Shown one piece after another: positions 1 to 64,000 of a stretch of 64,000 nt of DNA. Under the pieces are notes generated by a model. The model ran no database searches and was not told the DNA's origin. It saw only the letters and a list, made by a program, of their open reading frames with translations. Numbering within the stretch: position 1 is the stretch's first letter; each line of letters opens with the position of its first letter. Made by a program: the position numbers and the translations under genes. Source of the stretch: Ottowia flava (lineage in GTDB: Bacteria > Pseudomonadota > Gammaproteobacteria > Burkholderiales > Burkholderiaceae_C); contig NZ_VRUA01000005.1 of NCBI RefSeq assembly GCF_008017535.1, positions 124,001 through 188,000 of the forward strand. The letters are read 5' to 3'.

Positions 1-577
1 CGACCATGGTGCTGGCGCGCACCGTGCGCGCGTACTGCACCCAGCCGTTGCTGCCCGCAAACGCAATGGCCAGCACCAGCACGCCGAAGGCCACGCCCTC
101 GGCCGCGTTGGGGTACAAGGCGCGCGCCACCCCCGCGATCAGCAGCGCCACCAGAATGGCGGGGAAGGACGAAACCACGTCGCACAGGCGCATCAGAAAG
201 CCATCGACCCAGCCACCGACCGCGCCGCTGATCAGCCCCAGCAGCACACCGATCACCAGCGACAGCGCGACCGCCGCCAGGCCAACGAAGAGCGAAATGC
301 GCGTGCCATACATCAGCGCCGACAGGATGTCGCGGCCCTGGTCGTCGGTGCCCAGCAGGTAGGTCGCCTTGCCTTCGGGGTACCAGGCGGGGGGCAGGCG
401 CGAATCGCCGAGCTCGAGCGTGGTCAGGTCGAACGGGTTGTGCGGCGCCACCCAGCCGGCAAAGATCGCGCAGAACAGGCAGATGAAGGCGATCACCGCC
501 GCGACGATCGCCGTGGGCGAGTGCCGGAAACTGTAGCCAATGTCGCTGTCCCACCAGCGGGAAACCAGAGTGCTCAT
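1..577 (-). CDS. DppC-type ABC importer permease, 5' part only
   Basis: Inner-membrane permease subunit of a peptide/nickel-type ABC importer. The frame opens at ATG 577 and is still open at base 1, so 192 residues are visible and the EAA loop that contacts the ATPase lies outside. Visible are a cytoplasmic tail, a membrane segment at about residues 22-42, the family-typical LGTDDQGRDIL stretch at 75-85 and further hydrophobic spans. It is read in the same direction 111 bp behind the binding-protein gene, so permease, binding protein and permease probably form one operon. The substrate cannot be told from the permease; di/oligopeptide or glutathione are the usual options. Confidence 0.9.
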   Translation of the reverse strand, partial: MSTLVSRWWDSDIGYSFRHSPTAIVAAVIAFICLFCAIFAGWVAPHNPFDLTTLELGDSRLPPAWYPEGKATYLLGTDDQGRDILSALMYGTRISLFVGLAAVALSLVIGVLLGLISGAVGGWVDGFLMRLCDVVSSFPAILVALLIAGVARALYPNAAEGVAFGVLVLAIAFAGSNGWVQYARTVRASTMV

Positions 578-580
578 GAA

Positions 581-633
581 TCGATAGCTGTTTGCGAAAT
601 ACGGTGGCTGATCAGAGCCCTATTTCGTTCAAA
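581..633 (+). repeat. Repeat A copy 1
   Basis: Diverged copy of the dispersed A repeat: GATAGCTG near the left end, then a GCG core, GAGCCC and a TTCAAAT right end. It fills the gap between the binding-protein and DppC-type genes and, unlike most copies, runs against the direction of its neighbours. Confidence 0.5.
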
Positions 634-688
634 TACGGGTCAAAGCAGAGGTGCCCGGCAGCGTGGCTGTGCACTTCATTCTTCGTCC

Positions 689-2278
689 TCACTTGGCCTT
701 CACGGTGATCCACTTGAACGGCATGAAGTTGTCTGCGCGAAGCGGCAGGTCGATCTTCTTATTCACGCCCCAAGCCAGCGCCTGCTGGTGCAGAGGGAGG
801 TGGCCGACGTCGTCGATGTGGAGCTGGAAGGCTTCCTGGATCATGGCATCCCGCTTCGCCTTGTCGGTCTCGGAGCCGATCTTCACCGTCAGCTCATCCA
901 GCTTGGGGTTGCAGTACGAGCCCAGGTTGAATTGGCCCGCGCCGGTCTTGTCGTCCGGGCAGCGCATCAGCGCATTCAGCGCGTTGTGCGCGTCGTAGGT
1001 CGACGGCGTCCAGGCCAGCATGTAGAAACTGGTATCGCGGCGCAGGATCTTGGGGAAATACGTGCCCTTGGTTTCGGCCTGCAGGTTGACCTTGACATTG
1101 ATGCGCGCCAGGTTGGCCGCCACCGCCTGGCAGATCTGCCCATCGTTCACGTACCGGTCGTTCGGGCAGTTCATGGTCAGCTCGAAGCCGTTGGGGTAGC
1201 CGGCATCGGCCATCAGCTTCTTGGCGGCTTCCACGTCGTAGGGTAGGCGCTTGTCCTGGGCCGCGCTCCAGCCGTTGTTGCCGGGGCCGATCATCAGCGC
1301 GGTGGGGCGCGAGGCGCCGCGCATCACGTTCTTCTGGATCGCGTTGATGTCGATCGCCTGGTAGAACGCCTGGCGCACGCGCTTGTCCTTGAACGGGTTC
1401 TTGCCCTTGACGCTGGAGAACAGCAACTCGTCGCGCTTCTGGTCCATGCCGAGGAACACCGTGCGCAGCTCGGGGCCAGAGAGGACGCGCGTGGACGCGT
1501 TGCTGTTGACACGCGCGATGTCCTGCACCGGCACCGGCTCCATGACGTCGATCTCGCCCGAGAGCAGAGCGGCCACGCGCGTGGCGGGGCTGGAGATGGT
1601 GGTGAAGACCACCTCCCGCGCGTTGCCCTCGATCTTGCCCCAGTAATTCGGATTGCGCACGAAGACGGTGCGCACGTTCGGCTGGCGCTCCTTCACGTGG
1701 TAGGGGCCGGTGCCGTTGGTCTTGAATGAAGCGGTGTTCTCCACGCCCTTGCGGCGATCGACCGGGCGCGTCGCGTTGTTGTCCTCTGCCCACTTCTTGC
1801 TCATGACCATCACCTGGGTGAGGATCTGCGGCAGGATCATCAAGGGCGTCTTGGTTTCGATCTCGACCGTGTGGCTGTCGACCTTGCGCACTTCCTTGAA
1901 GTCGTTGACGTAGGCCTTCATGTCCGAGCCCTCGCCCGCCACGCGCGCCATGGTGAAAACCACGTCGTCGGCCGTGAAGGGCGTGCCGTCGTAGAACTTG
2001 ACGTTCTTGCGCAGCTCGAAGCGCCAGACGGTGGGCGAAGTCTGCTTCCAGGCGGTGGCCAGCGCGGGCACCAGGTTCAGTTTCGGGTCCAGGCCGACCA
2101 GCGGCTCGTACGCGTTACCGTCGACGCTCAGCTGCAGCGATTCGTTCAGTGAGTGCGGGTCCAGGGAAAGCGCATCGCCTTGGTTGGCAATGCGGACGGT
2201 CTGCGCAGACGCTACCGAACCCATAGCTGCCAGCGCAATCACCACGGGCGCCAGAGCCATTTTTGTTTGTTTTTTCAT
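689..2278 (-). CDS. Peptide-type ABC transporter substrate-binding protein
   Basis: Periplasmic solute-binding protein of the SBP_bac_5 (DppA/OppA/GsiB) family, 529 residues, the usual size. A Sec signal peptide (KKQTK, hydrophobic core, VASA) ends near residue 25, and the mature start QTVRIANQGDALSLDPH is the family pattern. GTG 2287 would add three residues, but a GAGGTG ribosome-binding site overlaps that GTG and sits 6-7 nt before ATG 2278, so I chose 2278. The gene lies between two permease genes rather than before or after both, a less common order. Ligand unknown; DppA-, GsiB- and OppA-like specificities are all possible. Confidence 0.92.
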   Translation of the reverse strand: MKKQTKMALAPVVIALAAMGSVASAQTVRIANQGDALSLDPHSLNESLQLSVDGNAYEPLVGLDPKLNLVPALATAWKQTSPTVWRFELRKNVKFYDGTPFTADDVVFTMARVAGEGSDMKAYVNDFKEVRKVDSHTVEIETKTPLMILPQILTQVMVMSKKWAEDNNATRPVDRRKGVENTASFKTNGTGPYHVKERQPNVRTVFVRNPNYWGKIEGNAREVVFTTISSPATRVAALLSGEIDVMEPVPVQDIARVNSNASTRVLSGPELRTVFLGMDQKRDELLFSSVKGKNPFKDKRVRQAFYQAIDINAIQKNVMRGASRPTALMIGPGNNGWSAAQDKRLPYDVEAAKKLMADAGYPNGFELTMNCPNDRYVNDGQICQAVAANLARINVKVNLQAETKGTYFPKILRRDTSFYMLAWTPSTYDAHNALNALMRCPDDKTGAGQFNLGSYCNPKLDELTVKIGSETDKAKRDAMIQEAFQLHIDDVGHLPLHQQALAWGVNKKIDLPLRADNFMPFKWITVKAK

Positions 2279-2336
2279 GACAATCACCTCGACGTGAAGG
2301 AACGGAACCGTTGAAGGGAGAAAACCGCGGCGCGCT

Positions 2337-3317
2337 TCAGTGGCCGCCAGCTTTGGCGACGCGCAGGCGCGGATCGACGACGACGTAAAGCAGGTCGACG
2401 ATCAGGTTGATGACCACGAAGATCAGGGCGATCAGGCACAGGTAGGCGGCCATCACAGGCACATCGGCAAAGGTGACCGCCTGGATGAACAGCAGGCCCA
2501 TGCCCGGCCACTGGAATACCGTTTCGGTGATGATGGCGAAGGCAATCAGGCCACCGAGTTGCAGCCCGGTGATGGTCATCACCGGCACCAGCGTGTTCTT
2601 GAGCGCGTGGCCGAAGTAGATCGCGCGATCAGTCAGGCCACGTGCCTTGGCAAACTTGATGTAGTCGGTGCGCAGCACCTCCAGCATCTCGGCACGCACC
2701 AGCCGCATGATCAGGGTCAGCTGGAAAACGGCCAGCGTGATCGCCGGCAGGATGATGTGCTTCCACCCGTCGACGGTGAGCAGCCCGGTGCTCCACCAGC
2801 CGACCTGCACCGTTTCACCACGACCGAAGCTCGGCAGCCAGCCGAGCCAGACGGAAAACACCAGGATCAGCAAAATGCCGATCAGGAAAGTGGGCAGCGA
2901 CACGCCGAGCAGCGACACGGTCATGAACACCTGGCTCATGAAGCTGCCGCGCTTGAGCGCCGCGTACACGCCCATCGGCACGCCGACCACCAGCGCCAGC
3001 ACGGCGGCCACCATGGCCAACTCGAACGTGGCGGGAAAGCGTTCGCCTAGCAGGCGCGACACTTTCGCGCCCTGGCGCAAACTCAGGCCGAACTCCCCTT
3101 GCGCAGCGTTGACGAGGAAGTGCCAGAACTGGACGAAGAACGGTTGGTCGAGCCCCAGGTCAGCGCGCAACTGCCGAATCTGCTCGGGCGTGGCGTCCTG
3201 ACCGAGCAGGAACAGTACCGGATCGCCGACGTATTGGAACAGCAGGAAGGCGATGAACGCCACCGACACCATGACGATGACGGCCTGGATCAGCCGGCGA
3301 AGAAGAAAGGCACCCAT
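2337..3317 (-). CDS. DppB-type ABC importer permease
   Basis: Inner-membrane permease of the DppB/GsiC family, 326 residues, with about six membrane segments. The N-terminus (GAFLLRRLIQAVIVM) and the following stretch with LGQDATPEQ and LGLDQPFFVQF match the family. The EAA-type loop reads KFAKARGLTDRAIYFGHAL followed by KNTLVP. It is the first gene of the operon, with the binding protein 58 bp downstream. No ATPase gene is visible on this side; the ATPases are expected beyond the left edge. Confidence 0.92.
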   Translation of the reverse strand: MGAFLLRRLIQAVIVMVSVAFIAFLLFQYVGDPVLFLLGQDATPEQIRQLRADLGLDQPFFVQFWHFLVNAAQGEFGLSLRQGAKVSRLLGERFPATFELAMVAAVLALVVGVPMGVYAALKRGSFMSQVFMTVSLLGVSLPTFLIGILLILVFSVWLGWLPSFGRGETVQVGWWSTGLLTVDGWKHIILPAITLAVFQLTLIMRLVRAEMLEVLRTDYIKFAKARGLTDRAIYFGHALKNTLVPVMTITGLQLGGLIAFAIITETVFQWPGMGLLFIQAVTFADVPVMAAYLCLIALIFVVINLIVDLLYVVVDPRLRVAKAGGH

Positions 3318-3633
3318 ACTCAGAAACTGTAGCGATGGGCGATCCTATCACCGGGTTATGCGGCGACTGGGCAGGGATTGCGCGCATAGGCAGGGAGTAC
3401 CAACCGGTACTCCGAAATGCATGCAGCCAGCGCCGGCGTCCTTCTGCAACCGTGCGCCGAGAGCACTCGATCAAGGCTTGGAACTCGCCGGCTTGCCCAA
3501 TTCCAGATGCGTGTTCAGGCACCGTTCGCACATGCGCGCTGCCATGCAGCACCGTGCCCCCACTGGCCGTTTCGTCAGGCCATCACACTCAGCCTGATCG
3601 ACTTGAGTACCTGCTGGCCTTGATCGCACCAAC
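3318..3633. other. Intergenic region upstream of the peptide-importer operon
   Basis: No coding signal recognised. This is the upstream region of the DppB-type gene (minus strand) and carries the perfect inverted repeat at 3394-3413. No convincing paired -35 and -10 boxes were found. Confidence 0.5.
3394..3413. promoter_or_regulatory. Perfect 8-4-8 inverted repeat, possible operator
   Basis: GGAGTACC-AACC-GGTACTCC is a perfect palindrome with a 4-nt centre, about 80 bp upstream of the DppB-type start. There is no T tract, so a terminator is unlikely. A regulator-binding site is inferred from position and symmetry only. Confidence 0.45.
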
Positions 3634-3660
3634 AAAAAAGAGGGCCCGAAGGCCCTCTTG
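3634..3660 (-). terminator. Rho-independent terminator of porin 1
   Basis: On the minus strand AGAGGGCC-TTCG-GGCCCTCT is followed directly by TTTTTT: an 8-bp stem with a stable TTCG tetraloop. It lies 44 bp past the stop of the porin at 3704-4648. Confidence 0.92.
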
Positions 3661-3703
3661 AACTTGCTGCCCGGCGTTGCCACCGGGCGAACAATGTCGT
3701 CGA

Positions 3704-4648
3704 TCAGAAGTTGTGACGGATGCCCAGACCGTAGTTGGTCGTGCCGTCCAGACGCAGGCCAGCGGCGTACACGAAGGTGCGCTTGGACAGGGCGTACTTG
3801 CCTTCCACCAGGAAGTTGGTGCGCTTCTTGCCCAGCTGGTTGCGGGTGTCACGAGTGGCGTCAACCGTCAGCGTGAAGGCGCCGAAGTTGGCCGAACCAC
3901 CCAGCGAGAAGCCGCGACGGACTTTCTCTTTGTCGTTGTACGAAGCTGCCAGGGCGAAGTTGCTGAAGCTCCACTTCAGACCAACGCCGTAGCCCAGCTT
4001 GCCGTTCTTCTGCTTGTGAGCAGCCAGGCCAACACCGATCGGGCCGTTGGCGTAAATGGCGTTCACGTCCCAACGGGCGTTGCCAGCGTTGTCGGGCTTG
4101 AAGATGTAGCCGAGTTCGGCGCTGAAGCCACCCAGATCAGGCGTCTTGTAGCTGAACTGGCTGTTGTGGCGAGGCGTAGGATTGCCCGAGAAACCGAAGG
4201 TGTTGGCCACCACGGAGTAGTTGGCAGCGCCGGTCAGTTCCCAAGTAGCCATGCCGTAGAACGACGGGTTCAGCGTACGGCCCAGCTTGAAGGTACCCCA
4301 GCCGCCACCCAGCCACAGGTTGGCTGCACGGCCCCAGAAACCACCACCAGAACCCAGCGAAGCGCCGTCGTCCAGATCCAGACCGGATTCAAAGTTGAAG
4401 CCAGCCTTCAGGCCGCCACCCAGGTCTTCCACGCCGCGCACGCCGATACGGCTGTTGCCGTTGGTCATCAGGCTGCCGCTCTGGAATTCCACTTTGTTGC
4501 TGGCGTCGTTGCCAGGGGTCGTGCCGCCCGAGCCGTATTTCACTTTGCCGATACCAGCGTCGGCCACACCGTACAGGGTGACGGACGACTGAGCCATGGC
4601 GGCGCCGGAAGCCGCGACGACGGCCAGAGCGATAAGCGATTTTTTCAT
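3704..4648 (-). CDS. Gram-negative trimeric porin, paralogue 1
   Basis: Outer-membrane general porin of the Burkholderiales Omp32-like family (Gram_neg_porin), 314 residues. The signal peptide KKSLIALAVVAASGAAMA is cleaved before QSSVTLYGVADAG; the barrel ends in the expected C-terminal phenylalanine (RHNF). ATG 4648 was chosen because the signal peptide begins there and GGAG lies 8 nt upstream; an in-frame start at 4723 would only add a non-conserved tail. A strong terminator follows. The paralogue at 4934-5878 has the same length and a signal peptide identical at protein level. It is probably anion-leaning like other members, but the pore residues were not modelled. Confidence 0.93.
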   Translation of the reverse strand: MKKSLIALAVVAASGAAMAQSSVTLYGVADAGIGKVKYGSGGTTPGNDASNKVEFQSGSLMTNGNSRIGVRGVEDLGGGLKAGFNFESGLDLDDGASLGSGGGFWGRAANLWLGGGWGTFKLGRTLNPSFYGMATWELTGAANYSVVANTFGFSGNPTPRHNSQFSYKTPDLGGFSAELGYIFKPDNAGNARWDVNAIYANGPIGVGLAAHKQKNGKLGYGVGLKWSFSNFALAASYNDKEKVRRGFSLGGSANFGAFTLTVDATRDTRNQLGKKRTNFLVEGKYALSKRTFVYAAGLRLDGTTNYGLGIRHNF

Positions 4649-4808
4649 TGCAAGTTCTCCAAGGTTGAAACAGGGCGCCGGCGCCTGTGTGTTGGACCAC
4701 CACTGCCCAACTTGATCCGGCACAACCCCCCCAATCGGGAAGTTGCCTCTATTGCACCTGTTGTCGGCCGAACTTGCAAAGGTTTCCGTGATGAAACCGG
4801 GCCGGGTC

Positions 4809-4841
4809 GGCGGTTTTGTTGGCCTATTGCAACAAACCGCC
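4809..4841. repeat. Long imperfect inverted repeat between the porins
   Basis: GGCGGTTTTGTTG pairs with CAACAAACCGCC across an 8-nt centre, with a single-base bulge. It lies between the GC hairpin at 4850-4872 and the upstream region of porin 1, and could be part of the transcription stop of porin 2 or of the porin 1 leader. Confidence 0.5.
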
Positions 4842-4849
4842 TCATCTGC

Positions 4850-4872
4850 GCCGGGGCCGTTGCAGCCCCGGC
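4850..4872 (-). terminator. GC hairpin downstream of porin 2
   Basis: GCCGGGGC and GCCCCGGC form a perfect 8-bp stem with a 7-nt loop, 62 bp after the porin 2 stop. On the minus strand it is not followed by a continuous T tract, so termination is plausible but weaker than at 3634-3660. Confidence 0.55.
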
Positions 4873-4933
4873 GGGTTTTGACTCGGTTCAGGCGCCTTGC
4901 ATCAAGACGCCCGAGCCGGGTCGACTACCGCGA

Positions 4934-5878
4934 TCAGAAGTTGTGGCGAACGCCGATGCCGTAGTTGTTCGTCTTGTCCAGACGCAGGAAGGCGCCGTAG
5001 ACGAACGTACGCTTGGACAGCGCGTACTTGGCTTCCACCACGCCGTTCGTGTACTTCTTGCCGCTCCACTCGTTCTTCATGTCGCGGGTCACGTCGACGG
5101 TCACGGTGAAGGCACCGAAGCCAGCCGAAGCACCCAGACCGAAGCCACGGCGGCGGGCATCGCCGCGCGAAGCTTGCGTGTACGAACCGGCGACAGCGAA
5201 GTTGCCGAAGCTGTACTTGGCACCAGCTTGGTAGTTGGTCTTGCCGTCCTTGATCTTGTTGGCGGAGATGCCGGCGCCGATCGGGCCGTTGTTGTACATC
5301 AGGCCCAGATCCCACACGCTGCGGCCAGCGTTGTCGTTCTTGGTGACGTAGGCCACGGCAGCAGAGAAGCCACCGAAGTTAGGCGTCACATAGGCGAAAG
5401 CGCTGTTGGCACGCGAACCGACACCGGCGTAGTTGTAGGTGTTGGCCAGAACCGAGTAGTTGGCGGTGCCGGTCAGTTCGTACGAAGCCGTCGTCAGGTA
5501 GGAAGGCGTGAACTGACGGCCCAGCTTGACGGTACCCCAGTTGCCACCCAGCCACACGTTGGCTTGACGAGCCCAGAAGGCGCCGACAGCAGCGCCGTCG
5601 TCCAGATCCAGACCGGTTTCGAAGTTGAAACCAGCTTTCAGGCCGCCACCGAGGTCTTCGGTGCCGCGCACGCCCAGACGGCTGGTGCCGTTGTTCATCA
5701 GGCTGCCGCTGATGAATTCGGTTTTGTTGCTGGCGTCGGTGGCCGGCTTGTCGCCGCCCGAACCGTACTTGATCTTGCCCACGCCGGCGTCGGCAACGCC
5801 GTACAGGGTCACGGAAGATTGAGCCATGGCGGCGCCGGATGCGGCGACCACTGCCAAAGCGATAAGCGATTTTTTCAT
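4934..5878 (-). CDS. Gram-negative trimeric porin, paralogue 2
   Basis: Outer-membrane porin of the same family and length (314 residues) as the neighbour at 3704-4648. Signal peptide KKSLIALAVVAASGAAMA, mature start QSSVTLYGVADAG, C-terminus GVRHNF. ATG 5878 is preceded by GGAGA with a 7-nt spacer; the longer frame from 5926 lacks conserved sequence. The loops differ from paralogue 1 (for example DKPATDASNKTEF here against TTPGNDASNKVEF), while strands and signal peptide are nearly the same. The pair looks like a tandem duplication with diverged loops. Each copy has its own downstream hairpin, so the two are probably separate transcripts. Confidence 0.93.
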   Translation of the reverse strand: MKKSLIALAVVAASGAAMAQSSVTLYGVADAGVGKIKYGSGGDKPATDASNKTEFISGSLMNNGTSRLGVRGTEDLGGGLKAGFNFETGLDLDDGAAVGAFWARQANVWLGGNWGTVKLGRQFTPSYLTTASYELTGTANYSVLANTYNYAGVGSRANSAFAYVTPNFGGFSAAVAYVTKNDNAGRSVWDLGLMYNNGPIGAGISANKIKDGKTNYQAGAKYSFGNFAVAGSYTQASRGDARRRGFGLGASAGFGAFTVTVDVTRDMKNEWSGKKYTNGVVEAKYALSKRTFVYGAFLRLDKTNNYGIGVRHNF

Positions 5879-6140
5879 TGCAGATTCTCCAGGGTAGATT
5901 GACACGGAAGAGAAAGTTCGAAGCAACGTAGGGATCGAAGAATTTCCGTCTCAGGCCCCAATGTCGCCCCACCCATAGCTGAAAACATTTGAATTCAGGG
6001 TGAGCCCAAATTCTATGCGCTTCACTGAGGCTTAGCTAGGGTAAACGCCTATTCGTTGCAACATCGCAACAGAACTTCGGCGACGCCCTCTCGCCCCCTG
6101 GACACGGGTTTTTGTTCTCAAGGCAGCCTAACATAGGCAT
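5879..6140. other. Divergent intergenic region, porin 2 / coq7
   Basis: 262 bp with comparatively AT-rich patches (around 5985-6065), consistent with promoters on both sides. No confident -35/-10 pair for the porin. For coq7 a -10-like TAACAT at 6129-6134 lies six bases before the ATG. Confidence 0.4.
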
Positions 6141-6785
6141 ATGACAGCCACCGACACCACCACCGACCGGCTCCTCGCTGCCGCCGACAGCACCTTGCGT
6201 ACGCTCTTCGCTGCGCCACGCGCCGCACGGCCGACACCCGCCGCCCCGGTGGGCGCGGGTGCGCCCCTGAGCGAGGCCGACCAGCGCCTGTCAGGCGCGC
6301 TGATGCGCGTCAACCACGTGGGCGAGATTTGCGCCCAGGCGCTCTACACCTCGCAGGCGATGACCACGCGCGACCCCGAACTGCGCCGCCACCTCGACGC
6401 CGCCGCCCGCGAGGAGACCGACCATCTGGCCTGGACGCGCCAGCGCCTGGACGAGTTGGGCGACCGCCCTTCTCTGCTCAACCCGTTGTGGTACGCGGGC
6501 GCCTTCGGCATCGGCCTGGTGGCCGGGCGCATCGGTGGCGACCGCCTGAGCCTGGGCTTCGTGGTGGAAACCGAGCGCCAGGTCGAGGCGCATCTGGCCA
6601 GCCACATGGACCGCCTGCCTGCCGGCGATGCGGCGTCGCGCGCCATCGTGGCGCAGATGAAGGAAGACGAGGCCAGGCATGCCGACGACGCCCTGTCCGC
6701 GGGCGGCACGCCGCTGCCCGCGCCGGTGCGCGGCCTGATGCGGCTGGCGGCCAAGGTCATGACAACAACCGCGCACCGGATCTGA
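6141..6785 (+). CDS. coq7: Demethoxyubiquinone hydroxylase Coq7
   Basis: Di-iron monooxygenase that hydroxylates the demethoxyubiquinone ring in late ubiquinone synthesis, membrane-associated. 214 residues, normal length. The carboxylate/histidine ligand set is visible: E62 (NHVGE), E92xxH95 (EETDH), E144 (VETERQVE) and E177xxH180 (EDEARH), two four-helix half-repeats as the family requires. There is no Shine-Dalgarno sequence; the hexamer TAACAT ends six bases before the ATG, which would place the transcript start at or next to the start codon (leaderless). It stands alone, divergent from porin 2. Confidence 0.95.
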
Positions 6786-6825
6786 TGCGGTCGCGGTGCA
6801 TGCCGGCCAAAAGTTCAGGTTAAAA

Positions 6826-6872
6826 AACCAATTTCCCCTTAGAAACACCTGCGCGGGCAGCTATCTTTTTTG
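6826..6872 (-). repeat. Repeat A copy 2
   Basis: Minus-strand copy: GATAGCTGCCCGCGCAGG is preserved, followed by a diverged middle and an AATTGG right end. Confidence 0.6.
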
Positions 6873-6981
6873 ATTTCGTGGGGCGCGCGCCGGGGCGCAG
6901 CGCCTGTACCTCTCCTATGGGCTGAACGCGGACTGGGTTAGACCTGATCGGGCGCCCAAGCAGGCGCCGCCCCGTCAAAGA

Positions 6982-7042
6982 TTTTAAAGAAAACGGTCTT
7001 CAGCCCTACAACCATCTGCGCAGACAGCTATAAATAGGATAG
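6982..7042 (-). repeat. Repeat A copy 3
   Basis: One of the best copies: TATAGCTGTCTGCGCAGATG, then GTTGTAGGGCTG in the minus-strand direction. The core TCTGCGCAGA is a perfect 10-bp palindrome. Confidence 0.75.
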
Positions 7043-7141
7043 CTTCCCCGCACTTGGCACACCACCCGCAGACCCGCATCCGCAACCAACCCAACGGCCA
7101 CAAGCACAGTCGAGCGGCAGCGCGCGCCTCCGCGCCCGCGC

Positions 7142-7594
7142 TCAGGCCGCTTCCACCAGCTCGAACGAGGTCGTGATGTTGGCCGTCTTGGCCAGCATGA
7201 TCGAGGCGGAACAGTACTTCTCGTGGCTGAGCGCCACGGCGCGCTCAACCGCGCTGGCGGGCACACCCTTGCCGGTGACGGTGAAGTGCATGTGGATCTG
7301 GGTGAACACTTTTGGGTCTTCGCTGGCGCGTTCGCTGGTCAGCTTGACCGAGCAGCCGCGCACGTCGTGGCGGCCGCGCTTGAGGATCAGCACCACGTCG
7401 TACGCGGTGCAGCCGCCGGTGCCGGCCAGCACCGTTTCCATGGGGCGTGGCGCCAGGTTCTGGCCGCCGTTGGCCGGCTTGGCTTCGTCGGGCGCGCCAT
7501 CCATGGCGATCACGTGGCCGGAGCCGGTTTCCGCCACAAAACCCATGCCAGAGCGCGTGCCCGCGGCGCCCGTCCAGCTCACTGTGCATTCCAT
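7142..7594 (-). CDS. OsmC/YhfA-family redox protein
   Basis: Cytoplasmic OsmC-superfamily protein of 150 residues. The two family cysteines are present, C62 in GTGGCTAYD and C128 in HEKYCSAS, with E53 in PMETVL. Relatives reduce organic hydroperoxides; the GGCTAYDVVLILKR signature is closer to the YhfA subgroup, whose substrate is less certain. ATG 7594 has AGAGG seven bases upstream; the longer frame (to 7747) runs through the upstream spacer and is rejected. It converges on coq7 and stands alone. Confidence 0.88.
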   Translation of the reverse strand: MECTVSWTGAAGTRSGMGFVAETGSGHVIAMDGAPDEAKPANGGQNLAPRPMETVLAGTGGCTAYDVVLILKRGRHDVRGCSVKLTSERASEDPKVFTQIHMHFTVTGKGVPASAVERAVALSHEKYCSASIMLAKTANITTSFELVEAA

Positions 7595-7753
7595 GTTTGG
7601 CCTCTTGCGGTAGGTGAAAAGTGGGACGCAAGCGTAGCGGAATCGGTACGACCAAGGGCGGCCAGCGCCAAAAATTGCCGCAAATACCCCACGGGTTGTG
7701 TTGCATAGCAGCAAAAGGTAGCGAACGCCCGTGCTTTTCACGTACACTGCGTC

Positions 7754-7847
7754 TCAAGCGGATGGGTTTCCATCTGCACCGTTTGTCTCCTCCACCCCTT
7801 CAATAGGTGGATTAAGCCCCGGCGCTCTGGCTCCGGGGCTTTTTTTT
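7754..7847 (+). ncRNA. Candidate small RNA with CUCCUCC motif and own terminator
   Basis: A stand-alone unit between the OsmC-family gene and ilvA. A -10-like TACACT (7743-7748) is followed by hairpin 1 GATGG-gttt-CCATC (7761-7774), a single-stranded stretch with GTCTCCTCC (7785-7793), hairpin 2 TCCACC/GGTGGA (7791-7811) and a terminator (7815-7847). About 94 nt, three stems with an exposed anti-Shine-Dalgarno-like motif: the shape of an Hfq-type regulatory RNA. The open frame across it is not rich in Ile, Val or Leu codons, which argues against a classical ilvA attenuator. No -35 box is convincing. Confidence 0.6.
7815..7847 (+). terminator. Rho-independent terminator ahead of ilvA
   Basis: AGCCCCGG (7815-7822) pairs perfectly with CCGGGGCT (7833-7840) around a 10-nt loop and is followed by seven more T residues. 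It ends the candidate small RNA 96 bp before ilvA. Confidence 0.93.
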
Positions 7848-7943
7848 GCTGCAACGCAACCAGGGCGCCTGCGCGCGGGTGCGCCGCGCCGGGGCCGCGC
7901 CGTATCATCGACCCTCCTGCCCCGCCACCCACGGCCTTTGCCC

Positions 7944-9530
7944 ATGCCCGCTTCCCGCCCTGCCGCGCCCGCGCCTGTCGCCGGCGCCCTGACCGCCACC
8001 GACTACCTCAAGCAGGTGCTGACCGCCCGCGTCTACGACGTGGCGATCGAGTCCGACCTGGACCCGGCGCGCAGCTTGAGCCGCCGCCTGCACAACAAGG
8101 TGCTGCTCAAGCGCGAGGACCAGCAGCCGGTGTTCAGCTTCAAACTGCGCGGGGCGTACAACAAGATGGCGCACCTGACGCCCGAGCAGCTGCAAAAAGG
8201 CGTGATCTGCGCCAGCGCCGGCAACCACGCGCAGGGCGTGGCGCTGTCAGCGCACAAGCTGGGCGCGCGCGCCGTGATCGTCATGCCGACCACCACGCCG
8301 CAGGTGAAGGTGGACGCCGTCAAAACGCTGGGCGGCGAAGTGGTGCTGGCGGGCGACAGCTATTCCGACGCGTACGAGCATTCCGTCCAACTGCAGGCCG
8401 AGCAGGGGCTGACCTTCATCCACCCCTTCGACGACCCGCTGGTGATAGCCGGCCAGGGCACCATCGGCATGGAGGTGCTGCGCCAGCACCAGGGGCCGCT
8501 GGACGCGGTCTTTCTGGCCATCGGCGGCGGCGGCCTGATCAGTGGCGTGGGGGCCTACATCAAGGCGGTGCGGCCGGAAGTGAAGGTGATCGGCGTTCAG
8601 ATGAGCGATTCGTCCGCCATGGCGCAGTCCGTGGCGCAGGGCGGGCGCGTCACCCTGACCGATGTCGGCCTGTTCGCCGACGGCACGGCCGTGAAACAGG
8701 TGGGCGAAGAGACCTTCCGCGTCGCCTCCGGCGTGGTGGACGAGTTCATCACCGTCGACACCGACGCCGTGTGCGCGGCCATCAAGGACGTGTTCATCGA
8801 CACGCGCAGCATCGTCGAGCCCTCCGGCGCCATGGCGGTGGCCGCGGTCAAGCAGTACGTGGCGACGCACAAGACCAAGGGCGAAAGCTACGTCGCCGTG
8901 CTGTCCGGCGCCAACATGAACTTCGACCGCCTGCGCTTCGTGGCCGAGCGCGCCGAGGTCGGCGAAGAGCGCGAAGCCCTGTTCGCCGTGACGATCCCCG
9001 AGGAACGCGGCAGTTTCCGCCGCTTCATCGAAGCGATCGGCAACCTGCCGGCCGGCCCGCGCAACGTGACCGAGTTCAACTACCGCATCAGCGACGCCGC
9101 GCAGCAGGGCCAGGCGCACGTCTTCGTCGGCCTGACCACCGCCGGCAAGGGCGAATCGCCGCGCATCGCGGCCGCCTTCGAGCGTGCCGGCTTTGGCGCG
9201 ATCGACCTGACGCACGACGAACTGGCCAAGGAACACGTGCGCTACATGGTGGGTGGGCGCTCACCTCTTGCCAGCGACGAGCGGCTGATGAGCTTCGTCT
9301 TCCCCGAACGGCCGGGCGCGCTGCTGAAATTCCTGAGCCTGATGTCGCCCAACTGGAACATCAGCCTGTTCCACTACCGCCACCAGGGCGCGGACGATGG
9401 CCGCATCCTGGTCGGCATCCAGGTGCCTGCCGCGGACGACGCCGCCTTCACGGCGTTTCTGGGCGAGCTGGGCTACCCTTGGGTCGAAGAAACCAACAAC
9501 CCGGCGTACCGGCTGTTCCTGCAGCGCTGA
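7944..9530 (+). CDS. ilvA: Threonine ammonia-lyase, biosynthetic
   Basis: PLP enzyme deaminating threonine to 2-oxobutanoate, first step of isoleucine synthesis. 528 residues with a catalytic fold-type II domain and a long C-terminal part with two ACT-like regulatory domains (about 340-528; motifs RGSFRRFIE and RPGALLKFL). K67 in FSFKLRGAYNKM is the PLP lysine, and SAGNHAQGVA and the GGGGLISG loop are intact. ATG 7944 gives the conserved start TATDYLKQVLTARVYDVA; the frame is open upstream to 7731 but that part crosses a terminator. The ACT domains imply feedback by isoleucine. Confidence 0.95.
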   Translation: MPASRPAAPAPVAGALTATDYLKQVLTARVYDVAIESDLDPARSLSRRLHNKVLLKREDQQPVFSFKLRGAYNKMAHLTPEQLQKGVICASAGNHAQGVALSAHKLGARAVIVMPTTTPQVKVDAVKTLGGEVVLAGDSYSDAYEHSVQLQAEQGLTFIHPFDDPLVIAGQGTIGMEVLRQHQGPLDAVFLAIGGGGLISGVGAYIKAVRPEVKVIGVQMSDSSAMAQSVAQGGRVTLTDVGLFADGTAVKQVGEETFRVASGVVDEFITVDTDAVCAAIKDVFIDTRSIVEPSGAMAVAAVKQYVATHKTKGESYVAVLSGANMNFDRLRFVAERAEVGEEREALFAVTIPEERGSFRRFIEAIGNLPAGPRNVTEFNYRISDAAQQGQAHVFVGLTTAGKGESPRIAAAFERAGFGAIDLTHDELAKEHVRYMVGGRSPLASDERLMSFVFPERPGALLKFLSLMSPNWNISLFHYRHQGADDGRILVGIQVPAADDAAFTAFLGELGYPWVEETNNPAYRLFLQR

Positions 9531-9824
9531 ACAGTCTGCCGGCGCGGCGCGAAAAGCCCAGCGGGTATGACCCTGCGGCATGGCTGAACCCGCCCCCGTC
9601 GTCGGCGCCCTGCCCGTGATCGAGTCCAGACGGCGTTCCTGAGCGGTCCAGCTAACATGCCGGCGCACCAGCGGCTGCCTGGAAGCGTTGACGTCCTGCG
9701 GACACCCAGGCCGACGCGCCAACACTCCGGCGACAGCGCGGCTTACTATTTATTGCATAGCTACCAGCGCCCACTGGACGCCGGCTGCAGCCTGATTTGA
9801 TTCAAAAAAGCCAGGGAGCGCAGA
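9531..9824. other. Intergenic region ilvA/gspC
   Basis: 294 bp between convergent genes. It contains A repeat copy 4 at 9748-9808. No other feature was recognised. Confidence 0.5.
9748..9808 (+). repeat. Repeat A copy 4
   Basis: TGCATAGCTACCAGCGC, a GCTGCAGCCTGATTTG segment and the right end ATTCAAAAAA. The core has GCGCCCACTGGACGC instead of the usual GCGCAG. Confidence 0.6.
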
Positions 9825-10505
9825 TCACATGCCCGGCGGACGCCGCACCGGGAACGCGCGCGGCTGAGGAAGCGCGCCCGCCACACTGCCAGTGCCTGTG
9901 CCAACCGCGGGCCCGGGCAACACGGGTTGACCCGGGTTCACGCCCTGCGGCATGCCGGGCACTTGCGCCGGGGCGGGCGCGGGTGCCGGCAGCAGGCCAG
10001 GTGTTGTTGCAGGCTGCGCAGGTCGAGGCGGCGCCACCGCGTCGCCCTTGCTTGAGCGCAACTCCATCGCCGGCATTTCCAGCTTGGCCTGGCGCTCGCC
10101 CGCAGCGATCACCACCGCGCGCTGCGAGACAGATCGAATAGCCCAGCCGTCCAGGCCTTCCAGCACCGCGCCCACCAGCAGCGGCTTAACTGGCGGCTTG
10201 CCGTCGACCGAGATCAGGGCGGCGCCGCGGCCCTGGTGTGTGACCACACCGCGCAGTGCCAGCCGCCCGGTAACGTCGGCCGCTGGTTCGGTCGCCACCC
10301 TGGCTTCGGGCGCGCCCAGCGTGCGTGCGACGACGCGGGTGTCGACCTGCACCGCGCCGTTGCCGGCGCCGGTGGCCGGCGCCTTGACCGGCAGGCCGGT
10401 GTCGCCGGCCCGCAGATACCAGAACAGCGCGCTGCCCGCGGCCAGCGCCCAGACGGCCAGCGTCACGCCGCCCACCGCCCAGCGGGAGGAAGGTAACAGC
10501 CTCAC
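9825..10505 (-). CDS. gspC: Type II secretion protein GspC, no PDZ domain
   Basis: Inner-membrane clamp protein that links the inner-membrane platform to the secretin GspD. 226 residues: short cytoplasmic N-terminus, membrane segment at about 11-30, then the homology region (about 70-150; LALRGVVTHQGRGAALISV, then PLLVGAVLEGLDGWAIRSV). The C-terminal third is Pro/Ala/Gly-rich and has no PDZ or coiled-coil domain, as in several betaproteobacterial GspC proteins. It is divergent from gspG with 74 bp between them, so both strands probably share one promoter region. Confidence 0.85.
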   Translation of the reverse strand: MRLLPSSRWAVGGVTLAVWALAAGSALFWYLRAGDTGLPVKAPATGAGNGAVQVDTRVVARTLGAPEARVATEPAADVTGRLALRGVVTHQGRGAALISVDGKPPVKPLLVGAVLEGLDGWAIRSVSQRAVVIAAGERQAKLEMPAMELRSSKGDAVAPPRPAQPATTPGLLPAPAPAPAQVPGMPQGVNPGQPVLPGPAVGTGTGSVAGALPQPRAFPVRRPPGM

Positions 10506-10579
10506 AAGCGCGCGCCTCGTCTCAACATGCGGCGATTATCATTGATGCGATTGATCTGATCTGTTCTTCTCACGCAACG

Positions 10580-11023
10580 ATGACCGCCTTGTCTTCCCTC
10601 GCCCGCCGCCTGCGCCGCAGTGCCGGCTTCACCCTGATCGAGATGATGGTGGTGCTGGTCATCATCGGCGTGCTGGCCGCGCTGATCGTGCCCAACGTGC
10701 TGGACCGCACCGACGACGCGCGCGCCACGGCCGCGCGCACCGACGTGCACAACATCATGCAGGCGCTGAAGCTGTACAAGCTGGACAACCTGCGTTTCCC
10801 GACGGCCGAACAGGGCCTGCAGGCGCTCGTCGTGCGCCCCACCACCGCCCCTGCGCCCAACAACTGGAAGCCCTACCTCGAAAAGCTGCCCAACGACCCC
10901 TGGGGTCGCCCTTATCAGTACCTCAACCCCGGTGTGCAGGGCGAGGTGGACGTGATGAGCTTCGGCGCGGATGGGCAGAGCGGGGGCGAGGGCAAGAACG
11001 CGGACGTGGGCAGCTGGCAGTAA
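10580..11023 (+). CDS. gspG: Major pseudopilin GspG
   Basis: Main subunit of the type II secretion pseudopilus, 147 residues. The prepilin site G|FTLIEMMVV follows a 16-residue basic leader (RRLRRSAG); E+5 is present. The C-terminal half has the GspG hallmarks: FPTAEQGLQALV, the P-x-x-WGRPYQYLNPG segment and the calcium-site region VDVMSFGADGQSGGEG. First gene of the gspG-E operon. It is separated from gspH by 312 bp holding a B repeat and an A repeat, unusually long for this operon. Confidence 0.97.
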   Translation: MTALSSLARRLRRSAGFTLIEMMVVLVIIGVLAALIVPNVLDRTDDARATAARTDVHNIMQALKLYKLDNLRFPTAEQGLQALVVRPTTAPAPNNWKPYLEKLPNDPWGRPYQYLNPGVQGEVDVMSFGADGQSGGEGKNADVGSWQ

Positions 11024-11032
11024 AAAGGATGC

Positions 11033-11220
11033 ACCCCCCTGAGTCGCCTTTGGCGCCTTCCCCCCGCTCTCTGCGCGCTGACGCGCTTCGGGCAGGGGGA
11101 CAACGCCAGTTGCCGGCACAGGTCCGGCAACGGCGTTCGCTGGACTGGCCTGCTCCGCGGCCGTTGGCTCCTCGGGGTGCAGAAGGCGGCTGGGCTTGTG
11201 CGGGCTTTGCGCCTGAACAC
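11033..11220 (+). repeat. Repeat B copy 1
   Basis: Begins 9 nt after the gspG stop with CCCCCCTGAGTCGCC, has CGCTCTCTGCGCGCTGACG and a long hairpin at 11102-11137 (TTGCCGG/CCGGCAA flanked by AACGCC/GGCGTT), then GGCCTGCTCCGCGGCCG and a GGCGGCTGGGCTTGTGCGGG end. Longest type of copy. Confidence 0.85.
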
Positions 11221-11290
11221 TGCCTGAACAGCGGGCCCATGCTTGCCGCCGGTGGCGCGCAATGAGACGCCCGCTCAACCCCTCTTTGCT

Positions 11291-11350
11291 TCTAAAATGC
11301 TAGCTACCCGCGAAGACGGGACTAGGGCTAGAGGCATGTTTCACTTAAAT
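11291..11350 (+). repeat. Repeat A copy 5, overlapping the gspH start
   Basis: ATGCTAGCTACCCGCG, then CTAGGGCTAGAGGC and a TTCACTTAAA right end. The ATG of gspH (11336) and the AGGG before it lie inside this copy. Confidence 0.65.
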
Positions 11351-11773
11351 ATTCGGCGCGGCTTCACCCTGATCGAGATGATGGTCGTGATCGCCATCGT
11401 GGCGATGGGCACGGCGGTGGCCAGCCTGGCGCTGCGCGATGGCGAGGCGAACGCGCTGGAGCGCGATGCCGAGCGGCTGGCGGCGCTGTTTGAATCGGCG
11501 CGGGCCCAGTCGCGCGCGGCCGGGGTGCCGGTGATCTGGCGCACCACGGCCAGCGGTTTTGTGTTTGAAGGGCTGCCGGCCAGCGCCGCGCCGATGCCGA
11601 CGCAGTGGCTGGACAGCCAGACCAGCGCGCCGGGCAACGTGCCGCTGGTGCTGGGGCCCGACCCGATCATCGGCGCGCAGACCGTGGTGCTGCAGCGCGC
11701 GGGCGCCCAGGTCAAGCAGATGGCCGTCGGCACCGATGGCTTGCGCCCCTTTGCCGTGGAGCGCACGCCGTGA
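11336..11773 (+). CDS. gspH: Minor pseudopilin GspH
   Basis: Minor pseudopilin of the type II secretion tip complex, 145 residues. Start ATG 11336 gives a compact nine-residue leader MFHLNIRRG before FTLIEMMVVIAIV; E+5 is present. A TTG at 11243 and an ATG at 11297 are in frame but give overlong leaders. AGGG with an 8-nt spacer serves as ribosome-binding site. Both that site and the start codon lie inside an A repeat, so this gene borrows its translation start from repeat sequence. Its stop overlaps the GTG start of gspI by four bases. Confidence 0.88.
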   Translation: MFHLNIRRGFTLIEMMVVIAIVAMGTAVASLALRDGEANALERDAERLAALFESARAQSRAAGVPVIWRTTASGFVFEGLPASAAPMPTQWLDSQTSAPGNVPLVLGPDPIIGAQTVVLQRAGAQVKQMAVGTDGLRPFAVERTP

Positions 11774-12165
11774 CGGCGGCATGCGCCAGCAGCGGGCGCG
11801 GCGGCGCGCCCGGCGTTTTCAGCGGCTTCACCCTGGTTGAGGTCATGGTGGCGCTGGCCATCACGGCGATCGCGCTGGTGGCGGGCCTCAAGTCCACCGC
11901 GGCGCTCACCAACAACGCCGACCGCCAGGGCCGCCTGCTGCTGGGCCAGCTGTGCGCCGAAAACCGCATGACCGAGCTGCGCCTGGCGCGCCAGTTGCCG
12001 GGCGTGGGCGATTCCGTCACCGACTGCGTGCAGGCCGGGCTGACGCTGCAGATCGCGCAAGCCGTGCGGCCCACGCCCAACCCGAACTTCCGCCGCGTCG
12101 ACGTGACCGTGCTGGAGGCCGGTCAACAGGTGGTGCGAGTGACCACCATCGTCGGAAGGAACTAG
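11770..12165 (+). CDS. gspI: Minor pseudopilin GspI
   Basis: Minor pseudopilin of the GspH-I-J-K tip, 131 residues. The GTG start at 11770 overlaps the gspH stop (GTGA) and has GGAG eight bases upstream, so it is translationally coupled. Leader TAACASSGRGGAPGVFSG precedes FTLVEVMVALAITAIAL; E+5 is present. The two family cysteines, C in GQLCAENRMTELRLA and C in VTDCVQAG, are visible. The frame extends upstream to 11605 inside gspH, but that part is shadow sequence. Confidence 0.9.
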   Translation: MTAACASSGRGGAPGVFSGFTLVEVMVALAITAIALVAGLKSTAALTNNADRQGRLLLGQLCAENRMTELRLARQLPGVGDSVTDCVQAGLTLQIAQAVRPTPNPNFRRVDVTVLEAGQQVVRVTTIVGRN

Positions 12166-12170
12166 CGGTG

Positions 12171-12360
12171 CCCCCCCCTGAGTCGCCTTCGGCGCCATCC
12201 CCCCGCTCTCTCCGCGCTGACGCGCTTCGGGCTGGGGGACAACGCCAGTGCTCGGCACAAGCCCGAGCACGGCGTGCGCTGAACTGGCCTGCTCCGCGGC
12301 CGTTCGCTCGGGGGAATGCGGGGCTGGGCTGGGCTTTTGCCGGTGCAGCGCTGGCTTGGC
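12171..12360 (+). repeat. Repeat B copy 2
   Basis: Begins 5 nt after the gspI stop: CCCCCCCTGAGTCGCC, CGCTCTCTCCGCGCTGACG, hairpin 12241-12275 with stem TGCTCGG/CCGAGCA, then GGCCTGCTCCGCGGCCG. The stem sequence differs from copy 1 at paired positions on both sides. Confidence 0.85.
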
Positions 12361-12401
12361 GGCCGACACCGGGTCCTTCGGCCAGCCCTGTTGTCGCTAC
12401 C

Positions 12402-12459
12402 GATTTCGCAGCTGCTGGCGCACATGGTTCTAGGGCCAGAGGCCGATTTGGTTTGAAAA
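12402..12459 (+). repeat. Repeat A copy 6, carrying the gspJ start
   Basis: GCAGCTGCTGGCGCACATGG, TTCTAGGGCCAGAGGCCGAT and the right end TTGGTTTGAAAA. The AGAGG and the proposed TTG start of gspJ (12453) are both repeat sequence. Confidence 0.75.
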
Positions 12460-13145
12460 CCCGCCGCTCCCGCGGTTTCACCCTGATCGAGGTGCTGGTG
12501 GCGCTGACGATCATGGCGGTGATGGCGATGCTGACCTGGCGCGGCATCGACGGCATGGTGCGGGCGCAGGACAGCACGCGGCGTTACACGGACGATGTGC
12601 TGGCGCTGCAGGCCGGGCTGGCGCAGTGGCACGCCGACCTGGACGCGATGATGGTGTGGCCGGTGGTCGAGGGCAGCGCGCCCTACCAGACCGGCGCCGG
12701 CCAGCGCAGCCTGTCGTGGGACGGTCGCCTGCTGCGCATCACCCGCATGAGCGCGGGCGAGCCCTCAGCCGGCCTGCGCGTGGTCGCCTGGACGCGCCGG
12801 GGCGACGGCCAGTGGCTGCGCTGGCAGTCGGCGCCAGTGATGTCGCAGAACACCTGGCAAACCGCATGGGAAAACGCCGGCATCTGGAGCCAGGCCGCCA
12901 ACGAAGACCGCGGCATCGCCGGCGGCCCGCAGGCCGTGCGCGTCGCCAACGCCACCGAGTGGCAGCTGCACTACTTCCGTCAGAACGCCTGGACCAACCC
13001 GCTGTCCAGCGGCGCACAGGACGCCACCGCCACCGACACCCTGCCCGACGGCATCCGCCTGATGATCACCCTGGCGCCCGGCCAGGCCATCAACGGCCCG
13101 ATGGTGATCGACTGGGTGCGGCCGAATTTTGGGGGCACGCAGTGA
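12453..13145 (+). CDS. gspJ: Minor pseudopilin GspJ, probable TTG start
   Basis: Minor pseudopilin that joins GspI and GspK at the pseudopilus tip, 230 residues. The prepilin motif RRSRG|FTLIEVLVALTIMAVMAML is clear. The only short in-frame start before it is TTG 12453 (leader KTRRSRG), with AGAGG ten bases upstream; both lie inside an A repeat. The frame is open far upstream (to 11952) through repeat sequence, so an annotation tool may give a much longer N-terminus; that extension is not conserved. The stop overlaps gspK (GTGA). Confidence 0.85.
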   Translation: MKTRRSRGFTLIEVLVALTIMAVMAMLTWRGIDGMVRAQDSTRRYTDDVLALQAGLAQWHADLDAMMVWPVVEGSAPYQTGAGQRSLSWDGRLLRITRMSAGEPSAGLRVVAWTRRGDGQWLRWQSAPVMSQNTWQTAWENAGIWSQAANEDRGIAGGPQAVRVANATEWQLHYFRQNAWTNPLSSGAQDATATDTLPDGIRLMITLAPGQAINGPMVIDWVRPNFGGTQ

Positions 13146-14281
13146 GGCCCCCACGCTTCGCTGCTTCGCATGCTGCGCTGCCCCCCAAGGGGGCGCTCGC
13201 CGCCTTCGGGCGGCCGGGCGGCGGCGAGAGGCCCTCACGCTCCGCTGCTTCGCGTGCCGCGCTGCCTCGCACCGCGCAATCCGGCGCGGCGCTGCTCATG
13301 GCGATGATCACCGTGGCGCTGGTCGCCACGTTGGCGGCCGCGGCCATGTGGCGCCAGTGGCGCGGCGTGGAGGTGGAAGCGGCCGAGCGCACGCGCGTGC
13401 AATCGGCATGGATCCTGACCGGCGCGCTCGACTGGGGGCGCCTGATCCTGGCGGGCGATCTGCGCGAGGACCGCACCCGCGGCTTCGACGCCGACCACCT
13501 GGGCGAGCCCTGGGCCGTGCCCCTGGCCGAGGCGCGTCTGTCCTCCTTCCTGGCCGCAGGCGAATCGGGCAACGACAACGACCGCGATGCCTTTCTGTCA
13601 GGGCAGGTCACCGACATGCAATCGCGTCTGAACGTGATGAACCTGATCACCAGTTCGCCGCAGGACCAGCTGACCGCACTCACGCGCTTCACCCGGCTGT
13701 TCGAGCTGCTCAACCTGCCTGCCGGCGAGCTGGGCGCCCTGCAACGGGGCCTGGCGCGCGCCGACGCAGCCATGCGTGGCCAAGCGGCCGAGGACGGCGC
13801 CGACGCACCGCTGATGCCGCGCCGCTTCGAACAGTTGGCCTGGCTGGGCCTCTCGCACGACACGCTGGCGGCGTTGCGGCCCTACGTCACCGTACTGCCG
13901 CTACTGAACCGTCAGATCACCCCCGTCAACCTGAACACCGCCAGCGCGCAGGTGATTGCGGCCGCGATCCCCGACCTGGACATGGCGCGTGCCCAGCGCA
14001 TCGTGGTGCAGCGCGACAGCGCCTTTTTCCGCTCACCCGCCAAGGCGATGGAGGCGACGGGCGTGAGCGGCGCCAATATCAGCTGGACCAGCACGACGTC
14101 CGATTTCTTCGAGGTGCGTGGCCGCCTGCGGCTGAACGATGTCGCGCTGGAAGAGGTCTCGGTCGTACAGCGAGAACGCGCGACCCGCCGGGTCACCACC
14201 CTGTGGCGCGAGCGGACAGCGCTCACGGTGGACCTAGGCGCGGGCCCCACGCCTGCGGGGCTGACAGGCCCTGCGCGCTAA
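13142..14281 (+). CDS. gspK: Minor pseudopilin GspK with repeat-encoded leader
   Basis: Pseudopilus tip initiator, 379 residues. GTG 13142 overlaps the gspJ stop; no other start lies before the membrane helix. The helix AALLMAMITVALVATLAAAAM lacks the usual Glu+5, as is normal for GspK. The leader is about 48 residues instead of about 10, because a GC-rich intergenic-type repeat (13144-13266) is translated here; it contains a 28-residue-offset duplication (RPPRFAASHAALP and RPSRSAASRAALP). The rest is typical: SRLNVMNL, and a helix-hairpin region with VNLNTASAQVIAA. Confidence 0.88.
   Translation: MRPPRFAASHAALPPKGALAAFGRPGGGERPSRSAASRAALPRTAQSGAALLMAMITVALVATLAAAAMWRQWRGVEVEAAERTRVQSAWILTGALDWGRLILAGDLREDRTRGFDADHLGEPWAVPLAEARLSSFLAAGESGNDNDRDAFLSGQVTDMQSRLNVMNLITSSPQDQLTALTRFTRLFELLNLPAGELGALQRGLARADAAMRGQAAEDGADAPLMPRRFEQLAWLGLSHDTLAALRPYVTVLPLLNRQITPVNLNTASAQVIAAAIPDLDMARAQRIVVQRDSAFFRSPAKAMEATGVSGANISWTSTTSDFFEVRGRLRLNDVALEEVSVVQRERATRRVTTLWRERTALTVDLGAGPTPAGLTGPAR
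13144..13266 (+). repeat. Repeat C, two direct copies inside the gspK leader
   Basis: GAGGCCC-C-CACGCT-CGCTGCTTCGC-TGC-GCGCTGCC occurs at 13144-13182 and again at 13228-13266, offset 84 nt (28 codons). Between them is CCCCCAAGGGGG and a GCCGCCTTCGGGCGGC hairpin. Sequence of this style is normally intergenic in this bacterial family (from memory); here it is in frame. Confidence 0.75.
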
Positions 14282-14326
14282 GTCGGCCTGCCTGACACAG
14301 TCGCCGCCTACAATCGCCGACTCGCC

Positions 14327-15562
14327 ATGAGCTTGCTCCTCATCACCCTGCCGCCGGGTCTACCGGGCAACTACGACTACGCCACGTCCACCGACGGCCA
14401 ATCGCTGGCCTCGCATGGGACGGCGGCGATCGGCCTGCTGCCCCCCGCCGGTCGCGGCGTCGAAGTGGTGGCCATGGCGCCGGCCAGCCAGGTGTCGTGG
14501 CATCGGGTCACGCTGCCGCGCGGCGTGGGTCCGGGCTCGCCGCGCCTGCGCCCGACCCTGGTCGGCATGCTGGAGGATGTGCTGCTGGACGACCCCGACC
14601 AGTTGCATTTTGCAGTCGACCCCGACGCTGCGGGCGGCGGCAACGCCTGGGTAGCGGTCTGCAACCGGGCGTGGCTGGCGGCCCACCTGCGCGCGCTCGA
14701 CGCGGCACAGCGGCCCATCACGCGCATCGTGCCCGAACTGCGGCCCCGCACCGGCGCCCTGCGCATGATCGTCACGGGCGAGCCCGATCACGCGCGCGTG
14801 CTGATGACCGGCGACGGCGTCCCGGGCGGTGCGCAGGCTCTGCCGTTCACCCAGGGCACCCTGGCACTGCTGCCGCCGGATGCGCTGAAGGCCAACAGCG
14901 ATGGCGATGGCGCTCCACTGGAATTGCTGGCCGAGCCGGCCGTGGCAGAACTCGCGGAACAGCTGCTGAACCGCCGCGTGACGATCCACCAGCCCGCCAA
15001 GCGCCTGCTGGCAGCGAGCCGATCGAACTGGGACCTGGCGCAGCTGGACCTTGCCCGGACCGGCCGCGCGCGCGCCGTGAAGCGCGCCGGAGCGATGTGG
15101 CGCGACTTTCTGCATGCCCCGCAGTGGCGTCCAGCACGCTGGGGTGTCGCCGTGCTGCTGCTGGCCAACCTGGCGGGACTCAACCTGTGGGCCTGGCGCA
15201 CTCAGGACGAATTGCAGACGCGACGCGCCCAGGTCAACGGCACGCTGACCGAAAGCTTCCCGCACGTGCGCGCCATCGTCGACGCACCGGTGCAGATGAG
15301 CCGCGAAGTCGCCTCGTTGCGGCAGCGTTCGGGCGCCACGTCGCACCGCGATCTGGAGCCGATGATCAGTGCCCTCGGGCAGGTGCTGGGCACGCAGACC
15401 ACGCCGTCGGCCATCGAATACAGCGCAGGCGAATTGCGCGTCAAGGGCGTGCCGCTGCCGGCCAGCGCCCTCAGCGACGCCAACCAGCGCCTGCGGCCAC
15501 TGGGTTACCGCGCGCACACCGACGCCGACGCCTTGGTGTTGCGTCAGGAGAGCTCGCTGTGA
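14327..15562 (+). CDS. gspL: Type II secretion protein GspL
   Basis: Bitopic inner-membrane protein that recruits the ATPase GspE and pairs with GspM, 411 residues. Actin-like cytoplasmic domain (about 1-240; SLLLITLPPG at the start), one membrane segment at about 268-288 (WGVAVLLLANLAGLNLWAW), periplasmic ferredoxin-like end (about 330-411). The promoter-like hexamer TACAAT (14309-14314) is 12 nt before the ATG with no Shine-Dalgarno in between, so an extra internal promoter is possible. Its stop overlaps gspM. Confidence 0.92.
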   Translation: MSLLLITLPPGLPGNYDYATSTDGQSLASHGTAAIGLLPPAGRGVEVVAMAPASQVSWHRVTLPRGVGPGSPRLRPTLVGMLEDVLLDDPDQLHFAVDPDAAGGGNAWVAVCNRAWLAAHLRALDAAQRPITRIVPELRPRTGALRMIVTGEPDHARVLMTGDGVPGGAQALPFTQGTLALLPPDALKANSDGDGAPLELLAEPAVAELAEQLLNRRVTIHQPAKRLLAASRSNWDLAQLDLARTGRARAVKRAGAMWRDFLHAPQWRPARWGVAVLLLANLAGLNLWAWRTQDELQTRRAQVNGTLTESFPHVRAIVDAPVQMSREVASLRQRSGATSHRDLEPMISALGQVLGTQTTPSAIEYSAGELRVKGVPLPASALSDANQRLRPLGYRAHTDADALVLRQESSL

Positions 15563-16077
15563 GCCGCGCTCGGGAAAACCGGCCACCTGGCCGCCTGGCG
15601 CTTAACTGGGCGCAAATGGACGCCCGCGAGCGGCGTATGGTGGTGCTGGCGATGGCCGTGGTCGGCCTGGCAGTGCTGTGGTGGGTCGGCCTGGCACCGG
15701 CGCTGCGCACACTGCGCGAAGCCCCGGCCCAGCGAACGGCCTTGCAGGCCCAGGCGCAGCAGATGCAACAACTCAAGGCCGAGGCGGACGCGCTCAAGTC
15801 CGTGCCCCGGCTGGCGCAGGATGAGGCCTTGAAGGCGCTCGAGACCGCGATGAAGCAGCGCCTGGGTGATACCGGGCAGCTGAGCGTGATCGGCGATCGC
15901 GCCAACGTCGTTCTGAAGGGCGCATCTGCCGCGGCACTGGCAGACTGGCTGTCTGACGTGCGCGTCAACGCGCGGGCCACGCCGGTCGAAGCGCGTCTGA
16001 CCCGCAGCGGCGACACCGCCCCGGGCGCTCCGGTGCACTGGAGCGGCACCCTGTCACTCAGCGTGCCCAGCTCGTGA
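15559..16077 (+). CDS. gspM: Type II secretion protein GspM
   Basis: Small bitopic partner of GspL, 172 residues. The GTG start overlaps the gspL stop (GTGA), the normal coupling in this operon. Membrane segment MVVLAMAVVGLAVLWWVGL at about 30-48 follows the WAQMDARERR entry typical of the family; after it come a Gln/Ala-rich coiled stretch and a ferredoxin-like periplasmic domain. The frame runs upstream through gspL as shadow sequence. Confidence 0.92.
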   Translation: MSRARENRPPGRLALNWAQMDARERRMVVLAMAVVGLAVLWWVGLAPALRTLREAPAQRTALQAQAQQMQQLKAEADALKSVPRLAQDEALKALETAMKQRLGDTGQLSVIGDRANVVLKGASAAALADWLSDVRVNARATPVEARLTRSGDTAPGAPVHWSGTLSLSVPSS

Positions 16078-16108
16078 GGCCGCGCGCACCATTGCCGGGG
16101 AGCCCCCG

Positions 16109-16924
16109 ATGAAGATCTGGAAGCGCGGCAGCGCAGACCCTGGCGAACGTGGCTTGCGCGCGCCCTGGGCGTGGGCCGTGGCAGGCGCGCTGCTCGGACT
16201 GCTGGCCGTGGTTGTGGTCACCGCCCCGGCACGGTGGCTGGCACAGGGCGTGTACAGCGCGAGCCGCGGCATGGTCCAGTTGACCGAGCCGGCGGGAAGC
16301 CTCTGGGCCGGATCCGCGCGGCTGGTGCTCACCGGTGGTGCCGGCAGCCAGGACGTCACCGCGCTGCCTGGGCGCGTGCAGTGGCGACTGCGGCCGGACT
16401 GGACTGGCGTGCGCGCCGCGGTGACTGCCGACTGCTGTACGCCGAACACACCACTGGATCTCGCCGTCACCCCCCTTTGGGGTGGCGGGCGCGTCCGCAT
16501 TGCCGACGCGCAGTCGCAATGGCCCGCCGCGGTACTGACCGGCCTCGGCACACCCTGGAACACCGTTCAGCCGCAGGGTGAACTCGCTTTGTCGACGCGT
16601 GGGCTTCAGGTCGAGTCGGTCTCCGGTCGGCTGGCGGTAGCAGGTGCACTGGACGTTACCCTGCGCCACCTGTCCTCGCGCCTCTCGACGGTGCAGCCGC
16701 TCGGCTCGTACCGCGTACAGGTTCAGGGCGGCGATGCCGTTTCGCTGCAACTGTCGACGCTGGACGGCGCGCTGCGCCTGTCGGGCGACGGCCAGTGGGT
16801 CGGGTCGCGCCTGCGTTTCAAGGGCGAAGCCACCGCGGCCCCGGGCCTCGAGGCGCAACTCGCCAACCTGCTCAACATTCTCGGAAGACGCCAGGGCGAG
16901 CGCGCGATCATCTCGATCGGCTGA
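16109..16924 (+). CDS. gspN: Type II secretion protein GspN
   Basis: Inner-membrane accessory protein of the GspN family, 271 residues, present only in some type II systems. One membrane anchor at about 20-42 (WAWAVAGALLGLLAVVVV), then a periplasmic beta-rich domain with the family pattern LTEPAGSLWAGSARLVL. Two adjacent cysteines (DCCTP) lie near residue 111. It lies 31 bp after gspM with no overlap, and 142 bp before the gspD start, where a separate promoter is likely. Confidence 0.85.
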   Translation: MKIWKRGSADPGERGLRAPWAWAVAGALLGLLAVVVVTAPARWLAQGVYSASRGMVQLTEPAGSLWAGSARLVLTGGAGSQDVTALPGRVQWRLRPDWTGVRAAVTADCCTPNTPLDLAVTPLWGGGRVRIADAQSQWPAAVLTGLGTPWNTVQPQGELALSTRGLQVESVSGRLAVAGALDVTLRHLSSRLSTVQPLGSYRVQVQGGDAVSLQLSTLDGALRLSGDGQWVGSRLRFKGEATAAPGLEAQLANLLNILGRRQGERAIISIG

Positions 16925-16938
16925 GCACCGCAACTTGA

Positions 16939-16952
16939 TGTCAAAGCTGACA
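16939..16952. promoter_or_regulatory. Short inverted repeat TGTCA-aagc-TGACA
   Basis: A perfect 5-4-5 inverted repeat in the AT-richer gspN/gspD gap, about 60 bp upstream of the proposed gspD -35 box. Possible binding site; short enough to occur by chance. Confidence 0.25.
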
Positions 16953-17009
16953 AATCCTAGGCAAGTCGTTGTTTTTATGGAATTTTCACACAATCTGGCG
17001 CGCCGAATT

Positions 17010-17038
17010 CTGACCCTTGCAGGCCCAACTGCTACAGT
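17010..17038 (+). promoter_or_regulatory. Probable promoter of gspDE
   Basis: CTGACC, a 17-nt spacer and TACAGT each match 4 of 6 consensus positions. The predicted start near 17045 lies 22 nt before ATG 17067. It would let secretin and ATPase be made independently of gspG-N. Confidence 0.45.
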
Positions 17039-17066
17039 GGAAATCGCCTGCAGAGACGTATGCCCG

Positions 17067-19832
17067 ATGGCCCGCGCCCGTGTCAATAACCCCTTCTCGG
17101 CGGCCAGTCAACCCTGTCTGCGCTGCCTCATGCACCACGTGCTGAAGCACTGGGGCCAGACCGCGACCGCCGTCACCCTCCTGGGCGCCGCGACCATGGT
17201 CAACGCGCAGGCCGCCATCAGCGCCATCACGGGCCTGCAGAAAGACGGACGCGATGCGGTGCGCATCGAATTCAACGGCGCCACCGACGTGTCGCCCAGC
17301 AGCTTCCTGATGCAGTCACCGCCGCGCATCGCCATCGATCTGCCGGGCATCCAGACAGGGAACATGGCGAGTACCGTGCCGCTGGCGCAAGGCAACATCA
17401 AGGGCATTCGCCTGGCCGCCGCCGGTGACCGCACACGGATGGTGCTGGAACTGGCCGAGGCCGCCAACGTTCGCACTTCACGCGAAGGCAACGCCTTGCT
17501 GCTGACGCTGGAGCCGGATTCGGCCGCCTCCACCCAACCCGCCGTGGTCCTCGCGCAAGCCAAGACCGGCGATGCGCCAGCGCCCGAAGCCGCGCCCCGC
17601 AAGCGCGCCGCCGCCACGCCCGAGTCCTCCAAGGAATCGCAGCCAACAGCACGTGGCAACGTCACGCTGGATTTCGCCAACGCCGAGATCGACGCCGTGG
17701 CGCGCACCATGGCCACCATCACCGGCAGCAACGTGGTGGTGGACCCGCGCGTCAAGGGCACGATGACGCTGACCAGCACCACGCCGGTGAGCCCTGCGCA
17801 AGCGATGCGCCTTTTTTCGACCCAGTTGCGCACGCAAGGCTTTGCGCTGGTCGAATCCAACGGCATGTACGTGGTGCTGCCCGAAGCCGAAGCCAAGCTG
17901 CAAAGCAGCGCGGTGTCGGCGGGCACGCCGCGCGCCACGGGCGGCCAGATCGTCACGCAGATCTTCCGCCTGACGCACGAGAATGCCAACAATCTGGTCC
18001 CGGTGCTGCGGCCGCTGATCAGCCCGAACAACACGATCAACGTCAACGCCAGCACCAACTCGCTGGTGATCACCGACTACGCCGACAACCTGCAGCGGCT
18101 GGCGCGCATCATTTCATCGCTGGACGTGTCGAACGCCACGGGTGTCGAGGTGGTGCGTCTGCGTTACGCGGTCGCCTCGGATCTGGCTCCGCTCGTGGCG
18201 CGTCTGCTGGAATCGGGCGGCAGCGGCACGGCGATAACCCCACAGGGTGTGCCCGGTCAGCCGAACGTGCCGGTGGCCGCAGCCGCTGGCGCCAACGAAG
18301 GCTACCGCACCACGCTGGTTCCCGAGCCACGCAGCAACGCCATCATCGTGCGGGCGGCCAACCCCGCCCGGTTGGCCTTGGCCAAAACGCTGATCGAGCA
18401 ACTGGACCAGCCGCCCACCACCCGCGCTGACGGCGGCAGTGGCAACATTTTCGTGGTCTACCTGAAAAATGCCGATGCCACCAAGCTGGCGGTGACGCTG
18501 CGCGCCGCGCTGGCGGCGCTGCCCGGCCAGTCCAACGCCGGTGCGGGCGGCGCAGGTGGCGGCGCCATGGCCAGCGCGGGCGGATTGAGTGCCAACCAGG
18601 GCATGCAGTCGATCAACAACGCGCAGGGCGCGAGCGGCGGCAATAGCCTAGCTTCGGGGCCGACCATCAATGCCGCGGGCAACAACCAGCCGTCGACCGG
18701 CGGGCAGATCCAGGCCGATCCGGCCACCAACTCGCTGATCATCAGCGCGCCCGAACCGGTTTACCGCGAGCTGCGCGCCGTCATCGACAAACTGGACCAG
18801 CGCCGCGCGCAGGTCTTCGTGGAAAGCCTGATCGCTGAGGTGCGCGCCGACCGCGCCGCGGATTTCGGCATCCAGTGGCAGGCTCTCGGCCGCCACGGCA
18901 GCACCGTTGGCGTTGTCGGCACCAACTACCGCTCGCCGAGCCTCAGCGAAGGCGGCGCCGTCACGCCCAACATCTTCGATTTTGCCGCCCAGTTTCTGGG
19001 GGCCAACCGGACCGGCTGGAAGCCGACAATGGCCCCTGGCACCGGCTTCAACCTGCTGCTGGGCAGCAATGCGTTGGGCATCATGGCCAACTTCATCCAG
19101 AGCACCGGGGCGGGCAACGTGCTGTCCACGCCCACCCTGCTGACGCTGGACAACGAGGAAGCCAAGTTCATCGTCGGCCAGAACGTGCCCATGGTGACGG
19201 GCAGCTATACCAACACCGGCTCCAACACCAACTCGGTCAACCCGTTCCAGACCTACGACCGCAAGGACGTCGGCCTCACGCTGCGGGTGCGCCCTCAGAT
19301 CAGTGAAGACGGCACCATCAAGCTGGTGATCTACCAGGAAACGTCGAATGTGGTGCCTGGCACCCTGGGCAACCAGGCGGGCCCCACCACCAACAAGCGC
19401 GCCATCGAATCCAGCGTGCTGGTGAACGATGGCGGCATCGTCGCGCTGGGTGGCTTGATGGAAGACGCCTACCAGAGCACCGAGGACAAGGTACCCGTGC
19501 TGGGCGACGTGCCCGTGGTCGGCAACCTGTTCAAAACCCGCGGTCGCAGCCTCAGCAAGACCAACCTGATGGTCTTTCTGCGCCCGGTGATCGTGCGCGA
19601 CGCGCCGTCAACCGAAAGCTATTCGCTGGACCGCTACGAAATGATGCGCGCCACGCAGCAGGCCACGCAGCCGGAGGCCAGCGTCGTACTGCCCATCAAC
19701 CCCAGCAGTCTGCCGCCCGCCGTGCCCGCTCGGCCCGAGGCCTGGAGCCGGCCCGCCCCGCCGCCACCGATGATCAATCCGATCGCCGGTGAAGGCAGCG
19801 ATTACAGCGGCACCACATTCACGCGTCCCTGA
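17067..19832 (+). CDS. gspD: Secretin GspD with AMIN-like N-terminal domain
   Basis: Outer-membrane secretin of type II secretion, 921 residues from ATG 17067 (alternative ATG 17130, 900 residues). Signal segment TAVTLLGAATMVNAQA, then at about 50-150 a domain resembling the AMIN domain of PilQ (VRIEFNGATDVSP, PPRIAIDLPG, GDRTRMVLEL). The GspD N0 domain starts near 195 (GNVTLDFANAEIDAVAR), followed by N1-N3 with a Gly/Ala/Asn-rich linker and the secretin barrel (about 575-845; LDNEEAKFIVGQNVPMVTGS, VPVLGDVPVVGNLF). An AMIN-like part before N0 is unusual for GspD. No strong Shine-Dalgarno supports either start. Confidence 0.92.
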   Translation: MARARVNNPFSAASQPCLRCLMHHVLKHWGQTATAVTLLGAATMVNAQAAISAITGLQKDGRDAVRIEFNGATDVSPSSFLMQSPPRIAIDLPGIQTGNMASTVPLAQGNIKGIRLAAAGDRTRMVLELAEAANVRTSREGNALLLTLEPDSAASTQPAVVLAQAKTGDAPAPEAAPRKRAAATPESSKESQPTARGNVTLDFANAEIDAVARTMATITGSNVVVDPRVKGTMTLTSTTPVSPAQAMRLFSTQLRTQGFALVESNGMYVVLPEAEAKLQSSAVSAGTPRATGGQIVTQIFRLTHENANNLVPVLRPLISPNNTINVNASTNSLVITDYADNLQRLARIISSLDVSNATGVEVVRLRYAVASDLAPLVARLLESGGSGTAITPQGVPGQPNVPVAAAAGANEGYRTTLVPEPRSNAIIVRAANPARLALAKTLIEQLDQPPTTRADGGSGNIFVVYLKNADATKLAVTLRAALAALPGQSNAGAGGAGGGAMASAGGLSANQGMQSINNAQGASGGNSLASGPTINAAGNNQPSTGGQIQADPATNSLIISAPEPVYRELRAVIDKLDQRRAQVFVESLIAEVRADRAADFGIQWQALGRHGSTVGVVGTNYRSPSLSEGGAVTPNIFDFAAQFLGANRTGWKPTMAPGTGFNLLLGSNALGIMANFIQSTGAGNVLSTPTLLTLDNEEAKFIVGQNVPMVTGSYTNTGSNTNSVNPFQTYDRKDVGLTLRVRPQISEDGTIKLVIYQETSNVVPGTLGNQAGPTTNKRAIESSVLVNDGGIVALGGLMEDAYQSTEDKVPVLGDVPVVGNLFKTRGRSLSKTNLMVFLRPVIVRDAPSTESYSLDRYEMMRATQQATQPEASVVLPINPSSLPPAVPARPEAWSRPAPPPPMINPIAGEGSDYSGTTFTRP

Positions 19833-19841
19833 GGGCACGGC

Positions 19842-21242
19842 ATGCGCTACCCGCTGCCCTACGCGTTCGCGCGAACCTCGCGCCTGCTGCTGGAAGACGA
19901 TGGTCACGGGCTTACCCTGTGGCACGATGGCCACCCTGACGCTGGCCAGTTGAGCGAGGTCATGCGCAGCTTCGGCGCGGGCCCAGCGCCGATCGCGCTG
20001 CAGCAGGCCGACGCGCAAAGCCTGGCCCAGCGCATCAGCACCGCCTATTCGCAAAGCGAGTCCAGCGCCGCGGCGGTCGTGAGCGAAGTCGAATCCGACG
20101 CCGACCTGTCTCGCATCATGCAGGAGCTGCCGGCGGTCGAAGACCTGCTGGAATCGGCCGACGACGCGCCCATCATCCGCATGCTGAACGCGCTCTTGAC
20201 GCAGGCGGCGCGCGACGGCGCCAGCGACATCCACATCGAAGCCTACGAGCGCCATTCCAGCGTGCGCTTTCGGGTCGACGGCGCGCTGCGCGAGGTGGTG
20301 CGGCCCAACCGCGCGTTGCACGCGGCGCTGATCTCGCGCCTGAAGATCATGGCGGATCTGGACATCGCCGAAAAACGTCTGCCGCAGGACGGCCGCATCA
20401 GCCTGCGCCTGGGCACGCGGGCGATCGACGTGCGGGTGTCCACCCTGCCCAATGCGCACGGCGAACGCGCGGTGCTGCGCCTCTTGGACAAGTCCGAAAG
20501 CAAGCTGACGCTGGAAGCCGTGGGCATGCAGGGCAGCGTGCTGCAGAAATTCGAGCACCTGATCGCGCAGCCGCACGGCATCATCCTCGTGACCGGGCCC
20601 ACAGGGTCAGGCAAGACCACCACGTTGTACGCCAGCCTGGCTCGCCTGGACGCCACGCGCAACAACATCATGACGGTGGAAGACCCGATCGAATACGACC
20701 TGCCCGGCGTCGGCCAGACGCAGGTCAACAGCAAGATCGAACTCACCTTTGCGCGTGCGCTGCGCGCTATCCTGCGGCAGGACCCCGACATTGTCATGAT
20801 CGGCGAGATCCGCGACATCGAGACCGCGCAGATCGCCATCCAGGCCTCGCTGACCGGCCACCTGGTACTGGCCACGCTGCACACCAACGACGCCGCCAGC
20901 GCCGTCACGCGCCTGATCGACATGGGCGTTGAGCCCTTCCTGCTGTCCAGCTCGCTGCTCGGTGTGCTGGCGCAGCGCCTGGTGCGCAAGTACTGCGCGG
21001 TGTGCAACGGCGCGGGCTGCGACACCTGCGGCCAGACGGGCTACCAGGGCCGCACCGGCGTGTTCGAGCTGCTGATGGTCGACGACGGCATCCGCGCGCA
21101 GGTGCACGAACAGGCGCCCGAAGCCGCCATCCGCGCCGCGGGCCTGGCCGCCGGCATGCAGTTGATGCGCGACGACGCCGAACGCCTGATCGCCGAAGGC
21201 ATCACCAGCCGGGAAGAAGTGTTGCGCGTCACGCGCGATTGA
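19842..21242 (+). CDS. gspE: Type II secretion ATPase GspE
   Basis: Cytoplasmic hexameric ATPase that powers pseudopilus assembly, 466 residues. N1E-like part, then RecA-like core with Walker [11 protein letters not shown] at about 251-260, Asp box [13 protein letters not shown], Walker [13 protein letters not shown] and His box [15 protein letters not shown] four-cysteine zinc motif [12 protein letters not shown] follows near 386-397, a mark of GspE. It starts nine bases after the gspD stop. gspF, which usually follows or precedes, is missing; the next gene is soxB on the other strand, beyond a terminator. Confidence 0.96.
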
Positions 21243-21499
21243 GTGTGAGCGCCGCCTGTTGCGGCAGCTGTTTTCAAGGCTTTTGGGCCTCTAGCCTTAG
21301 CGCCAACTGCGCGGCTAGCTTCACATTCGATAGCGCAAAGGTGGCAGTTCAACCTCCAGCCGCATCACCTCGTGTTGCCCCGCCGCACCTGGCCGGCGCA
21401 CACGCCACCCGCGCCGTGCCATTGCCCCGCGTTGCGCGGCCAGTGCAGACGGCGGGTCGGTGCGACACGGCGTGCAGGTTCACTCGGCCGGGTTCAATG
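21243..21499. other. Intergenic region gspE/terminator
   Basis: Contains A repeat copy 7 at 21271-21334. The remainder (21335-21499) shows nothing I recognise. Confidence 0.4.
21271..21334 (-). repeat. Repeat A copy 7
   Basis: Minus-strand copy with GCTAGCCGCGCAGTTGGCGC, AAGGCTAGAGGCCC and AAAAGCCTTGAAA. It retains the CTAGAGGCC segment also seen at gspH and gspJ. Confidence 0.7.
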
Positions 21500-21540
21500 G
21501 AAAAAAAGCGACTCCGCCCCAAGGCGAGTCGCTTTTTTCT
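21500..21540. terminator. Bidirectional terminator between gspE and soxB
   Basis: AAAAAGCGACTC (21503-21514) pairs with GAGTCGCTTTTT (21526-21537), with runs of A before and T after, so it can stop transcripts from both the gsp operon (plus) and the sox operon (minus). Confidence 0.9.
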
Positions 21541-21603
21541 TGTTCAAGCCTTTTTGGCTCTCGGGCCTACAACCATCTGCGCAGTCAGCTCCTTATTCAG
21601 GAG
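21541..21603 (-). repeat. Repeat A copy 8
   Basis: Minus-strand copy: CTCCTGAATAAGGAGCTGAC, TGCGCAGATGGTTGTAGGCC, CCAAAAAGGCTTGAA. It begins 25 nt after the soxB stop. The CTCCTGAATAA segment is shared with copy 13. Confidence 0.75.
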
Positions 21604-21627
21604 CGAGCTGGCGCAGGCGAGACGTCG

Positions 21628-23364
21628 TCAGGCCGCGTAACCCGAGTTCGGCAGCACGCCGCTCAGCTTGGGGCTGTTCAGCTTGCGCGGCGCGACCCTG
21701 CCGCCGCGCGCCTTCAGCCACTGCTCCACCACGTCCCAGACCATGGTCGGGTTGCGGGCTTTGGCGGCGTCTTCGGCCACTGGCGCCCAGCCGGCCACCT
21801 TGTAGGTCTTGGTGGGGTCGATCAGCTTCCCCTTCAGGCGCATGTCGCTGATGCGCTTGCCCATGCCCTCGGTCGGGCTGCAGGCGTAGGTCAGGCCGCC
21901 CACGCGGACCATGTCGCCGCCTTGCTGGTAGTACGGGTCGGGGTTGAAGAGGTTGTCGGCCACGTCTTCCAGCACCGTCTTGATCATCTCGCCCTTCATC
22001 TCGGTGAGCGTGGCGTAGCTGTAGGTGGTGGCGGTCATGTCCAGCAGCCATTCGCGCGTGATGGCCTGGCCCGGCAGCAGCGAGGTGCCCCAGCGAAAGC
22101 CGGGCGAGAAGGCCAGATCGGCGCCCTGCACGTCCATCAGCGCGTCGACGATCAGCTGGTCGCCGGTGCCGTTGAAGTTGCCGCGGCGGTACAGCAGGCC
22201 TTCGGTCACGGCCAGTTGTTCGGCCAGCTTGGCTTCATACGGGCCGCGGATCTTGGTGATCAGCGCGTCCATGTCCTTGTCGGCCGGCAGCATGTTGGCG
22301 AACACGGGCAGCAGCTTGTAGCGGTAGTCGCTGACCTTGCCGTCCTTGACGTCGAAGTCGAGCACGCCCAGGAACTTGCCGTTGCTGCCAGCGTTGGTCA
22401 CCAGGGTTTGGCCGCCGCCGTTCTTGACGACGCTGGCCACCGGCATGCCGTCGTGGGTGTGGCCGCCCAGGATCGCGTCCACGCCGCGCACGCGGCTGGC
22501 CATCTTCAGGTCGACGTCCATGCCGTTGTGGCTCAGCACCACGACGACCTGCGCGCCCTTGCCACGCGCTTCGTCCACCATCTTCTGCAGGTTCTCGTCC
22601 TGGATGCCGAATTCCCAGTCGGCCACCATGTAGCGCGGGTTGGCGATCGGCGTGTAAGGAAAGGCCTGGCCGATGATGGCCACGGGCACGCCGTTCATCT
22701 GCTTGATGACGTAGGGTTTGAAGACGGGGTCGCCAAAGTCGGTGGTCTTGACGTTCTGGGCGACGAAGTCGACCTTGCCGGCAAAGTCCTTCTCGATGAT
22801 CTCCTTGACGCGCTCCATGCCCAGGGTAAATTCCCAGTGGCCGGTCATCACGTCCACGCCCAGCAGCTTGCAGGCGTCGACCATGTCCTGGCCCTTGGTC
22901 CACAGCGAGGTGCCGCTGCCCTGCCAGGTGTCGCCACCGTCCAGGAGCAGTGCACCCGGGCGGCTTTCCTTCATGCGCTTGACCAGCGTGGCCAGGTGTG
23001 CGAAGCCGCCGACCTTGCCGTAGCGCTTGGCGGCGGCCTCGAAGTCGAGGTACGTCAACGCGTGCGCTGCCGGCGTGCCAGCCTTCAGGCCCGCAGCCTT
23101 GAGGAGGTGCTCGCCCACCAGGTGGGGCAGGCGACCCTTCATTTCGCCGAGCCCCAGGTTGACGCTGGGCTCGCGGAAGTAGATGGGTTTCAACTGCGCG
23201 TGGCAGTCTGTCATGTGCAGGAAGGAGACGTTGCCGAACTTGGGCACGTCGTACAGGCCCTCGGCGGCCACTGGTGTTGCGGCGTGCGCATAGCGGCTCA
23301 GGCCCATGCCCGCGACGCTGGCGGCGCTGAGCACCTGGAGAAATTCGCGTTTGGACAGATTCAT
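21628..23364 (-). CDS. soxB: Thiosulfohydrolase SoxB
   Basis: Periplasmic dimanganese enzyme that hydrolyses the terminal sulfone from SoxY-bound sulfur as sulfate; 578 residues. Metallophosphoesterase motifs are intact: HMTDCHAQ, DGGDTWQGSG, GHWEFT, LSHNG and GGHTHDGMP. The export signal is Tat-like but with KREF in place of RREF (SKREFLQVLSAASVAGMG), a tolerated variant. Last gene of the sox operon. A terminator-like hairpin lies in the 60-bp gap behind soxX, which may lower its expression relative to soxXA. Confidence 0.96.
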   Translation of the reverse strand: MNLSKREFLQVLSAASVAGMGLSRYAHAATPVAAEGLYDVPKFGNVSFLHMTDCHAQLKPIYFREPSVNLGLGEMKGRLPHLVGEHLLKAAGLKAGTPAAHALTYLDFEAAAKRYGKVGGFAHLATLVKRMKESRPGALLLDGGDTWQGSGTSLWTKGQDMVDACKLLGVDVMTGHWEFTLGMERVKEIIEKDFAGKVDFVAQNVKTTDFGDPVFKPYVIKQMNGVPVAIIGQAFPYTPIANPRYMVADWEFGIQDENLQKMVDEARGKGAQVVVVLSHNGMDVDLKMASRVRGVDAILGGHTHDGMPVASVVKNGGGQTLVTNAGSNGKFLGVLDFDVKDGKVSDYRYKLLPVFANMLPADKDMDALITKIRGPYEAKLAEQLAVTEGLLYRRGNFNGTGDQLIVDALMDVQGADLAFSPGFRWGTSLLPGQAITREWLLDMTATTYSYATLTEMKGEMIKTVLEDVADNLFNPDPYYQQGGDMVRVGGLTYACSPTEGMGKRISDMRLKGKLIDPTKTYKVAGWAPVAEDAAKARNPTMVWDVVEQWLKARGGRVAPRKLNSPKLSGVLPNSGYAA

Positions 23365-23390
23365 ATCAGCGACTGCTTAACTAAGACAAA

Positions 23391-23415
23391 CAAAAAAACC
23401 CGGCATGGCCGGGTT
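23391..23415 (-). terminator. Intrinsic terminator between soxX and soxB
   Basis: On the minus strand AACCCGGC-cat-GCCGGGTT is followed by TTTTTT. It stands inside the operon, so it probably attenuates rather than ends transcription into soxB. Confidence 0.8.
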
Positions 23416-23424
23416 GGTGGGCCC

Positions 23425-24105
23425 TTACTGGTTGACCGGAGACCTCGGGTCGAGCAGCAGGGCGACGATGTCCGCCACCTGCTTCTCGGTCAGGATGCCC
23501 ATGTGGCCGGCGCGCGGCATGTTGGAACAAGCGTTGTAGGCCTTGCTGTTCCAGATCTTGCCCCAGGTGTACTCCACCATGGCCTTGGATTCGGGCGCAT
23601 TCGGGTCTTTCACGCCACGCAGCTTGCCGTAGTTGTAGAGGCTGGGACCGATGGTGCCGAAGGAAATTTCCTTCTTGTCGATCTGGTGGCAGTTGTAGCA
23701 ATTGCCACCGTTGGGCACCTTGTCGGAGTCGGTCCAGGTCATGCCACGGCCGCTCTGGGCCAGGGCTTCGCCGGCTTTCCAGTCGCCGATGAACTTGCCG
23801 CCCGCGGGCCACTTGATGGTCTTCATGTTGAGCGCCTCGATGCGCTTGGCGGTCTCGGCGTCGAGCGGTCTGCCCGACACGTCTGCGGCGTTGCAGGCGC
23901 GGATCGTCTCGTCGTCGGCGAAGACCTTGCTGACTTTGACGATGCCCTTGTCGTGGAAAGACTCGCCCACGATCTTCTGCGTGAGGGCGTCGAGTTCGGC
24001 CGACGACTGCGAAGACGTGCTGCCGCTGCCGATGTCTGTGGCACACCCGGCGACCGCGACGGCGGCCAGAATCGAAAGCGCGAAGACGGAAGTTGGGGAT
24101 TTCAT
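23425..24105 (-). CDS. soxX: SoxX cytochrome c subunit
   Basis: Monohaem subunit of SoxXA, the c-type cytochrome that couples thiosulfate to the SoxY cysteine; 226 residues. The N-terminus AVAVAGC looks like a lipoprotein signal (Cys 21). One haem site CYNCH, and a distal methionine in the NMPRAGHMGILTE segment. It is longer than minimal SoxX by an inserted region around residues 30-110. It starts 12 nt after the soxA stop, so the two are co-translated. Confidence 0.94.
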   Translation of the reverse strand: MKSPTSVFALSILAAVAVAGCATDIGSGSTSSQSSAELDALTQKIVGESFHDKGIVKVSKVFADDETIRACNAADVSGRPLDAETAKRIEALNMKTIKWPAGGKFIGDWKAGEALAQSGRGMTWTDSDKVPNGGNCYNCHQIDKKEISFGTIGPSLYNYGKLRGVKDPNAPESKAMVEYTWGKIWNSKAYNACSNMPRAGHMGILTEKQVADIVALLLDPRSPVNQ

Positions 24106-24117
24106 CGGGTTTCTCCT

Positions 24118-24930
24118 TCAGCGCTTGATGGTGGGAACGGCTGATTTGGCGCCCTTGGCGTTGACGCCCAGGAAAACGCCGAGCGCGACGGTGGCATCGC
24201 TCGCAAAGGTCGGCTCCGGGAAGCGCTGCTGGCGGTAGCAGTCGTTCAGGCGGTGCTGCATGGTCCACATCTGGCCGTTGGACACGCGGTAGGCCGGCCA
24301 TGCGGCAAAGCCGATGCCGTCGCCCGGGTTCTTGCGCAGGTCGGGCAGATCCTGCAGGCGGATGCGCTTGCCTTCTTCGCCGTGGCACGAGGCGCAGGCA
24401 AAGTCGTGCGCGCCACCGCGCTGGTAGAACAGGCGCTTGCCAACCTGGTACATGGTGCGCTCCTGCGCATGCGACTGCGGCAGGTTGAACTTCATGTCCT
24501 TGGACTGCGCGGCGATCCAGGTCGCCAGCGCGGTGGTGTTGGCGCGCTCACCCTTGCCCCATTGGCCATTGACGATGGCCTTCGGGTCGATGCCCTGCAG
24601 CGTGCTCATGCAGGTGACGAGGCGCGATTCCAGATCCTGCACCTTGCCCGTATCGGCAAAGAAGCGCGGCAGCTCGACAAACGCACCCTTCACCACGCCC
24701 GGGCCTTTGCCCAGGTCGCAGCGCTCAAGCGACGCGTTCTTGGGTCCACGTTTTTGCTTCCACAGGTCTTCGCCCTTGGCTTCGAACAGATCGGCGGGGT
24801 TGCCGTCCTGCAGCATCTCACGGTATTCCTCGATCGCCTGCGTCGAGGATTTTTCCTGGGCCAGCGCGCCACCGGCGAGGGCCGTCGCTGTCAACGCGAT
24901 CGCCACGCGCGCCATGAGGGAGTGGTTCAT
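24118..24930 (-). CDS. soxA: SoxA cytochrome c subunit
   Basis: Catalytic subunit of SoxXA, 270 residues. Sec signal ending GGALA|QEKSS. One haem motif CASCH in the C-terminal half and the CYRQQRFPEP segment holding the active-site cysteine ligand. The N-terminal half has two cysteines (LERCDLG and VTCMSTL) instead of a second CxxCH, so this is the single-haem type of SoxA. A strong terminator separates it from soxZ upstream. Confidence 0.95.
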   Translation of the reverse strand: MNHSLMARVAIALTATALAGGALAQEKSSTQAIEEYREMLQDGNPADLFEAKGEDLWKQKRGPKNASLERCDLGKGPGVVKGAFVELPRFFADTGKVQDLESRLVTCMSTLQGIDPKAIVNGQWGKGERANTTALATWIAAQSKDMKFNLPQSHAQERTMYQVGKRLFYQRGGAHDFACASCHGEEGKRIRLQDLPDLRKNPGDGIGFAAWPAYRVSNGQMWTMQHRLNDCYRQQRFPEPTFASDATVALGVFLGVNAKGAKSAVPTIKR

Positions 24931-24960
24931 AGGAATGTTCTCCGTTCTTTTACTTCACAC

Positions 24961-24996
24961 AAAAAAAAGCGGGCGTGAAGGGTATGCACGCCCGCT
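24961..24996 (-). terminator. Intrinsic terminator between soxZ and soxA
   Basis: On the minus strand AGCGGGCGTG pairs perfectly with CACGCCCGCT (9-nt loop), followed by seven T residues. This 10-bp stem is one of the strongest terminators of the window, yet lies between two sox genes read in the same direction. Confidence 0.9.
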
Positions 24997-25026
24997 CTCG
25001 CGCCCTGCGAGGCCAGTCCTCGGGGC

Positions 25027-25338
25027 TTACGACACCGTGGCTTCGTCGGTGCGCGTCTCGCCCTTGTTGTCTTTCCAGGTCACGGAGATCTTGTCCCCGG
25101 CCTTGGCGCCTTTCAGCGTGAACTGCAGGAACGGGTTCTTCGACACCGCCGGACCCCACTCGCAGCTGAACACCGGCTTGCCGTTCAGGCTGGCCGTGAC
25201 GTCCGAAATGTGCCAAGCCGGCACCAGCTTGCCGGAAGCGTCCTTGCGCTGACCGGACTCCATCTCGTGGCTCATGAGCACGCGCACCGTGGCCTTGTCG
25301 CCAGCGGCCTGAGCGCGAATTCGCATTGGATCTGCCAT
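25027..25338 (-). CDS. soxZ: SoxZ sulfur-carrier scaffold
   Basis: Partner of SoxY in the periplasmic sulfur-carrier complex, 103 residues, immunoglobulin-like fold. It has no signal peptide, as is normal, since it is exported with SoxY. Typical segments: ATVRVLMSHEMESGQRKD, FSCEWGPAVSKNPFLQF and KISVTWKDNKGE. AGGAG lies 6-7 nt before ATG 25338. The gap to soxY (144 bp) holds a B repeat. Confidence 0.95.
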   Translation of the reverse strand: MADPMRIRAQAAGDKATVRVLMSHEMESGQRKDASGKLVPAWHISDVTASLNGKPVFSCEWGPAVSKNPFLQFTLKGAKAGDKISVTWKDNKGETRTDEATVS

Positions 25339-25384
25339 GTTCTTTCTCCTAATTCAATTCAGTACTTGCCGGTCGTGCCGCGCC

Positions 25385-25473
25385 CGCCTTACCAGCGAAC
25401 GCCGTTGCCGGACCTGTGCCGGCAACTGGCGTTGTCCCCCTTGAGGGGGAAGGCGCGCAGCGACTCAGGGGGT
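25385..25473 (-). repeat. Repeat B copy 3 (shortened)
   Basis: Begins 9 nt after the soxY stop with CCCCCTGAGTCGC in the minus direction; hairpin 25398-25433 with stem TTGCCGG/CCGGCAA. It lacks the GC-rich tail of copies 1, 2 and 5, and no A repeat follows. Confidence 0.8.
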
Positions 25474-25482
25474 GACCATCAG

Positions 25483-25941
25483 TTATCCGCCGCAGCCGCC
25501 CAGGGTGACCTTGACTTCCTTCTTGGCGTAATGCGCCTTGCCGTCGGCGGTGATCGCCACGGCGTAGACGTCGGACGATTCGCCCATCTTGGCGCGCGTG
25601 GAGAAACTGGCCTCGACTTCCGGCGTCACGTTGAACACGGACACCAGGGCGTTGGGGTTCTTCTCGACCAGCAGCACCATCTGCTTGACGTTAGGCAGCG
25701 ATGAAGCAACAGCCAGCGGCACCACGGCGCCGTTCTCGGCGATGTCGGGTGCCGTCAGCGTGACGGAGGTGCTGGCAGCGGGAGCGCCGCTGGCGCCCAG
25801 CGCCTTGAGCGCGTCGTTCAGGCTCTTGGCTTCGAACGCGGCCTTGTTGAAGGCCAGCGCGTACTGCGGAAATAGGCCGGTGCCGGCCAGCAGGCCAGCC
25901 ACCACGGCACTCTGCTTCAGTGTCTGTCGACGGGTTTGCAT
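25483..25941 (-). CDS. soxY: SoxY sulfur-carrier protein
   Basis: Periplasmic carrier that holds sulfur intermediates on the cysteine of its flexible C-terminal GGCGG arm, seen here at the very end. 152 residues. Tat-type leader TRRQTLKQSAVVAGLLAG carries SoxYZ out. ATG 25941 starts that leader and has GAGGAG 11-12 nt upstream; the 19-residue extension to 25998 is rejected. Confidence 0.96.
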   Translation of the reverse strand: MQTRRQTLKQSAVVAGLLAGTGLFPQYALAFNKAAFEAKSLNDALKALGASGAPAASTSVTLTAPDIAENGAVVPLAVASSLPNVKQMVLLVEKNPNALVSVFNVTPEVEASFSTRAKMGESSDVYAVAITADGKAHYAKKEVKVTLGGCGG

Positions 25942-25994
25942 GGGGTTGATACTCCTCAAAATTAAGTGAATGCTAATGCGTTCAGTGGGCATGC

Positions 25995-26017
25995 GCATGG
26001 GGGAAACCCCCCCATTG
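25995..26017 (-). other. Stable hairpin between soxD and soxY
   Basis: ATGGGGG and CCCCCAT pair around a short loop (the C run is seven long). No T tract follows, so it is more likely an RNA-stability or processing element than a terminator. Confidence 0.45.
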
Positions 26018-26040
26018 GTGCATGTGGGGTCGCGCAGGGC

Positions 26041-27111
26041 TTATTTCCCGGCGCCAGCGGCCAGCCAGGCCGCGATGGCCTTGGTGTCCGCCTCGGGCAA
26101 GGTTTGTGGTGGCATGGGGATTTCGCCCCAGGTACCGGAGCCGCCAGACTTGATCTTGGCCGCCAGCACGTCGGGTTTGCCGGGGTACTTCTTGGCAATC
26201 TCGGTGAAGCTGGGGCCCACCAGCTTGCCGTCCATGTTGTGGCAGGCGGTGCAGGCGTGGGTCTGCGTCAAAGCGATGGCAGCGGCATTCGGGCTGGCTG
26301 CACCGCCGGCAGGGGCCACCACCTTGACCGGGCCGGCCGCGTCGCCCAGCAGGCCTTCGGCCTTGGTCGTGTCGCTGCCGCGCTGCGGCCCGACGGTGCG
26401 GTTCTGCTCGCGCAGGTTGCCGTGGTTGTTGCGCGCATGCTCGGGCAACACCGAGGTGGTCTTGGGCTCAGGCCCGCAGTTCTTCATGCAGGCGACGGCC
26501 TGCACGTCGGGCTTGGCGGTGCCGCCCAGCTCCTTGCCCGGCCACATCGCGTGCGCGGTGGTCATGCCGTCGCGGTTGGGCATCTTCTTCTGCACCTCAG
26601 CGATGTTCTTGTCGGACAGCGTGAAGTTCTCGGGCACGACATGCGCCAGGTTCAGCAGGAAGGCCGTGACCGCGTACACCTCATCGCTGGTGAGCGACTT
26701 GGGCTTGTCCCAGGGCATGGCGCGGTTGATGTAGTCCCACAGCGTCGAGACGGTGGGCACCTTCATGAAGGTGGTGCGGCCCGGGAAATCGGTGCGCTTG
26801 AGCGTGGCCACGTGGCCAGACTTGATGTCGTCCGCCGTCGTGCCGCCCACCAGCGGCGAGAACACCGAGTTCAGTTCGCCAAAGAAGCCGTGGCAGGTCG
26901 CGCACTTGGCCTCGAACACGTCCTGGCCCTTGGCCACGCTGCCGCTGCCCGGGGGCAAGCCCTTGAAGTCGGGGCGCACGTCGATGTCCCACGCGGCCAC
27001 TTCCTTCGGCGTGGCCGCCCGGCCAATACCAGGAAACTTGTCCTGAGCCAGCGCCGGTACTGCGCAAGCAGCTATCAAAAGCGATGCAACCGCTTCACGA
27101 CACTTGAACAT
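26041..27111 (-). CDS. soxD: SoxD diheme cytochrome c
   Basis: Electron-accepting subunit of the sulfane dehydrogenase SoxCD, 356 residues. Two haem motifs, CATCH in the N-terminal half and CTACH near the C-terminus; signal peptide CREAVASLLIAACAVPALA. ATG 27111 overlaps the soxC end by 17 bases. The hydrophobic core of the signal peptide (SLLIAACA) is encoded by a sequence that matches the left end of the A repeat family. The middle part (about 150-280) is longer than the minimal diheme fold. Confidence 0.95.
   Translation of the reverse strand: MFKCREAVASLLIAACAVPALAQDKFPGIGRAATPKEVAAWDIDVRPDFKGLPPGSGSVAKGQDVFEAKCATCHGFFGELNSVFSPLVGGTTADDIKSGHVATLKRTDFPGRTTFMKVPTVSTLWDYINRAMPWDKPKSLTSDEVYAVTAFLLNLAHVVPENFTLSDKNIAEVQKKMPNRDGMTTAHAMWPGKELGGTAKPDVQAVACMKNCGPEPKTTSVLPEHARNNHGNLREQNRTVGPQRGSDTTKAEGLLGDAAGPVKVVAPAGGAASPNAAAIALTQTHACTACHNMDGKLVGPSFTEIAKKYPGKPDVLAAKIKSGGSGTWGEIPMPPQTLPEADTKAIAAWLAAGAGK
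27060..27080 (-). repeat. Repeat A fragment inside soxD
   Basis: Minus strand reads TTTTGATAGCTGCTTGCGCA, the left part of the A repeat, in frame within the SoxD signal peptide. Only the left half is present. Confidence 0.5.
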
Positions 27112-28474
27112 TCTTGACCTCGCCGTTTTCCTGAACCAACCAGGACTGGATGGCGTTGTTGTGGTAGATCGAGCGCGATCCGCGCACGGCACGCAACTGC
27201 TTGTAGCTCGGCTGCACGTAGCCGGTTTCGTCCATGGCGCGGCTCTGCACGATGGCGGGCTTGCCGTCCCACACCCAGTCGAGATTGAAACGCGTGAGGC
27301 AGCGGTCCATCACCGGCGACTCCAGCCGCGCGGTGCGCCAGTTGCGGCCGCCGTCGACCGACACGTCCACTTTCTTGACCTTGCCGCGGCCCGACCAGGC
27401 CAGGCCGCTGATGTTGTAGAAGCCCTTGTCCAGCAGCACCTGGCCGCCCGAGGGCGTGGTGACCACGCTCTTGCATTCCTGGATGCTGGTGTACTGGCGG
27501 TGCTGGCCGTCGGGCATCAGGTCGATGTAGTGCACCGCCTCGTCCTTGGTGGCGTAGGGCTTGTCGCCCAGCTCGATCCGGCGCAGGTACTTGACCCAGC
27601 TCACGCCCTGGATGCCCGGCACCACCAGGCGCAGCGGGTAGCCGTTTTCGGGGCGCAGCATTTCGCCGTTCTGCCCATAGGCGACGAGCACCTGGCCGGA
27701 GGTGATCATGCTCATGGGGATCGTGCGCGTCATCGACGAGCCATCGGCGCCTTCCGCCAGCACGAACTTGCCGCCCTTCAGGTCGGCGCCGGCCATCTCC
27801 AGCAGCGTGATCAGCGGCACGCCGGTGAATTCGCTGCACGACAGCATGCCGTGCGAATACTGCGCCGTGGGCACGGCCACGTTGCCCCACTCCATGCCGG
27901 TGTTGGCGCCGCACTCGATGAAGTGAAAGCGCGACACGCTGGGCAGCCGCATGATTTCGTCCATGGTGAAGACCTTGGGGGTCTTGACCATGCCGTTGAT
28001 CATCAGACGGTGCTGGGCCGGGTCGATGTCCCACCAGCCCTGGTGGTGGCGCTCGAAGTGCAGGCCGCTGGGCGTGACGATACCGAACAGCGACTGCATG
28101 GGCGCAAACGACACCGACGCCTGGTTGGTCTGCGTCAGACCGGGGCTCTGGCGGCGCTGCACGTTGCCTTCGTACTTGGACGGACGGCCATAGCCGTCGG
28201 TCACGACGGGCTGACCCAGGCCGGTGCTGTGGGCCGGCAGCTTGAGAATCGCGGCTTCGCCTTCGCCCACCGACGGCGCCTGAGCGCTGGCGCGCGCCGC
28301 AGCGCCACCCGCCACCGCAGCGGCGAATGCGCCGCGGATGAAGTCGCGGCGACCCTTTTTGGCCTCTGCAAAAACAGTTCGGACGCCAGCGGCGTCCAGG
28401 AAGTTCTCTGGCGCCTTGCGCAAGCGTCCTCGTTCGACGCCGGCGGGCGCGCAGGGGATTTGATCGTCGGGCAT
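27095..28474 (-). CDS. soxC: SoxC molybdopterin sulfane dehydrogenase subunit
   Basis: Molybdenum subunit of SoxCD, sulfite-oxidase family, 459 residues. Tat leader with RRDFIRGAFAAAVAGG; C188 in HFIECGANTG is the predicted Mo ligand. A TTG at 28483 could add three residues; ATG 28474 is the simpler start. With SoxD it removes six electrons from the SoxY-bound sulfane sulfur, so this organism should oxidise thiosulfate fully without storing sulfur. A perfect -10 TATAAT lies 30 nt upstream inside a candidate operator. Confidence 0.95.
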   Translation of the reverse strand: MPDDQIPCAPAGVERGRLRKAPENFLDAAGVRTVFAEAKKGRRDFIRGAFAAAVAGGAAARASAQAPSVGEGEAAILKLPAHSTGLGQPVVTDGYGRPSKYEGNVQRRQSPGLTQTNQASVSFAPMQSLFGIVTPSGLHFERHHQGWWDIDPAQHRLMINGMVKTPKVFTMDEIMRLPSVSRFHFIECGANTGMEWGNVAVPTAQYSHGMLSCSEFTGVPLITLLEMAGADLKGGKFVLAEGADGSSMTRTIPMSMITSGQVLVAYGQNGEMLRPENGYPLRLVVPGIQGVSWVKYLRRIELGDKPYATKDEAVHYIDLMPDGQHRQYTSIQECKSVVTTPSGGQVLLDKGFYNISGLAWSGRGKVKKVDVSVDGGRNWRTARLESPVMDRCLTRFNLDWVWDGKPAIVQSRAMDETGYVQPSYKQLRAVRGSRSIYHNNAIQSWLVQENGEVKNVQVS

Positions 28475-28487
28475 GAGTGTCAAATTC

Positions 28488-28532
28488 TTTATATGCGCAA
28501 ATGATTATATTAACGGGTTTTCGCGCAAAACA
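28488..28532 (-). promoter_or_regulatory. Promoter and candidate operator of soxC
   Basis: On the minus strand TATAAT (28504-28509) is a perfect -10 box with a weak -35 (TGTTTT, 17-nt spacer). The segment 28488-28510 contains two TTATAT boxes 16 nt apart and covers the -10 box and start site, a position suited to repression. A related segment lies at 34173-34194. Confidence 0.55.
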
Positions 28533-28613
28533 GCATGGGGTAAGCCCCGATTTGGGGAACTTCCTTTGGCGTCGCGCATCCCAGGCGCGCGGCAGCCCGC
28601 GTCGCTACGCGGC

Positions 28614-28949
28614 TCACTGCTTGAACTTGTAATGGTCGCGGTTCAGCACGGCCGCCACCGCCGTCACATCTTCCGGGAACAGGCCGAGGTTCATCTCGGT
28701 GTTGCAGCTCTCGACCATGCTGCGCAGCGCGCTGGGCGTGTTGATGCGCCCCTTGGGCCGGTAGATGGCGTTGCCATCGTCCGCCCATTTGCGCGCGTGG
28801 CATTCGCTGCACTTGTTTTCGGCGATCAGCTTTTCACCGAGCTTGAGATCGGCGTCCTTGAAGATGGCAGGCGTCTGCGCCATGGCGGCGCTGCCCAGCC
28901 CCAGGGCGCCTGCGGCGAGCCATGAACGAATGCCAAGCGCTGTGTTCAT
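28614..28949 (-). CDS. Small monohaem c-type cytochrome
   Basis: Periplasmic cytochrome of 111 residues: signal peptide (LAAGALGLGSAAMA|QTPAIF), one haem motif CSECH. It has no SoxX, SoxA or cytochrome c4 features, and a second cysteine sits in MVESCNTEMNLG. ATG 28949 has AGGAG seven bases upstream. It precedes soxC by 139 bp and follows the soxW-like gene. It is probably an electron acceptor or carrier for the Sox enzymes, but the role is inferred from location only. Confidence 0.8.
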   Translation of the reverse strand: MNTALGIRSWLAAGALGLGSAAMAQTPAIFKDADLKLGEKLIAENKCSECHARKWADDGNAIYRPKGRINTPSALRSMVESCNTEMNLGLFPEDVTAVAAVLNRDHYKFKQ

Positions 28950-28979
28950 CGTCGTCTCCTTGTTGTCGATCTGCCAAAC

Positions 28980-29044
28980 GCTATCTTTTACATAGCTGCC
29001 CGCGCTTGATCCTGTAGCGCCGCAGGCCAAAAACACTTCAAATC
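28980..29044 (+). repeat. Repeat A copy 9
   Basis: CATAGCTGCCCGCGCTTGAT, CCTGTAGCGCCGCAGGCC and the right end ACTTCAAAT. Plus-strand copy between two minus-strand genes, so it runs against them. Confidence 0.65.
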
Positions 29045-29051
29045 CGACGCG

Positions 29052-29561
29052 TCATCCGGCCAACGCCTTGCGCGCCTGCTCCAGCCGCCGGTCCAGGTAG
29101 GCGGCGTAGAAATCCGTTGACCCGCCCACCAGCCGGTCCGCCACCTCGCGGCCACCGGGGCCGAGAAACAGCACCGTCGGTGCCACCTTCACGGCCCACG
29201 CCTTGACCAGCGCATCGTGCCCGGTCGCCCGCCCCTGCGCATCCACCGTGCGCTGGGTGCCGCGCATGTCGACCTGCACCACCGGCAGCGCTTGCTCGGC
29301 GTGCATCGGGCCCAGGTAATTGTTGCGCACCTCTTCGCACCATGGGCAGCGGTGCAGGCTGACCATCACGACCAGCGGCTGCCCGGCCTTGAGCGCACGG
29401 TTCAGCTCGTCGGGCAGCGACTTCGACAGCGGCAAAGTGCGTGTGGCCGCGCGCGCTGGCCCATCCGCGCCGGCCGCCCATACGCCGACCAGCGCCACGG
29501 CAGCGCTCAGCGCGCGGCGGCGCGGCCAGGCGGGCAGCAGAGAGGGCGGCCAGTGCGTCAC
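29052..29561 (-). CDS. SoxW-like periplasmic thioredoxin
   Basis: Thioredoxin-fold protein of 169 residues with an N-terminal export signal (ALSAAVALVGVWAAGADGPARA) and the active site CPWC in VSLHRCPWCEEVRNN. The cis-proline region is KVAPTVLFLGPGG. In sox clusters such proteins (SoxW/SoxS type) reduce disulfides and reactivate the SoxY cysteine. The start ATG overlaps the stop of the metallo-hydrolase gene by four bases, so translation is coupled. No SoxV/CcdA partner is visible in the window. Confidence 0.82.
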   Translation of the reverse strand: MTHWPPSLLPAWPRRRALSAAVALVGVWAAGADGPARAATRTLPLSKSLPDELNRALKAGQPLVVMVSLHRCPWCEEVRNNYLGPMHAEQALPVVQVDMRGTQRTVDAQGRATGHDALVKAWAVKVAPTVLFLGPGGREVADRLVGGSTDFYAAYLDRRLEQARKALAG

Positions 29562-30544
29562 GGCGTTTCGTGCTCCATCAGCAAGTAAGTGTTGTACGCG
29601 TTCATGCGGTTGGCGGGGCCGAACAGGGGCATGTGTTCGTACTGGCTCCAGTCCGTGGCCTTGTAGGCCTCGTCGAAGGGTGTCATGTCGCGCGCGGCCT
29701 CGCCCATGGTCTTGCGCAGGTACACCAGGTAGTCGCGCGTCAGCTGCATGTCCTTGCGCGCCTCGGTCGATGCGGGGCCGTGGCCCGGCACGATGACCTG
29801 CGCATCGAAGGTGAGCAGCTTGCCCAGCGACTCAATCCAGTTGCGGCTGTCGGCCTGCCCGACAAAGGGAATGCGGTTGCGAAACACCAGATCGCCCGCG
29901 TACAGCACCTTGCGGCTGGGGATGTAGACCGCCACGTCTTCCGGCGTGTGCGCCGGGCCAACGGGCTGGAGCACGAACCGCGTGTCGCCCACCGTCAGGT
30001 CGCGCTTGGCGTCGATCCACTCGGTGGCGTTGACCAGGTGCGTCTGGTCGTTGATCCAGGGTTTAAGTTCGTCGCGCGAGGCCTGCAGGCGCAGCCGCGC
30101 GGTATCGGAAAACAGGTATTCGCGCCCGGCCTGGTGCGCGATGATGCGCGCGCCCGCCTGTTGAAACACCTGCAGGCCATAGACATGGTCGGCGTGGTAG
30201 TGGGTGACGATGACGTGCGAGACCTTCTTGGGCGTGATCTTGGCGATCTCGGCCAGCAGGCGCTCGGCCAGCGCGGGCGAGCCCAGCGCGTCGATCACGA
30301 CCACGCTGTCGGACGTGACGACAAAGCCGGCGTTGGAGATGAAGTTCTGGTTGGCCGGCGAGCCCAGGGCCGACAGGCCTTCCACATACCAGCAGCCCGG
30401 CACGACTTCGTGCGGCTGCATTTCGACGGGCGCTGCCGGTGCGTCGGCCGCGTTGCCGTAGCGCGACCAAGCCAGTGCGGCGCCGCCAAAAGCCGCGCAG
30501 ACGCATCGCTGAAGAACTTGACGTCGATCAATTGCCCCCTGCAT
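29558..30544 (-). CDS. Metallo-beta-lactamase-fold hydrolase, SoxH-like
   Basis: Exported zinc hydrolase of 328 residues. Tat-like leader DRRQVLQRCVCAAFGGAA, then the metallo-beta-lactamase fold with THYHADH, later metal ligands GPAHTPED, YAGDLVF and VPGHGP. Resembles SoxH of thiosulfate oxidisers and the related quinoprotein-relay hydrolases; the substrate of this group is not established to my knowledge. It is divergent from the transporter at 30597, with a palindrome between them, and co-translated with the thioredoxin. Confidence 0.83.
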   Translation of the reverse strand: MQGAIDRRQVLQRCVCAAFGGAALAWSRYGNAADAPAAPVEMQPHEVVPGCWYVEGLSALGSPANQNFISNAGFVVTSDSVVVIDALGSPALAERLLAEIAKITPKKVSHVIVTHYHADHVYGLQVFQQAGARIIAHQAGREYLFSDTARLRLQASRDELKPWINDQTHLVNATEWIDAKRDLTVGDTRFVLQPVGPAHTPEDVAVYIPSRKVLYAGDLVFRNRIPFVGQADSRNWIESLGKLLTFDAQVIVPGHGPASTEARKDMQLTRDYLVYLRKTMGEAARDMTPFDEAYKATDWSQYEHMPLFGPANRMNAYNTYLLMEHETP

Positions 30545-30552
30545 CTGGGCCC

Positions 30553-30566
30553 CTTATATTTATAAG
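30553..30566. promoter_or_regulatory. Palindrome CTTATA-tt-TATAAG in the divergent sox promoter
   Basis: Perfect 6-2-6 palindrome in the 52-bp gap between the metallo-hydrolase and the transporter genes, suited to control both. It shares the TTATAT core with the sites at 28488-28510 and 34173-34194. An ArsR-family operator is inferred. Confidence 0.5.
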
Positions 30567-30596
30567 CTGGTACTTAATTGATTATCGGCAAAGGCC

Positions 30597-31700
30597 ATGG
30601 ACCTGACAAGTTGGGTTGAGCAGTACAGTACCGCCGCGGTGCTCGCGACCGGCGGCGCGGTGATCGGCGCGCTGTTCGGCTTCTTTGCCCAACGCTCGCG
30701 CTTCTGCCTGCGCGCCGCGGTGCTGGAGTTCTGGCGCGGCAAATTCGGCGAAAAACTGTCGGTGTGGCTGCTGGCCTTCTCGACCGCGGTGGTCGTGGCG
30801 CAGGCGCTGGTGCTGACCGGCCACCTGGATGTCACGCAGTCGCGTCAGCTCGCCGCGCGCGGCAGCCTGTCGGGCGCGGCGGTCGGGGGCTTGCTGTTTG
30901 GCGCCGGCATGATCATGACGCGCGGCTGCGCCAGCCGGCTGCTGGTGTTGTCGGCCAATGGCAACCTGCGCGCCCTGCTCTCGGGGCTGGTGTTCGCGGT
31001 CACGGCGCAGGCCTCGCTGGCCGGCGCGCTGGCGCCGCTGCGCACCGAAGTGTCGAGCTGGTGGACCGTCGATGGCGGCGCGGCGCGCGACCTCCTGGCA
31101 CGCGTCGGCAGCGACCACTGGGGTGGCCTGCTGTTTGGCCTGGGCTGGATGGCCGTGGCCATCGTTTTCTCGCTGCGCACGGCCAACCGCTTCTGGATGT
31201 GGGTGGGCGGCATCGGCACCGGCCTGGCCGTGGCGCTGGCCTGGTGGTTCAGCTACGCGGTGTCGCAGTCCAGCTTCGACATGGTGCAGGTGCAGGGCCT
31301 GACCTTCAGCGGCCCGTCGGCCGAGTGGCTGATGCGCGTGCTCACCACGCCGGGCACCCCGTTCGGGTTTGACGCGGGCATGCTGCCCGGCGTGTTCATC
31401 GGCTCGGCCCTCGGCGCGCTGATCGGGCGCGAATTCAAGGTCGAAGGCTTCAAGGACGGCTACAGCATGGCACGCTACATCGTCGGCGCCATGGCCATGG
31501 GTTTTGGCAGCATGCTGGCCGGCGGCTGCGCGGTGGGCGCTGGTATGACGGGCGGATCGATCTTCGCGCTGACGGCGTGGATCACGCTGCTGGGCATGTG
31601 GGCCGGCGCTGGAGTGATGGACCGCCTGCTCGCCGAGCCGGTGCAAACCCATCATCCGGCGACGCAGCGCGCGCCCGTGGTGGTGCCGGTGGCGCCCTGA
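30597..31700 (+). CDS. YeeE/YedE (TsuA-like) sulfur-compound transporter
   Basis: Inner-membrane protein of the YeeE/YedE family, 367 residues, with about nine hydrophobic segments in two halves. The conserved cysteines are present: C37 (RSRFCLRAA), C111 (TRGCASR) and C311 (GGCAVGAGMTGG); in TsuA/YeeE of other bacteria such cysteines pass thiosulfate through the pore. Located in a sox island behind an ArsR-type site, it probably imports thiosulfate or another reduced sulfur species. No TsuB/TusA-like gene follows. It converges on a diheme cytochrome gene. Confidence 0.85.
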   Translation: MDLTSWVEQYSTAAVLATGGAVIGALFGFFAQRSRFCLRAAVLEFWRGKFGEKLSVWLLAFSTAVVVAQALVLTGHLDVTQSRQLAARGSLSGAAVGGLLFGAGMIMTRGCASRLLVLSANGNLRALLSGLVFAVTAQASLAGALAPLRTEVSSWWTVDGGAARDLLARVGSDHWGGLLFGLGWMAVAIVFSLRTANRFWMWVGGIGTGLAVALAWWFSYAVSQSSFDMVQVQGLTFSGPSAEWLMRVLTTPGTPFGFDAGMLPGVFIGSALGALIGREFKVEGFKDGYSMARYIVGAMAMGFGSMLAGGCAVGAGMTGGSIFALTAWITLLGMWAGAGVMDRLLAEPVQTHHPATQRAPVVVPVAP

Positions 31701-31738
31701 GTGGCTGCATGGCAGACAATGTCCCGCCCCGCACTATT

Positions 31739-31800
31739 TCAAGGCAAATAGCGCTGTAGCCCTAGAACCATCTGCGCAAACAGCTACCGAATAGATAGCG
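31739..31800 (-). repeat. Repeat A copy 10
   Basis: Minus strand: CGCTATCTATTCGGTAGCTG, TTTGCGCAGATGGTTCTAGG, GCTACAGCGC and TTGCCTTGAAA. It starts directly after the TAA of the diheme cytochrome gene (31802). Confidence 0.7.
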
Positions 31801-31801
31801 T

Positions 31802-32407
31802 TTATTGACCACTCAGGTACTCGGCCACCGCCGCCATTTCCTGCGGCGTGAGCTTTTCGGCCACGCTGTGCATGACGGCGTTGTCGTTGTTGCGCTCCCG
31901 CTTGCTGAACTGCTTGAGTTGCGCGTCGGTGTACGCGGCAAACTGGCCGGCCAGACGCGGCAGGGTGGCGCTGCCCGCCCCGTCCGGGCCGTGGCAGCTG
32001 GCGCAGGCGGGCACCCCGCTGTGCTTGTTGCCGTGCAAGTACAAGTAGCGGCCGGCGGCGGCCAGTTCGGCGTCCTTGGCGGCCTCCTTGTGCGGCGGCC
32101 GGCTGGCGTAGAAGTGGCCCAGCGCCCGCATGTCGTCAGGCGACAGCTCCGTCACCATGCTGGCCATGGCCGTGCTCTTGCGCTTGCCGCTCTTGAAGTT
32201 TTCCAACTGCTTGGCGATGTACTCGGCGTTCTGTCCGGCCAGCCGCGGAAACACCTCGCTGGCCGATTCACCGTCGGCGCCGTGGCACAGAAAGCAGGAG
32301 CCGCCGATGATTTTCTTGGCCCGCTCTTCGTTGGCCTGCGCATGCGCTGCACCGGTCGCCGCCATCAACAGCAGCGCCATGGTCCAGGTGTGAGTTCGTC
32401 TTGCCAT
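31802..32407 (-). CDS. Diheme cytochrome c4-type protein
   Basis: Periplasmic cytochrome of 201 residues with two class-I haem domains, CFLCH and CASCH, and methionine-containing segments after each (SMVTELSPDDM and AVMHSVAEKLTPQEM). Signal peptide MALLLMAATGAAHA|QANEE. This is the cytochrome c4 arrangement, an electron carrier to terminal oxidases. ATG 32407 has GGTGGA close upstream, directly after the U tract of a terminator. It follows fccB in the same direction, so it probably takes electrons from sulfide or thiosulfate oxidation. Confidence 0.88.
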   Translation of the reverse strand: MARRTHTWTMALLLMAATGAAHAQANEERAKKIIGGSCFLCHGADGESASEVFPRLAGQNAEYIAKQLENFKSGKRKSTAMASMVTELSPDDMRALGHFYASRPPHKEAAKDAELAAAGRYLYLHGNKHSGVPACASCHGPDGAGSATLPRLAGQFAAYTDAQLKQFSKRERNNDNAVMHSVAEKLTPQEMAAVAEYLSGQ

Positions 32408-32416
32408 GAGGTCCAC

Positions 32417-32444
32417 CAAAAAAAGCCGGGCCACCAAGGGCCCG
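32417..32444 (-). terminator. Intrinsic terminator after fccB
   Basis: On the minus strand CGGGCC and GGCCCG form the stem, followed by GC and seven T residues. It sits between fccB and the c4-type gene, a third case of a terminator inside a co-directional sulfur gene run. Confidence 0.8.
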
Positions 32445-32512
32445 TGAATCGCTCAAACAGTTGCACCGTGCGGTGCGGTGCAGCGACGCCGCAGCGCGGC
32501 CCCGCCTTGCCA

Positions 32513-33802
32513 TCACGCCAAGGTGTCGGCCCAGATGTTGTTGGCCCAGGCCATGGCGTAGCGGCCTTCCAGCTCGCTCGCTGCGGCCGACACCCCGCCT
32601 GAACCAGGCACCGTGAGCATCGTCTTCTGCGCGGCGTCGTAGCGGTGGACACTGGCCACGTGGACCACGTCAGTGTCGCTGACGAAGCTGTAGCAGGTGT
32701 TGTTGTAGATCGGCAGGTTGTTGGGCGCGCGGCCCGAAAGCAGCGCCACGATGGCCGCCGCGGCGACCTTGCCGTGCTGGTTGGCCATGTGGCCGGACTT
32801 GGGCATCAGCGGCGCGACCTGCAGCGCGTCGCCCAGGATGTGCACGTTCTTGGCGGCCTTCGATTCCATCGTCAACCAGTCGACCTCGCACCAGCGCTTG
32901 TTGGCGGTGGTCAGGCCCGCGTTGTGGGCGATGTCGCCCGCGCGCTGGGGCGGCACCACGTTCAGCACCTGCGCCTTCACGTCGTCGTTGAACTCGAATT
33001 TCAGCGTGCCGGTGGCGGCATCGACGTCGGTCAGATTGTGCTTGGGACGGTATTCGATGATGCCCTTGTAGCGGTCGGCCCAGGCCTTCTTGAACAGCGG
33101 GCCCTTCGAGGTGACGTCGTCGTTGGCGTCGAGGATGAGCACTTTGGACTTGGGCTTGGCCTTGCTGAAGTAATGCGCCACCTGGCAGGCGCGCTCGTAC
33201 GGGCCAGGGGGGCAGCGGTACGGGGCGAGCGGAATGCTCAGCGCGTACACGCCGCCATCGGGCATGGCTTCAAGTTGCTTGCGCAGCGCTGCGGTCTGCG
33301 GGCCGGCCTTCCAGGAATGCAGCACCTTGTCCTGCGCGCCGGGCTTCTTCATGCCGGGCAGCGCGTCCCACATGAACTCGATGCCAGGCGACAGTACCAG
33401 TCGGTCGTAAGGCAGCGTAGCCCCCCCGGCCAGCTTGACCTGGCGCTTGTCGACGTCGATGCCCACCGCGCGGTCCTTGGCGATCTTCACGCCATGGCGC
33501 CGGGCCAGGTTGTCGTAGGGCGTGGTGATGTCCGCCATCTGCTTGCTGCCGCCGATCACCAGGTTGGAGATGGGGCAAGAGATGAAGGCGTCGTTGGGCT
33601 CGACCAGGGTCACATCGATGCCCCCGTCGGACCACATGCGCAAGTATTTGGCCGCGGTGGCACCACCGTAGCCGCCGCCCACGACGACCACCTTGCCGCG
33701 CGCCGAGGTGCCGCTGCTGCCGCTGCCTGTGGAGGCGCAGCCGGCCGTGATGCCGAGTACCGAAGCCGCGGAGCCGGCCTGAACGAATTGACGACGATCC
33801 AT
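32513..33802 (-). CDS. fccB: FccB-type flavocytochrome c sulfide dehydrogenase flavoprotein
   Basis: Periplasmic FAD protein oxidising sulfide (FccB/SoxF family), 429 residues. Tat leader DRRQFVQAGSAASVLG, dinucleotide fold KVVVVGGGYGGATAAKYL, conserved redox cysteines in NDAFISCPISN and in YRCPPGPYERACQ, C-terminal FCSD-type flavin domain (YNNTCYSFVSDTDVVHVASVH). It follows a 102-residue cytochrome gene by 11 bp, giving the FccA-FccB pair. ATG 33802 begins the Tat leader; the upstream 12 residues are not conserved. Confidence 0.93.
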   Translation of the reverse strand: MDRRQFVQAGSAASVLGITAGCASTGSGSSGTSARGKVVVVGGGYGGATAAKYLRMWSDGGIDVTLVEPNDAFISCPISNLVIGGSKQMADITTPYDNLARRHGVKIAKDRAVGIDVDKRQVKLAGGATLPYDRLVLSPGIEFMWDALPGMKKPGAQDKVLHSWKAGPQTAALRKQLEAMPDGGVYALSIPLAPYRCPPGPYERACQVAHYFSKAKPKSKVLILDANDDVTSKGPLFKKAWADRYKGIIEYRPKHNLTDVDAATGTLKFEFNDDVKAQVLNVVPPQRAGDIAHNAGLTTANKRWCEVDWLTMESKAAKNVHILGDALQVAPLMPKSGHMANQHGKVAAAAIVALLSGRAPNNLPIYNNTCYSFVSDTDVVHVASVHRYDAAQKTMLTVPGSGGVSAAASELEGRYAMAWANNIWADTLA

Positions 33803-33813
33803 GGTGCGCCTCC

Positions 33814-34122
33814 TCACTTCTTCTGGGCCGCGAACCAAGTCGCGATGGCCGCCAGCTGTTCGTCGGTGTAACCCTTGCTCAGCTGATGCATGATGGTCGC
33901 GGGCTTGGCGCCGCTCTTGAAATCCATCAGCTTCTTGAGCATCTCGTCCTTGTTGCCACCAGCGAGGGGCTCACTGCCCTTCTGGGCGTTGCCATTGGTG
34001 CCGTGGCAGTTGGCGCAAGCCGCAGCCCAGCTGCGGACCTGGCTCAGATCGACCTGAGCCTGCACCGCGCTGGTCGCACACAGTGCGACGGCGGCAAGGC
34101 CCAAGGACAGTGGCAGTTTCAT
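33814..34122 (-). CDS. Small cytochrome c, probable FccA/SoxE-type subunit
   Basis: Monohaem class-I cytochrome of 102 residues: signal peptide ending SAVQA|QVDLSQ, haem motif CANCH, distal methionine in TIMHQLSKGYTDEQ. Placed directly before fccB, it is the likely haem partner of the flavoprotein; many FccA proteins are diheme, so this would be a single-haem version (as in SoxE). ATG 34122 is chosen because the signal peptide begins there. Confidence 0.85.
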   Translation of the reverse strand: MKLPLSLGLAAVALCATSAVQAQVDLSQVRSWAAACANCHGTNGNAQKGSEPLAGGNKDEMLKKLMDFKSGAKPATIMHQLSKGYTDEQLAAIATWFAAQKK

Positions 34123-34172
34123 GGCGACTCCTCGGGTTGGCATTTCACGGCGCGGCGACAGATTCGCCCGCG

Positions 34173-34194
34173 CTTATATGCGTCCGATGATAGG
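34173..34194 (-). promoter_or_regulatory. Candidate operator and promoter of the fcc genes
   Basis: The plus-strand segment CTTATATGCGTCCGATGATA resembles the soxC site (TTATATGCG, then ATGAT at the same spacing). On the minus strand TATCAT (34186-34191) can serve as a -10 box. About 50 bp upstream of the cytochrome gene. Confidence 0.45.
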
Positions 34195-34303
34195 GGCGCC
34201 ACCCGAGACATCTGCTCAGGACTTACCCGATCCTGCGAAAGGGTTTTAACGCCGCGCATGTGGCAATCACCGCCCTGTTGCATGAACAGGACCGCAGCGC
34301 CCT

Positions 34304-34642
34304 TCAGCACTCGAAGCTGAGGTCTTCCTGCGCCAGTTGCGCGCACACCGCCTTGCAAAGCGTCAGCACGCGTTCGTCGACGATGCGGTAGTAGATCTGC
34401 ACGCCATCGCGGCGGCGGCCCAGCACCCCGGCTTTGTAGAGCGTGTTCAGGTGTTGGCTCATGTTGGGCTGGGTGGTGGCGATCTGGCTGAGCAGCGCAC
34501 CCACGTTCTTTTCGCCCGGGCACAGCGCGCTGATGATCTTCAGGCGCGTGGGAGCAGACAGGACGCGAAAAAGCTCCGCCGCACGCTCGAAGACTTCTTC
34601 GGTGCGGGTTTCTTCGTCTTCAAAAATGTCACTGTTGACCAT
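34304..34642 (-). CDS. ArsR-family sulfur-responsive repressor (SqrR/BigR/SoxR-like)
   Basis: Winged-helix repressor of 112 residues. HTH core KNVGALLSQIATTQPNMSQHLNTLYKAGVLGRRRDG. Four cysteines: C41 in SALCPGEK, C96 and C100 near the C-terminal helix, and C112 at the end. C41 with a cysteine in the last helix is the arrangement that persulfide sensors BigR and SqrR use to form a polysulfide bridge. It is next to the fcc/sox genes, so it should repress them until reactive sulfur is present. A -10-like TATAGT at 34672-34677 precedes it. Confidence 0.87.
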   Translation of the reverse strand: MVNSDIFEDEETRTEEVFERAAELFRVLSAPTRLKIISALCPGEKNVGALLSQIATTQPNMSQHLNTLYKAGVLGRRRDGVQIYYRIVDERVLTLCKAVCAQLAQEDLSFEC

Positions 34643-34693
34643 GTTCGGACACTCGCGCAGCGGCCGACACCACTATACCCGCGCCAGATCACT

Positions 34694-36304
34694 TCAGCGC
34701 TTGTCCGAACGCAACGTTCTGCTGAGCAGGATCACCGGCACCAGCCCCACCAGCACCAGTGCCAACGAGGGCAGCGCCGCCTCGCCCAGGCGCTCATCGC
34801 GCGCCAGCTGGTTGGCCACCACCGCCAGCGTGTCGGTATTGAAGGGCCGCAGCACGATGGTGGCGGGCAGCTCCTTCATGACGTCCACAAACACCAGTAG
34901 CGCCGCGGCAAAGCTGGCGCGGCGCAGCAGCGGCCAGTGCACGCGCCCGGCCAGCACGAGGCCACCCGCGCCCAGCATGCGAGCCGATTCGTCCAGGCTG
35001 CGCGGCACGCGCGCGTAGCCGCTTTGCATGGACTGCAGCGCCACCGCGACAAAACGCACAAGGTAAGCCCAGACCAGCCCGGTGATGGTCACCGTGATCC
35101 AGCCGCCCACGCCGCTTTCGGGCCAGCGCGCCTGCACCCAGCCCACTGGCAGCAGCATGCCGACCACGATCACCGCGCCCGGCACCGCGTAACCCAGCGA
35201 CACCAGCTGCGCCGCGCTGCGCCGCAACGCATCGGGCGCGCGCCGCACGCTGTAGGCGATGAACCAAGCGGCGCCCACCGCCAGCACCGCCGTGATGGCG
35301 CCCAGGCGCACGCTGTTCCAGGCCCAGGTCAGGAATTTGTCCCAGGGCAGCACCGACCAGTCGGCCGCCAGCGGCCGCAGCATGAACAGCACCGGCAGCA
35401 CGAAACCCATCAGCACCGGCAGCAGGCACAGCACCCAGGCCAACACGCGGCGCCGGCCGTGCAACACGATCGGCCGCGCGTCGCCCGAATTGGCACGCGC
35501 CGTCGCACTGCCAACGAAGCGCAGCCGCCGCTGCGCGCGCTGCTCCAGCCAGAGCAGCACTACCACCAGCGCCAGCAGCAGCGTGGCCAGCTGCGCCGCG
35601 GCGACGCGGTTGTCCATCGACAGCCAGGCCTTGTAGATGCCCGCCGTGAAAGTCTGAATACCGAAGTAGGCCGACACCCCGTAGTCGGCCAACACCTCCA
35701 TCAGCGCCAGCGCCGTGCCGGCCGCCACGGCCGGGCGCGCCATCGGCAGGGCGATCTCGCGCACGCGTCGAGGCAGAGAGGCGCCCAGCAGGCGCGCCGC
35801 CTCCATCAACTGCGGTGCGCGCTCGGCCAGCGCGGTGCGCGACAGCAGGTAGACATAGGGGTACAGCGAGAACGCAAAGACCCAGGCCGCGCCCCACACG
35901 CTGCGCACCTCGGGCAGCAAACGCCCTTCCAGGCCAAATGTGGTGCGCAGCCAAACTTGTAGCGGGCCGGAAAACTGCAGAAAGTCGGTGTACGCATAGG
36001 CCGTCACATAGGCCGGCATGGCCAGCGGCAGCAACAGCAGCCATTCGAACGTGCGGCGCCCCGGAAAGTCGAACACCGTCACCAGCAACGCGGCCGGCAC
36101 GCCCAGGGCGACCACGCCGATGCCCACCATCACCGCCAGTTTCACGGTCACCCAAAGGTATTCGGGCAGCACGGTGGTCGCCATCTCGCGCAGGATCTGG
36201 GCCGATGCGGCGTTCCATTGCAGCCACGACGCCCCCACCGCCAGCAACGGCAGCACCAGCACCAAGGCCAGCAGGACAAGCAGGAAGGTCGGCAGCGCGC
36301 GCAA
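34694..36304 (-). CDS. fbpB: Fbp-type iron(III) ABC transporter permease
   Basis: Double-length inner-membrane permease of the FbpB/CysW-like family, 536 residues, about twelve membrane segments in two homologous halves. Both halves carry an EAA-type loop: AARLLGASLPRRVREIALP and SARMLGAGGLVLAGRVHWP. The C-terminal VDVMKELPATIVLRPFNTDTL is typical of ferric-iron permeases. It is divergent from the ATPase gene, with a Fur-like half-site between them. No periplasmic iron-binding gene (fbpA) is present in the window. Confidence 0.87.
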   Translation of the reverse strand: MRALPTFLLVLLALVLVLPLLAVGASWLQWNAASAQILREMATTVLPEYLWVTVKLAVMVGIGVVALGVPAALLVTVFDFPGRRTFEWLLLLPLAMPAYVTAYAYTDFLQFSGPLQVWLRTTFGLEGRLLPEVRSVWGAAWVFAFSLYPYVYLLSRTALAERAPQLMEAARLLGASLPRRVREIALPMARPAVAAGTALALMEVLADYGVSAYFGIQTFTAGIYKAWLSMDNRVAAAQLATLLLALVVVLLWLEQRAQRRLRFVGSATARANSGDARPIVLHGRRRVLAWVLCLLPVLMGFVLPVLFMLRPLAADWSVLPWDKFLTWAWNSVRLGAITAVLAVGAAWFIAYSVRRAPDALRRSAAQLVSLGYAVPGAVIVVGMLLPVGWVQARWPESGVGGWITVTITGLVWAYLVRFVAVALQSMQSGYARVPRSLDESARMLGAGGLVLAGRVHWPLLRRASFAAALLVFVDVMKELPATIVLRPFNTDTLAVVANQLARDERLGEAALPSLALVLVGLVPVILLSRTLRSDKR

Positions 36305-36370
36305 GATGGGTTAGTGGGTCGGTCAATGACAGCGCAGCGCGCCTGGCTACAGCCGTTCGTTGCCGAGCCA

Positions 36371-36389
36371 AATGAGAATTGTACGCATC
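36371..36389. promoter_or_regulatory. Fur-box-like site in the fbpB/fbpC gap
   Basis: AATGAGAAT equals one exact half of the classical Fur box (its complement ATTCTCATT); the other half TGTACGCATC is poorly conserved. It overlaps the upstream part of the fbpC promoter, whose -10 TACAAT is at 36390-36395. Confidence 0.45.
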
Positions 36390-36403
36390 TACAATCGCCC
36401 ACC

Positions 36404-37516
36404 ATGTTCCTGCAGATCGACCAGGTCAGCGTCCTCTACCCCGGCGCCGACCGCCCCGCCGTCCACGACGCCTCACTCACCCTGCGCGCGGGCGACATCG
36501 GCGTGCTGATCGGCCCTTCCGGCTGCGGCAAGACCACCTTGCTGCGCGCCGTCGCCGGGTTGGAGCGCGTCAGCCACGGCGAGATCCGCCTGGGCGACGA
36601 AATTGTCAGCAGCGCGCGCGTGCACCTGCCGCCTGAGCGGCGCCGCATCGGCATGGTGTTCCAGGACTACGCGCTGTTCCCGCACCTTGACGTGGCGCAC
36701 AACGTCGCTTTCGGTCTGCGCCACCTGAACGCCACCGAGCGCGCCACGCGCGTGGCCGACGTGTTGAAGCTGGTCGACCTTTCCGGCAGTGAAAAGCGCT
36801 ACCCGCATGAACTGTCCGGTGGCCAGCAGCAGCGCGTCGCCCTCGCCCGCGCCATGGCGCCGTCACCGCGCCTGCTGCTTCTCGACGAGCCGTTTTCCAA
36901 CCTCGACGTCGACCTGCGCGAGCGCCTGGCGCACGAGCTGCGCGGCATCCTGAAAAACGCCGGCGCCACCGCGCTTTTCGTCACGCACGACCAGCTGGAG
37001 GCTTTCGCCATCGGCGACCAGATCGGCGTGATGAACCACGGGCACCTGCACCAGTGGGACGACGCGTACACGCTCTACCATCGGCCGGCCACGCGCTTCG
37101 TGGCCGACTTCATCGGCCACGGCGTGTTCGTGCCCGCGCGCATCATTGCCAGCGGCGCCGGCGCGCAGGTCGACACGCCGCTGGGCACGCTGCAGAACCT
37201 GACCGACTGCCCGCTGCCCGGCGCCTACCCGAACGGCGACTGCGACCTGCTGCTGCGCGCCGACGACATCGTCCACGACGATGCCGCGCCGGTGCAGGCG
37301 CAGATCGTGCGCAAGGCCTTTCGCGGCTCGGAATTTCTCTACACGCTGAAGCTCGCCAGCGGCGAAACCGTGATGGCCCACGTACCCAGCCACCACAACC
37401 ACCGCGTCGGCGAATGGATCGGCATCCGGCCCGAGGTGGACCACATCGTCACCTTCCCGGCCGAGGCCTCAGCACCGGCGGCCTCACCCGCAGCCTCACC
37501 CGCGCGCGCGGCCTGA
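36404..37516 (+). CDS. fbpC: Fbp-type iron(III) ABC transporter ATPase
   Basis: ATPase subunit of a ferric-iron importer, 370 residues. Walker A GPSGCGKTT (about 37-45), Q-loop VFQDYALFPHLDV, signature LSGGQQQRVALARA, Walker B LLLLDEPFSNLD, H-loop LFVTHDQLEA. The C-terminal 130 residues form an OB-type regulatory domain (LLRADDIVHDD). The TACAAT box ends eight bases before the ATG with no ribosome-binding site, so a leaderless transcript is likely. The frame is open upstream but lacks homology. Confidence 0.88.
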   Translation: MFLQIDQVSVLYPGADRPAVHDASLTLRAGDIGVLIGPSGCGKTTLLRAVAGLERVSHGEIRLGDEIVSSARVHLPPERRRIGMVFQDYALFPHLDVAHNVAFGLRHLNATERATRVADVLKLVDLSGSEKRYPHELSGGQQQRVALARAMAPSPRLLLLDEPFSNLDVDLRERLAHELRGILKNAGATALFVTHDQLEAFAIGDQIGVMNHGHLHQWDDAYTLYHRPATRFVADFIGHGVFVPARIIASGAGAQVDTPLGTLQNLTDCPLPGAYPNGDCDLLLRADDIVHDDAAPVQAQIVRKAFRGSEFLYTLKLASGETVMAHVPSHHNHRVGEWIGIRPEVDHIVTFPAEASAPAASPAASPARAA

Positions 37517-37552
37517 CGCAGCGGGTGCAGGCGCGCTCAGCGCCGCCGCACC

Positions 37553-37620
37553 CTCAATTTCAAGCCAAATCGCCCTCTGGCCTTACAACCACTTGCGCGA
37601 CTAGCTTCTGTTTCGATAGC
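37553..37620 (-). repeat. Repeat A copy 11
   Basis: Minus strand: TGCTATCGAAACAGAAGCTA, GTCGCGCAAGTGGTTGTAAG, GCCAGAGGGCGATTTGGCTT, GAAAT. Very complete copy, starting three bases after the stop of the IPTL-CTERM gene. Confidence 0.8.
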
Positions 37621-37622
37621 AT

Positions 37623-39497
37623 TCAGGCGCTGCGACGGCGCAGCGCCAGCCCGCCGATCGCCGCGGCCAGCGCGCCCAGCAGCAGCAAGCCCCACTGGCC
37701 CAGCGTGGGCACCGGCACCGGCGGCGCGGCGGCAAATACAGCCGCGACCGCACGCGCCTGGTCCATGGTGACGGTGCAGCTGTTGCCCGTGGCGCCGGCG
37801 CATGCACCGCCCCAGCTGACGATCTCGCCAGCGGGCGGAGTCGCGGTGAGCGTGACGTTGGGCACCAAGTTGCTGTCGTAGTCGGCCTGGCAAGCTGCGC
37901 CGCCCTGGCTGGCGCAGGCGTTGATGCCGCCGGCCAGCGGCGCGGGCGTGGCGCCGGCGCTGACACTGCCGTTGCCGGTGACGGCGACGATCAAGCCGAC
38001 GGGGAGGGCCGGCGCGGCGGCAAACGCGGCCGTGACCGCACGCGCCTGGTCCATGGTGACAATGCAGCTGTTGCCCGTGGCGCCGGCGCAGGCGCCGCCC
38101 CAGGAGACGACCTCGCCGGCGGGTGGCGTGGCGGTGAGCGTGACGTTGGGCACCAAGTTGCTGTCGTAGTCGGCCTGGCAAGCTGCGCCGCCCTGGCTGG
38201 TGCAGGCGCTGATGCCGCCGGCCAGCGGCGCGGGTGTGGCGCCGGCGCTGACGCTGCCGTTGCCTGTGACCGCCACAACAACGGTCGCCGCGGTTCGCAC
38301 CAGCTGCACGGCGCCCGCGTCCAAGCAGGTGCCCGCAGGCACCGCCGAGGTGCGCGGCTGGCCGCGCTGGTCGGTCGTGGTGCCAGCCGGCAGCAGGCTG
38401 ACGTCGCCCGCGCAAAGGGCCGCGCCTTGCGGCAGCATCGTCTGGGTCAGGCCGCCGTGGTTGCCCAGGGCACCCAGAGGCGCGGCGGTGGTGATGATGG
38501 GGCTGGTAGTGCCGTAGGTCGTGGCGTCATCGGCCATGCCAGCGATCGTGTTATTGAAGAAAACGTTGCGGCTACCGGCGATACTCCCCCACAGTGCACC
38601 TCCTAAAAATGTCGACACGTTATCCGTGAACACGTTGTTGTCAATGCCCGCGAGCGACACTGCAAAAATTGCCGCACCCCCACTGGCTCGGTTGGCCGAA
38701 AATGTGTTGTTCCGGATCGAGGCTGCGCCAACGACAAACACAGCGCCGCCCGGCAGCTCAGCTCGGTTGTCCTCAAAAGTGTTGTTGACTGCGGTGAGCA
38801 CACTGTCGTTGTTCGCGTTGATGGCCCCACCGCTACTGTCGGCGGCGTTGCCGCTAAAGGTATTGGCTACAAAGGAACCGTTGGAAGCGACACCCCAAAC
38901 GAATGCGGCGCCTCCGTAAAAGCTCGCACTGTTGTTTTCAAAAGTGGTGTCGGTCACCGCGAGCGTCCCGTTTGAGGCCGCCAAGCCTCCGCCGAAGCCG
39001 GCCGTGTTGTTGCGAACCACGCTGTCCGCCAAGCTCAGCGTGGCACCTTGGCTGACATAGACAGCCCCGCCCCAGTCATTCGGATGGTTGCGCTGAGCGC
39101 TGCCATCAGCCAAGGTCACGCCGCTGAGCGTGAGGCTGCCCGCAGAAACGGTCAGAATCCGGACCGCGCCCTGGCCGCTCAGCGTCAGCTGGGCTGCGCC
39201 AGGGCCATGAATGGTCAGGTTCTTGCTCACCACCAGCTCGGCCACCAAGGGGATGATGCCAGTGCCGCTGAACTGGATGGTGTCGCCCGCCGCTGCGGCG
39301 GCGGCGATGGCGTCGCGCAAGGTGGCGCACTGGTTGCCGACGCTGCACGGGGCGGTGGTGGCGTTGTCGCCCACGCTGGTCACCGTCCAGGTGGCGGCCT
39401 GGGCGGCGCCGGCGGCCAGCAGGACGGCCTGCAAGACGGCGGCGCGCCGCAGCGCAGAAGCGCGGCGGCGCGAAGAGGTCACGGGACAAGACAACAT
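37623..39497 (-). CDS. IPTL-CTERM beta-helix surface protein
   Basis: Exported protein of 624 residues. Signal peptide (RRRASALRRAAVLQAVLLAAGAAQA, split here as RRRASALRRAAV and LQAVLLAAGAAQA), a right-handed beta-helix with repeated GGA/NNTF motifs (about 90-340), a choice-of-anchor Q-like segment, two tandem 96-residue InlB-B-like repeats (about 395-590), and a C-terminal sorting signal VPTLGQWG (from about 596), membrane helix and RRRSA. This tail is the substrate mark of exosortase XrtH. ATG 39497 has AAGGTG eight bases upstream; the longer frame to 39710 is not conserved. Probably displayed on the cell surface. Confidence 0.85.
   Translation of the reverse strand: MLSCPVTSSRRRASALRRAAVLQAVLLAAGAAQAATWTVTSVGDNATTAPCSVGNQCATLRDAIAAAAAAGDTIQFSGTGIIPLVAELVVSKNLTIHGPGAAQLTLSGQGAVRILTVSAGSLTLSGVTLADGSAQRNHPNDWGGAVYVSQGATLSLADSVVRNNTAGFGGGLAASNGTLAVTDTTFENNSASFYGGAAFVWGVASNGSFVANTFSGNAADSSGGAINANNDSVLTAVNNTFEDNRAELPGGAVFVVGAASIRNNTFSANRASGGAAIFAVSLAGIDNNVFTDNVSTFLGGALWGSIAGSRNVFFNNTIAGMADDATTYGTTSPIITTAAPLGALGNHGGLTQTMLPQGAALCAGDVSLLPAGTTTDQRGQPRTSAVPAGTCLDAGAVQLVRTAATVVVAVTGNGSVSAGATPAPLAGGISACTSQGGAACQADYDSNLVPNVTLTATPPAGEVVSWGGACAGATGNSCIVTMDQARAVTAAFAAAPALPVGLIVAVTGNGSVSAGATPAPLAGGINACASQGGAACQADYDSNLVPNVTLTATPPAGEIVSWGGACAGATGNSCTVTMDQARAVAAVFAAAPPVPVPTLGQWGLLLLGALAAAIGGLALRRRSA
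37729..38280 (-). repeat. 288-bp tandem duplication in the IPTL-CTERM gene
   Basis: Two nearly identical blocks offset by exactly 288 bp (96 codons), each encoding VAVTGNGSVSAGATPAPLAG and, further on, ACQADYDSNLVPNVTLTATP. High DNA identity points to recent duplication or gene conversion. Confidence 0.9.
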
Positions 39498-39735
39498 GCA
39501 CAGCACCTTGAGCAGGAAGTGGAACGGGGCCGTTCGGTCGGTAGATGGTGCGGCGCCCCGGCGGGCGCTGCCAGGGCCGGATGCCTTTGAGCCGCAGCGG
39601 TCCATCGACCTGCGAACAGATGGGGACGAGCCTAGCCGGGATGTTTCAAAGTGCATATCCCTGAAACTGGGTATTTTGGGGCGGGCGGCGGCATGCGACA
39701 TGGGACCCAAGCCGTGCGGCGGGGTCAGCGACTCC
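39498..39735. other. Upstream region of the IPTL-CTERM gene
   Basis: 238 bp with no recognised gene. It should hold the promoter of the IPTL-CTERM gene, but I found no convincing boxes. Confidence 0.3.
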
Positions 39736-39794
39736 TATAAAAATCGCCCACTAGCCCTACAACCACTTGCGCGACAAGCTATTTATTCAGGAGC
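39736..39794 (-). repeat. Repeat A copy 12
   Basis: Minus strand: GCTCCTGAATAAATAGCTTG, TCGCGCAAGTGGTTGTAGGG, CTAGTGGGCGATTTTTATAG. It overlaps the last codon and stop (TAA) of the acyltransferase gene. Confidence 0.75.
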
Positions 39795-40610
39795 AGCCGT
39801 GTGCTGGCGCAGGGCAGCGACGCTGGTTTTCAGGGCGGCGGCCCATTCGCGCCGTTCGCGGCCAACGGGCAGCTGCGGCGCGCCGTAGGTCACGACGGCG
39901 CGGATGCCGGGGGTGGTCAACGTGCGCCAGACGGAGCCGGCGAGGGTCTGATCACCGATGTAGATGGGCGCCATGCTGATGCGCCCTGTGCGCGCGTCGA
40001 CGAACTCCAGCGCCACGGGCAAAACCGGCGCGGCGGCCGATACCGCGGCCTGGATCAGGTTGGCGTGAAAGGGCAGCAGGCTTTGGCCGTCGCTGGTGGT
40101 GCCCTCGGGGAAGACGCCGACCACTTCGCCGCGCAACAGCGCGTCGCGCATGTGGTGCACCACGCGCAGGGCGTCGCGGCGCGATTCGCGTTCGATGTAG
40201 AGCGTGCCGGCCTGGGTGGCCATGTGGCCGATGACGGGCCAGCCTTTGATGTCGGACTTGGCGACAAAGCGGCAGAACCCGGCCGCGTGCAGCACCAGGA
40301 TGTCGAGCCAGGAGATGTGGTTGGCCACCAGCATGAGCGGCCCGTCCTTGGGCGGCGCGCCATGCACCTGCAGGTCGATCCGCCACACGCGCAGGAAGCC
40401 GGCGGCCCAGCGCTGGACTTCGGCCTCGCGCTCAGCCTGGGTCAGTTGCGGAAAGCGCGTGCGGATGGTCCACCAGCCGCGCGCGATGTGCGCGCCGCCG
40501 CGCATCAGCAGCCAGGTGGCGGTGAAGACTTTCACGGCTGTTGTGGGCGCGGCCAGATGCGTGCACCGACCCCAAACAAAGGCAGAGGAGTCGTCTGCGC
40601 AGCCGCGCAT
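39783..40610 (-). CDS. plsC: 1-acyl-glycerol-3-phosphate acyltransferase family protein
   Basis: Membrane-associated acyltransferase of the PlsC family, 275 residues, making phosphatidic acid or a related lipid. The H-x4-D motif is in VANHISWLDILVLH, and block III is EGTTSDGQSLLPFHANL. One N-terminal membrane segment. ATG 40610 lacks a good ribosome-binding site; GTG near 40538 (VKVFTATWLLMRGG) is an alternative. It follows the dihydroorotase-like gene by 33 bp, an order common in Burkholderiales. Its stop codon lies in an A repeat. Confidence 0.88.
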   Translation of the reverse strand: MRGCADDSSAFVWGRCTHLAAPTTAVKVFTATWLLMRGGAHIARGWWTIRTRFPQLTQAEREAEVQRWAAGFLRVWRIDLQVHGAPPKDGPLMLVANHISWLDILVLHAAGFCRFVAKSDIKGWPVIGHMATQAGTLYIERESRRDALRVVHHMRDALLRGEVVGVFPEGTTSDGQSLLPFHANLIQAAVSAAAPVLPVALEFVDARTGRISMAPIYIGDQTLAGSVWRTLTTPGIRAVVTYGAPQLPVGRERREWAAALKTSVAALRQHTAAPE

Positions 40611-40643
40611 CGCCGCAGCGTGCTGCGCCAGCGTGTCATGGCT

Positions 40644-41954
40644 TCAGCCACCGTGCGCCAGGTGGCCGCCCACCAGCGTGCACCGCACGCGGCCGGCCAG
40701 TTCGTAGCCTTCAAACGGCGTGTGCTTGCCCTGGCTGCGCAGCGCGTCGGGCGCGACGGTCCAGCGCGCTTCGGGATCGAACACGCACAGGTCGGCCACG
40801 CCGCCTTCGGCCAGACGGCCGCAGCTGGCCTGCAGTGTGCCCAGTGCGTGGCCCAGCACACGCGCGGGCGCGCTGGTGACGGCGGCCAGCGCGCGCGATT
40901 CCGCGCCCTCGCCGGCCGAGGCGCCCCATTTGAGCGCCAGCGGCAGCAGCAATTCGAGCCCGGTGGCGCCGGGTTCGGCCTCGGCAAAGGGCAGGTGCTT
41001 GGCGTCGTTTTCGACCGGGGTGTGGTCGGACACCAGCGCGTCGACGGTGCCGTCGAGCAGCGCCGCGCCCAGCGCATCGCGGTCGCGCTGCTGGCGCAGC
41101 GGCGGCGTAAGGCGGGTGCGGGTGTCGTAGTAGCCGATGTCGTGGTCGGTCAGGTGCAGCGAGTTGATGCTGATGTCGGCGGTGACGTTGAGACCCTCGG
41201 CCTTGGCTTGGCGCAGCAGCTCGACGCCCGCCGCGCTGGACAGGCGCGAGAGGTGCACACGCGGACCGGCGCCGCTGCCGCGCAGGGCGCGCAGCAGTTC
41301 GAACAGGGTGTGCAGCGCAATGGTTTCGGCCGTGGTCGGAACACCGGCCAGCCCCATGCGCATGGCCAGCGGGCCACTGGCGGCCACGCCCGTGCCCAGC
41401 CAAGGGTCGAGCGGGCGAAACCAGACGGCGTAGCCAAAGGTGCTGGCGTATTGCAGTGCGCGCTGCAGCACCTGGGTGTTGACGATGGGCGCGTCGGCCT
41501 GGCCGAAGGCCACGCAGCCCGCGTCGGTCAGCTGGCCCATTTCGGTCAACACCTCGCCCTTCAGCCCGCGCGTGAGGGCGCCCTGCGGGAACACGCGGGC
41601 CTGGTGCAGGCGCTCGGCACGGGTGCGCAGCATTTCGACGAGGCCGGGCTCGTCCAGGATCGGGTCGGTGTCGGGCGGGCAGACCAGGCTGGTCACGCCA
41701 CCGGCGACGGCGGCGGCCATCTCGCTTTCCAGCATGCGGGCGTGTTCGTGCCCCGGCTCGCGCAGGCGCGCCGTGAGGTCGACCAGACCAGGCAGCACCC
41801 AGCAGCCGCGCGCGTCGATGGTGCGGTTGGGCGCGAAGTCGGCTGGCGTCTTGCCGATGCCCAGGATGCGGCCGGCAGCGATGGCCACATCGCTCACTTC
41901 ATCGCGCCCGGTGGCCGGGTCGATCACCCGGCCGTGCTGGATCAGGAGTTTCAT
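40644..41954 (-). CDS. Inactive dihydroorotase homologue (PyrC'/PyrX)
   Basis: Dihydroorotase-fold protein of 436 residues that lacks the metal site: where active enzymes have D-x-H-x-H this one reads [10 protein letters not shown] (residues 59-68), so both zinc histidines are replaced (T61, R63), and the later histidine segment reads [12 protein letters not shown]. Such proteins form a structural complex with aspartate carbamoyltransferase (PyrB), as described for the Pseudomonas type. Its position after pyrB supports this. A functional dihydroorotase must lie elsewhere. The ATG directly follows an A repeat. Confidence 0.88.
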
Positions 41955-41958
41955 GGTT

Positions 41959-42018
41959 TAAGTGTCAAATCGGCGTCTGGCCCTGGCGCAGCTTGCGCGG
42001 CCAGCTATCAATTAAGTA
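41959..42018 (-). repeat. Repeat A copy 13
   Basis: Minus strand: TACTTAATTGATAGCTGGCC, GCGCAAGCTGCGCCAGGGCC, AGACGCCGATTTGACACTTA. Four bases separate it from the ATG of the dihydroorotase-like gene. Confidence 0.75.
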
Positions 42019-42040
42019 GTTCACACAAGGCCTGATCAGC

Positions 42041-42173
42041 CCACGCACCCGATCGAATGGCCGCGGAGCAGGCCACGCCAGCAGCCGCCCTGGCCGGGCT
42101 TGCACCGGCCAGCGGCGGCGCCCCCTCGAGGGGGGTGGCGCAACAGCGCGCAGCGCGTGGAGCCTGGGGGTGG
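42041..42173 (-). repeat. Repeat B copy 4
   Basis: Begins 6 nt after the pyrB stop; hairpin 42084-42120 with stem TGGCCGG/CCGGCCA flanked by GCCGCC/GGCGGC; ends with GGCCTGCTCCGCGGCC. Its stop-proximal end is more diverged than in the other copies. Confidence 0.75.
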
Positions 42174-42179
42174 TCCACG

Positions 42180-43148
42180 TTATGCCTCGTTGCCCGCGAC
42201 GATGCTCATGACCGCCATGCGCACCGCAATGCCGAAAGTCACCTGCGGCAGGATCACGCTTTGCTGGCCATCGACCACCTGCGAATCGATCTCGACCCCG
42301 CGGTTGATCGGGCCCGGGTGCATGACGATGGCGTCGGGCTTGGCCCAGCGCAGCTTGTCGGGCGTGAGGCCGAAGCTCTTGAAGAATTCCTGGCTGGAGG
42401 GCAGCAGCGCGCCGCTCATGCGTTCGTTCTGCAGGCGCAGCATGATGACCACATCGGCGTCCTTGATGCCTTCTTCCAGCGTGTGGCACACGCGCACGCC
42501 CATCGGGCCGAAGTCGCCCGGCGCCAGCGTGCGCGGGCCAACCACGCGCACCTCGGCCGCGCCAAGCGTGGTCAGCGCATGGATGTCCGAGCGCGCCACG
42601 CGCGAGTGCAGCACGTCGCCCACGATGGCCACCACCAGGTTGGAAAAGTCCTTCTTGTAGTGACGGATGGTGTACATGTCGAGCAGCCCCTGCGTGGGGT
42701 GCGCGTGCCGCCCGTCGCCCGCGTTGACCACGTGCACGTGCGGCGCGACATGCTCGGCCAGCAGGTAGGGCGCGCCACTTTCGCTGTGGCGCACGACAAA
42801 GATGTCGGCCGCCATGGCGCTGAGGTTGGCCACGGTGTCGAGCAGCGATTCGCCCTTGGCGGTGGACGAGCGCGCGATGTCGAGCGTGTACACGTCGGCC
42901 GACAAGCGCGTGGCAGCAATGTCGAACGTGGTGCGCGTGCGGGTGCTGTTCTCGAAGAACAGGTTGAACACGCTCTTGCCGCGCAGCAGCGGCACTTTCT
43001 TGACCTCGCGGTCGCTCACGCTGACGAACTGCGCCGCTGTGTCGAGGATGTGCGTGAGGATGTCGCGCGACAGCCCTTCCGTGCTGAGCAGGTGGATCAG
43101 CTCGCCGTTCTTGTTGAGTTGCGGGTTGCGTCGGGCCAGCACGGTCAC
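42180..43148 (-). CDS. pyrB: Aspartate carbamoyltransferase catalytic subunit
   Basis: Condenses carbamoyl phosphate and aspartate in pyrimidine synthesis; 322 residues. Carbamoyl-phosphate loop [11 protein letters not shown] (about 66-76), the SSTAKGES loop, HPTQGLLD and the LRLQNERM aspartate region are intact. Its start overlaps the end of pyrR by four bases. The catalytic subunit probably assembles with the inactive dihydroorotase homologue downstream; no pyrI regulatory gene is present. Confidence 0.96.
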
Positions 43149-43645
43149 CCCTTGTGTTCGATGCGGAAACTGAAAGACCCGGCATCACCTTGCGCGAGTG
43201 CCAGCGACTGCCCCGCCGGCACGGTGACGCGCGCGGCAGCGAAGTCGGCCGCGACGGGCAACTGGCGACCGCCGCGATCGACCAGCACGGCCAGGCGCAC
43301 CCGCGCCGGGCGGCCGTAGTCGAACAGCTCGTTGAGCACGGCGCGGATGGTGCGGCCGGTGTAGAGCACATCGTCGAGCAACAGGATGTCGGCGCCGTTC
43401 ACCTCAAACGGCAGGGTGGTTTGGCCGGCAGCGGCGAGGCCCCGCTTGGCAAAGTCGTCGCGGTGCAATGCCGACGAGATGGCGCCGGGCGTGCCTTTGC
43501 GGCCCAGGTCGCGCTGCAGCCGCTCGGCCAGCCACTGGCCGCCGGAGACGATGCCGACCAGGCGCGTGTCGGCCGTCAACAGCGGGCGCACACCTTGCAC
43601 CAGATCGGCATACAGCGCCTCGGCGTCGAGCGCCAGTGAACTCAT
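43145..43645 (-). CDS. pyrR: PyrR-like regulator / uracil phosphoribosyltransferase
   Basis: Phosphoribosyltransferase-fold protein of 166 residues. PRPP motif [14 protein letters not shown] at about 87-100. In Gram-positive bacteria PyrR binds pyr mRNA; in proteobacteria the homologue lies before pyrB and its regulatory role is less certain. ATG 43645 overlaps the ruvX stop by four bases and starts the conserved part; the frame is open to 43876 inside ruvX but that is shadow sequence. Confidence 0.92.
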
Positions 43646-44097
43646 GGGAGACCCCTCAAGAATTGTTCCAGGATGATGGCGGCGGCGGCGGCATCGGCGT
43701 CGAGCGCGCCCTGCGAACGCGCTTCGGTGGTGCTGTAACGCTCGTCCACCTCGTAGACCGGCAAGCCAAAGCGGGCGCGCAACTGGCGCCCGAATTTCTG
43801 CGCACGGCGCGTGTTGTCGTGCGCGGCACCATCGGGGTGAAACGGCACGCCGATGACGAGCGCGTCGGGCTGCCATTCCGCAATGCGCGCCTGTACCTGC
43901 GGCCAGCGCGCATCGCCTTCAGCGCGGATGGTGGCCTGGGGCGTCGCGGTGCGCGTGATTCGGTTGCCGCTGGCGACGCCGGTGCGCTTCAAGCCAAAGT
44001 CGAAGGCGAGGAAACTGGCTTGTGAGGCCGGCACGTCCCATGGTGCCGATACGGAGGCAGGAGCGGCGGCGCCTGGCGCGAGGGCGGGCGCGGCCAT
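43642..44097 (-). CDS. ruvX: Holliday-junction resolvase-like RuvX/YqgF
   Basis: RNase H-fold nuclease of 151 residues, implicated in pre-16S rRNA 5' processing and possibly Holliday-junction resolution. FLAFDFGLKRTGVA carries the first catalytic aspartate, VDERYSTTEA the acidic pair, and ALDADAAAAAIILEQFL the C-terminal aspartate. About 27 extra Ala/Pro-rich residues precede the fold, so the true start may be slightly later. Adjoins yqgE without a gap. Confidence 0.92.
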   Translation of the reverse strand: MAAPALAPGAAAPASVSAPWDVPASQASFLAFDFGLKRTGVASGNRITRTATPQATIRAEGDARWPQVQARIAEWQPDALVIGVPFHPDGAAHDNTRRAQKFGRQLRARFGLPVYEVDERYSTTEARSQGALDADAAAAAIILEQFLRGLP

Positions 44098-44697
44098 TCA
44101 GGCGTGCCCCGCGTCGGGCGACAGCATCCAGGCCTCCAGGCCCAGCAAGCGCATGGCACGGTCGTAGCGCTGTTCGATGGGCGAATCGAAGATCACGCTG
44201 ATGTCGGCATCGACCGTGAGCCAGCTGTTGCCCGCAATTTCAGATTCGAGCTGCCCTTCGCCCCATGAAGAAAACCCCAGGGTGATCAACACGCGACGCG
44301 GGCCGCCGCCGCTGGACATGGCTTCCAGCACGTCCTTCGAGGTCGTCATCTCCAGCCCGCCGGGCACCGCCAGCGTCGAGGCGTAGATGGACTCGTCGGC
44401 GCCCAGCCCGTCCGCGATCATCGGGTCGTGCAGCACAAAGCCGCGCTCGGTCTGCAGGGGGCCGCCGTGGAAGACGGGCTGTGCGCTCAGCTCCTTGCGG
44501 TCCAGCGGGAGATCGACCTTCTCGAACAAGTCGCCCAGGTTGATGTCGCCCGGCTTGTTGATGATCAACCCGAGTGCGCCCCGCTCGCTGTGCTCGCACA
44601 CGTACACGACGCTGCCGGCGAAGGTCCCATCCTCCATGCCCGGCATGGCGATGAGGAAGTGGTTCGTCAAGTTGATCGGCTGCACAGCATCGGCCAT
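44098..44697 (-). CDS. yqgE: YqgE/AlgH family protein
   Basis: Cytoplasmic protein of the UPF0301 (YqgE/AlgH) family, 199 residues. Family segments NHFLIAMPGMEDGTFAGSVVYVCEH, in part split as NHFLIAMPGMEDGTF and GSVVYVCEH, then GGPLQTERGFVLH and LGFSSWGEGQLESEI. Molecular function is not established; the gene is almost always next to ruvX, as here. It follows chpA by 36 bp. Confidence 0.93.
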   Translation of the reverse strand: MADAVQPINLTNHFLIAMPGMEDGTFAGSVVYVCEHSERGALGLIINKPGDINLGDLFEKVDLPLDRKELSAQPVFHGGPLQTERGFVLHDPMIADGLGADESIYASTLAVPGGLEMTTSKDVLEAMSSGGGPRRVLITLGFSSWGEGQLESEIAGNSWLTVDADISVIFDSPIEQRYDRAMRLLGLEAWMLSPDAGHA

Positions 44698-44733
44698 GCA
44701 CCCGATTCTAGCGGTCGGGCCAGGCCGACCGCG

Positions 44734-47700
44734 TCACTTGGCGAGCGCCGCGACCGTGGTGTAGCCCTTGATCAGGCCAAGCAGCTCGTCTTCCGAGTAC
44801 GGCTTGCCGAGATAGTGACTGACGCCCAGCTCGCGAGCGTGTTCGCGGTGCTTTTCCGCGATGCGCGAAGTGATCATGATCACAGGCAAGTCGGCCAGCT
44901 TCTCGTCGGCGCGGATGTTGCGCACAAAGTCGAAGCCGTCCATGCGCGGCATCTCGATGTCGGACAGCACAACCGCTGGCCGCTCGGCCTGCAGCCGCTC
45001 CAGGCCCTGCAGACCGTCGGCCGCCAAGGCCACGCGGTAGCCTTCGCGCTGCAGCAGGCGCTGCGTGACCCGGCGCACGGTGATGGAATCGTCAACGACC
45101 AGCACCAGCGGAATATCCGAGTGCGGGGCCAGCGCAGGCGCCACCGGCTCAACCGGCGCTCCGGGCGCCGCCACAACCTCGGTGCTCGGGATCTGGCCGG
45201 TCAGCGCATGGGCCTGCTCACCGTACACCGAGGCCAGCGCCACCGGGTTGTAGATCAGAGCCACGGCACCTGAAGCGAGCGCCGTGATGGCGACCAAGCC
45301 CGGCAAGCGCGACAGCTGCGGGCCAAGCGCCTTGACCACGACTTCCTGGTTGCCCAGCACCTCATCCACGTGGACAGCCACCCTCTGTGCGGCTGAGCGG
45401 AAAATCACGACGGGAGTCGCTCGGCCCCGCGGTTCGGTGCTGCGCTGAGAACTCTGCAGCAAGGCGCCAGACCAGAAGAACGGCAGCGATTCTTCGCCGT
45501 AGCGGTAAACGCCCGAACCGTACGCGTCATCCAGGTCCTTGGCCGGCGCGCGTTGCACGATTTCGACCAGATTGGAAGGGACACCCACGGTCAGCTGGCC
45601 AGCGCGCATCATCACCACGTGCGTGACAGCGGTGGTGAGCGGCAACACCAGGCGGAACGCCGAGCCCTGACCTTCGCGAGAACTGGTCTCGATGCGTCCG
45701 CCAAGCGATTGGACCTCGGTGCGCACGACGTCCATGCCAACTCCACGGCCGGCGAGTTCGGTGACTTCGGTGGCGGTCGAGAATCCGGGCGAGAAGATCA
45801 GGTTGCCGACCTCAGCGTCGCTCAGCTCGCGATCGGCGGAGATAAGCCCCTGCTGCAGCGCACGCTCACGAATGCGGCGCAGATTGAGGCCGGCACCGTC
45901 GTCGCGGAACTCGACGGCCACGTCGTTTCCTGCCTGCTGCACCTCAATGGCAATCAGACCGATCGAATCCTTGCTTCGCGCTGCGCGCATGGCCTGATTT
46001 TCGATACCGTGCACAACACAGTTGCGCAGCAGATGCTCGAAAGCGGGCGTCATCCGGTCCAGGATGCCGCGGTCCATTTCGATCGAGCCACCGCTGATGT
46101 CCAGGCGGACCTGCTTGCCGGTCTCCTTGGAGGCCTGACGGACGACGCGGTACAGGCGCTCGGAAATGCCTTCGAACTCCACCATGCGCGTGCGCAGCAG
46201 GTCGCGCTGCAGTTCCCGCGACTGGCGCGCCTGCGCCGCAAGGTCGTCTTCACTGGCTTCGATCGCGCGCTGCAGGCTCCGCTGCACAGTGGCCACGTCG
46301 TTAACCGACTCAGCCATCATCCGTGTCAGTTCCTGCATCCGCGTGAAGCGGTCAAACTCGAGCGGATCGAAGTTCTGCTGTGCGTCCTTCGACAAAGCCA
46401 GCCGCGACTGCATCTGCGTTTCTGCCTGCAATTCAACGTCGCGAAGCTGAACACGCAACCGCTCCAGGTTGCCGGTCAGCTCGCTCAGCGAATTGCGCAG
46501 TTGACCGACTTCAGATTCCAGCCGCGCCCGCGATGTCATCAGCTCGCCAGCCTGAGCCACGAGCCGATCCAACAACTGGCTCCGCACGCGCACCGACTGG
46601 CCAGCTGCCACGCGCGCTGACACCAGGGACAAGGGCGCTGGCAGCGCCACTTCGCCCATCTCCAGGGCCGGCCGCTCCTTCGGCAGCTCGACAGTCGGGC
46701 GCCCCACCGATTCGGCGGTTTCGGTCGGCGCCACATCTGCAACCTGAACAGGCAACTCGACACCGGGCGCTGACGCACCTACGTCTTCACCTTCGACGCC
46801 GACTTCGCCGACTTCGCCGACTTGAAGGCGCTTGAACGCGGTCTGCAGTTCATCCAGATGGTCGAGCAAGGGCTCGATATCGTGTGCACCGATGCCATCG
46901 ATACCGATCGTTTCAATCGCCGACTCCGTACGGTGCGCCATTTCTCCCAGGCGCAAAGCACCGGCGAGGCGCGCGCTGCCCTTGAGCGTGTGCAAGGCGC
47001 GAAGTACCTGACCGCGCGGACCGCGCTCCTGCGGATGCGCATGCCATTCGCGCATGGCCGCACTCAGCTGCGGCATCAACTCCTCCGCCTCTTCCTCAAA
47101 AATCGGGAACAGGTCGGGGTCAACAGCATCAACCACATCGATGTCGTCGGCAATGCTTGCAGCACTCACCTCGACGGAGACGAACGGCGACTGAACGACA
47201 ACCGGGCGTGCCGGCACAACTGCCTGGATGGGCGCCGCCGCATCCGGCGTCATTTCCGGTTCTGCGGCTGGCGGCAAATCGCCAACGGTAGGCTCCAGCG
47301 ACTGAACACGCTGTAGCACGTCGGCGGCCGGCGCCTTGAGAATGCCGGCCGCGAACTGGTGAAGCACACGCCGAATATCCTCGGCCGCCTCATTGAGCAC
47401 AGACGCCTGTTCAGCCGTCCCATAGGGTTGGCCATGCAGGCGCTCCAGAGCGTGCTCCACGGCACGCGACAAATCAGACAAGGCCGCAAAACCGACCGTG
47501 GCGGAGCTGCCCGCGAGCGAGTGCGCCCGAGCGATCGCGCGCTCGGGGACCGGGTGATCCAACTCCATGGCCCACTCGGACAACTCGGTAATGAGCTGCC
47601 GAGACCATTCATCGGCCTCGTTCAGATAGACGTTGTACAGCGGAACACTGATCCGCAGATCGCCAATCTGCCTGACCAAATCTTCATCAGCATCGCTCAC

Positions 47701-50700
47701 CAATTTGGCGGCAAGGTTTTCCTCGTTGTGTGGCGTCTCAGGCGCGACGGCATGCGATGCTTCTACAGGATCCTCTTCGACGCTCGCAGGCGTCGCGAAA
47801 TCCAATTCGCCCAAGTCCAGTGCCAGCAGATCGTCTGCTAACGACGCGCCCCCGTCGGCCGGCCGGGGGATCTCATCGTTGGCTCCACTGCTTTCTGCAG
47901 CGTCAAACAGCTCGATGACGGGTGTCGCCTCAACGAAGGAGTCAACCTCGTCCGAGCGGCTCTCAGCGGTCGATTCAACTGGTGCATCCAGCGAGGCAAA
48001 GTCCAACTCGCCCAACTCAAGCCCGACGATAGGCTCATCCGTCGCCAGGACGGCGACACCTTGAACACCTTCTGCGTCGCCTTGAAACTCTTCAGCCTCA
48101 TGCTTGGGCAGGAGGACGCCGTCAACCGCCACCGGCTCCGACACTGGAACGACGGAGCCGTCCAGATCGACCGCTTCGATGGTCCCTTCGAGGTCAAAAT
48201 CCTCGTCCGACCACTCCGGCACGTCCGACGCGAACATAGGCGAGGAAGCGTCCGGCGTCCGCTGCTCAGGCTCGGGAGGCAGGCTGAGGTCAGGCAGTTC
48301 GAATCCGGCGAGCGCGGGAAGACTGTCTGGCGTCCTAGATGCTGGCTGTGCCAGTTCGCCAATCAACCGCGTGTCGCTGTCTTGGGACTCAGGTGCCTCA
48401 ACGCTCAACGCCGCGTCGGTGCCGTCTTGGCCACCGATGATGCTTAGATCAACCGACGGCGTGTTAGATGCAGGCTTGACCACTTCGCCCGGCAACATCA
48501 GGGGCAACTGCTGTCCATCCTGGCGAAGAGCGTCCGCCACCAATTGGAAGGGCGCCGCCTGCCAATGATCGGCGCGCTTGCCCGCGATATCCTCGATCCA
48601 GCCAGCAAACCCTTGCAAGGTCTCACCAGCCACGGCGGCGAGGGCCTCAGATGCAGGCTTCTGTTCCGCCAGCCAGGCATTTAGGACCTGCTCCATGGAC
48701 CAGGCCGCTTCTCCAAACTCGGACAGCCCAACCATGCGTGAACTGCCCTTGAGCGTATGGAACGCCCTTCGCAGAGTGGTCAGTTGCTCGCCGTCCGCAG
48801 GTGCGTTGCGCAGAACCGCAACGGCCTCCTGCCCATTCTGAACCACCTCACGCGCCTCTTCGAGGAAGATGTCAAGGAGATCATCGTCATCTTCAAATCC
48901 TGTTTCGGCCGAAGGGCCAACAGCCAAAGGTGGGGCTGGCGCCCCAGCAGCGGCGGACACGGATTCCAGGGCACCAGGAAGTTGGTCGCTGTCCTGACGC
49001 CGCGCGAGATCGGCCGCATGAGCGGCGGCCTGCGCCAGCGCCGGCTTCTCCTCGAGCGCAGCCCGGGCAGCCAGTTGCTCAAGTTGGCCAGGCAGCACCT
49101 CTGGCTCCAACTCGCTCAACCGGTCGAAATCGGAGGCTGGTCCAACGTCATCGGACAAATCCAGTTCAAGGTCGAGAACCTGCGGCTTGACGGCGTCGAC
49201 GGCTGGCACCTTCTCACGCCCGGACACATGGCGCAACTCCCCTGCGTCGACATCGAAGACGAACAGACGGCGCGCCAAGACGGGCTGATAACCCATCATA
49301 TCGATCAGGAAGCCGAGCGCACCTGCGTTGGTCCCGAGCTTTTCGAACTGCGCCGTACTGCCAGAAGGGGCTGGCTCTTGATCGGACGTGAGCAAGCTTT
49401 CCACGGTCTCGCGCATGCGCGTGACCGCCAACGCTGCCTGATCCAGCCCAAGAACCGACAGCACACCCTTCATTTGACCCATCAGCCCAGGGACAGAGTT
49501 CAACACGTCCTTGTTGACAGGATGACGGAAGAACTGGTCCAGATGCTGTTCTATCTCGCTCAGCGTCGCGCGCAATTCGCCAATCACCGTACCCATGGTC
49601 TGGCGATCACTGAAGCTGCGGTAGAGCTCCTCCATCCACGGCTCCAGCGCAGGCGCTGCGTGGTGGGTCCGCACCGCGTCGAGTCGCTCCGCCAGCTGGA
49701 TCAACCGTTGAGTGAACAGCGCATCTGCGGGCTGAAAGTCCGTGAAGGATGCTTCCAAGAAAAGAACGGCTGTCGCTGTCTCCATGGACAGCTCTGGACT
49801 GGGGGGTTGTGCAGAATGGGCAACTTGCTGGGCCACGCGCGTCAGCGCATCCGACATAGGTCGACCGTTGGCGTGCAGCTTGTTGAGCGACTCGACCACC
49901 AAGCCGAACTGATCGACACAGGCCTTGAGACGGGCCATGTCACCCCCAGCGAGGGCAGACCAGTTTTCCTTGACCGATTCAACTCGCCGACGAGCCTGAG
50001 CCAGAACCGCGGGATCATAGAGTCCGAACGCAGGCTCCTCGTACGTCACGGGCAAGTAGCTATCAAGCCCCCAGGCCTGCTTCACTGCCGCAACGACGGG
50101 CGCTGGCGAACTAGCAGCTGGCCGAGATTGCGCAACGAAGAACAGCAGATCTTGGGCGAGCCGCTCCGACACGCTTTGATCGCCGCGAGCGAGCGACGTG
50201 TACTGAAGCAAGATGCGCGATGCCGCCCTCTTGGCGTAGACATCCATCGGCACCAGAGCCTTGGCAAGCGCTTCAAAAAACGCAGCCGACAACTTCCAGA
50301 AGATCACCGGATGGCGTGCGGCTTCGCCATCCGCCAGACCGAGCGCAATGACACCAAGTTCTGACGCCGCGTTGACGTCCCCCCGCTTCATGATCTTGAG
50401 AACACGCTGGTCGAGGCGGCCACGAATCTCGGGACCGTAGGCGATGCGTTGAGCAGCCGCCGGCGTCGCTGGATCTGCCCATTGCCATGCGTGATCCCAC
50501 AAGTCCGCCGGATGGATGCGGTCGGCGCCGGCCATCTCCAGCATCTGCCTGTATTGCGGAAACAGGCCGAGCGCTGCGCGCGGCTTGTCGCTCAGCTGGT
50601 TTTCAAGGTAGTCAACCAGAGCGAAGCCCGCATGCTCCAGCTTGGCAGCATCGGCCTCGGTGCAGGATTCGGGGCGGAGCACATATTGCTGCACCGCCGT

Positions 50701-50982
50701 TTCCATGGCGCGCACCATTTGTGCGGCAACACTCTGGCCCACCATCTCCAGCGCACCCACCACCTGGTGCAGATGCTGACGGGCAATCCGAAGCTGACTT
50801 GCGTCGACGGCTGCAAGGTCCACACCCCGTGCGGCCTCCGCATCACGTGCATAGCGCTTGAGCGACTTGGTCGCAAGGTCAATCGACTTCCGCGTCTCGT
50901 CAAGAACCCAGGCCAGCGGCCCAAGGTCACCTGCCACGAAACCGCTCGACTCCTCGGTCCTGATCTGGCCGTTCGTCACCAT
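44734..50982 (-). CDS. chpA: ChpA/PilL hybrid chemotaxis-type histidine kinase
   Basis: Central CheA-type kinase of the Pil-Chp system controlling twitching motility, 2082 residues. N-terminal FimV-contact/Hpt-like region (1-650), then Hpt domains with His742 (FHTLKGSSRM), His1154 (AHSLAGSSA) and His1331 (LHTLKGSARL), acidic linkers between them, a dimerisation region, HATPase (N-box NCVVHGIENQA near 1657; DDGAGLNLRRIRERAL), CheW-like domain and a C-terminal receiver (VLVVDDSITVRR near 1957; phosphoacceptor D2008 in LSDIEMPRMDG). Pseudomonas ChpA has more Hpt-type domains. It is the last gene of pilGHIJ-chpA. Confidence 0.95.
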   Translation of the reverse strand: MVTNGQIRTEESSGFVAGDLGPLAWVLDETRKSIDLATKSLKRYARDAEAARGVDLAAVDASQLRIARQHLHQVVGALEMVGQSVAAQMVRAMETAVQQYVLRPESCTEADAAKLEHAGFALVDYLENQLSDKPRAALGLFPQYRQMLEMAGADRIHPADLWDHAWQWADPATPAAAQRIAYGPEIRGRLDQRVLKIMKRGDVNAASELGVIALGLADGEAARHPVIFWKLSAAFFEALAKALVPMDVYAKRAASRILLQYTSLARGDQSVSERLAQDLLFFVAQSRPAASSPAPVVAAVKQAWGLDSYLPVTYEEPAFGLYDPAVLAQARRRVESVKENWSALAGGDMARLKACVDQFGLVVESLNKLHANGRPMSDALTRVAQQVAHSAQPPSPELSMETATAVLFLEASFTDFQPADALFTQRLIQLAERLDAVRTHHAAPALEPWMEELYRSFSDRQTMGTVIGELRATLSEIEQHLDQFFRHPVNKDVLNSVPGLMGQMKGVLSVLGLDQAALAVTRMRETVESLLTSDQEPAPSGSTAQFEKLGTNAGALGFLIDMMGYQPVLARRLFVFDVDAGELRHVSGREKVPAVDAVKPQVLDLELDLSDDVGPASDFDRLSELEPEVLPGQLEQLAARAALEEKPALAQAAAHAADLARRQDSDQLPGALESVSAAAGAPAPPLAVGPSAETGFEDDDDLLDIFLEEAREVVQNGQEAVAVLRNAPADGEQLTTLRRAFHTLKGSSRMVGLSEFGEAAWSMEQVLNAWLAEQKPASEALAAVAGETLQGFAGWIEDIAGKRADHWQAAPFQLVADALRQDGQQLPLMLPGEVVKPASNTPSVDLSIIGGQDGTDAALSVEAPESQDSDTRLIGELAQPASRTPDSLPALAGFELPDLSLPPEPEQRTPDASSPMFASDVPEWSDEDFDLEGTIEAVDLDGSVVPVSEPVAVDGVLLPKHEAEEFQGDAEGVQGVAVLATDEPIVGLELGELDFASLDAPVESTAESRSDEVDSFVEATPVIELFDAAESSGANDEIPRPADGGASLADDLLALDLGELDFATPASVEEDPVEASHAVAPETPHNEENLAAKLVSDADEDLVRQIGDLRISVPLYNVYLNEADEWSRQLITELSEWAMELDHPVPERAIARAHSLAGSSATVGFAALSDLSRAVEHALERLHGQPYGTAEQASVLNEAAEDIRRVLHQFAAGILKAPAADVLQRVQSLEPTVGDLPPAAEPEMTPDAAAPIQAVVPARPVVVQSPFVSVEVSAASIADDIDVVDAVDPDLFPIFEEEAEELMPQLSAAMREWHAHPQERGPRGQVLRALHTLKGSARLAGALRLGEMAHRTESAIETIGIDGIGAHDIEPLLDHLDELQTAFKRLQVGEVGEVGVEGEDVGASAPGVELPVQVADVAPTETAESVGRPTVELPKERPALEMGEVALPAPLSLVSARVAAGQSVRVRSQLLDRLVAQAGELMTSRARLESEVGQLRNSLSELTGNLERLRVQLRDVELQAETQMQSRLALSKDAQQNFDPLEFDRFTRMQELTRMMAESVNDVATVQRSLQRAIEASEDDLAAQARQSRELQRDLLRTRMVEFEGISERLYRVVRQASKETGKQVRLDISGGSIEMDRGILDRMTPAFEHLLRNCVVHGIENQAMRAARSKDSIGLIAIEVQQAGNDVAVEFRDDGAGLNLRRIRERALQQGLISADRELSDAEVGNLIFSPGFSTATEVTELAGRGVGMDVVRTEVQSLGGRIETSSREGQGSAFRLVLPLTTAVTHVVMMRAGQLTVGVPSNLVEIVQRAPAKDLDDAYGSGVYRYGEESLPFFWSGALLQSSQRSTEPRGRATPVVIFRSAAQRVAVHVDEVLGNQEVVVKALGPQLSRLPGLVAITALASGAVALIYNPVALASVYGEQAHALTGQIPSTEVVAAPGAPVEPVAPALAPHSDIPLVLVVDDSITVRRVTQRLLQREGYRVALAADGLQGLERLQAERPAVVLSDIEMPRMDGFDFVRNIRADEKLADLPVIMITSRIAEKHREHARELGVSHYLGKPYSEDELLGLIKGYTTVAALAK

Positions 50983-51059
50983 GGATTCTTGTACTCCGAA
51001 AGCAAACCCGATTCCTTGTTACAGGACCGGCCCGCGCAATGGGCGGGCGCCGCTGTCAC

Positions 51060-53312
51060 TCAGGCGATCTTGAAACGCGCCACCGACTGGCGCAGTTCGT
51101 CGGCCATACGGGCCAGTTCGCGAACTTGGTTGGCCGTCGTCCGGGTGCTCTCGCCAGTCTGCTCCGTCACCGCAAAAATGTGCTGGATATTGCTAGCCAC
51201 CTCGTTCGCCTGACCGGCCTCCTTGGAAGCCGAAGACGAAATCTGTTCAATCAGGTCGGCCAGCTTGCGTGACACCTGGTCGATCTCGGACAGGGCCGTA
51301 CCAGCATTGTCCGACAGCCGTGCTCCTTCCACCACACCCTGCGTGGAGCGCTCCATGGCGGCCACCGCATCCTGCGTGTCCGTCTGAATCGCCTTCACCA
51401 GCGCTGCAATCTGTCGCGTGGCGTCGCCAGAGCGCTCGGCCAGTCGCTGAACCTCTTCTGCAACCACCGAGAAGCCTCGGCCTGCTTCACCGGCAGACGC
51501 GGCCTGGATGGCAGCGTTCAGTGCCAACACGTTCGTCTGCTCCGTAATGTCGGCAATCAGTTCGGTGATTTCACCAATCTCCTGCGACGATTCGCCCAGC
51601 CGCTTGATCCGCTTGGACGTTTCCTGAATTTGGTCGCGAATGGCATTCATACCGCCGATGGCGTTCTGCACCGCGGTCAGGCCCGATTCTGCGGCCATCA
51701 GAGATTGGCGAGCCACCGAAGCCGACTCCTGCGCCTGAGAGGACACGTCGTTAATGCGTGCTGCCATGTCCAGAACCGACTGGCCGGTTTCGCGAATTTC
51801 GCGCAGCTGCTCGGTCGACGTGGCGAGCAGTTCGGTCGACGTGGATTCCACACGCGACGTCGTCTGGGCAACTCGTGTTGCCGTGCTCTGCACGTTGCCC
51901 ACCAGTGAGCGCAGTTCCTCCACCGTGTAGTTCACGGAGTCTGCGATGGCACCAGTAATGTCTTCAGTCACCGTGGCTTCCTGCGTCAGATCGCCTTCGG
52001 CCACCGTCTGCAACTCGTTCATCAGGCGAAGAATGGCAGCCTGGTTGGCGTCGTTGACGCGCTTGCTTTCCTGCTGCTGCTGCTCAGCAGAGTGGCGCTG
52101 CAGTTCTGCCAGTCCCTGGCGTTGTCGACTTTCACGCAACTGCACGTAACCGAAGCCCACCGCAGCAAGCACGGCTACCAGTGCAGGCACCACCAGCATA
52201 AGGAAGCTTTCCCAACTCAAACCAGATGCCGACGACAGGCTGGTCTGCAGGGCTTCCAGGTCTTTGCGCAATGGTTCGCTGTCGGCGACCACGGCGGTCT
52301 GTGCTTCGCGCGCAGACACCAAGCCCTGCAGGTTGCCTAGGATGCCGCCGGCCAAAGTACGCGTTTCCTCGTACATCTTCAGCAGCGCACCCAGACGCTC
52401 GCGGGTCTGTTCGTCACGTGCCGGGGCCAGACGCAGTTCCTGACTGCCGTCCAGCAGGCCCTGGGCGATTTCCCTGAAGGAGTTCAGATCCTTGCCCAAC
52501 AGGAACACGGCCTCGGGGCTCACGCCTTCCATAGTCATGAATTCGTTGGCAGACTTGCCGATGCGCTGGGTCAACATCACCAGCTGGCCGGCAGCCGAAA
52601 TTTCGGCAGGCGGGGCATTCTGTTGCAGCTTCAGCGAGGAGATGGTTTCGGCCACCTCGAGCAGATCAGACGACTGGCGCCCCACCGAACGCAATGAGGA
52701 ACCAACCTGGGTCAGGGTTTTTTGCTGGCCGAGCACCACTGCAGCATTCTTATCGGCACGGTCTACCAGCGTAGATATCTTGCTCAACGCATCAGCGTGG
52801 CTGGCATCCAGCGGCGTCACCATGGCATTGCCGCTCTTGAGACCCTCGACGTTGCTCGTGAGCGCTGCCGAACTCTCCTTCAGTTCCGCAAAAGCTTCTG
52901 GGCTACCGACCAGCGCCTGCGACACCGACTTCGCCACCCGTTGCGACTGCATCAGCGCCTGGCCCGTTGCACCCACCTGCGCAGCGGCGCGGTTGGTCTG
53001 CGATACCACCCAATACACCGCCGCCGTCAGCACGAGGAACGACAGCACCAGGAGGATCGAAAGAATTCGCTGGTGCTGCGCGGCAGTGCGCGTACCGAGT
53101 ACCGGGACCGCGAACACCTCCTCATTCGACACGGGCTGCTCGTCGGGCTCCTCCATGGCCGAAATCATGACGGTGCTGTCCATAGGAACGCGCGATTCAT
53201 AGTCAGACGCCGGTGGCGCCACGCGCGCGCCATCCTGCATGGCGAGTTCCTCGCCTTGGGCGAGGCCATCCTGCGGCTTTTTCTTGAACAGATTGGAAAG
53301 AGGGTTTGCCAT
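51060..53312 (-). CDS. pilJ: PilJ methyl-accepting chemotaxis protein
   Basis: Membrane receptor of the Pil-Chp system, 750 residues. Two membrane segments (about 82-102, [21 protein letters not shown] split as [10 protein letters not shown] and [11 protein letters not shown]; and about 367-388) enclose a periplasmic PilJ domain that in Pseudomonas senses pilin or surface contact. The cytoplasmic part has a HAMP-like start and an MCP signalling hairpin with [20 protein letters not shown]. Nineteen bases separate it from pilI. No CheR-type pilK gene is nearby. Confidence 0.94.
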
Positions 53313-53330
53313 GATGAAACCTTGGATTAA

Positions 53331-53861
53331 CTAGACGCCAATACCGAGAAACGGCTGATGCTGTGACAGAGCCTGCAGGTTGATTTCCTGCCACTGGGCG
53401 CCATCCAGATCGATGAAGGTTGGACCGAAATAAGGCGGCAACTCTCCGTCCGCCGGGGACGACGAAGCGAATGCCTCTGCCGTGCGCAAGCCCTGGAGTC
53501 GGTCGACGAGCACTGCGCAGTTGGTATCCAGCATGGGATTCAGGGCCACCAGGCGCGACTGGGAGAGTTCCAGTTCGCTGCGCCGGATCGCGTCGCCGGC
53601 TTCGACAAACGCGGCCAGATCCACCACACCATGCAATCCACCGCGCAGGTTGGCTACACCCAAGAACCACTCATGCGTGTAGGGCACCGATTGGACGTCG
53701 GTCCACGAAAATATCTCGCCAGCGTGGCTGAGAGGAAACAACAGGCGCCGGGAGCCGGCCTCGACGGCCAGCCATGACGCCGACACACCCGACATGCGCG
53801 CGGATTGAAGGCGTTGAGCCAGACGGCTCTGGAATTCCCGAAGGGCCTGCTTGTTCGACAT
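53331..53861 (-). CDS. pilI: PilI CheW-type coupling protein
   Basis: CheW-domain adaptor linking PilJ to ChpA, 176 residues. Typical segments: LFPLSHAGEIFSWTDVQSVPY, in part, and WFLGVANLRGGLHGVVDLAAF. It follows pilH by seven bases in the same transcription unit. Confidence 0.92.
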   Translation of the reverse strand: MSNKQALREFQSRLAQRLQSARMSGVSASWLAVEAGSRRLLFPLSHAGEIFSWTDVQSVPYTHEWFLGVANLRGGLHGVVDLAAFVEAGDAIRRSELELSQSRLVALNPMLDTNCAVLVDRLQGLRTAEAFASSSPADGELPPYFGPTFIDLDGAQWQEINLQALSQHQPFLGIGV

Positions 53862-53868
53862 GCCGCAA

Positions 53869-54234
53869 TCAGCCCAGCGCCTTGATCTTGGCCATCAACT
53901 CGGCCTGATCCACCGGCTTGGTGATGTAGTCGCGTGCGCCTTGGCGCATGCCCCAGACGCGGTCGGTTTCCTGGTTCTTGCTGGTACACATGATGATGGG
54001 CACGTCGGCAAACCTGGGGTCGCGGGCAATCGCCCGGGTAAGCTGAAAGCCGTTCTGGCCGGGCATCACCACATCCATCAGAATCAGGTCGGGTTTGGCC
54101 GCCTCCAGGCGGCGGTGCGCATCCTCTGCGTTCTCGGCCGACGTCACGCTGTAGCCAGCCTTCTTGAGCATCTCGCTCAGGAACATGATTTCCGTCTTGG
54201 AATCGTCCACGATCAGGACATTGCGAATCGTCAT
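53869..54234 (-). CDS. pilH: PilH response regulator
   Basis: Single-domain CheY-like receiver, 121 residues. Acidic pocket VLIVDDSKTE, phosphoacceptor aspartate in PDLILMDVVMPG, conserved lysine in YITKPVDQ. In the Pil-Chp system PilH limits signal flow or supports retraction, together with PilG. Eleven bases separate it from pilG. Confidence 0.93.
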   Translation of the reverse strand: MTIRNVLIVDDSKTEIMFLSEMLKKAGYSVTSAENAEDAHRRLEAAKPDLILMDVVMPGQNGFQLTRAIARDPRFADVPIIMCTSKNQETDRVWGMRQGARDYITKPVDQAELMAKIKALG

Positions 54235-54245
54235 TTCAGTTCTCC

Positions 54246-54620
54246 TCAGTTCGCCGCGCCAAACTGCTCTACCGCCTGCAGCAGTTGGTCCTTGGTAAAT
54301 GGCTTGGTCAGGTAGTCCTGCGAGCCCACCATCCGACCTCTGGCCTTGTCGAAGACGCCATCTTTGGACGACAGCATGACAATGGGCGTAGCGGAGAACT
54401 TTTCGTTACGCTTGATGATCGCGCAGGTCTGGTAACCATCCAAGCGTGGCATCAGGATGTCGCAGAAGATCAGATCGGGCTGGGCATCGTTGACCTTGGC
54501 CAGCGCATCGAAGCCATCCTCCGCAAGCATGACCTCATGGCCACCCTGCTTGAGGAAAATCTCGGCGCTGCGCCGAATGGTGTTGCTGTCATCAATGACG
54601 AGCACGCGCTTTTGAGCCAT
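54246..54620 (-). CDS. pilG: PilG response regulator
   Basis: Single-domain CheY-like receiver, 124 residues, that in Pseudomonas promotes pilus extension. Acidic pocket VLVIDDSNTIRRSAE, phosphoacceptor aspartate in PDLIFCDILMPRLDG, lysine in YLTKPFTKD. ATG 54620 has GAGGG six bases upstream; the 20-residue extension to 54680 is not conserved. First gene of the array. Confidence 0.94.
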   Translation of the reverse strand: MAQKRVLVIDDSNTIRRSAEIFLKQGGHEVMLAEDGFDALAKVNDAQPDLIFCDILMPRLDGYQTCAIIKRNEKFSATPIVMLSSKDGVFDKARGRMVGSQDYLTKPFTKDQLLQAVEQFGAAN

Positions 54621-54693
54621 TGAACCCTCACGACCTTGTTTCTGTACCGGGTGACCGAAGCCAGCCGCCCTTACCTGCACACAGAACCAGACC

Positions 54694-54710
54694 GAGCTCC
54701 TGGGGAGCTC
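54694..54710 (-). other. Hairpin overlapping the rubredoxin stop codon
   Basis: GAGCTCC-tgg-GGAGCTC, a 7-bp stem with a 3-nt loop, and no following T tract on the minus strand. It may slow degradation or weakly terminate the rubredoxin transcript before pilG. Confidence 0.35.
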
Positions 54711-54879
54711 AGATCTGAACCATTTCGAAATCGTCCTTCCTGGCCCCGCACTCGGGGCAAGTCCAGTTCATGGGCACTTCCTCCCATGGCGTCCCTGGCG
54801 CGATACCATGATCGGGCGCGCCCTCACTCTCCTCGTAGAGCCAGCCGCAGATCAAACACATCCACGTCCTTGAATTCAT
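54709..54879 (-). CDS. Rubredoxin
   Basis: Small iron-sulfur electron carrier, 56 residues. Two cysteine pairs form the Fe(Cys)4 site: CLICGWLYEE and CPECGARKDDF, with IAPGTPWEEVP between, the classical rubredoxin layout. The reading frame is ATG 54879 to TGA 54709. It lies 88 bp before pilG and is divergent from thiD, a position it keeps in many Burkholderiales. Its redox partner is unknown. Confidence 0.95.
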   Translation of the reverse strand: MNSRTWMCLICGWLYEESEGAPDHGIAPGTPWEEVPMNWTCPECGARKDDFEMVQI

Positions 54880-54907
54880 TACAGCTTAAGTTGCACGTGC
54901 GTAGAAT
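54879..54907 (+). promoter_or_regulatory. Probable thiD promoter
   Basis: TTACAG, a 17-nt spacer and TAGAAT (54902-54907), about 72 bp before the thiD ATG. The -10 box is good, the -35 box weak. Confidence 0.4.
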
Positions 54908-54979
54908 GCAATTGATTGTATCCAGCGGTGTTGTAAGCGCTCGGCACTTTGTCGCATCAAGGCGCCGAAATACTGTCTG

Positions 54980-55936
54980 ATGTTGCCTGATGGCCTAATG
55001 CAAGTGATGCAACCGTCGCAAGATAACGACAAGTCAGCGCACACACCCGGCGAAGACACCCTTCCCTGTGTACTCAGCTTCAACGCCAACGACGCCGTGG
55101 GTGCTGGCGGCCTGACCAGCGACGCTCTGGTCATGGCCTCCATCGGCACGCATGCGCTGCCGGTGGCGACTGGCGCCTACCTGCGCGACACGCGCGACGC
55201 GTCCGGCTGGGTCGCGTTCCCCGCCTCCGCCATAGACGAGCAGGCGCGCGCGGTGGCGGAGGACGTCCCGCTGCAGACCATCAAGGTAGGTTTTCTGGGC
55301 AGCGCCGAAGCGGTGGCGATGGTGGCGGCGTTTGCTGCCGACTACGCCGACGTGCCTGTCATCGCCTTTCTGCCCGACCTGTCGTGGTGGGATGAGCCGG
55401 AGATCGAAACCTACCTTGACGCCCTGCGCGACCTGCTGCTGCCCCAGACCGCCGTGTTGGTGGGCAACAACACCACGCTGCGGCACTGGCTGCTGCCGGA
55501 GTCGACCACCGACCGGCGCGCCCGGCCCACCGAGCTGGCCCGCGCTGCCGCCGCGCACGGCGTGCCCTACCTGCTGGTCACGGGCCTGGCCCTGGAAGGC
55601 GACCGGGTCGGCAATGTGCTCGCCTCGCCGGATGCCGAACTGTTCAGCCAGGCCTTCGAGCGCATCGAAGCCGGCTTCATGGGCGCAGGCGATATCCTCT
55701 CGGCAGCCTTGGCGGCCCTGCTGGCCACTGGCAGCGAGCTGACGCATGCCACCGCCGAGGCACTGCAGTACCTGGACCAGGCGCTGGACCACGGTTTTCA
55801 CCCCGGCATGGGTCGCGCCGTAGCCGACCGCCTGTTCTGGGCCGAATCCGACGACCCGGCCGAGGCCGAGGGCGATGCCCCGCAGGGCGAACCCCCGATT
55901 CACATCCCCAACCCTTCCAATGACATCCAACACTGA
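54980..55936 (+). CDS. thiD: ThiD-like phosphomethylpyrimidine kinase family protein
   Basis: Ribokinase-fold kinase of the HMP-P kinase family, thiamine synthesis, 318 residues. The entry motif reads [19 protein letters not shown] where canonical ThiD has a GxDxSGGAGI-type motif; the C-terminal [18 protein letters not shown] anion-hole segment is present. The altered entry motif leaves some doubt about the exact substrate. ATG 54980 is the first start; ATG 55001 or 55010 are possible. It overlaps hemL by 17 bases, so the two are co-translated. Confidence 0.82.
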
Positions 55937-57233
55937 TCTGAACGACGCCCTGATGGCGCGCGCGCGCCTCGTGATCCCGGGCGGCGTCAACTCACCCGTG
56001 CGCGCCTTCCGCGCCGTGGGCGGCACGCCCCGCTTCGTGCAGCGCGCCCACGGCGCCTATTTCTGGGACGCCAACGACCAGCGCTACATCGACTACATCG
56101 GCTCCTGGGGCCCGATGATCCTGGGCCACGGCCACCCGGCTGTGCTGGAAGCCGTGCGCAAGGCGGCCGAACAAGGCTTTTCGTTCGGCGCGCCGACCGA
56201 GCGCGAGATCGAGCTGGCCGAGGAAATCCTCTCGCTCGTGCCGTCGATGGAGATGGTGCGCCTGGTCAGCTCCGGCACCGAGGCCGGCATGAGCGCCATC
56301 CGCCTGGCGCGCGGCGCCACCGGCCGCGACAAGATCATCAAGTTCGAGGGCTGCTACCACGGCCACGCCGATGCGCTGCTGGTCAAGGCCGGCTCGGGTC
56401 TGGCGACCTTCGGCAACCCCACCAGCGCCGGTGTACCGCCCGAAGTGGTGCAGCACACCCTGGTGCTCGAGTACAACAACGTCGCCCAGCTGGAGGAGGC
56501 CTTTGCCGAGCACGGCCCTGCCATCGCCGGCCTGATCATGGAGCCGATCGCCGGGAATATGAACTTCGTGCGCGCCAGCGTCGAATTCACCCGCCGCTGC
56601 CGCGAGCTGTGCACCCAGCACGGCGCGCTGCTGATCTACGACGAGGTCATGACCGGCTGCCGCGTCGCCCTGGGCAGCGCGCAAAGCGTGTACGCGCAGG
56701 CGATCCCCGGCTTCGAGCCCGACATCACCGTCATGGGCAAGGTCATCGGCGGCGGCATGCCGCTGGCGGCCTTCGGCGGCAAGCGCAGCGTCATGGAACA
56801 GCTCGCGCCGCTCGGCCCCGTTTACCAAGCCGGCACGCTGTCGGGCAACCCCGTCGCCACCGCCTGCGGCCTGGCCACGCTGCGCGAGATCAAGCGCCCG
56901 GGCTTCTTCGAGTCGCTCAGCGCCAAGACGCAGCGCCTGGTCGACGGCCTGAAAACCGTCGCCGCCGAAGAAGGCGTGCCCTTCGTGGCCGACTGTCAGG
57001 GCGGCATGTTCGGCTTCTTCCTGCTGCCCACGCTGCCGCAGAACTACACCGAAGTCATGAAGAGCAACGGCGAGCACTTCAACCAGCTGTTCCACGCCCT
57101 GCTCGACCGCGGCGTGTACATCGCCCCGGCGCTGTACGAGGCGGGCTTCGTGAGCGGCGCCCACAGCGACGCAGACATCGACGCCACCCTGGACGCGGCA
57201 CGCGAAGCCTTCCGAGAACTACCAAAAGCATAG
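55920..57233 (+). CDS. hemL: Glutamate-1-semialdehyde 2,1-aminomutase
   Basis: PLP enzyme forming 5-aminolevulinate in tetrapyrrole synthesis, 437 residues. PLP lysine K274 in [49 protein letters not shown] and FDEVMTG-like [10 protein letters not shown] motifs are intact. ATG 55920 gives the conserved [20 protein letters not shown] start. Its stop codon TAG is part of an A repeat that begins with AAAAGCATAGCTGGCC. Confidence 0.96.
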
Positions 57234-57275
57234 CTGGCCGCGCAGTTGGTTGTAGGGCTGACGGCCAAAAAGACC
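57223..57275 (+). repeat. Repeat A copy 14, supplying the hemL stop
   Basis: CATAGCTGGCCGCGCAGTTG, GTTGTAGGGCTGACGGCC and AAAAAGACCACTTG. The TAG of CATAGCTG is the hemL stop codon. Confidence 0.8.
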
Positions 57276-57410
57276 ACTTGATCGATCCTTGGCCAGCATC
57301 TCCGGCCTTGCCCATTCACCGCGCCACGTGCGGCCCGCCACAAGCCGCCAGTGCGCGGGCAGCGCCGCCGAGGCGCCAGCCAACGAGCGACCGCGTCAAG
57401 CGGTGCGCTT

Positions 57411-57462
57411 CAAAATAGCTAGCGGACCGCGCAGGTGGTTGTAGGGTCGAGGCGAATTTTCC
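57411..57462 (+). repeat. Repeat A copy 15
   Basis: AAAATAGCTAGCGGACCGCG, CAGGTGGTTGTAGGGTCGAG and GCGAATTTTCCC. Confidence 0.8.
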
Positions 57463-57563
57463 CTTGCACCCGCAGCCGGAGCGCCGCGCCCTTTCGCGTC
57501 GCAACGCGCGCCAACCACGCGTCCTGCACCGCGCACGCCGATCGCACGCCGCATCGCGCATCT

Positions 57564-57625
57564 GCTTCCAATAGCGTAGCTGCTCGCGCAGATGGTTGTA
57601 GGGCCACAGGCTCATTTCATTGTCA
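57564..57625 (+). repeat. Repeat A copy 16
   Basis: TGCTTCCAATAGCGTAGCTG, CTCGCGCAGATGGTTGTAGG, GCCACAGGCTCATTTCATTG. Close to the consensus. Confidence 0.8.
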
Positions 57626-57802
57626 ACCTGCGTTAGCCCAACGCGCCGCCCCACGCTTCGCCCGGCCTTATTTCGCAGTCCGAGCCCAGCAGCGTTGCGC
57701 GCCGCGCCGAGCGCGTGATTTTGTCGACGTTCGCGCGCAACAGTGGGCCACAGCGGGCGGCCGATTGGGTATGCTGCGGCGACTTCGCCCAAAGGTAACC
57801 GA

Positions 57803-58357
57803 ATGAAAACACCCGCTCTGCTTCTGCTGGCCGCGCTGATGGCCGTTTCCACCGCCGCGCCTGCCAAAGGCATCAAGATCCGCAGCGGCGGATCGCACCA
57901 CAGCACCTCACACAGCGAGCCGTCCACTTCAATCCACCTGCCGCGCACGCACACCAACAGCCCGTCGGAGGCGGCGCCCAGCGAGGCCAGTCAGCAGGCC
58001 GCCGCACAAGCCGCCAGTGTGCAAGCCGAAGCCAAGGCCAAGCGCGCCGCTGCGATGAACGAGCGCCTCAACGCCGAGTTGGCCGCGCAGCGCGCCGCCA
58101 CTCCAGCCGCCGCGCCGGTCGGCACCCTCATGGCCAAGGCGCCGGCCGCGGAGCCCGTGACACTGGCCGCCAACGAAAAACGCCTGACCCAACCCGTCGC
58201 CGTGGGCAAAGTCGCCGCCATCACGCCCGCCGCTGGCGCGGACATCACCACCCTGGTGCCACGCGATTCATCCCAACGGCACAACAACGACCTGCGTCGC
58301 GACGACCGCTACAACGGCCGCGGCGTGAACTGCTCGCTGTACCCGTCGCGCTGCTGA
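57803..58357 (+). CDS. Hypothetical exported Ala-rich protein
   Basis: 184 residues, not recognised. Signal peptide KTPALLLLAALMAVSTAAPA, then a His/Ser/Thr-rich stretch (GGSHHSTSHSEPSTS), an Ala/Gln/Lys-rich probable coiled coil (about 70-110), a Pro/Ala/Val-rich part and a polar C-terminus with two cysteines (NCSLYPSRC). ATG 57803 has AAGG nine bases upstream. It stands alone between a repeat-rich gap and a terminator. Composition supports a real secreted protein; no function can be assigned. Confidence 0.7.
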   Translation: MKTPALLLLAALMAVSTAAPAKGIKIRSGGSHHSTSHSEPSTSIHLPRTHTNSPSEAAPSEASQQAAAQAASVQAEAKAKRAAAMNERLNAELAAQRAATPAAAPVGTLMAKAPAAEPVTLAANEKRLTQPVAVGKVAAITPAAGADITTLVPRDSSQRHNNDLRRDDRYNGRGVNCSLYPSRC

Positions 58358-58395
58358 GCGCACGGCCTGGCCCCGAGCTGATCGCACCCTTCCAA

Positions 58396-58426
58396 GAAAA
58401 AGAACGGCCCAGCCGCTCTTTTTTTG
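58396..58426. terminator. Terminator between the hypothetical gene and purH
   Basis: AAGA-A-CGGC-cca-GCCG-C-TCTT with one mismatch, followed by a T run on the plus strand and preceded by A-rich sequence, so it may work in both directions between these convergent genes. Confidence 0.75.
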
Positions 58427-58478
58427 TGAGCTGCTTGCGCAGGTGGCTCTAGCGCTGCAGCCCGATTTGGCTTAAAAA
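58421..58478 (+). repeat. Repeat A copy 17
   Basis: GTGAGCTGCTTGCGCAGGTG, GCTCTAGCGCTGCAGCCCGA, TTTGGCTTAAAAAT. Its right end abuts the purH stop codon. Confidence 0.8.
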
Positions 58479-60083
58479 TTAATGGCGGAAGTGCCGCACG
58501 CGCGTGAACACCATGGCCACGCCGCGCTCATTCGCGGCGTCGATCACCTCCTGGTCGCGCATTGAGCCGCCGGGCTGGATCACGCAGCTCGCACCCTGGT
58601 CGATCACCACATCCAGCCCGTCGCGGAACGGGAAGAAGGCGTCGCTCGCCACGGCTGAGCCCTGCAGCGACAGATCGGCGTGCTGCGCCTTGATGCTGGC
58701 GATGCGCGCCGAATCCAGGCGGCTCATCTGGCCGGCGCCCACGCCCAGCGTCATGCCGTCCTTGCAGAAGACGATGGCGTTGCTCTTGACGAACTGGGCG
58801 ACCTGCCAGGCGAACAGCAGGTCCTGGATTTGCTGCGGCGTGGGCTGCAGCTTCGTGACCACTTCCAGGTCGCTGGCTTTCAGGTCGTGGAAGTCGGCGG
58901 TCTGGATCAAGAGGCCCGAGCCGACGCGCTTGACGTCCATCGCGTTCTGCCCGCGCGCCCAGGGCGTGTCGCCGTCGCGCTGCACGCCGTCGAGCGAAAT
59001 CTGCAGCAGCCGCACATTGGCCTTGGCCGCAAAGACGGCGCGCGCCTCTGGGCTGAAGTCGGGCGCCATCAGCACTTCGACAAACTGCTTGGACACGGCT
59101 TCGGCCGTGGCGCCGTCCACCGGCACGTTGAAGGCGATGATGCCGCCGAAGGCGCTGGTCGGGTCGGTCTGGAAGGCCTTCTGGTACGCGGCCAGCGCGC
59201 CGTCCGCCACCGCCACGCCGCAGGGGTTGGCGTGCTTGACGATCACGCAGGCGGGCTGCACGAATTGCTTGACGCATTCCCAGGCCGCGTCGCCGTCGGC
59301 GATGTTGTTGTAGCTCAGCTCCTTGCCCTGCAGCTGCGCGGCCGACACCAGCGAGCCCGGCGCCGGGTACAGGTCGCGGTAAAAGGCCGCCTGCTGGTGC
59401 GGGTTCTCGCCATAGCGCAGGTCCTGCAGCTTGATGAATCGCCCATTGCTTTGGGCAGGAAAAAGCGTTCTGACCGGCGCCCCGTCGGCGCTGCCAGCAT
59501 CGAATTCGATAGCAGACAGGTAATCGCTGATAGCCGCGTCGTAGTTGCTGATGCGGTTGAACGCGGCCACGGCCAGGCCGAAGCGCGTCTTGTCGGACAG
59601 CTTGCCGCCGCCCGCCTGCAGCTCGGCCAGCACGGGGGCGTACTGGCTGGCGTCGGTCAGCACGGCCACGTCTTTCCAGTTCTTGGCGGCGCTGCGCACC
59701 ATGGCCGGACCGCCGATGTCGATGTTCTCGATTGCGTCGGTCAGCGTGCAGCCGGGCTTGGCCACCGTCGCCTCAAAAGGGTACAGGTTGACCACCAGCA
59801 GATCGATCGTGCCGATGCCGTGCTGCGCCAGCGCATCCATGTGGGCCGGCACGTCGCGGCGCGCCAGCAAGCCGCCGTGCACCTTCGGGTGCAGCGTCTT
59901 CACGCGGCCGTCCAGCATCTCAGGGAACTGCGTCACCTCCGCCACCTCGGTCACCGGCAAGCCAGCGTCCTCCAGCAGCTTCGCCGTGCCGCCGGTCGAC
60001 AGCAAATTGAACCCCAGCGCCACCAAAGCAGCCGCGAAATCGGCCACGCCGGTCTTGTCGGAAACAGAAATCAGCGCATTCAT
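58479..60083 (-). CDS. purH: Bifunctional AICAR formyltransferase / IMP cyclohydrolase
   Basis: Catalyses the last two steps of IMP synthesis; 534 residues. N-terminal MGS-like cyclohydrolase domain ([49 protein letters not shown]) and C-terminal transformylase domain with the KHANPCGVA motif. ATG 60083 starts the conserved [10 protein letters not shown]. An A repeat lies 18 nt upstream and a B repeat before that, so the gap to fis is the composite stop-B-A-start type. Confidence 0.97.
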
Positions 60084-60100
60084 GCTTGAACCCGTATTAA

Positions 60101-60158
60101 GAACCAAATCAGCCGCTCGCCCTAGTGCAATCTGCGCAGGCAGCTATGAAATTAAAAG
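60101..60158 (-). repeat. Repeat A copy 18, upstream of purH
   Basis: Minus strand: TTTAATTTCATAGCTGCCTG, CGCAGATTGCACTAGGGCGA, GCGGCTGATTTGGTTCTTAA. Confidence 0.75.
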
Positions 60159-60199
60159 CAAATGGGCAAACCCGCACGCAATAACGTCGCCAGCCGACC

Positions 60200-60377
60200 C
60201 GCCCGCGCAAGCCCAGCCGCCGTCCGCATCGCACCACCGATCAAATGGCCGCGGAGCAGGCCAAGCCAACGAACGCCATGCCCGGACCTGCGCCGGGCAT
60301 TGGCGTTGTCCCCCCTCCCGCAGCGCGCAGCGCGGAGAGTGAGGGGGGAAGGCGCCGCCAGGCGACTCAGGGGGGGT
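60200..60377 (-). repeat. Repeat B copy 5
   Basis: Begins 5 nt after the fis stop with CCCCCCTGAGTCGCC on the minus strand; hairpin 60272-60307 with stem TGCCCGG/CCGGGCA flanked by AACGCC/GGCGTT; then GGCCTGCTCCGCGGCC and the CGGCTGGGCTTGCGCGGG end. Confidence 0.85.
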
Positions 60378-60382
60378 GCCCG

Positions 60383-60616
60383 TCATATCAACTTATGTTC
60401 GACCAGCTTCTTGCGCAGCGTATTGCGGTTCATCCCCAGCCACTCGGCCGCGCGCGACTGGTTCTGCCCTGCGTGCTGCATCACCACGTCCAGCAGTGGT
60501 TTCTCGACGACGCGCGTCACCATTTCATACAGGCCATCGGGCTCGATCCCGCGCAGGTCGCGAAAGTAGGCCTCCAGGCTCTCGCGCACGCAGGCTTCGA
60601 TGTGGTTCTTGCTCAT
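60383..60616 (-). CDS. fis: Fis-family DNA-binding protein
   Basis: Small nucleoid/regulatory protein of 77 residues with the Fis helix-turn-helix at the C-terminus (SRAAEWLGMNRNTLRKKL). Its ATG overlaps the dusB stop by four bases, the same dusB-fis coupling as in enterobacteria. The N-terminal beta-hairpin region is shorter than in E. coli Fis, so activator functions may differ. Confidence 0.93.
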   Translation of the reverse strand: MSKNHIEACVRESLEAYFRDLRGIEPDGLYEMVTRVVEKPLLDVVMQHAGQNQSRAAEWLGMNRNTLRKKLVEHKLI

Positions 60617-61659
60617 GCTCTGCGGGCCTCCAACTCTCCCGCGGGCTGCGAAGCGGGCGCCGACTGCGGCAGACGCTCATGGCTTGCGGCCAGTTCCTCA
60701 AAAAAATCCGCGACCGCCTGCCATTGCACGTCGGCGCCTTCGATGCCGTTGATGCGCTCGCGCAGGGCTTCGCCGCCCGGCAGGCTGCGCACGTACCAGC
60801 CAATGTGTTTGCGGGCCGAGCGCACGCCGGTGTGCTCGCCGTACAGGCCGTAGTGGTCCTGCAAATGTTCCAACAGTGCGCGGCGCACCTCCAGCACCAG
60901 CGGCGGCGCCAGGTGTTCGCCCGTCGCCAGAAAGTGGGCGATCTCGCGGAACAGCCAAGGCCGGCCTTGCGCGGCGCGGCCGATCATGACGGCGTCAGCG
61001 CCGGTGGCGCGCAGCACGTCGCGCGCGCGTTCGGGCGAATCGATGTCGCCGTTGGCCACCACCGGAATGCGCAGCGCGGCCTTGATGGCGGCCACGGTGT
61101 CGTGCTCGGCCTGCCCTTTGTAGCCCTGCTCGCGCGTGCGGCCGTGCACGGTGAGCATCTGCACGCCCGCGCTTTCGGCGGCGCGCGCCAGCGCCGGCGC
61201 ATTCTTCACCTGCGCGCACCAGCCGGTGCGCATCTTCAGCGTGACGGGCACACCGTGCGGCGCGCAGGCGGCGACCACGGCGTCAATGATTTGCAGCGCC
61301 AGCGCCTCGTCCTGCATCAGCGCGCTGCCGGCCCATTTGTTGCAAACCTTCTTGGCGGGGCAACCCATGTTGATGTCGATGATCTGCGCGCCCCGGTCGA
61401 CGTTGTAGGCCGCGGCCTCGGCCATCATGGCCGCGTCGGTGCCGGCGATCTGCACGGCGATCGGGCCGGGCTCGCCGGTGTGGTCGGCGCGGCGGCTGGT
61501 CTTGAGCGTGTGCCACAGGTCCTTGCGCGACGTGACCATCTCGCTGACGGCGTAGCCCGCACCAAAGCGCCGGCACAGCTGACGGAACGGCCGGTCCGTC
61601 ACCCCCGCCATGGGGGCAACGAACAGGTGGTTGGGGAGAAGGTAAGGGCCGATCTGCAT
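60613..61659 (-). CDS. dusB: tRNA-dihydrouridine synthase B
   Basis: FMN enzyme reducing a D-loop uridine of tRNA, 348 residues. TIM-barrel motifs APMAGVTDRPFR, INMGCPAKKVCNKWAGSAL with the catalytic cysteine in KKVCNKW, and VANGDIDSPERA, MIGRAAQGRPW. It leads fis in one operon. About 120 bp separate it from the divergent yqaA-like gene. Confidence 0.96.
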   Translation of the reverse strand: MQIGPYLLPNHLFVAPMAGVTDRPFRQLCRRFGAGYAVSEMVTSRKDLWHTLKTSRRADHTGEPGPIAVQIAGTDAAMMAEAAAYNVDRGAQIIDINMGCPAKKVCNKWAGSALMQDEALALQIIDAVVAACAPHGVPVTLKMRTGWCAQVKNAPALARAAESAGVQMLTVHGRTREQGYKGQAEHDTVAAIKAALRIPVVANGDIDSPERARDVLRATGADAVMIGRAAQGRPWLFREIAHFLATGEHLAPPLVLEVRRALLEHLQDHYGLYGEHTGVRSARKHIGWYVRSLPGGEALRERINGIEGADVQWQAVADFFEELAASHERLPQSAPASQPAGELEARRA

Positions 61660-61780
61660 GCGCTGATTCCCTGCGGCTCATCGGTCAACGAAGGCGGGCC
61701 GCGCGGGCAGAGGGGCGAATTTTACCTGCTCAAACTTTCAGCAACTGAAACCATCTGTCGACTGCCTACACTCGCACCCC

Positions 61781-62272
61781 ATGGAAGCCTGGCTGACCGC
61801 TCACCTGCACACGCTGATGCAAGCACTGGCGCTGCCCGAATTCGGCCTGTCCACCGTGTTCATCGTCGCCTTCGTGTCCGCCACGCTGCTGCCGCTGGGT
61901 TCGGAGCCGGCGGTGTTCGGCCTCATCAAGCTGAATCCGGAACTGTTCTGGCCGGCCATCCTGGTGGCCACCGCTGGCAACACCCTGGGCGGCATGCTGA
62001 GCTGGTGGATGGGCCTGGGCGCGCACCAGCTGGTCGACCACTACCGCCATTCGCCCACGCACCTGCGCGCGCTGCGCTGGCTGGAACGCCTGGGCCCGCG
62101 CGCGTGCTTCTTCGCTTTCCTGCCGGTGGTCGGCGACCCGCTGTGCGCCGTGGCGGGCTGGTTGCGGATGCCCCTGCCTCCGTGCACCGCCTACATGGCC
62201 GCCGGCAAGCTGCTGCGCTATGTGGTGATGACGGTCGCCCTGCTGCACATATGGCCGGGCAAATGGCAGTGA
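61781..62272 (+). CDS. YqaA-family inner-membrane protein (SNARE-associated/VTT)
   Basis: Small DedA-superfamily membrane protein, 163 residues, similar to E. coli YqaA. Re-entrant-loop type segments: LLPLGSEPAVFGLI, VATAGNTLGGMLSWWMG and PVVGDPLCAVAGWLRMP, followed by a C-terminal membrane helix. Function unknown; some relatives transport lipids. TACACT (61767-61772) ends eight bases before the ATG with no ribosome-binding site, suggesting a leaderless mRNA. Confidence 0.87.
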   Translation: MEAWLTAHLHTLMQALALPEFGLSTVFIVAFVSATLLPLGSEPAVFGLIKLNPELFWPAILVATAGNTLGGMLSWWMGLGAHQLVDHYRHSPTHLRALRWLERLGPRACFFAFLPVVGDPLCAVAGWLRMPLPPCTAYMAAGKLLRYVVMTVALLHIWPGKWQ

Positions 62273-62275
62273 ACT

Positions 62276-62332
62276 CCTTTTTCGATAGCTGACTGCGCAC
62301 ATCCACCAACGGTCTCAGCCCTATTTGTTCAT
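62276..62332 (+). repeat. Repeat A copy 19
   Basis: TTTTTTCGATAGCTGACTGC, GCACATCCACCAACGGTCTC, AGCCCTATTTGTTCATCAGT. It starts four bases after the yqaA-like stop and ends 25 bases before alkB. Confidence 0.65.
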
Positions 62333-62357
62333 CAGTCAAGGCGAGACCCGAGATGCC

Positions 62358-63014
62358 ATGACCCTGCCCCTCTTCGACGACACCGGCAGCACCTCAACCG
62401 GGGCCGTGACCCGGCTTGGAGCTGCCGCGGTGGTGCTGCGGGGCTGGGCACTGCCGTGCGTCGACGTACTTTGGTTGTCGCTGCAATCGGTCATCGCCCA
62501 AGCGCCCTTCCGGCGCATGCGCACGCCCGGCGGCCAGCACATGCAGGTGGCGCTGACCAACTGCGGCGCGCTGGGCTGGGTGAGCGACCGGCACGGCTAC
62601 CGCTACACCGCGCTCGACCCGATGAGCGCGCGGCCCTGGCCCGCCATGCCGCAGCCGTTCGCCGACCTGGCGGCATCCGCCGCTGCGCACGCGGGCTTTG
62701 ACGCCTTCGCGCCAGATGCCTGTCTCATCAACCGATACGTGCCTGGCACGCGCCTTTCGCTGCACCAGGACCGCGACGAGGACGACTTCACGCACCCCAT
62801 CGTTTCGGTCTCACTCGGCCTGCCTGCTGTCTTCCTCTGGGGCGGTGGCGTGCGAGCTGACCGCGCTGAACGCATACCCTTGCTGCACGGCGACGTGGTG
62901 GTCTGGGGCGGCGCCGACCGGCTTCGCTTTCACGGCGTGGCGCCGGTGCCTGATGGTGAGCACCCGCTGACCGGCCCGAAGCGTATCAACCTCACCTTTC
63001 GCCGCGCCCGCTGA
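62358..63014 (+). CDS. alkB: Alkylated DNA repair dioxygenase AlkB
   Basis: Fe(II)/2-oxoglutarate dioxygenase that oxidatively removes alkyl groups from 1-methyladenine and 3-methylcytosine, 218 residues. Iron motif H-x-D in SLHQDRDEDD, distal histidine in LRFHGVAP, and the 2-oxoglutarate arginine pair in RINLTFRR. NRYVPGTRLS matches the family's NxYxxGxx(M/L)S pattern. ATG 62358 begins the conserved part (TLPLFDD). An A repeat lies directly upstream; no Ada box was recognised. Confidence 0.95.
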   Translation: MTLPLFDDTGSTSTGAVTRLGAAAVVLRGWALPCVDVLWLSLQSVIAQAPFRRMRTPGGQHMQVALTNCGALGWVSDRHGYRYTALDPMSARPWPAMPQPFADLAASAAAHAGFDAFAPDACLINRYVPGTRLSLHQDRDEDDFTHPIVSVSLGLPAVFLWGGGVRADRAERIPLLHGDVVVWGGADRLRFHGVAPVPDGEHPLTGPKRINLTFRRAR

Positions 63015-63159
63015 CCGCGCAGCCATGCGCCCGAAAGGGCAGTGCATCCACCATATGACGTAGGCCGTTCGGCCTATTGCGCAGCATGCAACCGGCGCAC
63101 AAGAATGCGCGTGCTTGCGCATTGACCCGATCAACCATTCCCACTGCAAGGACGCCCGC

Positions 63160-63699
63160 ATGACCACTCTTTCGATCCGCAACGCCGTGCGCTGTAGCGC
63201 AGCAGCTGCCATGCTGGGCGCTGGCACTTTGGCCCACGCCGGCACGATCGTGCCGCCAGGCGGCACGATCGACTATGCCCCGCTGGCGGCAGCCGTCCCG
63301 ACACTGGGGCAATGGTCGCTCGCCCTGATTGTGCTGCTGGTGGTCGCCGTGGCTTACCGCGTGCTGCGCGGTCGCGTGGGCGGAAAGCTGATGTCCAACC
63401 TGCTGATATTGGGCGGCGCTGCGGTGGCAACGTTCACCGGCCACGGCGTGGTGCGTGAGGCCGCCGCCATTGCCGCGCAAGACGTGTCCATGTCGTCGAC
63501 CACGGGTGGCTCGGTCACAGGTAATTATTGGCTGCGCGCAACCAACGGCACCGCGGTCACGCTGAAGATCACCGACATTCGGCCGAACGAAGGCGTGACC
63601 ATCGAGTCGCCTCCGCCGGAAGTTCCGGAGTGCACGGTCGGCGCGCAAGTGACGCCGGGCAACAAGTGCAGCGTGCACTTTGTCTTCGTTCCCAGCTGA
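63160..63699 (+). CDS. Probable midcut-by-XrtH protein
   Basis: Exported membrane protein of 179 residues. Signal peptide (RNAVRCSAAAAMLGAGTLAHA split as RNAVRCSAAAAML and GAGTLAHA), then VPTLGQW at 46-52 followed by a membrane helix (53-67) and an arginine-rich end (LRGRVGG), as in IPTL-CTERM tails but in the middle of the protein. A further hydrophobic span (78-94) and a beta-rich domain with two cysteines (PECTVG and NKCSVHF) follow. This layout fits the family predicted to be cut internally by exosortase H. AAGGA lies eight bases before the ATG. Confidence 0.78.
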   Translation: MTTLSIRNAVRCSAAAAMLGAGTLAHAGTIVPPGGTIDYAPLAAAVPTLGQWSLALIVLLVVAVAYRVLRGRVGGKLMSNLLILGGAAVATFTGHGVVREAAAIAAQDVSMSSTTGGSVTGNYWLRATNGTAVTLKITDIRPNEGVTIESPPPEVPECTVGAQVTPGNKCSVHFVFVPS

Positions 63700-63767
63700 C
63701 CACATTGCCCGATCTCAATCCGACGGCGCTGTCTGCCGCACCACGGCGCCATCGCCAGAGCTAGTCC

Positions 63768-64000
63768 ATGCTTCAGATCTATCTGGCTGCGGTCGTGCTC
63801 AGTCTGGCGGTGGTGCTAGTGCTGGAAGCGTTCATCCCGCTGCACCCCGCAAGCACGCCACCGCTGCGGCGCTGGCTGCACAACCTGGCGCTGTCGGCGC
63901 TGGCCATCGCCGTCACGCTCGGCATGCCGATGCTGCTGCACGCCGCTACGCAGGGAGGTGGCGAGCCATGGCCGTCCCTCGGCCTGGCCAAGTCGGGCTG
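63768..64000 (+). CDS. Membrane protein, sterol-desaturase-like N-terminus, cut by window end
   Basis: The frame from ATG 63768 is open to the last base: 77 residues with two hydrophobic segments (IYLAAVVLSLAVVLVLEAF and LALSALAIAVTLGMPMLL) joined by PPLRRWLHNLAL. The W-x-x-NLAL pattern between two helices resembles the start of sterol desaturase/fatty acid hydroxylase family proteins, but the histidine boxes would lie outside the window. It follows the midcut-like gene by 68 bp in the same direction and may belong to the same locus. Confidence 0.55.
   Translation, partial: MLQIYLAAVVLSLAVVLVLEAFIPLHPASTPPLRRWLHNLALSALAIAVTLGMPMLLHAATQGGGEPWPSLGLAKSG

Follow-up and report, generated by a model that had tools for sequence, protein, structure and literature searches.

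Four pairs of co-directional genes in one stretch of the Ottowia flava genome (64,000 nt of contig NZ_VRUA01000005.1, hereafter the window) are separated by spacers of the same composition, in which the stop codon of the upstream gene is followed by a repeat called B, a repeat called A, and the start codon of the downstream gene. Are such spacers copies of one organised set acting on polycistronic mRNA, as the first-pass annotation proposed, or do two distinct repeats share the same gaps? Coordinates and order of the components, read directly in the sequence, are correct in all four spacers (Table 1). A fifth B, close to the stop of soxY and devoid of A, is supported by the sequence and by R1, the covariance/profile model of B (R2 is the corresponding model of A), and all five B copies lie in the sense of the genes. 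B had been placed 5-9 nt past the stop. Measured up to where ACCCC first appears, the distances are indeed 9, 6, 8, 6 and 8 nt, but the R1 match at pyrB begins 20 nt past the stop, and this copy was entered as 20 nt in the distance counts, which use the start of the R1 match rather than the C-run. GspG, GspI, PyrB, dihydroorotase, Fis, PurH, SoxY and SoxZ score above the NCBIfam cut-off; GspH and GspJ are the best NCBIfam matches for their genes, yet fall below it. Allowing 3 mismatches at most, the window contains the B core GGCCTGCTCCGCGGCCNTT 4 times, whereas 0.29 occurrences would be expected by chance. The window makes up 1.6% of the genome but holds 5 of the at least 59 strong B copies, and is thus a lopsided sample. 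R2 finds 15 A matches in it (E <= 0.05), 4 of which reside in the same gap as B.

Table 1. Position and gene context of the B and A repeats discussed in the text (window coordinates)
Repeat	Position	Strand	Context	Evidence	Remarks
B	11033..11165	+	gspG/gspH gap, 9 nt past gspG TAA	R1, 144.6 bits	
B	12172..12304	+	gspI/gspJ gap, 6 nt past gspI TAG	R1, 130 bits	
B	42056..42159	-	pyrB/pyrC' gap	R1, 72.3 bits, and sequence	5' part divergent, C-run from about 42171
B	60244..60376	-	fis/purH gap, 6 nt past fis TGA	R1, 136.7 bits	
B	25373..25474	-	soxY/soxZ gap, 8 nt past soxY TAA	R1, 84.2 bits, and sequence	short, without helix 4 (the GGCCTGCTCCGCGGCC helix); no A
A	11288..11342	+	overlaps gspH ATG	R2, 50.1 bits	
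A	12396..12450	+	ends 2 nt short of gspJ TTG	R2, 66.7 bits	
A	41966..42020	-	11 nt upstream of pyrC' ATG	R2, 54.3 bits	
A	60105..60159	-	21 nt upstream of purH ATG	R2, 63.2 bits	

A search of the whole window against Rfam release 15 (E <= 1) gave four matches, none of which falls on A or B. The Betaproteobacteria toxic small RNA RF02278 matches positions 7784-7847 of the plus strand with a score of 58.4, the gathering score being 50. Other sequence duplications were noted in the window. Positions 37711-38276 contain a 278-nt tandem repeat (90% identity) within a predicted minus-strand gene, and two adjacent predicted genes of 945 nt at 3704-5878 share stretches of 75-84% identity.

The position of B relative to stop codons was analyzed throughout the genome of the organism (4.12 Mb in 53 contigs, genes called by a purpose-written codon-usage caller). 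At least 69 R1 matches were found at E <= 0.1 among the best 150 of 7842 candidates. The set used includes 59 of 68 R1 matches, those reaching 50 bits or more, six antisense shadows and three weak matches having been left out; the figure of 59 is a lower bound, the seeds having been taken from the helix-4 pattern. A stop codon on the same strand lies upstream of 58 of the 59 copies, and 48 of the 59 begin at -2 to 10 nt from it, while random placement within the same gaps yields 3.4 on average and 13 at most in 20000 trials. The preference for the first 10 nt past stops, a test set beforehand, is thereby confirmed. The same result was obtained independently of the caller, by asking for an open frame of at least 60 codons whose end lies no more than 12 nt upstream of B or reaches 2 nt inside it. 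Such a frame precedes 48/59 B copies, against 19/472 shifted positions, 4/59 sites on the other strand and 145/1032 random gap positions. A few copies of B supply the stop themselves, either within TAACCCC or, at a distance of -10, through the TGA contained in CCCCCTGAG.

Stop anchoring extends to other bacteria. Within the genus, 25 of 28 B copies follow a stop on the same strand, 22 of them at -2 to 20 nt, and three are placed otherwise. The corresponding figures are 71 of 75 (55 at -2 to 20 nt, four placed otherwise) in named records, among which Pseudacidovorax, Paracidovorax, Ottowia, Curvibacter, Variovorax and Xylophilus, and 21 of 21 (18 at -2 to 20 nt) in three other genera of the family. 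The named-record set represents 75 of 97 matches, since three truncated or incomplete rows and 19 matches scoring under 42.8 bits were left out; it overlaps the same-genus set at two loci (L102 = L141, L120 = L203). The three-genera set represents the 21 of 30 loci that are not from the own genome, and the match start was set there to locus position 1501. The preference for intra-operon gaps is a different matter. In the own genome the next gene is co-directional at 52 B stops and is not at 6, the control stops giving 370:154 (Fisher P 0.0017), but the ratio weakens to 55:14 in the named records of other genera and to 12:9 in the three other genera of the family, so that a co-directional context is not a defining property of B. 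The repeat is also found ahead of convergent genes, in 6 of 58 cases in the own genome and in 14 and 9 cases in the two other sets.

A is a different entity. It is a 55-mer with a conserved sequence, for which the R2 model gave no convincing consensus structure. All of the best 150 candidates in the own genome matched, so that at least 150 copies are present. As 118 matches (R2, E <= 0.05) occur in 584 kb, made up of the window and control stretches, while strong B copies number 59 in the whole genome, A is by extrapolation about ten times as frequent as B. The controls are 26 stretches (520 kb) hand-picked at round coordinates with the list of B copies already known; they hold no B of 50 bits or more, where about 7 would be expected, and were used for A and gap statistics only. 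For gap counts, A copies were defined by a nhmmer score of at least 15, giving 133 hits in 584 kb, 110 of which lie within gaps. In co-directional gaps, the four window gaps with B included, the two strands are represented 34:30. Convergent gaps contain A in 37 of 77 cases, compared with 6 of 71 for divergent gaps, so that A is densest between convergent genes, where an intercistronic module would make no sense.

Nevertheless, A and B meet more often than expected. Of 52 co-directional gaps carrying B, 19 also host A, against 10.0 predicted from gaps of matching free length in the hand-picked control stretches (P 0.002); the prediction falls to 6.3 when B is counted as 190 nt. Across all 59 B gaps, A is found 17 times in the gene sense and 7 times in the opposite one. 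Given this roughly two-fold enrichment, chance alone is not sufficient to account for the pairing. The order B-then-A, in turn, is a consequence of the location of B at the stop. That stop, B, A and start constitute a single functional unit would agree with the enrichment, and with the succession of B and A at fis/purH and in gsp gaps of several species, but 33 of the 52 co-directional B gaps lack A, and A is strand-independent and frequent between convergent genes; such a unit is highly improbable. The idea of an organised set of elements is therefore sustained for B, which is anchored to stops, oriented with the genes and mostly found in co-directional gaps, and fails for A, mostly found away from B and on both strands. 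Likewise, co-occurrence above expectation is real as a tendency and not as a rule. The best reading is that the supposed module represents for the most part two independent repeats in one gap, whose co-occurrence, though genuine, is modest.

The 3' tail of A (..TTTGG.TTGAAA) seems to provide the start codon of the next gene, and perhaps a ribosome site, at window positions 12430-12455 and in the gsp gaps of loci L119 and L120. Two A copies in opposite orientation (L248, 691-745 on the plus and 2165-2219 on the minus strand) flank the only Y1-transposase gene found in the own genome; no B match lies beside this gene. The hypothesis that this resident transposase moves A or B was discarded, the flanking pair being weak evidence in view of the high density of A.

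R1 was built from 19 B copies, and comprises 131 positions, 32 pairs and 4 helices. A leader, ACCCCCCTGAG, is followed by a small hairpin, by a hairpin formed by a C-run and a G-run separated by a variable insert (helix 2), by helix 3, which is long and variable in sequence but keeps its pairing, and by GGCCTGCTCCGCGGCC (helix 4), which is missing in some copies. The motif ACAACG follows the G-strand of helix 2 in most of the 19 copies. Folds of individual copies often have the leader paired, with a median probability of 0.67 over 52 copies. The elements do not resemble intrinsic terminators, in which a T run comes immediately after a GC stem, as far as shown by the aligned tails of the 21 of 59 copies that end in helix 4, where a conserved T run is missing.

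Two other features of B were considered and set aside. A helix closing the whole element, in which the leader would pair with a GGGG past helix 3, shows up in some single folds, but the partner is not conserved. In the own genome, 41 of 58 stops with B have an ATG or GTG at -4 to +10, a share that is lower, 63 of 193, among control stops. The idea of a short frame translated from within B was rejected, since on reading the sequences the ATG or GTG preceding many copies lies in differing frames relative to the C-run.

The helices of B covary. Among 92 distinct sequences taken from other genomes, both sides have changed in 25 of the 32 pairs, for a total of 277 such cells, and 96.3% of cells are paired, against 84.5% in shuffled and 40-53% in slid alignments; as the alignment was fitted to R1, pair counts are tilted towards the structure. 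Evidence on the nature of the folded molecule comes from the imbalance between G-U and A-C oppositions. In an alignment of the 59 own copies made by MAFFT with no structural information, G-U cells on the gene-sense strand number 62 and A-C cells 28 (P 0.0004, assuming independent cells). Such an excess suggests that B folds as RNA, since a DNA hairpin would favour neither strand. The result is not explained by a mutation bias. In paired columns of the same copies C is changed to U in 102/1493 cells and G to A in 63/1520, whereas unpaired columns exhibit the opposite bias (68/1115 and 84/839, respectively). In model-fitted alignments the G-U to A-C ratio is 56:17 in the own copies and 45:25 in the other genomes, where the excess is weaker (P 0.02). 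All these P values are optimistic, because a structural model was used to find the copies, which are moreover related to each other.

As a repeat, B belongs to the family Comamonadaceae, where many bacteria carry it. R1 matches were found in 26 of 60 relatives, corresponding to 22 of the 29 genomes of the genus (own included) and to four other genera of the family, and in none of 24 genomes from other families. Seven of the 29 genomes of the genus lack B, among which two (G005 and G024) of 99% completeness. In an order-wide draw of 300 genomes, searched through the best 11 candidates per genome, five match R1 at E <= 1e-6, and all belong to the family; as weak matches can be lost in this way, B is better said not to have been seen outside the family than to be absent there. 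Orthologous gaps, compared by eye, are variously occupied. At fis/purH, B lies straight after the fis stop in the own genome (G000) and in five others (G016, G011, G023, G010, G003), and other species have A alone or a short gap. At pyrB/pyrC', B is found in G000 and G017, and elsewhere the genes overlap by 4 nt or are separated by a short gap, by A without B, or by different sequence. In the gsp operon the gap hosting B differs between species, and G023 has B in three gsp gaps, as R1 also indicates. Nine copies residing at the same site in other species rank from the 12th to the 84th percentile of similarity to own paralogues. Same-site copies being no closer than paralogues, old age, conversion and re-acquisition are indistinguishable, and so is selection in place.

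A further GC-rich repeat, GCCCCCACGCTCCCCC...CCCCGAGGGGGC..., occurs in three tandem copies straight after the stop in the gap 3' of gspI at locus L112, and a similar stretch was noticed in the gap 3' of gspJ at L113. The two may represent a second stop-anchored family.

Dispersal and uneven occupancy raise the issue of mobility. B might be a non-autonomous mobile repeat, inserted preferentially at stops or tolerated only there, whose hairpins would serve transposition and which would exert no function for the host. The dispersed copies, the tandem pairs found at four loci (L010, L086, L092, L183), the scarce similarity of same-site copies, and the fact that orthologous gaps free of B are very short or overlapping (TGA-ATG at gspI/gspJ; -4 or +1 nt at pyrB/pyrC) are in line with this scenario. 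Yet the distance from the stop ranges from -2 to 10 nt, hence there is no fixed insertion point, neither terminal repeats nor target duplications were seen by eye in the sequences used for the same-gap comparison, and the G-U bias speaks for RNA and for one strand. As to the enzyme, and limited to the Y1 family, one gene is present in the own genome; the search detected none in G016 or G017, where B matches number 49 and 45, respectively. Mobility with no host function is thus a rather unlikely account of B.

B is a structured element, with covarying helices and a strand-specific RNA signature, anchored to stops, spread in one family and partly independent of A. Orientation, anchoring and G-U signature together argue for an action at the RNA level. 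From sequence evidence, B is probably, though by no means surely, a stop-anchored, REP-like mRNA element, with the role that a large intercistronic REP would have at the 3' end of the upstream cistron. The C-rich leader begins mostly -2 to 10 nt past the stop, and the four hairpins follow. From the stop, it takes about 10-22 nt to reach the first conserved paired base and some 25-37 nt to reach the strong C/G helix. In view of the footprint of a terminating ribosome, most of the B fold would lie beyond a ribosome located at the stop. According to this hypothesis, the hairpin cluster would halt 3'-5' exonucleases, and would thus define and stabilise the 3' end of the upstream cistron. Between genes, it may also decouple the translation of the two cistrons; any selective benefit is one that we infer. 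A role at the 3' end is preferred because B is found ahead of convergent genes too, where only the upstream message can be served, and because the strong helices start about 25 nt or more past the stop. A would be a separate REP-like intergenic repeat, indifferent to orientation and sharing some of the B gaps.

The same distances bear on another possibility. REPs located within 15 nt of stops in E. coli provide a precedent (as described in the accessible part of PMC12306157) for an action on the terminating ribosome, and by analogy B may slow termination, elicit trans-translation, and lower the amount of the upstream protein. Of the 58 copies following a stop, 51 either overlap it or begin at most 15 nt past it, and the first conserved paired base is still within this limit in 23 of the 48 copies starting at -2 to 10 nt. 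The limit is exceeded, however, by the first conserved helix of the other 25, and the distance to the strong C/G helix is about 25-37 nt throughout. A direct effect on termination is rather unlikely, but still a serious competitor, as about half of the copies have their first conserved helix inside the E. coli limit. A more elaborate arrangement was considered, in which B would be a ribosome-gated RNA switch, its single G-run being contested by two C-runs, one in the leader and one in helix 2. A ribosome terminating at the stop would mask the leader, allowing helix 2 to form, while untranslated messages would fold in the alternative way. The length of the leader run correlates with that of the G-run (Spearman 0.56 in 47 of 59 own copies, 0.33 in 57 of 97 others), and leader/G-run complementarity in 120 copies, parsed out of 151 distinct B sequences, is 6.25, against 5.95 for randomly paired copies (0/5000 permutations). 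The leader, in turn, tracks the other C-run at least equally (0.58 and 0.59), and contrasts between sister pairs show run lengths changing in the same direction in 9 cases, in the opposite direction in 4, and unchanged in 12. Relatedness alone can generate such correlations, and the switch is very unlikely.

If B works as an mRNA element, the tens of stop-linked sites present in each genome would form a natural library of structures located behind stops, suited to address termination, the formation of mRNA ends and gene balance within operons. Natural pairs with and without the element exist, as related species carry or lack B at one gene pair. B would moreover be an unannotated RNA element to be added to many Comamonadaceae genomes.

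Searches of the open-licence literature brought up no description of B, and the accessible portions of PMC12320835, PMC2755013 and PMC2864571 contain nothing on it. Several known repeats resemble either B or A. Betaproteobacterial repeat elements (BRE), 75-91 bp at full length and reported in Bordetella and Comamonadaceae (PMC3110155, as far as available), resemble B, by description only, in being GC-rich, mostly intergenic and sometimes tandem, but are shorter. Two motifs of Acidovorax ebreus and Polaromonas naphthalenivorans, described in the available part of PMC5217627, resemble A in both sequence and gene context; B goes unmentioned there. GCTTAT(N)5AAGCG counts 114 copies, of which 44 convergent, 4 divergent and 59 co-oriented; ATAGCT(N)22CAAAAG counts 125. 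The former motif was found in 10 of 362 fetched loci, and at least 4 of these (L113, L312, L314, L316) are A copies. REPs tagged by GTAG or CGTC are 20-40 bp palindromes, and the GTAG end often provides a stop codon; the main text, so far as accessible, makes no mention of Acidovorax, Delftia, Variovorax or Comamonas (PMC3733652). A is closer than B to these repeats. B shares with them the location in co-directional or convergent gaps near 3' ends, and the TGA or TAA sometimes used as stop; intergenic and near the 3' end of genes (58 of 59 past a same-strand stop, 48 at -2 to 10 nt), it departs from a single palindrome of 20-40 bp by its 32 pairs. REPs of E. coli lie within 15 nt of stops in 446 of 4,072 cases, or in 260 of 496 according to an earlier count (PMC12306157, accessible part). 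As judged from the same source, B is like them in consisting of intergenic hairpins, which in E. coli are in some cases within 15 nt of a stop and for which an action on mRNA has been proposed, and unlike them in spanning 131 model positions and 4 helices, in having a single orientation, and in being nearly always proximal to a stop.
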